NCBI GenBank assembly: GCA_021846845.1
Contig: JAJZWB010000024.1
Span: forward strand, 1-36,525
From: Actinomycetes bacterium
GTDB taxonomy: Bacteria; Actinomycetota; Thermoleophilia; Solirubrobacterales; Solirubrobacteraceae
Direction of reading: 5' to 3'
Length of the DNA stretch: 36,525 bases
A program made the position numbers and the translations under genes. The notes under the pieces were generated by a model. The model was not told the origin of the DNA. It saw only the letters and a list, made by a program, of their open reading frames with translations, and made no database searches. Positions 1 through 36,525 of the stretch are shown here, piece by piece. Position 1 is the stretch's first letter. The number at the start of each line of letters is the position of its first letter.

Positions 1-2933
1 TCTTCGGCGAAGCTCGACAGCCGGTTGATCCCGGTCGCCGTCGAGACCTCTGCCCGGCGGCCGACGGGGATCCCGGCCAGCCGCAGCCACGGCCTCGTGT
101 AGACCGTCGCGTAGAGCGCGAACAGCGACGACCGGCTCGCGCCCAGCAGCTCCTCCGTGAACCACATCGCCCATGCGGTCGCGCCTGCGGCGGGCTGCAG
201 CCCGGGCCTGATCAGCCTTGAGACAAGGCGAACCGGCACCGCCACCAGCAGGGCCTCGGTGAGGATGAACGACGCCGCCAGCACGGGCAGCAGGACCGCC
301 AGGTGCATCGCGGCCGTCACGGCATCCCAATGCCTCGGCTCGGCCGCCAGCACGATCGCCAGGGCCGGGACCGCGGACAGCAGCGACAGCAGGTTGGAGG
401 CGGCCATTCCGAAGGCGTACATCGCCTTCCAGCGGCGCTGTCCGGGCTGCGGGGCGGGTGGCTGGGGCGGCCAGTGCTCGCCTGCCTCACCGACCCGTGT
501 CGCGGGGGAGCCCGCCCAGCGCTCGCCCGCCGGCACCTCGCCCGAGACGACGCTGCCGGGCTCGATCTCGGCGCCGGCGCCGACCCGGGCACCCGGCATG
601 AGCAGCGCTCGCGTGCCGATCCGCGCGCCCGGCCCGACCGTGATCTCGCCGACGACCAGCTCGGATCCCTCGAGCCACCAGCCGTGCAGGTCGACGCCGC
701 CCTCGATCGTCGCTCCGTCGCCGATCGAGACGAGCCCGGTGACCGGCGGCAGCGTTCCCAGACGGGTCTCGCGCCCGACCCGGTGGCCGCTCAGCCGCGC
801 CATCCGCCACGCCCACGGCGTGCCTGCCAGCCTGTCGTAGCGGTATCGGTCGGCCACCCGCTCCACGAACCACAGCCTCAGCGACAGCCAGCCGTTGCGG
901 GGGTGGCGACCGGGCCTGAGGTCGGCGAGCAGCACGCGCCGGCAGGCGGCGACGATCAGCCCGCGGCTCGGCGGGCTCGCGAACACGATCCAGCCGCCGA
1001 TCAGCCATCCCCAGCCGACCTGCGGTCCGACGCCGCCGGGGAGGAGTCGGTCGAGCGTCAGCACCGCAAGCACCCATTCGGGCGCCGCCAGCGCCAGCAG
1101 CACCATGATCCCCGCCATCTGGACCACTCCCCGCACGCGCGGGCTGCCGGCCGCGAGCGCCGTCTGCTCGGACTCACCGCTGCCGAGCTGGGCGAGTCGC
1201 GACGCGAGCGCGCGCAGCGTACGGTGGTTGTAGACGTCCGCGACCGCGATCGACGGATAGCGCTCCCGCAGCGCGGAGGCCAGCTTGGCTGCCGCCAGCG
1301 AGCTGCCGCCGAGCGTGAAGAAGTCGCTCTCGGGTCCGATCGCGACCGGTCCGAGCTGCTCGGCGAAGCGCTCGGCGAGCCAGCGCTCGGCGTCGGTCAG
1401 CCTGGCGGCCGCCGGGTCTCCGTCGTCGGCCTGCGCCGGCGGTGGCCATGGCAGCGCACGCCGGTCGACCTTGCCGGAGGTCGCCAGCGGCAGCTCGGGC
1501 AGGCGCACGATCTGCGGGATGAGCTCCGCGGGGAGCCGGCTCGCGAGCTCGGAGCGGATCTCCTGCGCGGTGGCATCGCCGGCCACGTAGCCGACCAGCA
1601 GGCGGTTGCCGGCCGCGGTCTGGCGCACGACGGTGCAGGCGGCGCGCACGCCCCGCACCGCGTCCAGCTGGGCATCGATCTCGCCCAGCTCGATCCGACG
1701 ACCGCCGATCTTGACCTGATGGTCGCGCCGGCCGACGAACTGGAGGCCGGCCTCGGTCTCGCGCACCACGTCGCCCGTCCGGTAGGCCCGCTGCCACCGC
1801 AGCGCCGGCAGCGGCCGGTAGCGGTCGCGGTCCAGCTCGCGGTCCAGATATCGCCCGAGTCCGACTCCGCCGATCACCAGCTCGCCGGGGTCGCCCGGCT
1901 GCACCGGCTCGCCTTCGTCATCGATCACGGCGACCAGCCAGCCGTCGAGCGGGCGCCCGATCGTCACCGGCTCGTTCGGATGGACCCTCGCGGCTGTGCT
2001 GACGACCGTGGCCTCGGTCGGGCCGTAGGTGTTCCACACCTCGCGGCCGGCGGCCAGGCGCCAGGCGAGCTGCTCGGGCAGCGCCTCGCCGCCGAGGATC
2101 AGGAGCCGCACGCCGGCGAGCGACTCGTCGTCCCAGATCGCCGCCAGCGCCGGCACCGTCGAGATCACGGTCACGCCGTGGCGTCGCAGCCAGGGGCCCA
2201 GCTCGTGGCCGGCCCGGATGAGGTCGCGCGGCGCCGGCACCAGCGCGGCCCCATTGGCCCACGCGAGCCACATCTCCTCACAGCTCGCGTCGAAGGCCAC
2301 CGAGAGCCCGGCGAGCACGCGATCCGTCTCGCGGACCTCCCAGAGCAGCTGCTCGGCGGCCACGAACGCAGCCGCGGCCCGGTGGTCGACCGCCACGCCC
2401 TTGGGCTCGCCGGTCGAGCCTGAGGTGAAGATCACCCAGGCGTCGTCTCCGGGAGTCGGGCGCGGATCGCCGCCGAGCTGCCCCCCTCCTGGTCCGCGCC
2501 AGTCGGGCTCGAGCCCCGGTCCGAGCACCGCGCACACCGCGGCGTCCCGGAAGATCTGCTCGGCGCGCGCGGCCGGGTCGTCGGCATCGACGGGGACGTA
2601 TGCGGCGCCCGCCCTCAGCACGCCGAGGATCGCGACGTACAGCTCGGATCCGCCGCTGGGCAGCCGCACGCCGACGCGGTCGCCGCGCCCCACGCCGGCG
2701 GCCCGCAGTCGCTCGGCGACCGCCTCGGCCGCCTCCGCGAGCTCGGCGTAGGTCAGCAGCCGGTCGACGGCGTCGAGCGCCGGGCGATCCGTCCACGCCG
2801 CGACGCTCGCGTCGAACACGTCCAGCAGCGTCGTCGCGCCGGCCGCTCGGGCGACGGAGGCTGTGACGGGCTGCGTGCCCCGACGTTGCGGCTGTGTGTC
2901 GTCGACGGTGAGTTCGAACATCTGCTGCTCCAT
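1..2933 (-). CDS. Pls/PosA-type NRPS-like poly-amino-acid synthetase (3' end outside window)
   Basis: About 977 codons are visible and the frame is still open at base 1. The order is an adenylation domain, a peptidyl carrier domain, membrane segments and a hexapeptide-repeat region; there is no condensation or thioesterase domain in view. Adenylation motifs read: A3 FTSGSTGEPKG (~res 165), A4 FDASCEEMW (~213), A5 NTYGPTEATV (~299), A7 YRTGDVV (~383), A8 GRRDHQVKIGGRRIELGEID (~396) and A10 SGKVDRRAL (~488). The carrier site is FFTLGGSSL (Ser ~541). Hydrophobic stretches lie near 605-645 and 838-890, flanking I/V-G-x-G repeats typical of left-handed beta-helix proteins (~725-800). This architecture matches epsilon-poly-lysine synthetase (Pls) and its relatives, which activate one amino acid and polymerise it at the membrane. 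The start is either ATG 2933 or ATG 2921; the latter has GGAG 6 nt upstream. Product identity is inferred, and Pls-like proteins are also annotated in strains not known to make a polymer. Confidence 0.88.
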   Translation of the reverse strand, partial: MEQQMFELTVDDTQPQRRGTQPVTASVARAAGATTLLDVFDASVAAWTDRPALDAVDRLLTYAELAEAAEAVAERLRAAGVGRGDRVGVRLPSGGSELYVAILGVLRAGAAYVPVDADDPAARAEQIFRDAAVCAVLGPGLEPDWRGPGGGQLGGDPRPTPGDDAWVIFTSGSTGEPKGVAVDHRAAAAFVAAEQLLWEVRETDRVLAGLSVAFDASCEEMWLAWANGAALVPAPRDLIRAGHELGPWLRRHGVTVISTVPALAAIWDDESLAGVRLLILGGEALPEQLAWRLAAGREVWNTYGPTEATVVSTAARVHPNEPVTIGRPLDGWLVAVIDDEGEPVQPGDPGELVIGGVGLGRYLDRELDRDRYRPLPALRWQRAYRTGDVVRETEAGLQFVGRRDHQVKIGGRRIELGEIDAQLDAVRGVRAACTVVRQTAAGNRLLVGYVAGDATAQEIRSELASRLPAELIPQIVRLPELPLATSGKVDRRALPWPPPAQADDGDPAAARLTDAERWLAERFAEQLGPVAIGPESDFFTLGGSSLAAAKLASALRERYPSIAVADVYNHRTLRALASRLAQLGSGESEQTALAAGSPRVRGVVQMAGIMVLLALAAPEWVLAVLTLDRLLPGGVGPQVGWGWLIGGWIVFASPPSRGLIVAACRRVLLADLRPGRHPRNGWLSLRLWFVERVADRYRYDRLAGTPWAWRMARLSGHRVGRETRLGTLPPVTGLVSIGDGATIEGGVDLHGWWLEGSELVVGEITVGPGARIGTRALLMPGARVGAGAEIEPGSVVSGEVPAGERWAGSPATRVGEAGEHWPPQPPAPQPGQRRWKAMYAFGMAASNLLSLLSAVPALAIVLAAEPRHWDAVTAAMHLAVLLPVLAASFILTEALLVAVPVRLVSRLIRPGLQPAAGATAWAMWFTEELLGASRSSLFALYATVYTRPWLRLAGIPVGRRAEVSTATGINRLSSFAE

Positions 2934-3344
2934 GTCGGCTGGGCGGTCACGGTCGGTGTCCTCCAGCGGGTCGGCCAGCCCGGCCTGGGACCCCCTGTAA
3001 GGTAGGCATAAGGTCGTGACGCGACGGTTTCGCCTTTAGGGGGGTTCTGTTAGCGACCTCGGGGCCTAACAAAGTCGCAACGAAACCATGACATCCGACC
3101 AGCACGATGGACGTGAGCCTCAACACCGTCGCGCGTCGCCGGCGCGTCGAGGCGAGCCGGGCCCTCCGGTCGTTCGCGTCAGCCGTCCGTACGCCAGCCG
3201 GTCGATCGACCGGGTCGCGTCACGCGGGGCGCGTCAGGCGGGGCGCGTCAGGCGGGGCGCGTCACGCGGGGCGCGTCACGCGGGGCGCGTCAGGCGGGGC
3301 GCGTCAGGCGGGGCGCGTCAGCCCGGTCGGCTGAGCTCCGCTCC
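2934..3344 (-). promoter_or_regulatory. Gene-free region upstream of the NRPS-like gene, with nested inverted repeats
   Basis: This 411-bp gap lies between the loader gene and the synthetase, both on the minus strand. It contains TAAGG at 2998-3002 repeated at 3009-3013 (one helical turn apart). It also holds nested inverted repeats: GGTTTCG 3026-3032 with CGAAACC 3081-3087, GCGAC 3021-3025 with GTCGC 3074-3078, and GTTAG 3049-3053 with CTAAC 3066-3070. A minus-strand TACCTT (3004-2999) could be a -10. The remainder is the 14-bp tandem repeat listed separately. No convincing ORF was seen. A regulatory role is an inference from position and symmetry only. Confidence 0.4.
3217..3328. repeat. 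14-bp tandem repeat, seven units plus a degenerate eighth
   Basis: Seven contiguous units of the form GCGTCASGCGGGGC occupy 3217-3314. They differ only at position 7 (C,G,G,C,C,G,G), and a partial unit follows to 3328. The period is not a multiple of three, so a conserved coding role is unlikely. The array sits 16 bp beyond the stop codon of the DnaC-like gene, between it and the NRPS-like gene. Replication slippage is the likely origin. Confidence 0.9.
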
Positions 3345-4031
3345 TCAGGCGATCCTGGGCTCGAGCCGACGGTCGGGTCCGAGCAGCGGCAGCTCGTCGC
3401 ACATCTCGGTCAGCCTTGAGACAGTCCGTTCGCTGATCTGCTCGCACAGAGCCTCGCGATCGAGGATGTTGGTGGTGATCACGATCGACCGCTGCTCCTC
3501 GTAGCGCGCGTTGACGATCGAGTACAGCTCCTCCAGCACCCAGTCGGTGGTGCGTTCGGCGCCGACGTCGTCGATGTGCAGCAGGTCCACGCTCGTCAGC
3601 CGGTCAAGCAGGTCGATGTGCGATCGGTCCGCCCGGTGGGTGTCGCGGATCTCGTTCAGGAGCCGCGGCAGCGAGTAGATCGCCACGGTGCGACCGCCGT
3701 CGTAGGCGGCCCTGGAGACGAGCATCGCCAGCGTGGTCTTGCCGGTCCCCGGCGGCCCCATGAACCAGAGCCCGCGGCCCTCGTCCAGCTGCTCGTCGAT
3801 CCTCGTCACGAAGCGCCGCACCGCCGCCACGATCCGCGGCTCGATCTCGGTCACCGGCGGGCGCTCGAACGAGACGTCGCGATAGCGCCGCGGGATCACG
3901 GCCGAGAGGCTCTGAGCCCTGCGGCGCGCCACCAGCTGCCGCCTGCAGCGGCAGTCATAGGCCGTGTTGGTGGCCTCGTCGTAGCGCAGGCCCGAGCCGT
4001 CGCAGATCTCGTAGGGGCAGCGGGCGCTCAT
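3345..4031 (-). CDS. DnaC/DnaI-like AAA+ ATPase, probable helicase loader
   Basis: The product has 228 residues. The N-terminus carries four cysteines (C5, C10, C27, C29) in a compact zinc-finger-like arrangement, as in the metal-binding parts of DnaI/DnaC loaders. The AAA+ core follows: Walker A GPPGTGKTT (92-100), Walker B LLHIDD (150-155), sensor-1-like ITTN (185-188), and a downstream SERTVSRL stretch that may carry the arginine finger. Homologues load the replicative helicase onto DNA; the same fold occurs in IstB of IS21 elements. No transposase or IS ends are nearby, and dnaB ends 88 bp upstream on the same strand, which favours the loader role. The ATG at 4031 is the only plausible start near the Cys motif. 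Confidence 0.85.
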   Translation of the reverse strand: MSARCPYEICDGSGLRYDEATNTAYDCRCRRQLVARRRAQSLSAVIPRRYRDVSFERPPVTEIEPRIVAAVRRFVTRIDEQLDEGRGLWFMGPPGTGKTTLAMLVSRAAYDGGRTVAIYSLPRLLNEIRDTHRADRSHIDLLDRLTSVDLLHIDDVGAERTTDWVLEELYSIVNARYEEQRSIVITTNILDREALCEQISERTVSRLTEMCDELPLLGPDRRLEPRIA

Positions 4032-4119
4032 GGCCGTCGACGCGATCCCGCGGTCCTGGTCTCGCCGAGACCCGCGGACCGGACCACGCCGAGACCCGGG
4101 AGCCGGAGAGGCTCAGAGG

Positions 4120-5475
4120 TCACTCCCGGAACCGATCGCCGGCGTAGTTGGCGAACTTCGGCACCTCCTTGCGGAAGGTGAGCACCACGTCCCCCACGGG
4201 CCCGTTGCGGTGCTTGGCGATGATGATGTCGGCCTCGCCGGGCCGCTCGGAGTCCTTCTCGTAGTACTCGTCGCGGTAGATGAACATGACCAGGTCCGCG
4301 TCCTGCTCTATCTGCCCGGACTCGCGCAGGTCGGAGAGGATCGGCTTCTTCTCGCCGCCCCGCTGCTCCACCGCGCGGCTCAGCTGGGAGAGAGCGATCA
4401 CGGGCACGTTCAGCTCCCGCGCGAGACCCTTGAGTCCGCGGCTGATCTGGCCGACCTGCTCGACGCGGCTCTCGATCCGTCCCTCGTGGCGCATCAGCTG
4501 CAGGTAGTCGATGATGATCAGGCCGAGCCCGCCCTCGACCTGGCTGTGCAGCCGCCGCGACTTGGCACGGACCTCCAGCACGCCGGTGTCCGACGAGTCG
4601 TCGACGAACAGCGGCGCGCGCGCGAGGCGGTCGCAGGCCTCCAGGATCTTCGGCCACTCGCGCTCGGGAACCTTGCCGCGGCGCAGGTCCTCGCCCTTCA
4701 GGTTCGCCTGCGACGCCACGAACCGCTGCGCGAGCTCGGACTCGGACATCTCAAGCGAGAACAGCGCCACGGCGTGGCCGGCCAGCGCGGCGTTCTCGGC
4801 GATGTTGGCGACCAGCGCCGACTTGCCCATCGACGGTCGCGCGGCGACGATGATCAGGTTCCCGGGCTGGAAACCGCCGGTCTTCTCGTCCAGGTCCCGG
4901 AACCCGGCGGGCGTTCCGGTCAGCGCCGTCTTGGCGACCGACAGGCGGTGCAGCTTGTCCGTCTCGTCGTGCAGGATGTCCGAGATCGATCGGATCCGCT
5001 TCTGGCGCTCGTCGGTGGCGACCTCGAGCACCGAGCGCTCCGCCTGCTCCACCAGCTCGCGTGCGGGCGCCTCGCGCGCCAGCACGCTGGCCTGGATCTC
5101 GTAGGAGGCGGTCAGCAGCGCCCTCAGCCTCGCGTTGTCGTGCACGATCCGGCCGTACTCCCGCGCGTGGCCGGCTGCCGGGACCCAGCCGGCCAGCTCC
5201 TCGATCGCCGCCGGGCCGCCGACCTCGTCGAGCTTGCCGTCCTCACGCAGCCGCTCGGCGACCGTCAGGTGGTCGATCTTCGAGTCGCCCTCGTAGAGCT
5301 TCAGCATCGCTGCGAACACCGCCCCGTGCGCCTCTCGGTAGAAGTGCTCGGGACGGAGATGTTCCTCGACGAGCAGCGCGTGCAGGTGGCGCTCGTCGAG
5401 CAGCACGGCGCCCAGCACCGACTTCTCGGCCTCCAGGTTGTGAGGCGGGACGGCGATGCTCTGGACGGCGCTCAT
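4120..5475 (-). CDS. dnaB: Replicative DNA helicase DnaB
   Basis: The product has 451 residues, the usual size. The N-terminal primase-interaction domain (PHNLEAEKSVLGA at 11-23) leads through a linker to the RecA-like motor. Visible motifs are Walker A RPSMGKS (213-219), Walker B IIIDYLQLM (320-328) and the arginine-finger region KHRNGP (421-426). It unwinds DNA 5'-to-3' at the fork as a hexamer. There is no sign of an intein, which is common in dnaB genes. It lies downstream of rplI in the usual rpsF-ssb-rpsR-rplI-dnaB order, but a 250-bp gap with a strong hairpin separates it from rplI. A minus-strand TATTCT (5491-5486) ends 10 nt before the ATG, so dnaB may have its own promoter with almost no leader. 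Confidence 0.97.
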   Translation of the reverse strand: MSAVQSIAVPPHNLEAEKSVLGAVLLDERHLHALLVEEHLRPEHFYREAHGAVFAAMLKLYEGDSKIDHLTVAERLREDGKLDEVGGPAAIEELAGWVPAAGHAREYGRIVHDNARLRALLTASYEIQASVLAREAPARELVEQAERSVLEVATDERQKRIRSISDILHDETDKLHRLSVAKTALTGTPAGFRDLDEKTGGFQPGNLIIVAARPSMGKSALVANIAENAALAGHAVALFSLEMSESELAQRFVASQANLKGEDLRRGKVPEREWPKILEACDRLARAPLFVDDSSDTGVLEVRAKSRRLHSQVEGGLGLIIIDYLQLMRHEGRIESRVEQVGQISRGLKGLARELNVPVIALSQLSRAVEQRGGEKKPILSDLRESGQIEQDADLVMFIYRDEYYEKDSERPGEADIIIAKHRNGPVGDVVLTFRKEVPKFANYAGDRFRE

Positions 5476-5589
5476 CTGACGATCGAGAATAGGCTCGCCG
5501 TCGGCGGGCGGGCCGCCCTCGTTCCCGCACCGTGCGCGGTTTGCCTGCGCCGGGGTGCGGGCGGTCAGGTCGCCCGGGTCGCGGGCCCC

Positions 5590-5661
5590 GTCCGGAGTGG
5601 CATCCGCCCGCCGGTCACGCCGATGGGCTGAGGCCAGGTCCGGAGTGGCATCCGCCCGCCG
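5590..5661. repeat. 24-bp direct repeat between rplI and dnaB
   Basis: Two identical 24-base copies occupy 5590-5613 and 5638-5661 (start-to-start 48 bp). Each is followed by S-T-C-A-C (GTCAC, then CTCAC). They lie just beyond the rplI-side hairpin, upstream of dnaB. No function can be assigned. Confidence 0.85.
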
Positions 5662-5670
5662 CTCACAGCG

Positions 5671-5697
5671 CCCGGACGGGCCGCGGGCCCGTCCGGG
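5671..5697 (-). terminator. 12-bp perfect hairpin downstream of rplI
   Basis: CCCGGACGGGCC (5671-5682) and GGCCCGTCCGGG (5686-5697) form a perfect 12-bp stem with a 3-nt loop (GCG). It lies 30 nt beyond the rplI stop codon in the direction of transcription. No T-tract follows, which is common for GC-rich actinobacterial terminator candidates. It could terminate or attenuate the ribosomal-protein transcript before dnaB; an operator role is also possible. Confidence 0.55.
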
Positions 5698-5726
5698 GAG
5701 ATGAGCGCTAGAAGAGCGCGCCGCCG

Positions 5727-6176
5727 TCAGGCGGCGACGACCATCGTCTTGACGGTCGCGGTGACTTCGTCGGCTACCTCGACGACCACCATGTAGGTGC
5801 CGACGTTGCGGATCGGCTCATCGAGGTGGATCTTTCGCCGGTCGACCTTGAGGCCGCGGGCATCGCGGATCGCGTCCGCGATGTCCTGGGTCGTGACCGA
5901 TCCGAACAGGCGCCCGTCGTCGCCGGCCTGCTGCGAGATCGTCAGGACAGTCCGTCCGAGCACCGAGGCGCTCTCGCGCAGGCGGGCGACCGCCTCCCGC
6001 TCGGCCCGCTCGATCTCCTCCTGGCGCTTGCGCGCCGCTCGGACAGATGCTTCCGTTGCGGGCTCGGCCAGCCCGCGGGGGCGCAGGTAGTTGCGGAGGT
6101 AGCCGGCCGAGACGTCGACGACGGTGCCGCGCTCGCCGAGCTCCGCCACGTCCTGCAGCAGGATCGCCTGGGGCAT
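5727..6176 (-). CDS. rplI: 50S ribosomal protein L9
   Basis: The product has 149 residues, the normal length. The N-terminal RNA-binding domain (AILLQDVAELGERGTVVDVS, then AGYLRNYLRPRGLA) is connected by a charged helix rich in Arg, Glu and Ala (about 45-75) to the C-terminal domain (LFGSVTTQDIADAI, then IHLDEPIRNVGTY). L9 binds domain V of 23S rRNA and helps maintain reading-frame fidelity. The ATG lies only 6 nt after the rpsR stop with no clear Shine-Dalgarno sequence, so translation is probably coupled to rpsR. Confidence 0.97.
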   Translation of the reverse strand: MPQAILLQDVAELGERGTVVDVSAGYLRNYLRPRGLAEPATEASVRAARKRQEEIERAEREAVARLRESASVLGRTVLTISQQAGDDGRLFGSVTTQDIADAIRDARGLKVDRRKIHLDEPIRNVGTYMVVVEVADEVTATVKTMVVAA

Positions 6177-6182
6177 CGCGCG

Positions 6183-6503
6183 CTAGCGGTCGCGGTCGCG
6201 GTCGCGGTCGCCGCGGCCGCCACGGTGGTCGCCACTGCCCTCGGCCACGTATGGCAGCAACGCAAGCTCCCGAGCCCGCTTCACCGCGCGGGCGACCTGG
6301 CTCTGATGGCGGCGGCAGGCGCCGCTGATCCGCCGCGAGCGGATCTTGCCGCGGTCGGAGATGAACCGCCGCAGGATCGACACGTCCTTGTAGTCGACCT
6401 GCTCGATCTTTTCCCGGCAGTAGGGACACGACTTGCGGCGAGCGGATGCCGCTCCGCCCTTGCGGTCGCGCCTGCGAACCGGCCGTCTGCGTTGCTTTGC
6501 CAC
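6183..6503 (-). CDS. rpsR: 30S ribosomal protein S18, zinc-ligand form with Arg/Asp-rich tail
   Basis: The product has 106 residues; S18 is usually about 75-90. The core carries C26PYC29, C63 and H66, which together look like the zinc-binding (C+) form of S18. The familiar core stretches [18 protein letters not shown] and RRISG are present. The start is GTG at 6503. After the conserved ALLPYV the protein has a low-complexity tail rich in Gly, Arg and Asp ending in Asp-Arg dipeptides, encoded by a perfect 6-bp microsatellite. It is co-oriented with ssb (35-bp gap) and rplI (6-bp gap). The tail is probably disordered; its function is unknown. Confidence 0.96.
6186..6209. repeat. rpsR: 6-bp microsatellite at the 3' end of rpsR
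   Basis: Four perfect GCGGTC units encode Asp-Arg dipeptides immediately before the rpsR stop codon. Slippage would change the tail length without a frameshift, because the unit is two codons. Confidence 0.9.
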
Positions 6504-6538
6504 GTGGACCAGCCTAGCTTCTCGAAGTTGCTTTCAGC

Positions 6539-7015
6539 TCAGAAGGGTATGTCATCGTCCGCCGCAGCGCCTGCGCCGACCGGGTTGCGCTCGAAGTCCG
6601 CGGTGTCGATCGGGACGTCGCTCTCCGCCGTGCGCGCGCTGCTCGCGTATCCGTTCCCGTTCCCGCCGTCTTCGCGACCGCCGAGGAACTGGACGTTCTC
6701 GGCGATGATATCCACCGACTGGCGCTTGTTGCCCTGCTGGTCGGTCCACTCGCGCCACTGAAGGCGGCCGTCGATCGCCACGCCACGGCCCTTGCGCAGG
6801 AACCGGGCGCAGTTGTCGGCCTGAGCGCCCCACACGGTGACGTCGAAGTAGTTGGGCTGGTCCTCCCACTGGCCGGTCTCGCTGTTCTTGCGCCGGCCGT
6901 TGCATGCGATCCGCAGCGAGCAGACCGAGTTGCCGCTCGATGAGAGCGTCCGGTGCTCGGGGTCGCGGGTCAGGTTGCCGGTGATGATCACCCGGTTGAT
7001 GTTGCTGCCAGCCAT
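6539..7015 (-). CDS. ssb: Single-stranded DNA-binding protein
   Basis: The product has 158 residues. The OB fold begins MAGSNINRVIITGNLTRDPE; further conserved parts are YFDVTVWGAQADNCARFL, GRGVAIDGRLQWREW and VDIIAENVQFLGG. The C-terminus is the classic acidic tip DDDIPF, which docks replication and repair partners. The start is placed at ATG 7015 because AAAGGAG precedes it by 7 nt, one of the clearest ribosome-binding sites in the window; the open frame continues upstream to 7216 but that part is not SSB-like. It sits between rpsF (after a 406-bp gap) and rpsR. Confidence 0.97.
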   Translation of the reverse strand: MAGSNINRVIITGNLTRDPEHRTLSSSGNSVCSLRIACNGRRKNSETGQWEDQPNYFDVTVWGAQADNCARFLRKGRGVAIDGRLQWREWTDQQGNKRQSVDIIAENVQFLGGREDGGNGNGYASSARTAESDVPIDTADFERNPVGAGAAADDDIPF

Positions 7016-7421
7016 GCTCTGGCTCCTTTCCGGCTGCGTTACAAGCTCTCGACCGAGTCTATGGCCGGGCCAGACGTCAGCGGTGATGCCTCCGCGGAAA
7101 CTGGCACCGATTCGTGACCTTCCGCCACACAGCCGACACACCCCCAGTCTCCGCGCCGACCGCCGGCGCGCATCGGGTCGCCCGTCCAGCGGCCGTGCGC
7201 GGCACGCCCCCGGCATCGTCGAAACCCCGCCGGTGCGCGGGGTCCCGACGTCCTTGGGTCCCGGAGCGCTGCGAACCCGGTGCGCCGGATACCGGCGTCG
7301 CAGGATCGCCGGCGTCTGGGAGACCGGGGTCGTCGGACCCAGGGGTGTCGAACCGCCGTTCGTGCCCCTGCGTCATGTCGCCGGGATGGGATCGCTCAGG
7401 ATCCGGGCGCCGGCCGGTTGC
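7016..7421 (-). other. 406-bp spacer between rpsF and ssb, no gene recognised
   Basis: In many bacteria rpsF and ssb are nearly adjacent; here about 400 bp separate them. A 99-codon frame (7376-7077, minus) has no ribosome-binding site and reads as polar low-complexity sequence, so I do not call it. A small perfect hairpin CGCCGG-ATA-CCGGCG lies at 7283-7297. The ribosome-binding site of ssb lies at the 7016-7028 end. Confidence 0.6.
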
Positions 7422-7820
7422 TCAGCGCTCGATCGGCGCTTCGGCCGGAGCCTGGCCCGTGGCCGTCCCGCTGCCGGCGCCGGTCAGGACCGGTGGGGGC
7501 GAGTCGGGCGGCGGCGGGGTCCCGGGCGTGACCTTGATGATCCGGAACCGCAGAACGGCGTCGTCGATCCGAAGGCTGTGCGAGAGGGAGTCCAGCACGG
7601 CCGTGGGTCCGGTGAACTGGATCAGGTGGTACTCGCCCTCGCCCTGATGGGAGATCTCGAAGGTCAGCGGCCTGGCGTGCCATTCGTCCCGCCGCTGCAC
7701 GGTGCCGCCCCCGGCGGCGATCTGCGACTCGACATCGGAGATGAGCTTCGCGCGTCGCTCCTCCTCCACCGCGGTGGAGAGGATGAGCATCAGGTCGTAT
7801 AGGCGTGTGCTGTTGGCCAT
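7422..7820 (-). CDS. rpsF: 30S ribosomal protein S6 with Pro/Ala-rich C-terminal extension
   Basis: The product has 132 residues against the usual 95-100. The core shows YDLMLILSTAVEEERR, GGGTVQRRDEWHARPLTFEI and GEYHLIQFTGP, ending near FRIIKV (about residue 98). The last ~33 residues are a Pro/Ala/Gly/Thr-rich extension that is probably disordered. S6 binds S18 in the small subunit, and here both partners have unusual C-terminal tails. It is the first gene of the rpsF-ssb-rpsR-rplI block, with a candidate promoter at 7856-7861. Confidence 0.95.
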   Translation of the reverse strand: MANSTRLYDLMLILSTAVEEERRAKLISDVESQIAAGGGTVQRRDEWHARPLTFEISHQGEGEYHLIQFTGPTAVLDSLSHSLRIDDAVLRFRIIKVTPGTPPPPDSPPPVLTGAGSGTATGQAPAEAPIER

Positions 7821-7855
7821 CGTGCTTGGTGGTAGCCCATGTGAGGCGGCGGCCG

Positions 7856-7861
7856 ACTATA
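7856..7861 (-). promoter_or_regulatory. Candidate -10 (TATAGT) for the rpsF operon
   Basis: TATAGT on the minus strand ends 35 nt before the rpsF ATG and is the best -10-like hexamer in the otsA-rpsF gap. No clear -35 was seen 16-18 nt upstream. Confidence 0.4.
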
Positions 7862-7917
7862 GCGTGTGCGAGCTCGCCGGCTCTGCCTCCGCGATCCTGC
7901 GAAGCTGACCTCGGCTC

Positions 7918-9381
7918 TCAGCCGGCCCCGGCATCCCGCGCCTTGGCGCGGATGTCGGCCAGCTGCTCGTCTATCCAGTCGCCCGGGTTGCGGGCGGTCA
8001 CGATCGAGACGAGCCCCTGGTGACGACGGCCGCGCTCCTCCGGCGGCATCGTCAGCGCCGCGTGGAGCGAGTCGGACAGCGCCTGGATGTCGAACGGGTT
8101 GACCGAGATGGCGAACTCGCCCAGCTCCTCGTGCGCGCCGGTGTTCTCGGACAGCACCGAGACCCCGGCGCGCTCGTTGACCATCGGGCCCTCCTTGGCG
8201 ACCAGGTTCATGCCGTCGAACATCGCGTTGACCATCAGGACGTCGTAGTGCTTGTAGGCGGCCACAGCCTCCTCCTGGTCGTCGCGCAGCTTCAGCTGGA
8301 TCGGCATCCAGTCCGGCGAGCCGTGCCGGTGGTTGACGACCGCGACGACCGCCTCGATCCGCTCCAGGTACTCCGCGTACTCCGGCACGTCGGTCCGCGA
8401 CGGCATCAGCTGCGCGATGAACGTAACCCGCTCGCGGAACTCCGGGTGCTGCTCCAGGAACGTGTCGAAGGCGCTGAAGCCGCGCAGGACGTTCTTGCTC
8501 AGGTCCGCGCGGTCCACCCGCAGGATCAGGTGGTCCCGGCGGCGGCGCAGCAGCTCCTGCTCAAGCTCGGCCACCCGTGGCCGGGCGGCGACCGCCCGGA
8601 TCGCGCGAGCGTCGATCGGCAGCGGGTAGGCGCGCACCCAGACGTCGCGGTCCCCGACACGGACCACGCCGCGATCGTGGTCGACCTCCAGCTCCATGAG
8701 GTCCTCGCAGCACTGCAGGAAGTTGCGCCGGTAGGAGCGCGTGTGGAAGCCGATGATGTCGTTGGACAGGATCCCGTCGTAGATCTCGCGCCGGATCATC
8801 GACGGCAGCACCCGCCACGAGTCCGACTGGCTCCATGGGATGTGGACGAAGTGGTGCAGGAAGGCGTCCGGCCTGGCGCGGCGGATCAGCGCCGGCAGCG
8901 TGTAGAGGTGATAGTCGTGGACCATCACGATCGGCCGCTCGATCTCCGAGATCTCCTCCAGCACCGCGCGTGCGAGGTCCTCGTTGACGACGTTGTAGCC
9001 GAACTCGAACGCCTCGGTCTCGTTGCGGCGGATGTCCGGAGCGTTGGAGAGATCCCACAGGTAGTGCTGGATGAACCACAGCAGCGGGTTGGCGATGATG
9101 TTGTAGAAGCGGTCGTAGGCGGTGGCGTCGGAGGCGACCAGCTTCACCCGGTACTCATCGCCCTCGGGGCCCCGCACCGGAAACGGCCGTCCCTGAGCGC
9201 GCTGTGCCGCCGCCACGTCCTCCTCCGTCATCGCCGACGCCACCCACGTCACGGGCCGGTGCGACGCAAGGCCGATCAGCGCCGTGACGAGCCCCCCCGT
9301 GCCTCGCCGGATCTCGCCGCCGGGCCCGAAGGTCACCGGACCGCGGTTTGAGACCAGCACGAGTGGCGCCTGGGACGTCAT
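7918..9381 (-). CDS. otsA: Trehalose-6-phosphate synthase (GT20 family)
   Basis: The product has 487 residues, normal for OtsA. It transfers glucose from a nucleotide sugar to glucose-6-phosphate. Visible family features are LVLVSNRGPV at the N-terminus, the glycine-rich loop RRGTGGLVTAL, MVHDYHLYTLPALIR, HHFVHIPWSQSDSWR, the phosphate/nucleotide-binding VDRADLSKNVLRGFSAF and the C-terminal DGMNLVAKEGP. The start at ATG 9381 puts the first beta strand at the very N-terminus; the frame continues to 9483 but that part is unlike the family. No otsB-type phosphatase is adjacent; the upstream gene encodes an IMPase-fold enzyme. A glucosylglycerol-phosphate synthase activity, known in the same family, cannot be excluded from sequence alone. 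Confidence 0.9.
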   Translation of the reverse strand: MTSQAPLVLVSNRGPVTFGPGGEIRRGTGGLVTALIGLASHRPVTWVASAMTEEDVAAAQRAQGRPFPVRGPEGDEYRVKLVASDATAYDRFYNIIANPLLWFIQHYLWDLSNAPDIRRNETEAFEFGYNVVNEDLARAVLEEISEIERPIVMVHDYHLYTLPALIRRARPDAFLHHFVHIPWSQSDSWRVLPSMIRREIYDGILSNDIIGFHTRSYRRNFLQCCEDLMELEVDHDRGVVRVGDRDVWVRAYPLPIDARAIRAVAARPRVAELEQELLRRRRDHLILRVDRADLSKNVLRGFSAFDTFLEQHPEFRERVTFIAQLMPSRTDVPEYAEYLERIEAVVAVVNHRHGSPDWMPIQLKLRDDQEEAVAAYKHYDVLMVNAMFDGMNLVAKEGPMVNERAGVSVLSENTGAHEELGEFAISVNPFDIQALSDSLHAALTMPPEERGRRHQGLVSIVTARNPGDWIDEQLADIRAKARDAGAG

Positions 9382-9393
9382 CGGTCGCCCGAG

Positions 9394-9399
9394 ACGATA
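9394..9399 (-). promoter_or_regulatory. Candidate -10 (TATCGT) for otsA
   Basis: TATCGT on the minus strand ends 12 nt before the otsA ATG, implying a leader of only about 5 nt and no Shine-Dalgarno sequence. No clear -35 was recognised. Confidence 0.35.
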
Positions 9400-9503
9400 A
9401 CCGCCGCGGTCCGGGGGGCGGTGATCCAGCGCCCCGTAAGGACCCGTGCCGCCTCGCCGACGGTGCGGGCGTCGAATCCGCAAGGCAGCCTCCCACCGCC
9501 GGT

Positions 9504-9610
9504 GCGGTCTGCGCGCCCGATCCTGCGCGGCCGCCTCACGGGCGGTGTGCGCGCCCGATCCTGCGCAGCCGCCTCACGGGCGGTGTGCGCGCCCGATCCT
9601 GCGCAGCCGC
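9504..9610. repeat. 38-bp tandem repeat, three copies, overlapping a gene 3' end
   Basis: Copies start at 9504, 9542 and 9580 with an exact 38-bp period; the third diverges after about 31 bp. All share GCGCGCCCGATCCTGCGC. On the minus strand each carries GGGCG-7 nt-CGCCC, a small potential hairpin. The stop codon (9576-9574) and last residues of the IMPase-like gene are encoded by copy 3 and the end of copy 2, so copies 1 and 2 look like duplications of that gene's tail. Confidence 0.88.
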
Positions 9611-10542
9611 TCGATCCCGGCGTCTATCGCCGCCACCAGCTGCGCGTGCAGACCGGGGCTGGCGGCCGAGATCGACGACATCTGGAACTCGTGCCCGGAC
9701 CCGAGCAGCGGCCGGTCGTCCAGGGGCCGTCCCCATCCGTCGGTCACGACTCCGCCCGCCTCGCGCAGGCACAGCCAGGGGGCGGCCAGGTCGTATGGGG
9801 AGTTGTTGAGCACCTGCCCGCCGCCGACGCGCTCGAATCGCTCCCGCATCCACGGCAGCTCGTCGATCATCCGCGAGCCCGCCTCGACGACGGCGTCGAG
9901 CTGACCGGTGATGATCCGGGTCATGCAGAACGCCTGTGACCCCAGCTCGAAGGTCCCGCCCCCGACCGACGAGGCGTCGATCAGCTCGGCGAGCAGCTCG
10001 GCGGTCTCGCGCACCGGCCGCCCGCGGAACCCGTAGCCCCAGAACATCCGCCCAATTTCGGCGTTGGCGCTCAGCGCGACCGGATGCGGGGACTGCAGCA
10101 GCCCAGATCCCGCGGCGGCGAGGAACACGCCGCCGCTCTTGATCTCGACCACGCACGCCTCCGAGACGTCGCCCATCGTGGGCGCGCCGTCGCCCAGCGG
10201 CGCCAGGGCCACCGCGACGCAGGCCGACTCCAGCCCGGCCAGCGCCGGCCTGGTCCCGTCGATCGGGTCGACCACGAGCACGTCGGTCGCGTCCGCCTCC
10301 GCCACCAGGCCGCGGTCCTCGGAGTACCACGCCGCGCGCGGCGCTCGATCGGCCAGGAACGACGCGAGCGCGTGCTCGGCGATCTCGTCGATCGCGAAGG
10401 TGACGTCGCCGCCCTCGCCGGTGCGGCCGTGGATGCGCCCGGCGTGCCGACCGAGCTCGGGCGCCACGGCGTTGCGGAGAGCCACCGCGAGCTCGCGAAC
10501 CAGCCCGAGCCGTGAGGCGCCTGTGAGGGCTTGCGCGGCCAT
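9574..10542 (-). CDS. Inositol-monophosphatase-fold phosphatase
   Basis: The product has 322 residues. It shows the Mg-dependent IMPase superfamily signatures: an acidic residue pair near SEDRGLV (~95), the metal-binding DPIDGT (~118) and a C-terminal YDLAAPWLCLREAGGVV that corresponds to the WDxAAG region (Trp replaced by Tyr). The residues after DGT (RPALAGL) differ from the TNFxHG of inositol monophosphatases, so the substrate is uncertain; other family members act on fructose-1,6-bisphosphate, PAP or histidinol phosphate. It lies upstream of otsA on the same strand (192-bp gap with a tandem repeat). The ATG at 10542 is preceded 6 nt upstream by TAGGTT, suggesting a leaderless mRNA. Confidence 0.85.
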   Translation of the reverse strand: MAAQALTGASRLGLVRELAVALRNAVAPELGRHAGRIHGRTGEGGDVTFAIDEIAEHALASFLADRAPRAAWYSEDRGLVAEADATDVLVVDPIDGTRPALAGLESACVAVALAPLGDGAPTMGDVSEACVVEIKSGGVFLAAAGSGLLQSPHPVALSANAEIGRMFWGYGFRGRPVRETAELLAELIDASSVGGGTFELGSQAFCMTRIITGQLDAVVEAGSRMIDELPWMRERFERVGGGQVLNNSPYDLAAPWLCLREAGGVVTDGWGRPLDDRPLLGSGHEFQMSSISAASPGLHAQLVAAIDAGIERLRRIGRAHRP

Positions 10543-10548
10543 CGGCGA

Positions 10549-10554
10549 AACCTA
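10549..10554 (-). promoter_or_regulatory. Candidate -10 (TAGGTT), leaderless type, for the IMPase-like gene
   Basis: The hexamer TAGGTT on the minus strand ends 6 nt before the ATG at 10542. It faces the carbonic anhydrase promoter across an 81-bp divergent gap. Confidence 0.5.
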
Positions 10555-10611
10555 TCCGGCTCCATCCTGCGGGGGAGCGCCGGCATGGTCGCGTCCCCCG
10601 GTGCGGCCGGT

Positions 10612-10617
10612 TAGCCT
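10612..10617 (+). promoter_or_regulatory. Candidate -10 (TAGCCT), leaderless type, for carbonic anhydrase
   Basis: TAGCCT ends 6 nt before the ATG at 10624, placing the expected transcription start at or next to the start codon. There is no Shine-Dalgarno sequence. Confidence 0.5.
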
Positions 10618-10623
10618 GCCGAC

Positions 10624-11172
10624 ATGGCCGGCGTCGGCGACCACGACCGTGCAGACGACAACGAGATCGAGGGGATGCTCGCCGCCAACCGGCGGTGGGC
10701 GAGCCTTCTCGGAGAGGGCGGTCCGGCGCCCGGGGTGTCTGCCAGGCCGGTGCGGCGGGTCGCGATCGTCTCCTGCATGGACGCGCGCCTGGACGTCCAC
10801 GCCGCGCTTGGCCTCCGCTCCGGAGACGCGCACGTGATCCGCAACGCGGGCGGTGCCGTGACCGACGACGTGATCCGCTCGCTGGCGATCTCCCAGCGAC
10901 GGCTGGGCACGCGTGAGGTGGTCCTGATCCACCACACCGACTGCGGCATGCTCACGTTCACCGACGACGAGCTCCGGTTCGAGATCGAGCGCGATACCGG
11001 CATCCGGCCTCCGTGGGCGGCCGAGGCGTTCGTCGATCTCGACGCGGACGTGCGCCAGTCGATCGGCCGGGTCGTCTCCTCGCCCTTCCTGCCGCACACC
11101 GAATCGGTTCGAGGCTTCGTCTACGACGTCGCCACAGGGCTGCTGCGCGAGGTCGAGCCCGGCCCGGCGTAG
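10624..11172 (+). CDS. Beta-class carbonic anhydrase
   Basis: The product has 182 residues and should interconvert CO2 and bicarbonate with a catalytic zinc. Zinc ligands are C51 (in SCMDARLD), H104 and C107 (in HHTDCGM); the Asp-Arg dyad is D53 and R55. The stretch VIRNAGGAVTDDVIRSL is typical. The size and motif set resemble the short mycobacterial beta-carbonic anhydrase group. It is monocistronic, divergent from the IMPase-like gene, and convergent with the histidine kinase gene, which ends 24 bp downstream. Confidence 0.92.
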   Translation: MAGVGDHDRADDNEIEGMLAANRRWASLLGEGGPAPGVSARPVRRVAIVSCMDARLDVHAALGLRSGDAHVIRNAGGAVTDDVIRSLAISQRRLGTREVVLIHHTDCGMLTFTDDELRFEIERDTGIRPPWAAEAFVDLDADVRQSIGRVVSSPFLPHTESVRGFVYDVATGLLREVEPGPA

Positions 11173-11196
11173 CCCGCGCTGCGCCGGCGCGCGCGC

Positions 11197-12630
11197 TCAG
11201 CCCCGGATCTCCAGCGTGAAGGTCGTCGCGCCCGCCTGCGAGACGACCCTCAGCCCCCCCTCCATCCGCTCTGCCAGCTCCGACGCGATCGCCAGTCCCA
11301 GGCCCGATCCCTGGGCGTCGTCGCCCGTGTAGAAGGGCTCGAAGATCCGCCGCTGGACGTCGGGGTCGATGCCCTCGCCGTCGTCGCGCACCGTCACCGT
11401 GACGAGGTCGTCGCGGCGCCTCGCGCTGACGACGATCTGGGTGCCGCGCGGGGTGTGCGTGAGCGCGTTGTCGATCAGGATGCGCAGGATCTGCGCGACG
11501 CGAACCGGGTCGCACTGGGCCAGGATCGGCTGGCCTGCAGGAAGTCTCAGCTCCAGGCGCGAGTCGTGCTGCGCCAGCGCCGGCTCGAACTCGCCCGAGA
11601 CCGAGCGCGTCAGCTCCGCGAGGTCGACCTCCTCCGGGCGCAGCTCCAGCGCGCCGGAGTCCAGTCGGCTGAGGTCAAGCAGGTCGATCGACAGCTTGTG
11701 CAGGCGCTGCACCTGCTCGCGCACCTGGTCCAGGAAGCGCCTTCGCGTCTCGGGGTCCAGCTCCTCGTCCTCCAGCAGCTCGACGAAACCGCCCAGCGAG
11801 AAGACCGGCGTGCGCAGCTCGTGCGAGGCGGTTGCGATGAACCTCTTGCGTGCCTGGTCCATCCGCTGGAGCTGCTGCTGCATCTCGTTGAAGGCGACCG
11901 CGAGCCGCCCCAGCTCATCGGCGGAGTCGACCGGGATGCGGCGGCTGAAGTCGCCCCCGGCGACCTGCCTGACGGCCACCTCCAGGCGCGTCACCCTTCG
12001 CGCCAGCGCGCGCGCGACCACGTAGCCCGCGAGCAGCGCCAGCGCGAGCGCGATACCGCCGGCGGCCAGCGCCTCGTGGCGCACCGTGTTCACGGTCCGC
12101 ATCACGTCGGCCAGCGGCGCCGAGAAGACGATCACCCAGCCGATGCCGCCGTCGCCGAACCGGACCGGCCGCGCCGCGGCCCCGATCGAGCCGCCCGCGG
12201 TCTCCTCGATCCCGGACGCAGGACGGCCGGTGCTGAGCGCCCTTCGAGCCACGCCGAGCTCCGGTGCGGTGCTCGGCGACGGGCCGCTCGAATCCAGCTG
12301 CACCGCCAGCTGGGCCACCCCGAGCGCGCGGTTGACCGACATCACGGTCACCCGGTCGCCCGAGGCGGCAGCCGCCTGATCGGCGAGCGCGTGAAGCGCG
12401 CGCGCCGGCGTCGCGCTTCCCAGCGCCCTGGCGATCCTGCCGGAGTGGGCCCGCGCGGCGCCCGACAGGGCGGCGAGCTTCTGCCCCGTAAGCCGGCTCT
12501 CGAGGCCGGGCGCGACGTACAGGTACAGAGCGGCGACGGCCAGCAGGGTGACGCCGAAGAACATCAGCGCCAGCCGGTCCGAGAGCGACAGGCTCAGCCG
12601 GTCACGGAGGGCGCGTCGCATCCCGGTCAA
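11197..12630 (-). CDS. Membrane sensor histidine kinase (HAMP-HisKA-HATPase)
   Basis: The product has 477 residues. TM1 is about 20-41, followed by an extracytoplasmic sensor of about 145 residues, TM2 (about 187-208), HAMP (about 208-258), then the dimerisation helix with the phospho-accepting H270 in ATASHELRTPV. The ATP-binding domain shows the N box ILIDNALTHT (N386), G1 DDGEGI (415-420) and G2 GSGLGLAI (440-447). It lies 21 bp downstream of its response regulator, so the pair is co-transcribed. The sensor domain is not recognisable beyond its topology, so the stimulus is unknown. The neighbouring sortase-type and cell-wall genes make an envelope signal plausible, but that is inference. 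Confidence 0.95.
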   Translation of the reverse strand: MTGMRRALRDRLSLSLSDRLALMFFGVTLLAVAALYLYVAPGLESRLTGQKLAALSGAARAHSGRIARALGSATPARALHALADQAAAASGDRVTVMSVNRALGVAQLAVQLDSSGPSPSTAPELGVARRALSTGRPASGIEETAGGSIGAAARPVRFGDGGIGWVIVFSAPLADVMRTVNTVRHEALAAGGIALALALLAGYVVARALARRVTRLEVAVRQVAGGDFSRRIPVDSADELGRLAVAFNEMQQQLQRMDQARKRFIATASHELRTPVFSLGGFVELLEDEELDPETRRRFLDQVREQVQRLHKLSIDLLDLSRLDSGALELRPEEVDLAELTRSVSGEFEPALAQHDSRLELRLPAGQPILAQCDPVRVAQILRILIDNALTHTPRGTQIVVSARRRDDLVTVTVRDDGEGIDPDVQRRIFEPFYTGDDAQGSGLGLAIASELAERMEGGLRVVSQAGATTFTLEIRG

Positions 12631-12651
12631 AGACGCCGGCCCGAGGCCGCG

Positions 12652-13389
12652 TCACTCGGGGTCGGTGTCCCGGAAGCGGTAGCCCACCCCACGGACCGTG
12701 AACAGGTACTCGGGGTCCTTGGGGTCTCGCTCGACCTTCTCCCGCACGTGGCGGATGTGCACGTCGATCGTGCGCGGGTCGCGGTAGGCCGAGTCGCCCC
12801 AGATCCGCGACAGCAGCATGTCGCGCGTGAACACCCGCCCCGGGGCGCGCGCCAGCGCCGCCAGGATCTCGAACTCGACGTAGGTCAGGTGCGCCTCGTC
12901 GCCCCTGACGCGGACCGTCCGCTTGGCGAGGTCGATCCGCAGGTCGCGCACCTCCAGCGGCGCCTCGTCGGGCTCGGCGCCGTCCGGGCGGGTCATCTCG
13001 GAGCGACGCAGCGCCGCCTTGATCCGGCTGGAGAACTCGCGCAGCGAGAACGGCTTGGTGATGTAGTCGTCGGCGCCCAGCTCGAGTCCCACGACCTTGT
13101 CGATCTCCTCGGACTTGGCCGTCAGCATGATGATCGGCACCGAGCTGCGGCTCCGCAGCCGCCGGCAGACCTCCAGTCCGTCCATGCGGGGCAGCATCAG
13201 GTCGAGCACGACCAGGTCGAACCGCTGCTCGTCGAAGCGCTCGAGCGCCTGGCGCCCGTCGGTCGCCTGGACGACGTCGTAGCCCTCCCTGCGCAGCGGG
13301 TAGGAGAGCAGCGTCTGGATCGACTGCTCGTCGTCGACGAGCAGGATGCGCGCGCCGCGCTCTGGCACCGTCGTGTCGGCCACCGCCAT
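12652..13389 (-). CDS. OmpR/PhoB-family response regulator
   Basis: The product has 245 residues from the ATG. The receiver domain begins ARILLVDDEQS with acidic D19/D20, phospho-acceptor D63 (VVLDLMLPRMDG), T90 and K112 (ADDYITKPF). The C-terminal winged helix shows LTYVEFEILAALARAPGRVF and DVHIRHVREKVE, ending VRGVGYRF. It should bind DNA as a dimer when phosphorylated by the downstream kinase. The start is uncertain: ATG 13389 lies only 2 nt after a TACCCT box, whereas GTG 13383 (two codons in) lies 8 nt after it and fits the leaderless spacing seen elsewhere here. Confidence 0.95.
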   Translation of the reverse strand: MAVADTTVPERGARILLVDDEQSIQTLLSYPLRREGYDVVQATDGRQALERFDEQRFDLVVLDLMLPRMDGLEVCRRLRSRSSVPIIMLTAKSEEIDKVVGLELGADDYITKPFSLREFSSRIKAALRRSEMTRPDGAEPDEAPLEVRDLRIDLAKRTVRVRGDEAHLTYVEFEILAALARAPGRVFTRDMLLSRIWGDSAYRDPRTIDVHIRHVREKVERDPKDPEYLFTVRGVGYRFRDTDPE

Positions 13390-13391
13390 CA

Positions 13392-13397
13392 AGGGTA
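13392..13397 (-). promoter_or_regulatory. Candidate -10 (TACCCT) for the two-component operon
   Basis: TACCCT on the minus strand is 8 nt from GTG 13383. It is divergent from the TAACCT box at 13432-13437. Confidence 0.35.
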
Positions 13398-13431
13398 GAG
13401 CGCCGATGCAGCCGGCGAGGGGCGCGCCGGA

Positions 13432-13437
13432 TAACCT
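13432..13437 (+). promoter_or_regulatory. Candidate -10 (TAACCT), leaderless type, for the M28-like/sortase operon
   Basis: TAACCT ends 7 nt before ATG 13445, and no ribosome-binding site is visible. Confidence 0.5.
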
Positions 13438-13444
13438 CTGCGCG

Positions 13445-15265
13445 ATGCTCGATCCGCGGATCTACCGGACGGGCCTGATCGTCGCGGTGCTGGCGCTCGT
13501 GGTGCTCGCGTTCTCCTTGCGCAACCAGCAGGGGGCGCTGAGTCCATCGCTTGCGCCACAGGCGTTCGACGGCGCCAACGTGACCGCCTCGATGCGCTCG
13601 ATCGCCGCCGGCGACCCCAGCCGCATCCCCGGCTCCAGCGGTGACGATGCGCTCGCGTCAGAGGTCTCCGCGACGCTTCGCGCCGACGGCTTCACGCCGA
13701 CGATCGACACCTTCCCGGCGAGCACCGTGGGTGGCACCGTGACGCTTGAGAACGTGCTCGGGATCCGGCCGGGGATGCAGGCGGGGAGCATCGCGATCGT
13801 GGCGCCCCGGGACGCGCCCGGCCTGGCCGGCACCTCCGGAACCGCGATGCTGATGGAGCTCGCCCGGGATCTCGCGGGCGAGACGTTGCATCGCACCGTC
13901 GTGCTGGCCTCGATCAGCGGAGCTCAGGGAGCGGCCGGCGTGGCCCGCCTTGCGCAGACGCTGCCCGCGCCCGTGGACGCGGTGATCGTGATCGGCGACG
14001 TCGCCAGCGCGAGTGTGCGCCAGCCGACGGTGATCCCCTGGTCGTCAAGCCGTACCGCGGCGCCGCCGCTGCTGCGCAACACGCTTGCCGCGGCGCTCTC
14101 GTCGCAGGCGTCGCTCGGCGCGGGCACGACCGGCGTCGGGGCGCAGTTCGCCCGGCTGGCGTTCCCGTTCACGCTCGGCCAGCAGGGACCGCTCGGCGCC
14201 GCCGGGATCCCGGCCGTGGAGCTGTCCCTCTCCGGGGAGTCGGGACCGGCGCCCGGATCGGCCGTGCTGGACGCGGGCCGGGTCACCGCGATCGGGCGCG
14301 CGGTGCTGTCGGCCGTGTCGGCGCTCGATGCGGGCCCGGCCGTTCCACCTCCCTCCTCCTACCTGCTGCTCGACGGCAAGGTCGTGCCCGGGGGAGCGCT
14401 CTCGCTGTTCTCGATCGCACTGCTCGCGCCGATCCTGCTGACCGCGGTCGACGCCGTCGCTCGCGCGCGCCGCCGGGGGCACCGGATCGTCCGCTCGCTG
14501 GCGCTGGTGCTGCTCGCCGCCGCCCCGTTCGCCGTGGCGGTATTGGTGGTCCTGGTCTCCTCGCTTGCCGGCGCGCTGCCCGTTGCTCCGCCCGGTCCGG
14601 TGCTCCCCGGCTCGATCCCGGCGGGCGGCTCCGGGATCGAGGTGCTGGTCGTCGCGGCGCTCGCCGCGGCGGCGGTCGCGGCCGCCGGCCTGTGGACGGC
14701 GAGAAGCTGGGGCGCGCTGCCGGGCGGTTCACGAGCCACGGCGCGCGGCCGCGGCCGCGGTTCTCGGGCGCACGAGGGCCCGGAGCCCCCGGTTCCGGGC
14801 GGCGCGATCTCCGCGGTGCTGCTCGTCCTCTGCGCGGCGGCGTTCGCGATCTGGCTGCAGAACCCGTTCGCCGCCCTGCTGCTGATGCCGGCGCTTCACC
14901 TGTGGCTGCTGGCGATCAACCCCGACGTGCGCCTGGCGCTCCCGCTGCGCCTGGCGCTCGTGCTCGTCGGGATGGCGCCGGTGGCGCTGATCGTCGTGTA
15001 CTACGCAAACCGGTTCGGCTACGGCCCGGGCGCGCTTCTGTGGCAGGCCGTGCTGCTGCTCGCCGGGCACGGGGTCAGCGCGGCGGCCGCGATCGTGTGG
15101 AGCGTGGTGCTGGGCTGCCTGCTGGTCGTGGTGGTCCTGAGCACGCTCGCCGTCTCAGGGTCGAGGCCGGAGGTCGTCGACGTGACCGTGCGCGGGCCGC
15201 TGACATACGCCGGCCCGGGATCGCTCGGCGGAACCGAGTCTGCGCTTCGAAGGGCCAGCCGATGA
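13445..15265 (+). CDS. Polytopic membrane protein with degenerate M28-peptidase-like domain
   Basis: The product has 606 residues. TM1 is about 10-24. A domain of about 280 residues outside the membrane follows (about 40-310), then roughly eight hydrophobic segments from about 325 to 590. The outer domain has the layout of M28 aminopeptidases: IAIVAPRDA (117-124) sits where ivvgAHyDs is expected, GLAGTSGTAMLMELARDL (126-143) where GAnDNASGvAallElArxL is expected, and ASISGAQGAAG where the EE-containing strand lies. The zinc-ligand His, the bridging Asp and the Glu pair are all replaced, so it is probably catalytically dead. The start at ATG 13445 follows a TAACCT box; the frame continues upstream into the divergent response regulator. 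Its stop overlaps the sortase start (ATGA). Confidence 0.75.
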   Translation: MLDPRIYRTGLIVAVLALVVLAFSLRNQQGALSPSLAPQAFDGANVTASMRSIAAGDPSRIPGSSGDDALASEVSATLRADGFTPTIDTFPASTVGGTVTLENVLGIRPGMQAGSIAIVAPRDAPGLAGTSGTAMLMELARDLAGETLHRTVVLASISGAQGAAGVARLAQTLPAPVDAVIVIGDVASASVRQPTVIPWSSSRTAAPPLLRNTLAAALSSQASLGAGTTGVGAQFARLAFPFTLGQQGPLGAAGIPAVELSLSGESGPAPGSAVLDAGRVTAIGRAVLSAVSALDAGPAVPPPSSYLLLDGKVVPGGALSLFSIALLAPILLTAVDAVARARRRGHRIVRSLALVLLAAAPFAVAVLVVLVSSLAGALPVAPPGPVLPGSIPAGGSGIEVLVVAALAAAAVAAAGLWTARSWGALPGGSRATARGRGRGSRAHEGPEPPVPGGAISAVLLVLCAAAFAIWLQNPFAALLLMPALHLWLLAINPDVRLALPLRLALVLVGMAPVALIVVYYANRFGYGPGALLWQAVLLLAGHGVSAAAAIVWSVVLGCLLVVVVLSTLAVSGSRPEVVDVTVRGPLTYAGPGSLGGTESALRRASR

Positions 15266-15954
15266 TCCGCCGCATCGCCCGAGACATCTCCTGGGTGCTG
15301 ATCCTCTCCGGGGTGCTGCTGGCGCTCGACGCGGGGGTGACGCTCGTCTGGCAGGAGCCGGTCACGGCCGCGATCGGCCTGGTCATGCGATCCCAGGTGA
15401 GCCAGCGCTATCTCAGCTACCGCACCGCGCCCCTGACGGCCGCCAGCCGGGTGGCGCTGGACTCGATCCACGCCACCGACCAGCGGATCGCCTATCTGGC
15501 GCGACGCGAGCTGGCGCAGGTTTCGCAGGGCGACGCCGTCGGCCAGCTCCAGATCCCCCGCCTGGGCAACACCTACAACATCGTCCAGGGGACGAGCACG
15601 CAGAACCTCGAGGAGGGTCCCGGGCACTATCCCCAGACCGCGCTGCCGGGCATGGGCCAGACGGTCGCGATCGCCGGGCACCGCACCACGTATCTGGCTC
15701 CCTTCCGGTTCATCAACGAGCTGCGTCCCGGCGACAGGATCTTCATCACGATGCCCTACGGGCGCTTCACGTACGTGGTCCAGTACCTGCGGATCGTGGT
15801 CCCGACGGACATCTCGGTGATCGACAACGTCGGCTACGAGCGCCTCGTGCTATCGGCCTGCAACCCGATCTACAGCGCCACCCAGCGGATCATCGTGTTC
15901 GCGCGCCTGGCCTCGGTCAGGCCGCTTGGCCCGGCGCGCTCGCTGGCCGCCTGA
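15262..15954 (+). CDS. Sortase (class E/D-like transpeptidase)
   Basis: The product has 230 residues with an N-terminal membrane anchor (about 10-30). The beta-barrel domain contains the catalytic triad: H140 in IAGHRTTYLAPF, C200 in LVLSACNPIY and R209 in ATQRIIVF. Sortases cleave an LPxTG-like signal and attach the protein to the cell wall or build pili. Class cannot be fixed from sequence alone; the LSAC context and single N-terminal TM fit class D/E enzymes of actinobacteria. The gene overlaps the preceding membrane-protein gene by 4 bp, implying translational coupling. No protein in this window ends with an obvious sorting signal, so its substrate lies elsewhere. Confidence 0.9.
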   Translation: MIRRIARDISWVLILSGVLLALDAGVTLVWQEPVTAAIGLVMRSQVSQRYLSYRTAPLTAASRVALDSIHATDQRIAYLARRELAQVSQGDAVGQLQIPRLGNTYNIVQGTSTQNLEEGPGHYPQTALPGMGQTVAIAGHRTTYLAPFRFINELRPGDRIFITMPYGRFTYVVQYLRIVVPTDISVIDNVGYERLVLSACNPIYSATQRIIVFARLASVRPLGPARSLAA

Positions 15955-16063
15955 GAAAATCGTCCAGCTCCGGTCGGCGCCCGTGCAGCGCCCACCCTGA
16001 GGTGCCGAAACCCTGCCTGAGTTGATCGGTCACAGACAGCCGATATCGGAAGGGAATCGCGGC
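15955..16063 (+). promoter_or_regulatory. Gap before the FlgM-like gene, with GCCGATAT box
   Basis: GCCGATAT at 16039-16046 matches 7 of 8 bases of the sigma-28/WhiG -10 consensus GCCGATAA. No TAAA-type -35 is found 14-16 nt upstream, and a start site at the expected distance would fall inside the Shine-Dalgarno sequence GGAAGGGA (16048-16055). The match may therefore be chance. Confidence 0.25.
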
Positions 16064-16207
16064 ATGCGCATCACCGAGATCCAGGAGCGGGTCAGCCGCG
16101 GGGAGTACCGCGTCGACGCCAAGGCCGTGGCCGATGCGATCGTCCGCCGGCTGCTCAAGGACGCGCTCGCCCAGCCCTCGAGTCGTCCCCAGCGAGCGTG
16201 CTCCTAG
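16064..16207 (+). CDS. Small FlgM-like protein (putative anti-sigma factor fragment)
   Basis: The product has 47 residues. MRITEIQERVSRGEYRVD followed by AKAVADAIVRRLL resembles the C-terminal sigma-28-binding part of FlgM (pattern I-x-x-I-x5-GxYxVD-x3-VAxxI). The N-terminal half of typical FlgM (about 90 residues) is missing. GGAAGGGA 8 nt upstream supports the start at ATG 16064; the frame opens earlier but without a site. It follows the sortase gene by 109 bp and is convergent with thiL. No flagellar gene is in the window. Its role could be sigma-factor binding or something unrelated. Confidence 0.6.
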   Translation: MRITEIQERVSRGEYRVDAKAVADAIVRRLLKDALAQPSSRPQRACS

Positions 16208-16232
16208 CCGCTCCGGCGCGCGCCGCGGGCCG

Positions 16233-17249
16233 TCAGAGCGCGTGCTCGTAGCCTGACAGGGGCCCGGCGGCGCCGCGCAGCACGAGCTCGCCGGCGCCGC
16301 CCTCGGCCACGTGGCCGATCCAGGTCAGAGGGGGACCGGCCCCCGGGGGGGCGCCCGCTCGTGCCAGCGCCGCCTCCCACCCGGCCTCCACGACCGGCCG
16401 CGCGGCCGCGGGCACGCACGCGCACAGCTCGAAGTCCTCCCCGGCGGTTGCCGCGAACGCCGCCGGGTCGTCGCCGAGGGCGCGCGCCACCTCGGCCACG
16501 CCCTCGTCCAGGGGCAGCGCCTCGAGATCGATCTCGATCGTGGCTCCGCTCGCCCGTGCGAGATGGCGGGCGTCGGTCGCCAGGCCATCCGAGAGGTCGA
16601 TCATCGCGCTGGCCCCGAGCTCGCCGAGTGCGAGCCCTGCCGCCAGGCGCGGCGTGGGCCGGGCGTGGCGCTCGCGCAGCCTCAGTCTCGTGTCGGCCCG
16701 CACCGCGCCGGCGGGCGCTCGCCCCTCCAGCAGCGCCAGGCCCGCGCCTGCGCCGCCCAGCGTCCCGGTGACCGCGACCAGGTCGCCGGGACGGGCTCCG
16801 TCGCGCGATACCAGCTCCCCGGGGTCCCGCGCCCAGCCGACCACCGTCACCGTCACCGCCAGCACGGGCGAGGAGCTGACGTCGCCGCCGGCGATCGTCG
16901 CGCCGCAGCCCTCCGCGAGCCCGCGCGCGCCTGCGATCAGCGCCAGCGCGTACTCGAGCGTCGTCCCGGGCGCCAGCGCGAGCGCGACGTAGGCCTCGCC
17001 CGGCCTGGCTGCCATCGCGGCCAGGTCCGACAGCGCGCAGCCCATCGCGCGGGCGCCGATCTCCTCGCCGGACAGGCCGTCGGCATGGAAATGGACGCCG
17101 TCGATCACCGTGTCGATCGAGGTCACGGCGCATCCGAACCCCCGCACGACCGCGGCGTCGTCGCCGATCCAGCGCAGCACGCGCGCGTGCCCGGCGCCGC
17201 CGGCTCCAAGCGCCTCCCGCAGCCGGCCGATCAGCTCCAGCTCACGCAA
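16233..17249 (-). CDS. thiL: Thiamine-monophosphate kinase
   Basis: The product has 338 residues, normal length. It phosphorylates thiamine monophosphate to the active cofactor, thiamine diphosphate. Family features of the PurM/ThiL fold are WIGDDAAVV (27-35), SIDTVIDGVHF (44-54), ARAMGCALSDLAAMAARP (66-83), the GGD-containing ATIAGGDVSSSP, and SAMIDLSDGLATDARHL. The start codon is TTG 17249, 23 bp after the infA stop. No Shine-Dalgarno sequence is evident, so translation may be coupled within the infA-thiL transcript. Confidence 0.93.
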   Translation of the reverse strand: MRELELIGRLREALGAGGAGHARVLRWIGDDAAVVRGFGCAVTSIDTVIDGVHFHADGLSGEEIGARAMGCALSDLAAMAARPGEAYVALALAPGTTLEYALALIAGARGLAEGCGATIAGGDVSSSPVLAVTVTVVGWARDPGELVSRDGARPGDLVAVTGTLGGAGAGLALLEGRAPAGAVRADTRLRLRERHARPTPRLAAGLALGELGASAMIDLSDGLATDARHLARASGATIEIDLEALPLDEGVAEVARALGDDPAAFAATAGEDFELCACVPAAARPVVEAGWEAALARAGAPPGAGPPLTWIGHVAEGGAGELVLRGAAGPLSGYEHAL

Positions 17250-17272
17250 CGGCGGGTCTGACGCGTGCGAGC

Positions 17273-17494
17273 TCAGCGATGGCGGTAGACGATCCGCGCG
17301 CGGTCCAGGTCGTAGGGCGAGAGCTCGACCCGGACCCGGTCCCCGGGAAGGATCCTGATGCGGAAGCGGCGCATCTTGCCCGCGACGTGACCGAGCACAA
17401 CCCTGTCCATGCCGTCGAGCTTGACGCGGAACATCGCGTTGGGCAGGGCCTCGACCACCTCGCCCTCGAGCTCGACCTTTTCTTCCTTTGGCAT
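17273..17494 (-). CDS. infA: Translation initiation factor IF-1
   Basis: The product has 73 residues, full length. The S1-type OB fold is unmistakable: [18 protein letters not shown], then [19 protein letters not shown] and [18 protein letters not shown]-1 occupies the ribosomal A site during initiation. It is not in its usual place beside rpmJ and rpsM but between a PBP gene and thiL, so it may be a relocated or second copy. A minus-strand TAGCGT about 60 nt upstream could be its -10. The sequence is close to consensus, so it is very probably functional. Confidence 0.96.
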
Positions 17495-17687
17495 CCCTTG
17501 ACCAGTTCGCTTACGCGCCGACCGACGGCCGCGCGTGCGACAACGCTACCAGCAGTTCGCGGCGACGAGCGAATCCGGCGGCTCTGCGCCGGGTTTCGCG
17601 GGGCGCCGGGGTGGTGCAGGAGCGGGCCGGCGCCGCCCGCGCCGTCGCCGGGGCCACCGGATCTCGTTCGCTGCCGGCCGGCTGATC

Positions 17688-19925
17688 TCAGCCGCCGCCC
17701 GCGCCGGCGGCGGGGGTCGTGCCGCCCGCGGCGGTACCGGTGCCGGACCCGTTCGGCGACGGCGATGGCGCCGGGGTGGTGGAGCCGCCGGCCGGCGCCG
17801 TGCCGGTCTGCGCCGGCGCGGTCGAGGTCCCGCCCGTGCCGACCGTCGCGCCGCCGCTCGCCCCGCTGCCGTTGGCCGATCCGCGATGGGCCGAGCTCCC
17901 GCCGGTCGCTCCGCCGCTGCCTCCCGTCTTGGCGGGCGCGGACGCCACCGCGTAGTGGTAGACGTCGCCGAGGAACTGCGTGCCGGCGAACGGGACGGCT
18001 GGGGGAGCCCAGTTGCCGCAGTAGCCCCCGCTCGCCGCCTGCATGTAGTCGTGCCAGATCGGCGCCGCCAGCGAGGCGCCGTAGCCGTTGGCCATCGGGA
18101 TGTTGCCCTGGGGGTAGCCGACCCAGACGGCGGTCGACATGCGCGGCGTGTAGCCGACGAACCATGCGTTGTCGCCGTTCTCGGCGGTGCCGGTCTTGCC
18201 GGCCGCGGGGCAGCCGTAGTTGGCCGGGGTGCCGGTGCCGGAGGTGATCACCTGCTTGAGGACGCTCGTGCCCTCGTAGGCCTGGTTGTAGGGGAACACC
18301 TGCGTGCCCTGCGACCTGCCGAAGTAGCGCACGCTCCCGTCCGGGAACACGATCTTGTTGATGATCGTCGGCGGGTGATGGACGCCGCCGTCGGCCATCG
18401 TCGCGTATGCGTCGGCCATCTCCAGCGGCGTTACGCCAACCTTCTGGCCGCCGATCACCTCCGCCGGGTTGCCATCCAGTGGGGTCGTGATCCCCATCGC
18501 GTGAGCCATCGCGTCCAGGCGGTTCCAGCCCAGATCGGCCGCCAGTTGCACGAACACCGTGTTGTCGGAGACGATCATCGCCTGCGTGACGTTGATCGTG
18601 CCCGAGTAGGTGAGCTCGGCCGTCTTGACCGACCAGGTGGGATCGACCGGAAGCCACCCGGGCGCTAGGAACTTCGACACGTACAGCGTGCTGTATGGGT
18701 TGCCGTTGAAGTCGTGTATCAGCGTCATGAGTGCGAACGGCTTGAACGCCGAGCCCGACTGTCGGCGCGCCGAGGTCGCGTAGTCGAACGTCGTCTGGCT
18801 GTAGCTGGAGGAGTTGGCGATCGCGAGTATGTGGCCGTTGGCGGCATCGACGGACGCGATCGCGGCGGCCGCGCTGCCGTAGCCGGGCGCCTGCACGGCC
18901 AGCAGGGACTCGTGGTTGCGGATCGCCTGCTCGGCGATCGCCTCCTTGCGCAGGTCGATCGTCGAGTAGATCTTCAGGCCGTCCTGGAGCGCCGGGCAGT
19001 TGCCGGGGTGCGTCGGGCAGAGGTCCTGGGCCGCCTGCTGCTCGACGAAGTCGAACACGTATGGGTCCTGGCGGACCAGGTAGCTCTGGTCAGGCTTGAC
19101 CTGGAGCGGCTCACGGTTGGACCGGTTGGCCTGCGCCTGGGTGATGTACTTGGCGGTGACCATCGCCTGGAGGACCTCCTGGCGACGGGCGCGTGCGGCG
19201 GCCGGGTCGACGAACGGGTTGTAGGTCGTCGGCGCCTGGGGCAACCCGGCCAGCAGAGCCGCCTGGGCCAGGTCCAGCCTCCAGACGGGCTTGTCGAAGA
19301 ACAGGTATGAAGCCGCCTGCACCCCGTAGGCGGTCTGGCCGCCGACGGTCCCGTAGGGGACGTTGTTGAGGTATCCGGTGAGGATCCATGCCTTGGTGTG
19401 GGCGGCGTAGAGCTCCATCGCCAGCTTGGCCTGGATGATCTTGTAGCGGATGTTGCGCGTCTTGCGGAGGTTCTGCAGGTAGAGGTTGTCGATCAGCTGC
19501 ATCGTCAGCGTCGACGCTCCCTGCAGCTGCGAGCCGCCGCTAAGCGCATCCTTGACCGCGGCTCGCAGGATCCCCACGTAGTCGAGAGCGCCGTGCTGGT
19601 AGAAGCGTCGGTCCTCGATCGAGATCGTCGCCTCCTTGACGATCTGCGGGATCTGGCTGTCGGCGACCTCGTAGTGGACGTCCGGGGAGTAGATGTAGCC
19701 CAGCGAGGTGCCGTCGGCCGCGAACACCTGCGACGGGGAGCTGGGCTGGAAGACCTTCAGCGACGACAGCTTGGGGGCCGTGTCGGCGATGTGCACCACG
19801 TAGCCGGCGAGCGCGATCAGGCCCACCGCGGCTCCGCCGGCGACCACGACGACCGTCAGGGCGAAGAACCGCTTCAGGGGCGATGCGCGGTTGCGCCGGC
19901 GGCGCTGTCGTTCACGTCGGTTCAT
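17688..19925 (-). CDS. Class A penicillin-binding protein (GT51 transglycosylase + transpeptidase)
   Basis: The product has 745 residues. A basic cytoplasmic N-terminus precedes one TM (about 20-46). The GT51 domain has the catalytic E104 in EDRRFYQHG and the second motif GASTLTMQ (136-143; Met instead of the more usual Gln). The transpeptidase domain has S392-A-F-K395, S453-D-N and K577-T-G. It polymerises glycan strands and cross-links peptidoglycan. The last ~80 residues are a Gly/Ser/Thr/Pro/Ala-rich tail, common in actinobacterial PBPs. It lies 193 bp upstream of infA and is divergent from the HAD gene. No promoter box was recognised near the ATG. Confidence 0.95.
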   Translation of the reverse strand: MNRRERQRRRRNRASPLKRFFALTVVVVAGGAAVGLIALAGYVVHIADTAPKLSSLKVFQPSSPSQVFAADGTSLGYIYSPDVHYEVADSQIPQIVKEATISIEDRRFYQHGALDYVGILRAAVKDALSGGSQLQGASTLTMQLIDNLYLQNLRKTRNIRYKIIQAKLAMELYAAHTKAWILTGYLNNVPYGTVGGQTAYGVQAASYLFFDKPVWRLDLAQAALLAGLPQAPTTYNPFVDPAAARARRQEVLQAMVTAKYITQAQANRSNREPLQVKPDQSYLVRQDPYVFDFVEQQAAQDLCPTHPGNCPALQDGLKIYSTIDLRKEAIAEQAIRNHESLLAVQAPGYGSAAAAIASVDAANGHILAIANSSSYSQTTFDYATSARRQSGSAFKPFALMTLIHDFNGNPYSTLYVSKFLAPGWLPVDPTWSVKTAELTYSGTINVTQAMIVSDNTVFVQLAADLGWNRLDAMAHAMGITTPLDGNPAEVIGGQKVGVTPLEMADAYATMADGGVHHPPTIINKIVFPDGSVRYFGRSQGTQVFPYNQAYEGTSVLKQVITSGTGTPANYGCPAAGKTGTAENGDNAWFVGYTPRMSTAVWVGYPQGNIPMANGYGASLAAPIWHDYMQAASGGYCGNWAPPAVPFAGTQFLGDVYHYAVASAPAKTGGSGGATGGSSAHRGSANGSGASGGATVGTGGTSTAPAQTGTAPAGGSTTPAPSPSPNGSGTGTAAGGTTPAAGAGGG

Positions 19926-20110
19926 GCGGGTGATTCGGCGTCATGCGCCGGCTGACGCGCCTGCGCAGCGCGGCGCAGGAGACGTCCGAGTTTAGCTGCA
20001 GGGGGTTTTCGGTCCGCCGGTTCGCCCTCCTGCAAGCGCAGCCGCCCGAACGTTGCTGCGAAGCTCGCGGCCGTCGGCCGCCGCCCGGCGCTGCTGCGAA
20101 GATCGCCGCC
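19926..20110. other. Divergent gap between the PBP and HAD genes
   Basis: This 185-bp region contains no gene I can support. The HAD reading frame is open through it from 19943 but shows no family similarity before about 20160. No TAnnnT box lies 6-8 nt before either start. Confidence 0.5.
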
Positions 20111-20863
20111 ATGCGCCGTCGCAGGGACGCCATTGGTCGCCGCCGGTCCGTGCCCACGGGCGGCCGGGCGCTGCTGCTCGACGCGCTCGGGACGCTCGTC
20201 ACGCTGCGACCGCCCGCGCCGGCGCTGGTGCGCGAGCTGGAGCTTCGCTTCGGTGTCGTGGTCTCCGAGGCGCAGGCGGGGCGGGCGCTCGAGGCCGAGA
20301 TCGCCTGCTACCGGGCCCACATGGCGCTGGGGCGTGATGCGGATGGCCTGCGCGCGCTCCGTCGCCGCTGCGCGGAGGCGCTGCGCGATGCGCTGCCGGC
20401 GTCGGCGCGCGGGGCGCTCCGCGACCTGGATGCGCTGACCGCGGCGCTGCTGTCGGCGCTGCGGTTCGAGGCCTTCCCGGATGCTCGGCCGGCGCTGCTG
20501 CGCGCCCGCGATGCCGGGCTGCGGGTGGTGGCGGTCTCCAACTGGGACGTGTCGCTGCCCGAGGTGCTGGAGCTGGTCGGGCTGGCGCCGCTGCTGGACG
20601 CGGTCTTGACGTCGGCCGCGGTCGGCGCCGCCAAGCCCGCACCGGCGATCTTCCGGTATGCGCTCGAGCTTGCGGGCGCGCCGGCTGACGGCGCCCTGCA
20701 CGTCGGCGACAGCCTCGTCGAGGACGTGCTCGGAGCGCGGCGCTGCGGGATCGACGCCGTCCTGCTCTCTCGGTCGGGGGAGGCGCCGCCGGCGTCGGTG
20801 CCGACGATCTCCACGCTGGCCATGCTCGAGCCGGTCGCGGGCCCGGCCGGGCCGGCGACCTAA
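20111..20863 (+). CDS. HAD-superfamily hydrolase lacking the second motif-I aspartate
   Basis: The product has 250 residues from ATG 20111. HAD motifs: I, LLLDALGTLV (nucleophile D24); II, VVAVSNWD; III, GAAKPAPAIF (Lys); IV, LHVGDSLVEDVLGAR. A helical cap lies between motifs I and II. Motif I reads D-A-L-G-T, so the general-acid Asp usual in phosphatases is absent, as in 2-haloacid dehalogenases and some HDHD3/REG-2-type proteins. The substrate is unknown. The first ~17 residues are basic and may not be translated; no ribosome-binding site decides the start. It is followed 12 bp later by the CPBP protease gene. Confidence 0.85.
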   Translation: MRRRRDAIGRRRSVPTGGRALLLDALGTLVTLRPPAPALVRELELRFGVVVSEAQAGRALEAEIACYRAHMALGRDADGLRALRRRCAEALRDALPASARGALRDLDALTAALLSALRFEAFPDARPALLRARDAGLRVVAVSNWDVSLPEVLELVGLAPLLDAVLTSAAVGAAKPAPAIFRYALELAGAPADGALHVGDSLVEDVLGARRCGIDAVLLSRSGEAPPASVPTISTLAMLEPVAGPAGPAT

Positions 20864-20866
20864 GCT
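20861..20866 (+). promoter_or_regulatory. Candidate -10 (TAAGCT) before the CPBP gene
   Basis: TAAGCT begins with the HAD stop codon (TAA) and ends 9 nt before ATG 20876. It could give an internal, nearly leaderless start site, but read-through from the HAD gene is equally possible. Confidence 0.25.
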
Positions 20867-20875
20867 GACTTGCCG

Positions 20876-21703
20876 ATGACGGCTTCCGACGCCGACGACC
20901 GTGCCACATGGCCGCTGTGGACGGTCCCGGTCGCTCTGCTGGCGGGGCTGGTGCTCGGCACCGTCGGGACGATCGTCGTCGACGTGGTGGGGCACGCCCT
21001 CGGGTCCAGCGTGAGCAATCCCAGCCCCGCCACCAACATCGCCGCCGACGTCGTCTTCGACCTCTGCTTCGTGGCCGCGGCGCTCGCGCTCGCCGGTGTC
21101 GGCGGGCGTCCGCGGGCATCCCAGTTCGGATACCGCCGCGTCTCGCCCGGCAGGGCGGTCGCCGCCTTCGTGATCGCCGCGGTCGCCTACTACGGCCTGA
21201 CGGCCGCCTACAGCACGCTGCTGTCGCTGCACCAGACCGACAAGCTGCCCAGCGACCTCGGGGTCACCCACAGCACCGCGGCGCTGATCGCGGCATCGGT
21301 GTTCGTCTGCGCGATCGCGCCGATCGCCGAGGAGTTCTTCTTCCGCGGGTTCGTGTTCGGGGCCCTGCGCGAGCTGCCGGTCAGGATCGGCCGCTGGCAG
21401 CTCGGGCCGTGGATCGCCGCGGTGCTGACCGGAGCGCTGTTCGGGGCCGCCCATCTTGGCTCCGCGCCGGCGGTGTTCCTGGTGCCGCTGGGCTTCCTCG
21501 GGTTCGTGCTCTGCCTGCTGCGCTGGCGGACCGGCTCCCTCTACCCTTGCATGGCCCTGCACAGCGCCAACAACGCGCTCGCGCTCGGGGTCAACCAGCT
21601 CGGCTGGTCGCTGCTGCCGATCCTCGGGCTGGTGCTCGCCTCCTGGCTTACGGTGGGCGCGATCACCGGCCCGCTGTCGCGCCGCCGTGCCGGAGTCGCA
21701 TGA
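20876..21703 (+). CDS. CPBP-family intramembrane metalloprotease
   Basis: The product has 275 residues with about seven to eight hydrophobic segments. The three CPBP/Abi (Rce1-like) motifs are present: EEFFFRG, FGAAHLG (FxxxH) and MALHSANN (HxxxN), whose Glu and His residues form the active site inside the membrane. Bacterial members cleave membrane-embedded peptides or prenylated substrates or act in bacteriocin self-protection; the substrate here is unknown. The start is set at ATG 20876. It follows the HAD gene closely and precedes the L,D-transpeptidase gene by 109 bp. Confidence 0.9.
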   Translation: MTASDADDRATWPLWTVPVALLAGLVLGTVGTIVVDVVGHALGSSVSNPSPATNIAADVVFDLCFVAAALALAGVGGRPRASQFGYRRVSPGRAVAAFVIAAVAYYGLTAAYSTLLSLHQTDKLPSDLGVTHSTAALIAASVFVCAIAPIAEEFFFRGFVFGALRELPVRIGRWQLGPWIAAVLTGALFGAAHLGSAPAVFLVPLGFLGFVLCLLRWRTGSLYPCMALHSANNALALGVNQLGWSLLPILGLVLASWLTVGAITGPLSRRRAGVA

Positions 21704-21798
21704 GCCGCGACCGGCGGCGCCGGAGCCCTCGGGCTCTCCGCCGCCGAGCCCGCGTCGGGCGACCGTGCGGCGCTCCGCGTGCCGCGCGCCGACTGTTC

Positions 21799-21804
21799 TA
21801 CTGT
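21799..21804 (+). promoter_or_regulatory. Candidate -10 (TACTGT), leaderless type, for the L,D-transpeptidase gene
   Basis: TACTGT ends 8 nt before ATG 21813, with no ribosome-binding site between. Confidence 0.45.
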
Positions 21805-21812
21805 TCGGTGCC

Positions 21813-22961
21813 ATGCGCCGCCTGATGCTCGGGCTCACGATCGCCACGTGCGCGCTGATCGCGGCTCCGGGCGCGGGCGTGGCGCTCGCGGCCGGCCCCG
21901 TGGCCCGGCGCACCGAGACGGCATCCCCGTCCGCGCCCACGCCGGCATCCCCGTCCGCGCCGGGTGCGCCATCCGCCCTGGCATCGCCGCCGGCCTCGAC
22001 GCCTCCGTCCGCGCCGGCACCCCCGGTCGCGCCGGCGTCCCCGGTCGCGCCGGCACCCCCGGTCGCGGCTCGCGTCCGGCTCCGGCTGTCGGGGACCTTC
22101 AGGGTCGGGGGCGGCCTCGTGACCGTCACCGGCAGGGCGGTCGCGTTTCGGGGCTTGGTGCGGCCCTACGTCGCCGGGCAGTGGGTGCAGGTCCAGTCCT
22201 ACGTCGGCACGCGGCTGCTGGCCACCGAGCTGCTCAGGGTCAAGCCATCGGGCGCGGGCGGCGGCGGGGCGGGCGGCCAGGGCGCCTTCACCGCGACCGT
22301 CCGCAGTCCGGCGGCGGGTGTGCTGCGCGTCCGGGTGACCCATCCCGCCACCGCGGCGATGGGCGGCTTCTCGGCGCAGCGCGCCCTCACGGTGCTGGGC
22401 GACAGCGCCCGGCCCGGGTCCCGTGGCCTGCTCGTGGAGCTCGTGCAGCAGCGGCTGCGGGCGCTTCACTTCCACCTCCCCTGGACAGGGGTGTTCGATC
22501 AGGGCACGCAGCTCGCGCTCGACGCCTACCACCGCCTGCTGGGCTGGGGCGAGGGCAACAGGTCGCTCGGTGCCGCCACCGTCAACGACCTGCTCGACGG
22601 GCGAGGCACGTTCGCCGTGCGCTTCCCGCACCAGGGGCGCCACGCGGAGGGAGATCTGACCCACCAGGTGCTGGCGCTCGTCGACGGAAGCAGGGTCCAG
22701 GCGATCTATCCGATCAGCTCGGGCAAGCCCTCGACGCCGACCATCCTCGGCAGCTTCAGGGTCTACTACCGGGTTCCCGGCTACCTGCCCGACGGGATGT
22801 ACTACTCCGACTTCTTCATCACCGGCTACGCGATCCACGGCTATGACCCGGCGCCCGACCATCCGGCCAGCCACGGCTGCATGCGCCTGCCGATCGTGGA
22901 CGCGATCCCGGTCTTCAACTGGCTCGCGCTCGGCGACTGGGTCGACACCTACTACCGCTGA
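21813..22961 (+). CDS. Secreted L,D-transpeptidase with peptidoglycan-binding domain
   Basis: The product has 382 residues. The signal peptide is MRRLMLGLTIATCALIAAPG through about VALA (residue 28). A Pro/Ala/Ser linker (about 30-82) made of near-repeats follows, then a beta-rich region, a peptidoglycan-binding-like helical domain (about 200-255, LLVELVQQRLRALHFHLPW) and the YkuD catalytic domain. Catalytic residues are H342 (IHGYD), H354 and C356 in SHGCMRL. Such enzymes form 3-3 cross-links or attach proteins to peptidoglycan. The start is chosen for the signal peptide and a leaderless TACTGT box; the open frame runs back into the CPBP gene. pyrE begins 8 bp after the stop. Confidence 0.92.
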   Translation: MRRLMLGLTIATCALIAAPGAGVALAAGPVARRTETASPSAPTPASPSAPGAPSALASPPASTPPSAPAPPVAPASPVAPAPPVAARVRLRLSGTFRVGGGLVTVTGRAVAFRGLVRPYVAGQWVQVQSYVGTRLLATELLRVKPSGAGGGGAGGQGAFTATVRSPAAGVLRVRVTHPATAAMGGFSAQRALTVLGDSARPGSRGLLVELVQQRLRALHFHLPWTGVFDQGTQLALDAYHRLLGWGEGNRSLGAATVNDLLDGRGTFAVRFPHQGRHAEGDLTHQVLALVDGSRVQAIYPISSGKPSTPTILGSFRVYYRVPGYLPDGMYYSDFFITGYAIHGYDPAPDHPASHGCMRLPIVDAIPVFNWLALGDWVDTYYR

Positions 22962-22969
22962 GGGCCCTG

Positions 22970-23524
22970 ATGAACGCCCGTGAGCGGCTCCTGAAGGAGC
23001 TTCGAGAACAGGCGCTGGTGATCGGCGAGGTCACGCTGACCAGCGGCCGGATCGCCCATTACCTGGTGGACGCCAAGAGGGCGATCCTGCTTCCCGCCGG
23101 CTTCGCGGCGCTTTCCGAGCTGGTCGCTGCGCAGGCCGCCGCGTGGGGGGCGACGGCTGTCGGCGGGATGACGATGGGCGCCGACCCGATCGCCTGCGCC
23201 GCGCTGGCCGGCGGCGCTCAGGTGAAGGCGTTCTTCGTGCGCAAGGAGGTCAAGGCCCACGGCCTCGCGCGGCGGATCGAGGGGCCCGTGCTCGCCCCCG
23301 GCGATCGGTGCATGCTGGTGGAGGACGTGGTCACCACCGGCGGCTCGACGATCGGCGCGCTTGAGGCGATCCGCGAGGAGGGCCATGAGGTCTGCGGCGT
23401 GCTCGCGATCTGCGACCGGCTGGCCGGCGGGCGGGAGGCGATCGAGCGGGCGGCCGGCGTTCCGTACGTCGCGCTGACCACGATCGACGAGGTCTACCCC
23501 GAGCGTCCCGACCGGATCGGCTGA
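22970..23524 (+). CDS. pyrE: Orotate phosphoribosyltransferase
   Basis: The product has 184 residues. It joins orotate and PRPP to give orotidine-5'-phosphate in pyrimidine synthesis. The PRPP-binding motif MLVEDVVTTGGST lies at 115-127 and the mobile catalytic loop RKEVKAHG at 91-98; GGMTMGADPIA is also typical. It lies 8 bp after the L,D-transpeptidase gene, apparently as the last gene of that transcript. No other pyr gene is in the window. Confidence 0.95.
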   Translation: MNARERLLKELREQALVIGEVTLTSGRIAHYLVDAKRAILLPAGFAALSELVAAQAAAWGATAVGGMTMGADPIACAALAGGAQVKAFFVRKEVKAHGLARRIEGPVLAPGDRCMLVEDVVTTGGSTIGALEAIREEGHEVCGVLAICDRLAGGREAIERAAGVPYVALTTIDEVYPERPDRIG

Positions 23525-23563
23525 CGACCGGCGGCCTCGCCCCACCGCGGGTACGCTCGCGAG

Positions 23564-23635
23564 TGCCCCCGGCAGGAATCGAACCTGCATCCCGCGCTTA
23601 GGAGGCGCGTGCTCTGTCCATTGAGCTACGAGGGC
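23564..23635 (-). tRNA. tRNA-Arg (anticodon CCU)
   Basis: The minus strand folds as a 72-nt cloverleaf: acceptor stem GCCCTCG with CGGGGGC (one T-G pair), D arm GCTC/GAGC, anticodon stem CGCGC/GCGCG around CTCCTAA (anticodon CCT, reading AGG), a 4-nt variable loop and T arm GCAGG-TTCGATT-CCTGC. The discriminator base is A and CCA is not encoded. A TACCCT sequence about 9 nt upstream may be its -10. No integrated element or att-like duplication was seen beside it. Confidence 0.95.
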
Positions 23636-23840
23636 CTCGGGCGGAGGGTATCCGCAGGCGCCGGCGGCCTGCGTCGTCGTCCCGCGGCGCCCGCCGCCGC
23701 GCTGCAGCGTTCGTGCCGGGGCGATAGATTCGGCCTGCCGGACGAGGAGGCGGGCGTTTGACAACGAAGGCTACGCCTGTGAGCCTTCCTTGTAATCAGT
23801 GCGTGCTGAGGTGCATGCGTTCCTACGGAGGTACATTGTC
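23636..23840 (+). promoter_or_regulatory. Promoter/leader of the peptide ABC operon with inverted repeat
   Basis: TTGACA at 23758-23763 is a perfect -35 hexamer. Three bases later a perfect 7-bp inverted repeat, GAAGGCT (23766-23772) and AGCCTTC (23782-23788), spans a 9-nt loop. A -10 at the correct distance is not obvious (GAGCCT at 17 nt). GGAGG at 23827-23831 is the ribosome-binding site of the lipoprotein gene. The inverted repeat could be an operator over the promoter or a leader hairpin. Confidence 0.5.
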
Positions 23841-25859
23841 ATGAGTTCTGGGAGGCGCTCGAACGAGGGCGCCGCCGCTCTGGGGAGAGCGGCGAGATCC
23901 ACCAGGCGCCGGCTTGCGACGGCCGCATTGGTAGCGGGGGTGTCGCTCGTCGTGGCTGCATGCGGCTCCAGCAGCTCCAGCAGCTCGTCGAGCGCCGGCA
24001 GCGCATCGAGCTCCACGAGCGCGAGCGCGAACAACGCGAATCAGAGCGCGGCCTCGCTGGGCACGGTGCTGTACGGCCAGCTGCCGCCGGCAGGCACGCC
24101 GCAGACGGGCGGGACGATCACGCAGGGGCAGCTGACCGGCCAGACCCCGACCTACATCTTCCCGATCGCGCCGGGATCCAACTCCAGCTCTGGGACCTTC
24201 TCGTTCCTGACCGAGCTGTTCATGCCGCTCTACGGCGGGCCGCTCGGCGCGCGGCCGCAGGTCAACTACCCCATGTCGGCCGCCGCGGGCCCGCCGGTGC
24301 CCAGCAACGGCGACAAGACCTACACGGTCACGCTCAAGTCAGGGCTGAAGTGGTCAAACGGAACGCCGATCACCTCCAAGGACGTCCTCTTCTGGTACTA
24401 CCTGCTGAGGGCGGCGATCAAGGAGTCCCCCGCCAACTGGGGACAGTACGTCCCGGGTGAGTTCCCGATGGACGTGACGAGCGCGACGGCGCCGAACGCG
24501 ACCACGGTCGTCTTCAACCTCGACAAGGCCTACAACCCAGGCTTCTTCCTCAACAACCAGCTCCAGGACACCAACGGCGGCGCCTACCCGCTGCCGAGCA
24601 CGGTCTGGAACGTCGAGTCGGCCAACGGGCCGCACGTCACCGACTGGACCAATCCGGCGGTTGCCAAGAAGATCTACGACTACCTCAGCAAGCAGGGCGG
24701 AGCCGTGGCGTCGTTCGCCACCAGCCCGCTGTGGCAGGACGTGAGCGGGCCGTTCAAGCTCAAGAGCTTCAGCGCCACCAACAGCTCCTACGTGCTGGTC
24801 CCCAACCCCAGCTACGGAGGCTCCCCGAAGCCGGTGTTCTCCCAGCTGGATGTCAACACCTACACGGGCTTCACCTCGGAGCTCGACGCGCTCAAGAGCG
24901 GCAGCCTCGACATCATGGTCGGCCTCGATCCGTCGCAGCTGGCGGAGGCGCCCGCGCTCAAGCAGCAGGGCATCTACGTGTTCGGCGGTCCGGGATGGGG
25001 CTGGTTCGGTGGGATCATCAACTTCAAGGACACCACCAACCACTTCGACAAGGTGATCGCCCAGCCGTACGTGCGTCAGGCGATCGCGTACCTGACCGAC
25101 CAGCCCGGGATCATCAAGGGCGTCTACAAGGGCGCGGCCGTGACGGCCTACGGACCGGTGCCGTCTGCGCCGATCTCGCCGTACGCGCCCGCCGACGCGA
25201 CCACGCCGCCGTACCCCTACAACCCGTCGTCCGCCGTCTCGCTGCTGAAGTCGCACGGCTGGAAGGTCGTGCCGGGCGGCCAGACCACCTGCGCCAAGCC
25301 GGGCACGGGCTCGGGCGAGTGCGGCGCCGGGATCCCGGCCGGCACCCCGATCTCGTTCGTGTGGGCCAACCAGCCCCAGTCGGTGTCGACCACCGGCGCG
25401 CTCGAGTCCGAGGCGCTGGCGTCGGAGGCCAAGCAGGCCGCCGGCATCACGATCACGCTGCAGACCAAGACGTTCAACTTCCTGACGTCGAACTACAACA
25501 ACCAGAACCCCGCCGCGTCCAAGTACACCAACGACTGGGGTGTGAACAACTACGGCGGCCTGTTCATGGACTTCTACCCGACCCAGGACGGCGTGTTCAA
25601 CCCCGGTGGCGGCTTCAACATGGGTGACTACAACGACCCGACGGCGAACAGCCTGATCAGCCAGTCGGTGTTCGGCGGCGATCCCAACGCGGTCAAGAAC
25701 GAGGCCTCGTACCTGACCAAGTCGCTGCCGGTGTTCTTCATGCCGGATGCGGACTACCTGCTGGCGGTCTCCAACAAGGTCGGCGGCCCGGCCGACGGGT
25801 GGACGTCGATGACCCAGCAGCAGTGGTTCCCGCAGTACTGGTACGTGAACAAGGGCTAG
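23841..25859 (+). CDS. Peptide/opine-type ABC transporter substrate-binding lipoprotein (SBP_bac_5)
   Basis: The product has 672 residues. A long basic n-region (about 25 residues) and hydrophobic core lead to the lipobox VVAAC with lipidated C41, then a serine-rich linker (about 42-70). The mature part has the family 5 pattern: TYTVTLKSGLKWSNGTPITSKDV near 165-190, and later YVRQAIAYLTD and GGGFNMGDYNDPTAN. It captures peptides or related solutes outside the membrane for the permeases encoded downstream. The start is fixed by GGAGG 9 nt before ATG 23841. A 93-bp gap with a small CGGCT/AGCCG hairpin (25896-25913) separates it from the first permease gene. Confidence 0.93.
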   Translation: MSSGRRSNEGAAALGRAARSTRRRLATAALVAGVSLVVAACGSSSSSSSSSAGSASSSTSASANNANQSAASLGTVLYGQLPPAGTPQTGGTITQGQLTGQTPTYIFPIAPGSNSSSGTFSFLTELFMPLYGGPLGARPQVNYPMSAAAGPPVPSNGDKTYTVTLKSGLKWSNGTPITSKDVLFWYYLLRAAIKESPANWGQYVPGEFPMDVTSATAPNATTVVFNLDKAYNPGFFLNNQLQDTNGGAYPLPSTVWNVESANGPHVTDWTNPAVAKKIYDYLSKQGGAVASFATSPLWQDVSGPFKLKSFSATNSSYVLVPNPSYGGSPKPVFSQLDVNTYTGFTSELDALKSGSLDIMVGLDPSQLAEAPALKQQGIYVFGGPGWGWFGGIINFKDTTNHFDKVIAQPYVRQAIAYLTDQPGIIKGVYKGAAVTAYGPVPSAPISPYAPADATTPPYPYNPSSAVSLLKSHGWKVVPGGQTTCAKPGTGSGECGAGIPAGTPISFVWANQPQSVSTTGALESEALASEAKQAAGITITLQTKTFNFLTSNYNNQNPAASKYTNDWGVNNYGGLFMDFYPTQDGVFNPGGGFNMGDYNDPTANSLISQSVFGGDPNAVKNEASYLTKSLPVFFMPDADYLLAVSNKVGGPADGWTSMTQQQWFPQYWYVNKG

Positions 25860-25952
25860 GAATCGAAGGGCGGCAGGTGACCGGCGCCAGTTGCTCGGCT
25901 GAGGTGCGAGCCGCGTGCTCGCGATGAGCGCCAGGTCCCGGAGAGCCGGCGG

Positions 25953-26903
25953 ATGATCGGATTCGTCATCCGCCGGCTCGCCGTGGCGGTCCTCGTCACG
26001 CTCGGGATCGCGCTGGTCACCTTCCTGCTGCTGCACATCCTCTCCCCGAGCCCCGTGTACGCGGTCCTCGGGGCCAAGGCCGAGCCGGCGGCGGTCAAGG
26101 CGTGGAACCTCCAGCACGGCTACGACAGGCCGGTGCTCGCGCAGTTCCTCACCTACATCGGCAACATCATCCACGGCGACTTCGGCTACTCCTACAAGCT
26201 CAGCCAGAGCGTCACCGCGCTGTTCAGGGAGCACTCGGGTCGCAGCGCCTACCTGTCGGGTTCGGCGCTGGTGCTCTCGCTGCTGATCGCGCTGCCGCTC
26301 GGCATCGCGCAGGCGGTCAGGCGCAACTCGATCGGCGACTACACGGTCACGTCGCTGAACTTCATCCTCTACTCGATGCCGTCGTTCTTCTTGGGTCTGA
26401 TCCTGATCCAGTTCCTGGCGCTGGACTGGGGGGTCTTCCCGCCGGTGGTCTCCGACCAGATCACGACAGTCTGGGGAGCGTTCACCCACCCGCTCCAGCT
26501 GACGCTGCCGATCGTCACGCTCGCGGCGATCAACGTGGCGTCGTTCAGCCGCTACATGCGCTCGTCCGCGCTCGACAACCTCGCGCAGGACTACATCCGG
26601 CTGGCTCGCGCCAAGGGACTGTCCCAGCGGGCCGTGCTCACGCGTCACCTGCTGCGCAACGCCTGCCTGCCGATGATCACGCTCGTCGGCCTGTCGATCC
26701 CGTACCTGCTCGCGGGCAACCTGCTGATCGAGGTGCTGTTCAACTACTCCGGCATCGGGCTGCTCTTCTACACCGCGCTCGGCAACCTCGACTACAACGT
26801 CCTGCTGGCCTATGTGATCGCCGGCGGGATCCTGACCGTGCTCGGCAACCTGATCGCAGACGTCGCCGTCGCGGTCGCCGACCCGAGGATCCGCCTTGGC
26901 TGA
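25953..26903 (+). CDS. ABC transporter permease, DppB/OppB type
   Basis: The product has 316 residues. TM1 at the N-terminus (LAVAVLVTLGIALVTFLLLH) is followed by an external segment and five further hydrophobic spans. The EAA-type cytoplasmic loop that contacts the ATPase reads DYIRLARAKGLSQRAVLTRHLLRNA. It forms the membrane channel with the next gene's product. GGAG lies 11 nt before the ATG. Its end overlaps the next start by 8 bp. Confidence 0.94.
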   Translation: MIGFVIRRLAVAVLVTLGIALVTFLLLHILSPSPVYAVLGAKAEPAAVKAWNLQHGYDRPVLAQFLTYIGNIIHGDFGYSYKLSQSVTALFREHSGRSAYLSGSALVLSLLIALPLGIAQAVRRNSIGDYTVTSLNFILYSMPSFFLGLILIQFLALDWGVFPPVVSDQITTVWGAFTHPLQLTLPIVTLAAINVASFSRYMRSSALDNLAQDYIRLARAKGLSQRAVLTRHLLRNACLPMITLVGLSIPYLLAGNLLIEVLFNYSGIGLLFYTALGNLDYNVLLAYVIAGGILTVLGNLIADVAVAVADPRIRLG

Positions 26904-27834
26904 GTACGCCCCGCTCCCCGACGTGCAGACGCTTCACGGGACCCCGCCGATTGGTCCGACACCCGAGGGCGGCGAGGTGCAGGTCATCGCCTCGGGCTGG
27001 AAGCTCGCGCTGCGCGAGTTCCTGGACAACCGCCTCGCCGTTGTCGGAGCGCTGGTGCTGATCTTCTTCGTGCTCTTCTGCTTCGTCGGTCCGCTCGTCT
27101 ACCACACCAACCAGACGCTCACCAATCCGCTGATCACCGACCTGCCCCCGGGCGGCGGCCACCCGCTCGGCACCGACGAGAACGGCTTCGACGAGCTGGG
27201 CCGGATCATGGTGGGCGGCCAGACGGCGCTTGAGGTCGGCTTCCTGGCGTCGTTCATCGCGACCGTGGTGGGCACGCTGTACGGCTCGATCGCCGGCCTC
27301 GCCGGCGGGATCGTCGACAACGTGCTGATGCGCTTCGTCGACATCCTGCTCTCGATCCCGTTCCTGCTGATCGTGCTGGTGCTGGCCACCAAGTACAGCG
27401 CCACGGTGCTGGAGGAGGCTCTGATCCTCGGTTCGTTCTCCTGGCTGGTGCCGGCGCGCCTCGTGCGCGGCGAGGTCCTGACGCTGCGCGAGCGTGACTT
27501 CGTCTACGCCGCGCGGGTGATGGGCAGTCGGCGGTCGCGCCTGGTGGTGCGCCACCTGATCCCCAACGCGCTGTCGGTCGTGATCGTCAACGTCACCTTC
27601 CAGATCGCCGACGCCATCCTGGCGCTCGCGTACCTGGGCTTCCTGGGATTCGGCCTCCAGTACCCGTCCGTCTCATGGGGCGACATGCTCGGCAACGCCC
27701 AGAACTACGTCTCCGAGGGTTACTGGTGGCTCGTGTATCCGGTCGGCGGATGCCTGGTCGCGGTCGTGCTCGCCTGCAACCTGATCGGCGACGCGCTGCG
27801 CGACGCGTTCGACGTGCGCCTGCGCCGCCGCTGA
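26896..27834 (+). CDS. ABC transporter permease, DppC/OppC type
   Basis: The product has 312 residues. It has a 40-residue cytoplasmic N-terminus, TM1 (LAVVGALVLIFFVLFCFVGP), the OppC-like external segment with HPLGTDENGFDELGRIMVGG, then about five TMs. The coupling loop is DFVYAARVMGSRRSRLVVRHLIPNA. The start is TTG 26896, inside the end of the preceding permease gene; no ATG or GTG gives a better full-length protein. The fused ATPase gene begins 13 bp after its stop. Confidence 0.93.
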   Translation: MAEYAPLPDVQTLHGTPPIGPTPEGGEVQVIASGWKLALREFLDNRLAVVGALVLIFFVLFCFVGPLVYHTNQTLTNPLITDLPPGGGHPLGTDENGFDELGRIMVGGQTALEVGFLASFIATVVGTLYGSIAGLAGGIVDNVLMRFVDILLSIPFLLIVLVLATKYSATVLEEALILGSFSWLVPARLVRGEVLTLRERDFVYAARVMGSRRSRLVVRHLIPNALSVVIVNVTFQIADAILALAYLGFLGFGLQYPSVSWGDMLGNAQNYVSEGYWWLVYPVGGCLVAVVLACNLIGDALRDAFDVRLRRR

Positions 27835-27847
27835 CCCCGCAAGCCGG

Positions 27848-29947
27848 ATGCCCCCAGCGCTCGAAGTAACGGACCTGTCGACCCACATCAAGCTGTCGCG
27901 TGCGGTCGTGCAGGCGGTCGGCAACGTGGACCTGCGGATCGACGAGGGCGAGACGCTCGGGCTCGTCGGGGAGTCGGGCTGCGGCAAGTCGATGCTCGGG
28001 CTCTCCATCCTGGGGCTGCTGCCAAACGGCGGGCGGATCGTCGGCGGCTCGATCAAGGCGGGCGGACGTGAGCTCGTCGGACTGCCGGAGCGTGAGCTGC
28101 GAAGGATCCGGGGCAACGAGGTCGCGATGATCTTCCAGGACAGCCTCTCGTCGCTGAACCCGACCAAGACGATCGGCGAGCAGGTGTCCGAGCCGGTTCG
28201 CCTGCACCGGGGCGCGAGCCGCCGGGAGGCCCTCGAGCGCGCGCTTGAGGTGCTTGAGCTCGTCGGCCTCCCGCAGCCCCGGGAGCGGCTGCGCGACTAC
28301 CCGCACCAGCTCTCAGGCGGACTGCGCCAGCGCGTGATGATCGCGATCGCGCTCTCCTGCGAGCCGAAGGTGCTGATCGCCGACGAGCCGACGACCGCGC
28401 TCGACGTGACGATCCAGGCTCAGATCCTGTCGGTGCTCGACGGCCTGCGCGAGCGGCTCGGGATGGCGACCCTGCTCGTGACCCACGACATGGGGGTGGT
28501 CGCGGGCCGCACGAGCCGGATCAACGTCATGTACGCGGGCCGGCTGGTCGAGACGGCTCCAACCGAGCGGCTGTTCAGCGCGATGCGCCACCCGTACACG
28601 CAGGCGCTGCTCGCATCGATTCCGCGTCTGGAGTCCGACAACACCAGGGCGCTCGTCTCGATCCCGGGGATCCCGCCCGACCTGACCAAGCCCCCCTCGG
28701 GGTGCCGGTTCGCGAGCCGCTGCCCGCGGGCCACCAGGCAATGCGCCGAGCAGGAGCCCCCGCTCTCCGGCGACGACCCCTCGCACCGCTTCGCCTGCTG
28801 GCACCCGGTCGACGGGCCGGAGATCCGCACCCCGACGATCGCGGTGCGCGAGCGGTCCGCGGCCGCCCTCCGGGCCGCTTCCTCGACCAACGGCCACCAC
28901 CTGCTGGAGGTGGTCGACGCGGTGCGCGAGTACCCGGTCACGGCCGGCACGCTGATGCGTCGCAGGGTGAACTCGGTCAAGGCCGTGTCGGGGGTGTCGA
29001 TCCACCTCGATGTCGGCGAGACGCTGGGGCTCGTGGGCGAGTCCGGCTGCGGGAAGACGACGCTCGGGAAGATGATCGTCGGCGTCGAGAAGCCGGACGC
29101 GGGCCGCATCCTGCTCAACGGTGCCGAGGTCTTCAGGCTTCGCGGCCGGTCGCTGCGCCGCGTCAGGCGCGACCTCCAGATGATGTTCCAGGACCCGTAC
29201 GCGTCGCTTGACCCGCGGATGCGCGTGCAGGCGATCCTGCGCGAGCCGCTGGTGATCCAGGACGTCGGCTCGCGGCGCGACCAGGACCGCCGCGTCCGGG
29301 GCCTGCTTGACGAGGTCGGGCTGCCGGCCAACGCCCTCGAGCGCTATCCGCACGAGTTCTCAGGCGGCCAGCGCCAGCGGATCGCGCTCGCGCGGGCAGT
29401 GATCCTGGAGCCGAAGGTGATGGTCGCCGACGAGCCGGTCTCGGCGCTCGATGTCTCGATCCGCTCGCAGGTGCTGAACCTCATGAAGCGGCTTCAGGCC
29501 GAGCACGGAATGGCCTCGATCGTGATCTCGCACGACCTGGCGGTGGTCAAGTACCTATCCGATCGGATCGGGGTGATGTACCTGGGCAAGCTCGTCGAGA
29601 TCGGGACCGGAGATCAGATCTACCGGACGCCCGCACACCCCTACACCGAGGCGCTGATCAGGACGATCCCGCTGCCCGATCCGGTCGCCGAGCGCTCCAA
29701 GAGCGACGTCGGGATCAGGGGTGAGCTGCCGAGCCCCGTCAATCCGCCCTCCGGCTGCCGCTTTCGCACGCGATGCCCGCGCGCCCAGTCGCGCTGCTCC
29801 GAGGAGGAGCCGCTGCTGCGGCCGTTCGGTCACGGCCACATGGCCGCCTGCCACTTCCCGCTGCAGCCTCCGGCCGAGGGGAACGGCGCCGGAGGGGCAG
29901 TGGCCGCGGCGCCGGATGTCTCCGGCGCGGCAGAGGCGGCGACCTAG
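27848..29947 (+). CDS. Fused double ABC ATPase (DppD-DppF-like)
   Basis: The product has 699 residues and carries both ATPases of a peptide importer in one chain. NBD1: Walker [11 protein letters not shown] (41-50), signature LSGGLRQR (~155), Walker [13 protein letters not shown] (~176). NBD2: Walker [11 protein letters not shown] (~396), signature FSGGQRQR (~504), Walker [13 protein letters not shown] (~525). Each half ends with an oligopeptide-transporter C-terminal region bearing four Cys with identical spacing (C-x5-C-x6-C-x17-C), first at about 285 and again at about 638. This pattern matches the iron-sulfur or metal site reported for a DppD structure, as I recall. Fusions of this type are known (GsiA-like). 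It is the last gene of the operon. Confidence 0.94.
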
Positions 29948-29975
29948 CGCACCGGCTGCCCGCTCGGGCCCTAGG
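29943..29975. terminator. Weak candidate bidirectional terminator between convergent genes
   Basis: CCTAG (29943-29947) and CTAGG (29971-29975) include the stop codons of the two convergent genes. They enclose an inner GCCC-GCTC-GGGC. The stem is imperfect and lacks T-tracts. Confidence 0.3.
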
Positions 29976-30591
29976 ACTCCTCCTCGTCCTCCACGTATAG
30001 AGACTCGCGCGCCAGCTCGTGCGCCGCGCGGTCCCAGAGCCGGACCTCCAGGTAGTCGCCGCGGTAGTTGTCGGGAGCCAGCAACGTGAAGCGCTCAGAG
30101 ACCAGCGGGCACTGGTCGACCGCCAGGTCGGCCAGCTCGGCGGTCACGATCGCGCCGCCGGGAACCAGCGGGACGCCCCAGACGAGCGTCATGTCCGCAA
30201 CGTTGCCATCCTCGCCACGCCAGCTGCCGACGATGTCGTCGTTGAGGTCGAGCTTCCAGTCGGGGTTGGCCTCGGCGGTCTCGGCAGTGAACTCCGCGCG
30301 CGTGTCGAAATCCTCCGGCCCCCCCGGCCCGAGCGTGAAGGACACGAAGCCGAACAGCTCGAAGCCGGTCGTAGTGCGCGCGACCGCCGGCACATACGTG
30401 CGCCCGTTCCAGGTCCGGTCGGGAAACCATGCGATCTCGCCCGCCTCGCCGAGATCCTCGCCGTCGGAGTCGATCCGATGGCAGGCGTCGAGGAACTGCT
30501 GCTGGAGCGTCTCCGCCCAGCGGCCGTAGACGAGAGGCTCCTGCGGCGGCTCCGCAGCGAAGCTGATGACGAATCGATCGGTCGGAGGCAT
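29971..30591 (-). CDS. Conserved-looking hypothetical protein, no family recognised
   Basis: The product has 206 residues, is acidic and soluble, and has no signal peptide, TM or nucleotide-binding motif. It opens with TDRFVISFAAEPPQEPLVYGRW, has several Trp-containing segments (EIAWFPDRTWNGRTYVPAVAR; DIVGSWRGEDGNVADMTLVWG) and ends in an acidic tail (YVEDEEES). Alternating hydrophobic residues suggest a mostly beta fold, possibly a ligand-binding barrel, but that is a guess. Codon use and GC resemble its neighbours. The frame is real: third positions are GC-rich and no better frame exists on either strand. TAGGCT ends 13 nt before the ATG. It is convergent with the ABC operon and 44 bp from the sugar transferase stop. 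Confidence 0.75.
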   Translation of the reverse strand: MPPTDRFVISFAAEPPQEPLVYGRWAETLQQQFLDACHRIDSDGEDLGEAGEIAWFPDRTWNGRTYVPAVARTTTGFELFGFVSFTLGPGGPEDFDTRAEFTAETAEANPDWKLDLNDDIVGSWRGEDGNVADMTLVWGVPLVPGGAIVTAELADLAVDQCPLVSERFTLLAPDNYRGDYLEVRLWDRAAHELARESLYVEDEEES

Positions 30592-30635
30592 GTGCGCGCT
30601 GCGCAGCCTATCGGGACCGGCGGCGGGTGTGGGCC

Positions 30636-32312
30636 TCAGTACGCTCCCCGGCGGCTGAGCACAGCCGGGATCGTCTTCAGCAGGATCGAGAGGTCCAGCA
30701 GGATCGACCAGCGCTCGAGGTACAGGAAGTCAAGTCTCACGAGGTCGTCGAAGTCCAGCTCGGCGCGTCCCGAGACCTGCCACAGTCCGGTGATGCCGGG
30801 CAGCACCAGGTAGCGCTTCTTGTGCCACTCCTCGAGGCGCTCGAAGTCCCGCATGGGCAGTGGCCGTGGGCCGACCAGGGACATCTCGCCGCGCACGACG
30901 TTGAGCAGCTGCGGCAGCTCGTCGAGCGAGAACCTGCGCAGCAGCCGCCCCACCCTGGTCAGCCGCGGATCGTCGCGGATCTTGAACAGCGCTCCGGAGA
31001 GCTCGTTGAGCGGCTCTAGCTCGGCCTGGCTCGCCTCGGCGTGCTCGCGCATCGTGCGGAACTTGAAGCAGTGGAAGGGCCGACCGCCGATCCCCGGGCG
31101 GACCGAGCGGTAGATCACCGGGCCGCGTGAGCTGAGCCTGACCGCGACCGAGATCGCGGCCAGCAGCGGCGAGAGCAGGATCAGGCCGGCGGTCGCGAGC
31201 ACCAGGTCGAAGGACCGCTTGAGCAGGTACTGCACGCCCTCGAACACGGGCGGCCGCAGCGTGAACAGCGGCACCGACGAGCCGGCCGCGAAGACCGCCC
31301 GGTCGAACAGCACCTCGATCGTGGTCGGGGCGACGTGGACCGTGACCCCCCGCCGGTGACAGCGGTCGACGAGGTCGACCGCCTGGTCCTGTGGGAAGTC
31401 CGGGTCGGCGACGATCACCTCGTCGATCCGCTCGGCATCCAGGACGGCGTCGAGCTGGGTGACGTTCCCCAGCGACCTCAGGCCGTTGCGTGGCCGCGGA
31501 TCGTTTGAGACGTATCCGACGACGTCGACCTGCGTTCTCGCGCGGCCGCCGATCGCCCCCGCGACCGACTCGACGTGGCCGCCGGAGCCGACCAGCAGCA
31601 CCCGTCGTCGGTAGCCGGCCTGGTCCAGCATCCATCCGGTGATCCGGGTGTACAGCTCCCGCAGGCCGGTGAGGTACAGGGCGCCGAAGAACAGCACGCC
31701 GAAGAAGAACCCGTAGCTGTGGAAGTGCCCGCCCGTCGCCAGCGCGAACACCAGCCCCACGATCGTGGCCTGGAACAGCGCGCCGAAGATGCGCGGGAAC
31801 CCGGGGCGCCGCGGCCGGTCGCCGTACAGGTCCACGCGCGCGAACATCAGGACGACCACCAGGTAGGCGAACGCGAGCGACTGGCGGGTGTCGCTCCAGG
31901 CGACGCGGGCGACGAGATCGCCCTGCGTGGCGAGCTTGATCGCGAGCGTCGTCCAGAGCGCCGCCGCCACTCCCACGAAGTCCAGCGCCAGCAGCGACAC
32001 CACGCGCACGATCCGCCTCGCGGTCTCCTTGCGCAGCAGGAACATCAGCGGCGCCTTGGCGCGCACGTCGCGCGGGGTCGCCGGCTGGATCGCCGGGCCG
32101 GCCGGTGCGCCCGGGCCGCCGTCGCGGGCGTGGCCGGCCGGTGCGCCCGGGCCGCCGTCGCGGTCGTGGCCGTCGGGTAGGCGTGAGGTCCCGCGTGAGG
32201 TCGCCGGCCCGTCGGACGGGGTCGAGGCCGCGCTCGTCGACTCCGGCCCTGTGGGTGGGTCGTCGGCCGTTTCGTGGATCAGCTCTTCGTGCTCGATCGT
32301 CACATCTGGCAC
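30636..32312 (-). CDS. Polyprenyl-phosphate sugar-1-phosphate transferase (WbaP/CpsE type)
   Basis: The product has 558 residues and probably primes exopolysaccharide synthesis by moving a sugar-1-phosphate onto undecaprenyl phosphate. An unusual N-terminal ~90 residues, rich in Pro, Gly, Ala and Asp, include a 12-residue near-repeat. Four TMs follow (about 110-225), then a Rossmann-like region (RRVLLVGSGGHVESVAGA), a fifth hydrophobic segment (FDLVLATAGLILLSPLLAA) and the catalytic bacterial-sugar-transferase domain: FKFRTMREHAE, RRFSLDELPQLLNVVRGEMS, LVGPRPLP and LPGITGLWQVSGR. The start is GTG 32312 or GTG 32303; neither has a ribosome-binding site. The upstream gene encodes a nucleotide-sugar enzyme, which fits a polysaccharide role. 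Confidence 0.92.
   Translation of the reverse strand: MPDVTIEHEELIHETADDPPTGPESTSAASTPSDGPATSRGTSRLPDGHDRDGGPGAPAGHARDGGPGAPAGPAIQPATPRDVRAKAPLMFLLRKETARRIVRVVSLLALDFVGVAAALWTTLAIKLATQGDLVARVAWSDTRQSLAFAYLVVVLMFARVDLYGDRPRRPGFPRIFGALFQATIVGLVFALATGGHFHSYGFFFGVLFFGALYLTGLRELYTRITGWMLDQAGYRRRVLLVGSGGHVESVAGAIGGRARTQVDVVGYVSNDPRPRNGLRSLGNVTQLDAVLDAERIDEVIVADPDFPQDQAVDLVDRCHRRGVTVHVAPTTIEVLFDRAVFAAGSSVPLFTLRPPVFEGVQYLLKRSFDLVLATAGLILLSPLLAAISVAVRLSSRGPVIYRSVRPGIGGRPFHCFKFRTMREHAEASQAELEPLNELSGALFKIRDDPRLTRVGRLLRRFSLDELPQLLNVVRGEMSLVGPRPLPMRDFERLEEWHKKRYLVLPGITGLWQVSGRAELDFDDLVRLDFLYLERWSILLDLSILLKTIPAVLSRRGAY
32096..32167. repeat. 36-bp in-frame tandem repeat in the sugar transferase N-terminus
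   Basis: Two nearly identical 36-bp copies (32096-32131, 32132-32167) encode DGGPGAPAGHAR-type 12-residue repeats in the cytoplasmic N-terminal tail. Confidence 0.85.
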
Positions 32313-32370
32313 CCGGACTTGAAGCTGCTAACGCTATCCGCTGACCGAAGTTACGCGCTAGCGCCCCTCG

Positions 32371-32464
32371 GGACGCGGTTTGGCCACCGTGCGCCTGAGC
32401 GACCCGTGCGTCGCGACAGGGGCACCGAGGAGCCTCTGGGGACGTGGTTTGGCCACCGTTCGCC
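32371..32464. repeat. 25-bp direct repeat upstream of the sugar transferase gene
   Basis: Copies at 32371-32395 and 32440-32464 match at 23 of 25 positions; both contain GGTTTGGCCACCGT. They are 69 bp apart, lying about 60 and 130 bp upstream of the GTG start. This position would suit regulator binding sites. Confidence 0.8.
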
Positions 32465-32520
32465 GGGAGGGCAGGTCATGCCGCGCCGCGGCACGCGCGC
32501 CGCGCCCCAGCGTCCGGATC

Positions 32521-32646
32521 GCGTTGGGCTCTGGGGTCCGGGGCGCGTCGGGATTCCGGGTGGCGTTGGGCTCTGGGGTCCGGGGCGCGTCGGGATTCCG
32601 GGTGGCGTTGGGCTCTGGGGTCCGGGGCGCGTCGGGATTCCGGGTC
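32521..32646. repeat. 42-bp tandem repeat, three copies
   Basis: Three essentially identical 42-bp units start at 32521, 32563 and 32605; only the last base of copy 3 differs. Degenerate sequence flanks both sides. The unit includes GGGGTCCGGGGCGCGTCGGG. The period is 14 codons, but no credible gene covers it. Confidence 0.92.
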
Positions 32647-32677
32647 GCGCTCGGCCCTGCGCTCCGGGTTGGCGCGA

Positions 32678-33625
32678 TCAGCGGGAGTCGCCGATCAGCC
32701 GCTCGCTGCCCGAAAGCTCGATCGTGCGCCTCAGCCCCTCTCGCAGGTCGATCTCCGGCTGCCACCGCAGCAGGCTCCGGGCCAGCGTGATGTCCGGCTG
32801 GCGGACCTGCGGATCGTCGGTCGGCAGCGCCTCGTAGACGATCTCGGAGCCCGAGCCGGTGACCTCGATCACCGCTTCGGCCAGTTCCAGGAGGGTGAAC
32901 TCGTTCGGGTTGCCCACGTTGACGGGGTTGTGGTGGCCCGACTCGGCCAGCGCGATCATCCCGCGGATAAGATCGTCCACGTAGCAGAACGAGCGTGTCT
33001 GGGAACCATCGCCGAACACCGTGATCGGGCGGTTCTGGAGGGCCTGGCGCAGGAAAGTGGGGATCGCGCGACCGTCGTGCGGTCTCATCCGCGGCCCGTA
33101 GGTGTTGAAGATTCGGATGATCGCGGTGTCAACGCCCTGCTGCCGGTGGTAGGCCATCGTCAGCGCCTCCGCGTAGCGCTTGGCCTCGTCGTAGACGCCG
33201 CGGGGACCGATCGGGTTGACGTGGCCCCAGTAGCTCTCCGGCTGGGGATGGACCTGCGGATCCCCGTAGACCTCGCTGGTGGAGGCGGTCAGGAAGCGCG
33301 CTCGGTGGCGCTTGGCGAGGCCCAGCGTGTGATGCGTGCCGTAGGAGCCGACCTTCAGCGTGTGCAGCGGCAGCCGCAGGTAGTCGATCGGCGAGGCCGG
33401 CGAGGCCAGGTGGTAGACGAAGTCGATCGGCTCGTCGACGAAGTAGGGGTCGATGATGTCGAGGTTCAGGTGGACGAAGTCGTCCGAGCGGATGTGCTCG
33501 ATGTTGGCGAGCGAGCCGGTCTCCAGGTTGTCGACGCAGATCACACGGTGACCGCGGCGCAGCAGCTCGTCGCAGAGGTGCGAACCCAGGAAGCCGGCGC
33601 CGCCGGTGACAAGGCTGGTTGGCAT
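32678..33625 (-). CDS. UDP-glucuronate decarboxylase-like NAD-dependent SDR
   Basis: The product has 315 residues. The extended-SDR Rossmann motif is TGGAGFLG (7-14). The active site is the Y145-x3-K149 pair in VYDEAKR, with S/T and E118 in [17 protein letters not shown] (72-79) is a hallmark of UDP-xylose synthase/UXS enzymes, which convert UDP-glucuronate to UDP-xylose. The conserved FNTYGPRM and [11 protein letters not shown] are also present. A UDP-glucuronate or dTDP-glucose dehydratase-like activity remains possible. The start at ATG 33625 is preferred over TTG 33634, because a TAGGCT box lies 8 nt before the ATG. It may feed the polysaccharide pathway primed by the downstream sugar transferase. 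Confidence 0.88.
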
Positions 33626-33633
33626 GGCGGGCA

Positions 33634-33639
33634 AGCCTA
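33634..33639 (-). promoter_or_regulatory. Candidate -10 (TAGGCT), leaderless type, for the decarboxylase gene
   Basis: TAGGCT on the minus strand ends 8 nt before ATG 33625, in the 42-bp gap after moaX. Confidence 0.45.
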
Positions 33640-33667
33640 CACCGACGCGCAGCCGCGACGGGCGAGC

Positions 33668-34318
33668 TCAGCTGTGGCGCGTCGGCGGCGCGGACGGCAG
33701 CGAGCCCGGGACCCACTCGCCCTCCTCACGCTTCCAGATCGGCGCGCGGGCCTTGATCTCGTCGATGATCTCCCTCCCGCCGAGGAACGCGGCGTCCCGG
33801 TGTGGCGCGGATACGGCGATCGCTATAGATGGCTGCGACAGCGGCACCGAGCCGACGCGGTGCTCGGCCGCTGCGGCACACAGGCCGTGGCGCTCGATGG
33901 CGGCGGCCACGATCCGCTCTATCTCACGCTGCGCCATCGGCGCGTAGGCCTCGTACCTGAGCTCGTCGACCTCGCGCGTGACGCCGAGGAAGGTGACGAC
34001 CGCCCCGGCCCTGGGGTCCGCGACCAGCGCCACCAGACGGTCCAGCGACAGCGGCTCGTCCGTCACGCGCGCGTGGGAGACGCCGACCGAGCCGCCTGAC
34101 ACCGGCGGGATCAGCGCCAGCTCGTCTCCGGGGTGCAGCGGGTCTCCGCCGGCGGCGTACTCCTGGTTGACCGCCATCACGACCGGCGTGTCTCCGACCA
34201 GCGGCGCCAGACGCTCCAGCGCGTCGCGGACCCGCGCGTCGTCGGGCAGCTCCAGCGCCACGCGATCGGCGCCGGCGCGCTCGCGAAGGCCGGCGAACAG
34301 GCGTACGTCCACGTTCAT
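33668..34318 (-). CDS. moaX: MoaD-MoaE fusion (MoaX-type molybdopterin synthase)
   Basis: The product has 216 residues. The MoaD half (1-76) is a ubiquitin-like fold ending in LIPPVSGG, whose final Gly must become a thiocarboxylate. The MoaE half (about 80-205) keeps the key residues: Arg in FLGVTRE, His-Arg in SAPHRDAAF, and both Lys in IKARAPIWKRE. Together they insert two sulfurs into cPMP to make molybdopterin. Because Gly76 is followed directly by Ser77, the chain must be cut after GG to work, as reported for mycobacterial MoaX (from memory). The MoaE loop after the Arg is about 6 residues shorter than in E. coli MoaE. TAGCCT lies 7 nt before the ATG. No other moa or moe gene is nearby. 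Confidence 0.92.
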   Translation of the reverse strand: MNVDVRLFAGLRERAGADRVALELPDDARVRDALERLAPLVGDTPVVMAVNQEYAAGGDPLHPGDELALIPPVSGGSVGVSHARVTDEPLSLDRLVALVADPRAGAVVTFLGVTREVDELRYEAYAPMAQREIERIVAAAIERHGLCAAAAEHRVGSVPLSQPSIAIAVSAPHRDAAFLGGREIIDEIKARAPIWKREEGEWVPGSLPSAPPTRHS

Positions 34319-34325
34319 CTGACAC

Positions 34326-34331
34326 AGGCTA
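34326..34331 (-). promoter_or_regulatory. Candidate -10 (TAGCCT), leaderless type, for moaX
   Basis: TAGCCT on the minus strand ends 7 nt before ATG 34318. It is the same hexamer as before the carbonic anhydrase gene. Confidence 0.5.
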
Positions 34332-34431
34332 CGCCTTCGTCGCCACCCGCAGCTCGGTTTCCCGCGGCCCGCCTTTGCGCGTATCCTGGCCCGACGCTCT
34401 CTGGGTGATAACGAGCATAAGGAGGAGCGCT

Positions 34432-35394
34432 ATGCGTTCACGGAGAAGCCTGCTGCCCGCGGCTCTGCCCGCGCTTTGCGCGCTGGCGGTCGTCGGCTGC
34501 GGCTCCAGCAGTTCAAGCACATCGTCGTCGGCGAGCAGCTCGTCGTCCGCCGCCTCATCGTCGGCGAGCAGTTCGGCCGCCTCGACGTCGGCCGCGACTG
34601 CGGCCGGGGCGAACGCCGCGGTCGTCAAGCTGGTGCCGGCGTCGATCAGGTCCAAGGGCACGCTGACCGTTGCGGCGGACGCCAGCTACGCGCCGGACGA
34701 GTTCATCGGTCCCGACGGCCACACCGTCATCGGGATGGACGCCGACCTGAGCAAGGCGCTCGGCGCGGTCATGGGGCTGAAGGTCAGCATGGTCAACGTC
34801 ACGTTCGACCAGATCATTCCCGGTCTGGCGGCCGGCAAGTACGACATGGGAGCGTCGTCGTTCACCGACACGAAGGCGCGCGAGAAGGTCGTCGACTTCG
34901 TCGACTACGCGAACGTCGGCGAGTCCTTCTACACGAAGGCCAACGGTGGCAAGACGATCGGCAGCATCGCCGACATCTGCGGGCTGACCGTGTCGGTCGA
35001 GAGCACGACCACAGAGCAGACCGACGCGGCCGCGCAGAGCAAGAAGTGCACCGCCGCGGGAAAGCCGCCCGTCAAGGTGCTCGTCTTCCCGAACCAGAAC
35101 CTGGCCAACCTGGCGGTGTCCGATGGTCGTGCGCAGCTCGGCTTCGCCGACACGCCGGTCGCCGCCTATCAGGTCAAGAAGACCAACGGCCTGTTCAAGC
35201 TCACGGGCGCCGCTTACGCGACCGCGCCCTACGGGCTGGCGCTGCCCAAGAAGCCGGGGCTCGCGCCGGCCGTCGAGGCGGCGCTCAAGGTCCTGATCGC
35301 CAACGGCACGTACTCCAAGATCTTCGCCAAGTGGGGCGTGCAGAGCATCGCGATCCCGGCCTCGCAGGTGAAGATCAACGGTGCCACCAGCTGA
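34432..35394 (+). CDS. Polar amino-acid ABC transporter substrate-binding lipoprotein (SBP_bac_3)
   Basis: The product has 320 residues. The lipoprotein signal peptide ends at VVGC (C23), followed by a Ser/Ala-rich linker of about 40 residues. The mature domain shows the family 3 pattern: GTLTVAADASYAPDEFIGPD, IGMDADLSKALGAVMGLKV, FDQIIPGLAAGKYDM and a C-terminal VLIANGTYSKIFAKWGV. It captures an amino acid for the permease encoded next. The start at ATG 34432 is fixed by AAGGAGGAG 5-6 nt upstream. A small GGCG-TCA-CGCC hairpin (35397-35407) follows the stop and could lower expression of the downstream permease. Confidence 0.93.
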   Translation: MRSRRSLLPAALPALCALAVVGCGSSSSSTSSSASSSSSAASSSASSSAASTSAATAAGANAAVVKLVPASIRSKGTLTVAADASYAPDEFIGPDGHTVIGMDADLSKALGAVMGLKVSMVNVTFDQIIPGLAAGKYDMGASSFTDTKAREKVVDFVDYANVGESFYTKANGGKTIGSIADICGLTVSVESTTTEQTDAAAQSKKCTAAGKPPVKVLVFPNQNLANLAVSDGRAQLGFADTPVAAYQVKKTNGLFKLTGAAYATAPYGLALPKKPGLAPAVEAALKVLIANGTYSKIFAKWGVQSIAIPASQVKINGATS

Positions 35395-35418
35395 CAGGCG
35401 TCACGCCAGAGCTCTGAG

Positions 35419-36351
35419 GTGAGCACCTCCGAGCGCAGCGACGAGCGGATGGGCCGCCCTGAGGAGATCAGGGCGGTTCCCGTCCGCCGTCCAGGGCGTT
35501 GGATCGCGACCGTGGTCGTGCTGGCGATCGCGGCCTCGATCGTGCGGGCGATCGTCAGCAACCCACACTTCCAGTGGGGCGTGGTCGGGCATTACATGTT
35601 CGACAGCCGGATCGTCCACGGTGTGATCGCGACGATCTACATCACGTGCATAGCGATGGCGATCGGGATCATCCTCGGCGTGATCCTGGCGGTGATGCGC
35701 ATGTCGCCCAACCCAATCCTCTCGGGCGCGAGCTGGCTGTACATCTGGTTCTTCCGCGGCACGCCGATCATCGTCCAGATCATCTTCTGGTACAACATCG
35801 CCGCGCTGTTCCCGGTGATCAACCTCGGGATCCCGTTCGGCCCGTCGTTCATACACGCCAACGGAAACTCGGTGATCACGATCTTCGTGGCGGCGATGCT
35901 GGCGCTCGGCCTCAACGAGGGGGCATACATGGCCGAGATCGTGCGCGCGGGGATCATCTCGGTCGGCGAGGGCCAGTCGGAGGCGGCCGCCTCGCTCGGG
36001 ATGAGGAGGCTGGCGATCATGCGCCACATCGTGCTGCCGCAGGCGATGCGGGTGATCCTGCCGCCGACCGGCAACGAGACGATCTCCATGCTCAAGACCT
36101 CCTCGCTGGTCTACACGATCGGGTTCGCCGAGCTGTTCTACGAGGGCTCCCAGATCTACGGGGCCAACTACGAGACGATCCCGCTGCTGATCGTCGTCAG
36201 CATCTGGTACCTGATCATGACCAGCGTCCTGTACGTCGGCCAGTACTTCATCGAGCGCCGCTATGGGCGGGGCTTCTCCCGTGCTCAGCGGGCGACGATG
36301 ACGGAGCGCTGGCTGGGCCTCGGCCGGGGCGGTGGCGGAGGGGCGGTGTGA
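35419..36351 (+). CDS. Amino-acid ABC transporter permease (HisM/GlnP type)
   Basis: The product has 310 residues from GTG 35419; ATG 35449 is an alternative. TM1 (IATVVVLAIAASIVRAI) is followed by an external stretch and about five TMs. Family motifs are ATIYITCIAMAIGIILGV, FFRGTPIIVQIIFWY and the EAA loop AEIVRAGIISVGEGQSEAAASLGMRRLAIMRHIVLPQAMR. It forms a homodimeric channel, as no second permease gene is seen. Its stop overlaps the ATPase start (GTGA), so translation is coupled. Confidence 0.94.
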   Translation: MSTSERSDERMGRPEEIRAVPVRRPGRWIATVVVLAIAASIVRAIVSNPHFQWGVVGHYMFDSRIVHGVIATIYITCIAMAIGIILGVILAVMRMSPNPILSGASWLYIWFFRGTPIIVQIIFWYNIAALFPVINLGIPFGPSFIHANGNSVITIFVAAMLALGLNEGAYMAEIVRAGIISVGEGQSEAAASLGMRRLAIMRHIVLPQAMRVILPPTGNETISMLKTSSLVYTIGFAELFYEGSQIYGANYETIPLLIVVSIWYLIMTSVLYVGQYFIERRYGRGFSRAQRATMTERWLGLGRGGGGGAV

Positions 36352-36525
36352 GCGACTGCATGGTCAAGGCCCAGGGCGTCCACAAGCGCTTCGGCCGCCT
36401 GGAGGTGCTCAAGGGGATCGACCTGGAGGTCGCCCGCGGCGAGGTGATGTGCCTGCTCGGACCGTCGGGCTCCGGGAAGTCGACCTTCCTGCGCTGCATC
36501 AACCACCTGGAGAAGATCAACTCCG
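36348..36525 (+). CDS. Amino-acid ABC transporter ATPase, 5' part only
   Basis: The 59 visible codons start at GTG 36348 and are cut by the window end. The Walker A motif GPSGSGKST (38-46) is followed by FLRCINHLEKI, typical of GlnQ/HisP ATPases. It should energise the importer encoded by the two preceding genes, forming a three-gene SBP-permease-ATPase operon. Confidence 0.9.
   Translation, partial: MSDCMVKAQGVHKRFGRLEVLKGIDLEVARGEVMCLLGPSGSGKSTFLRCINHLEKINS

What the first reader, a model, noticed from the sequence alone, without database searches (positions are those of the whole stretch)
1..2933. Pls/PosA-type synthetase with an adenylation code that points to a basic amino acid
Seen: A-PCP-TM-hexapeptide-repeat architecture with no condensation domain. 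Aligning the A4-A5 region by eye to the GrsA reference positions gives D235, A236, E239, S278, I299, G301, T322, V330, V331. Known: Glu at position 239 in this context is associated with lysine/ornithine-type substrates, and lysine codes I recall begin D-A-E-S-I-G. Inference: the enzyme may make a cationic homopolymer (poly-lysine, poly-ornithine or poly-diamino acid) in a lineage where such polymers are little described.
Basis: partly seen in the sequence, partly recalled or inferred. Interest (0 to 1): 0.62.

Follow-up and report, generated by a model that had tools for sequence, protein, structure and literature searches.

The report
Poly-lysine synthetase with its own activator
A little-studied group of soil bacteria carries the gene for the enzyme that makes the antimicrobial polymer epsilon-poly-lysine, next to a small partner gene that should switch the enzyme on; elsewhere the neighbouring gene usually encodes an enzyme of the type that breaks the polymer down.

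Summary
Window 3-2933 (minus strand) encodes the first 977 residues of an A-PCP-membrane synthetase. Window position 1 is a contig end; the rest of the gene lies on contig C169 of the same genome, and the joined ORF is 1291 aa with all tandem C-terminal domains (TIGR02353, 547.7 bits, cut-off 423.1). The by-eye specificity code is exact: DAESIGTVVK, identical at all ten positions to the crystallised epsilon-poly-lysine synthase A domain (59% identity). 'Basic amino acid' can be narrowed to L-lysine, and the most likely product is epsilon-poly-L-lysine. The family is widespread (at least 589 relatives in GTDB contigs), so the synthetase is a new member of a known kind.

The new part lies outside the window. 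In Solirubrobacterales, pls is followed directly by a compact Sfp-type phosphopantetheinyl transferase (20 of 20 loci with room; 0 of 72 elsewhere). Elsewhere the downstream partner is usually a PldII-type M1 peptidase (58 of 71; 0 of 20 here). In the window's genome this PPTase is the only non-AcpS one, and Pls the only NRPS-type carrier protein. I infer that pls here travels with its own activating enzyme. Substrate, product and PPTase activity are inferred, not shown.

The parts
3..2933 (-). pls, 5' part (residues 1-977 of 1291); the rest lies on contig C169 of the same genome (L009 from 16946 to the contig end). The partner PPTase ORF is at L009 16191-16928 (-), outside the window
1443..2828 (-). 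adenylation domain, residues 36-497
   Evidence: Pfam PF00501, TIGR01733; 7wew 542 bits, 59% identity; model aligns to 7wew with Z 54.6
2277..2291 (-). code residues D215, A216, E219 (GrsA 235, 236, 239)
   Evidence: identical in 7wew
2160..2162 (-). code residue S258 (GrsA 278)
2091..2099 (-). code residues I279, G281 (GrsA 299, 301)
2001..2030 (-). code residues T302, V310, V311 (GrsA 322, 330, 331)
1470..1472 (-). K488 (GrsA K517)
1179..1406 (-). peptidyl carrier domain, residues 510-585; phosphopantetheine serine S545 (codon 1299-1301) in GG-S-S-L
   Evidence: PF00550; S545 invariant in alignment A5
930..1139 (-). TM helices 1-2, residues 599-668
   Evidence: model mf409341bf6ae, hydropathy for the first helix
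486..791 (-). first hexapeptide-repeat domain C1, residues 715-816
   Evidence: PF00132, TIGR02353, beta-rich in the model
219..440 (-). TM helices 3-4, residues 832-905

Best explanation
The gene is an epsilon-poly-L-lysine synthetase (Pls). The A domain adenylates L-lysine and loads it on the carrier domain as a thioester. The membrane-embedded tandem C-terminal domains then join successive lysines through side-chain amide bonds, so that a cationic homopolymer is made at the membrane. In this lineage the enzyme is co-encoded with a compact Sfp-type phosphopantetheinyl transferase directly downstream on the same strand, which most likely converts apo-Pls to holo-Pls. The window's genome otherwise has only AcpS-type PPTases and no other NRPS, so the synthetase seems to bring its own activator. 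Shown by computation: architecture, code identity, gene order, co-occurrence. Inferred: lysine as substrate, the polymer, and PPTase activity on Pls.
For: Full-length TIGR02353 1-695/695, 547.7 bits against a cut-off of 423.1. Best PDB match by sequence and by fold is the epsilon-PL synthase A domain 7wew (542 bits; Z 54.6). Code DAESIGTVVK equals that of 7wew and is shared by 85 of the 96 rows with the code columns readable (99 rows incl. the window, a few genomes twice). Ala at 236 marks lysine; PosA M218A raised lysine use nearly tenfold (PMC10522769). Code identity to Pls was taken as strong evidence for lysine in coryneforms, where one member was confirmed by expression (PMC8117764). PPTase: PF01648 above cut-off in 10 of 10 tested; adjacent in 20/20 Solirubrobacterales loci with 3' room and 0/72 others; 14 of 101 relatives have it and all 14 have Pls (Fisher p 2e-15, no correction for shared descent); 8 of 8 hits of a wider search that were followed up have pls upstream, 6 of them not in the profile; a relative's model (pLDDT 90.8) aligns to PCP-bound Sfp 4mrt with Z 13.6, rmsd 2.7, 146 residues. 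The genome has two AcpS and no condensation domain.
Against: No biochemical data for any Solirubrobacterales member. Code and A-domain identity do not show polymer formation or chain length. The usual downstream PldII peptidase is absent, so release, turnover or self-protection may differ. The PPTase of the window's genome has an N-terminal extension of 33-bp repeats in frame, so its true start is unsure. A compact N-lobe could alter carrier recognition. The gene is joined from two contigs.
Confidence: 0.8

Rival explanations
1. The A domain prefers another basic amino acid (ornithine, diaminobutyrate, beta-lysine or arginine), giving a different polymer.
For: Glu239 only demands a positive side chain; PosA activates lysine as well as ornithine, and a Bdellovibrionales homologue with Glu at the same position prefers arginine (PMC10522769).
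Against: All ten code positions equal lysine-activating Pls; Ala, not Met or Phe, at 236. No lysine 2,3-aminomutase of family TIGR03820 in the genome, although the controls ring, which speaks against poly-beta-lysine. The ornithine synthetase A domain is only 34-35% identical.
Confidence: 0.1
2. The enzyme activates lysine but makes only short oligomers, or transfers lysine to an acceptor such as a lipid or sugar, rather than a free polymer.
For: The C-terminal domains are hexapeptide acyltransferase-like; there is no adjacent polymer-degrading enzyme as in other Actinomycetota.
Against: The same C-terminal architecture over its full length as in Pls-type proteins, whose polymer has 25-35 residues (PMC9205021, abstract).
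Confidence: 0.12
3. The downstream PPTase serves another carrier protein of the cell, such as a stand-alone acyl carrier protein, and its place next to pls is incidental.
For: The genome has three other PP-binding hits, and PPTases are often promiscuous (general knowledge).
Against: Relatives without Pls lack this PPTase; it follows pls at several different chromosomal sites; the genome has two AcpS for acyl carrier proteins.
Confidence: 0.08

Closest known systems
epsilon-poly-L-lysine synthetase Pls of Streptomyces albulus (A-domain structure 7wew is of an epsilon-PL synthase)
   Same: A-PCP-6TM-three tandem C-terminal domains; identical ten-residue code; 59% identity in the A domain of 7wew
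   Different: In S. albulus pls overlaps pldII by 4 bp in one operon (PMC4361855); here the partner is a PPTase, and a PldII-type M1 peptidase was not found in the window's genome
Pls of Corynebacterium variabile and other coryneforms
   Same: Same architecture; codes there identical or highly similar to Pls (PMC8117764)
   Different: Operon with a peptidase; no PPTase partner described there
PosA, delta-poly-L-ornithine synthetase of Acinetobacter baumannii (8g95-8g98)
   Same: Same architecture; conserved Asp and Glu of the pocket
   Different: Code DMEHNGTVSK, 34-35% A-domain identity, single-gene operon
Sfp-type 4'-phosphopantetheinyl transferases (Sfp, PptT)
   Same: Fold and the D-x-E and W..KEA motifs
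   Different: About 130-170 aa instead of about 220-230; reduced N-terminal lobe; tied to pls

Membership tests
Pls/PosA family synthetase (TIGR02353) | Full-length C-terminal domain above the curated cut-off | tested here: met
   547.7 bits, cut-off 423.1, 1-695/695 on the joined protein
Pls/PosA family synthetase (TIGR02353) | A-PCP head, no condensation or thioesterase domain | tested here: met
   Pfam; no PF00668 in the genome
Pls/PosA family synthetase (TIGR02353) | Six TM helices separating three C-terminal domains | tested here: met
   TM helices 1-4 in the model of residues 1-977; two more hydrophobic segments at 1080-1126 by hydropathy
epsilon-poly-L-lysine synthetase | Lysine specificity code of characterised Pls | tested here: met
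   DAESIGTVVK in both
epsilon-poly-L-lysine synthetase | Falls with Pls and not with Dap/Dab/Orn synthetases | tested here: inconclusive
   Groups with 71 other Actinomycetota Pls-type rows, away from two F236 proteins; the characterised PosA, PDAP and PDAB proteins were not in the tree
epsilon-poly-L-lysine synthetase | Operon with a PldII-type M1 peptidase (usual context, not a defining trait of the enzyme) | tested here: not met
   0 of 20 Solirubrobacterales loci; not found in the window's genome
epsilon-poly-L-lysine synthetase | Makes epsilon-poly-L-lysine | not testable with these tools
   needs assay
Sfp-type PPTase | ACPS family domain with D-x-E and KEA motifs | tested here: met
Sfp-type PPTase | Two-lobed fold of about 225 aa | tested here: inconclusive
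   The model aligns over Sfp 1-210 but with only 146 residues (Z 13.6): a reduced N-lobe
Sfp-type PPTase | Transfers phosphopantetheine to the Pls carrier domain | not testable with these tools
   needs assay

The most novel reading that the evidence does not exclude
A separate lineage of poly-lysine synthetases in Solirubrobacterales travels as a two-gene unit with a miniaturised, dedicated phosphopantetheinyl transferase, in place of the polymer-degrading peptidase found elsewhere. This lets genomes with no other nonribosomal peptide machinery make the polymer, presumably with a different way of self-protection.
Probability: 0.65. Interest if true: 0.55.

Novelty: new variant of a known kind. 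Interest (0 to 1): 0.5.

Why it matters
It extends predicted epsilon-poly-lysine production to Solirubrobacterales, a soil group in which I found no paper on it. It also offers a portable pair: a synthetase with a very small PPTase that may be its own activator. It makes two questions testable: how a Pls without PldII protects its host, and whether a PPTase with a reduced N-lobe can be specific for one carrier domain. One carrier of the pair, Conexibacter sp. S30A1, has a complete genome.

Tried and rejected
A truncated or degraded gene: rejected, the missing 3' end is on contig C169 and the joined ORF is intact. Poly-beta-lysine through lysine 2,3-aminomutase: no TIGR03820 in the genome. PldII elsewhere in the genome: none found, with positive controls ringing; G039 and G046 do have related M1 peptidases at other sites. 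A first gene-caller count gave the peptidase next to 50 loci; a tblastn count raised it to 58 because wrong-frame calls had hidden some. The PldII paper PMC2935060 is not held. A paper search for poly-lysine with phosphopantetheinyl transferase gave four papers, none of which, by title, abstract and the one passage read, describes the pairing.

Full report
The gene. Window 3-2933 (-) is the first 977 codons of a synthetase that runs off the contig start. A search of the same genome finds the missing end on contig C169. The two ends overlap by 141 bases, with 3 mismatches within the first 15 bases and 126 identical bases after that; the joined ORF has 1291 aa. The first bases of the window's contig end are therefore unsure, but the frame continues, and the protein is 75.5% identical to that of relative G004 over 1275 aligned columns. 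The joined protein matches TIGR02353 over its whole length at 547.7 bits, cut-off 423.1. Pfam gives AMP-binding, PP-binding and Hexapep. A model of residues 1-977 has mean pLDDT 85.8 but pTM only 0.52, so the domains are reliable and their arrangement is not.

The code. D215 A216 E219 S258 I279 G281 T302 V310 V311 K488 are the same as in 7wew, the epsilon-PL synthase A domain. The published PosA pocket is DMEHNGTVSK; Glu221 binds the side-chain amine, and the second position is proposed to set chain length: Ala in lysine enzymes, Met in PosA, Phe in Dap/Dab enzymes (PMC10522769). Among 99 collected rows (the window included, a few genomes twice) 85 have DAESIGTVVK, 6 DAESIGTVIK, 3 DAESVGTVVK, 2 have F at position 236, and 3 fragments lack the region.

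The lineage. The chromosome of Conexibacter sp. S30A1 has the same length as the single contig of G012, a genome of the window's genus; I take them as the same genome. The window groups with 18 other rows, a set separated from 71 other Actinomycetota rows (SH-aLRT 95; quick tree, no bootstrap). One of the 18, L068, is a fragment titled Acidimicrobiia on a long branch, so its place is unsure. Pls is patchy: 16 of 101 relatives by my count, at several chromosomal sites.

The partner. Directly downstream of pls is an ORF with the PF01648 domain. In 20 of 20 Solirubrobacterales loci with 3' room (18 genomes, as two genomes appear twice) this PPTase follows pls on the same strand; 5 further loci end at the contig edge. 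It is absent at the 72 other Pls-type loci; a few Arthrobacter-type loci have an ordinary PPTase more than 1 kb away. A PldII-type M1 peptidase (Pfam PF01433) follows pls in 58 of the 71 of these with 3' room, and in none of the 20. In S. albulus pldII overlaps pls by 4 bp (PMC4361855). Across 101 relatives the PPTase is in 14 genomes, all with Pls; the two other Pls genomes are cut at the contig end. Fisher p is 2e-15, without correction for shared descent. A search of 232 genomes of the order found 21 with it; 396 genomes spread over the phylum gave only the window's own. Eight hits of the order search were followed up and all have pls directly upstream; six of these were not in the profile. 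G584, and probably G004, have two copies.

The genome's other PPTases are two AcpS of 124 and 122 aa. There is no condensation domain, and Pls is the only carrier-domain protein of NRPS type; three other PP-binding hits lie in small frames. This makes a dedicated activator plausible. The PPTase model from a relative (L060, pLDDT 90.8) aligns best to PCP-bound Sfp, Z 13.6, rmsd 2.7, 146 residues against Sfp 1-210, identity 16%: the Sfp fold with a shortened N-lobe. In the window's genome the PPTase ORF starts 17 bases after the pls stop and holds a 33-bp repeat array in frame, which relatives lack.

Limits. Everything on substrate, polymer and PPTase action is inference from sequence and predicted structure. 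The tree is a quick one. The genome is a draft of 219 contigs at 95.3% completeness, so absences are provisional. The absence of papers is an absence in an open-access library only.

Noticed in passing
window 3211-3321: 14-bp direct repeat CGGGGCGCGTCAGG, 7.9 copies, between the pls start and the dnaC-like gene.
   Followed up: no
L009 16683-16799: 33-bp repeat, 3.5 copies, in frame inside the 5' part of the PPTase ORF; relatives lack it.
   Followed up: partly
window 32513-32668: 42-bp direct repeat, 3.7 copies.
   Followed up: no
L040 7846-11934 and L053 1725-5719: Two genomes of the same genus carry a different Pls/PosA-type synthetase (codes DFEVLSVVSK, DFECLSVVSK; 31-32% identity), with Phe at 236 as in Dap/Dab synthetases; no PPTase of this family was found in either genome.
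   Followed up: partly
L147 (G004 C132 end), L159 and L160 (G584): Second copy of the PPTase; in G584 with a second pls, in G004 the contig ends where pls would be, beside tilS-hpt-ftsH as in G008 and G015.
   Followed up: partly
L058: A contig titled 'Chlamydiae bacterium' carries a pls-PPTase pair that falls inside the Solirubrobacterales clade; its length equals that of a contig of G584, a genome placed in the window's family. The title is probably wrong.
   Followed up: partly
window 3345-7820: pls lies beside a dnaC-like gene and the dnaB-rplI-rpsR-ssb-rpsF cluster, with purA on the other side (C169).
   Followed up: no
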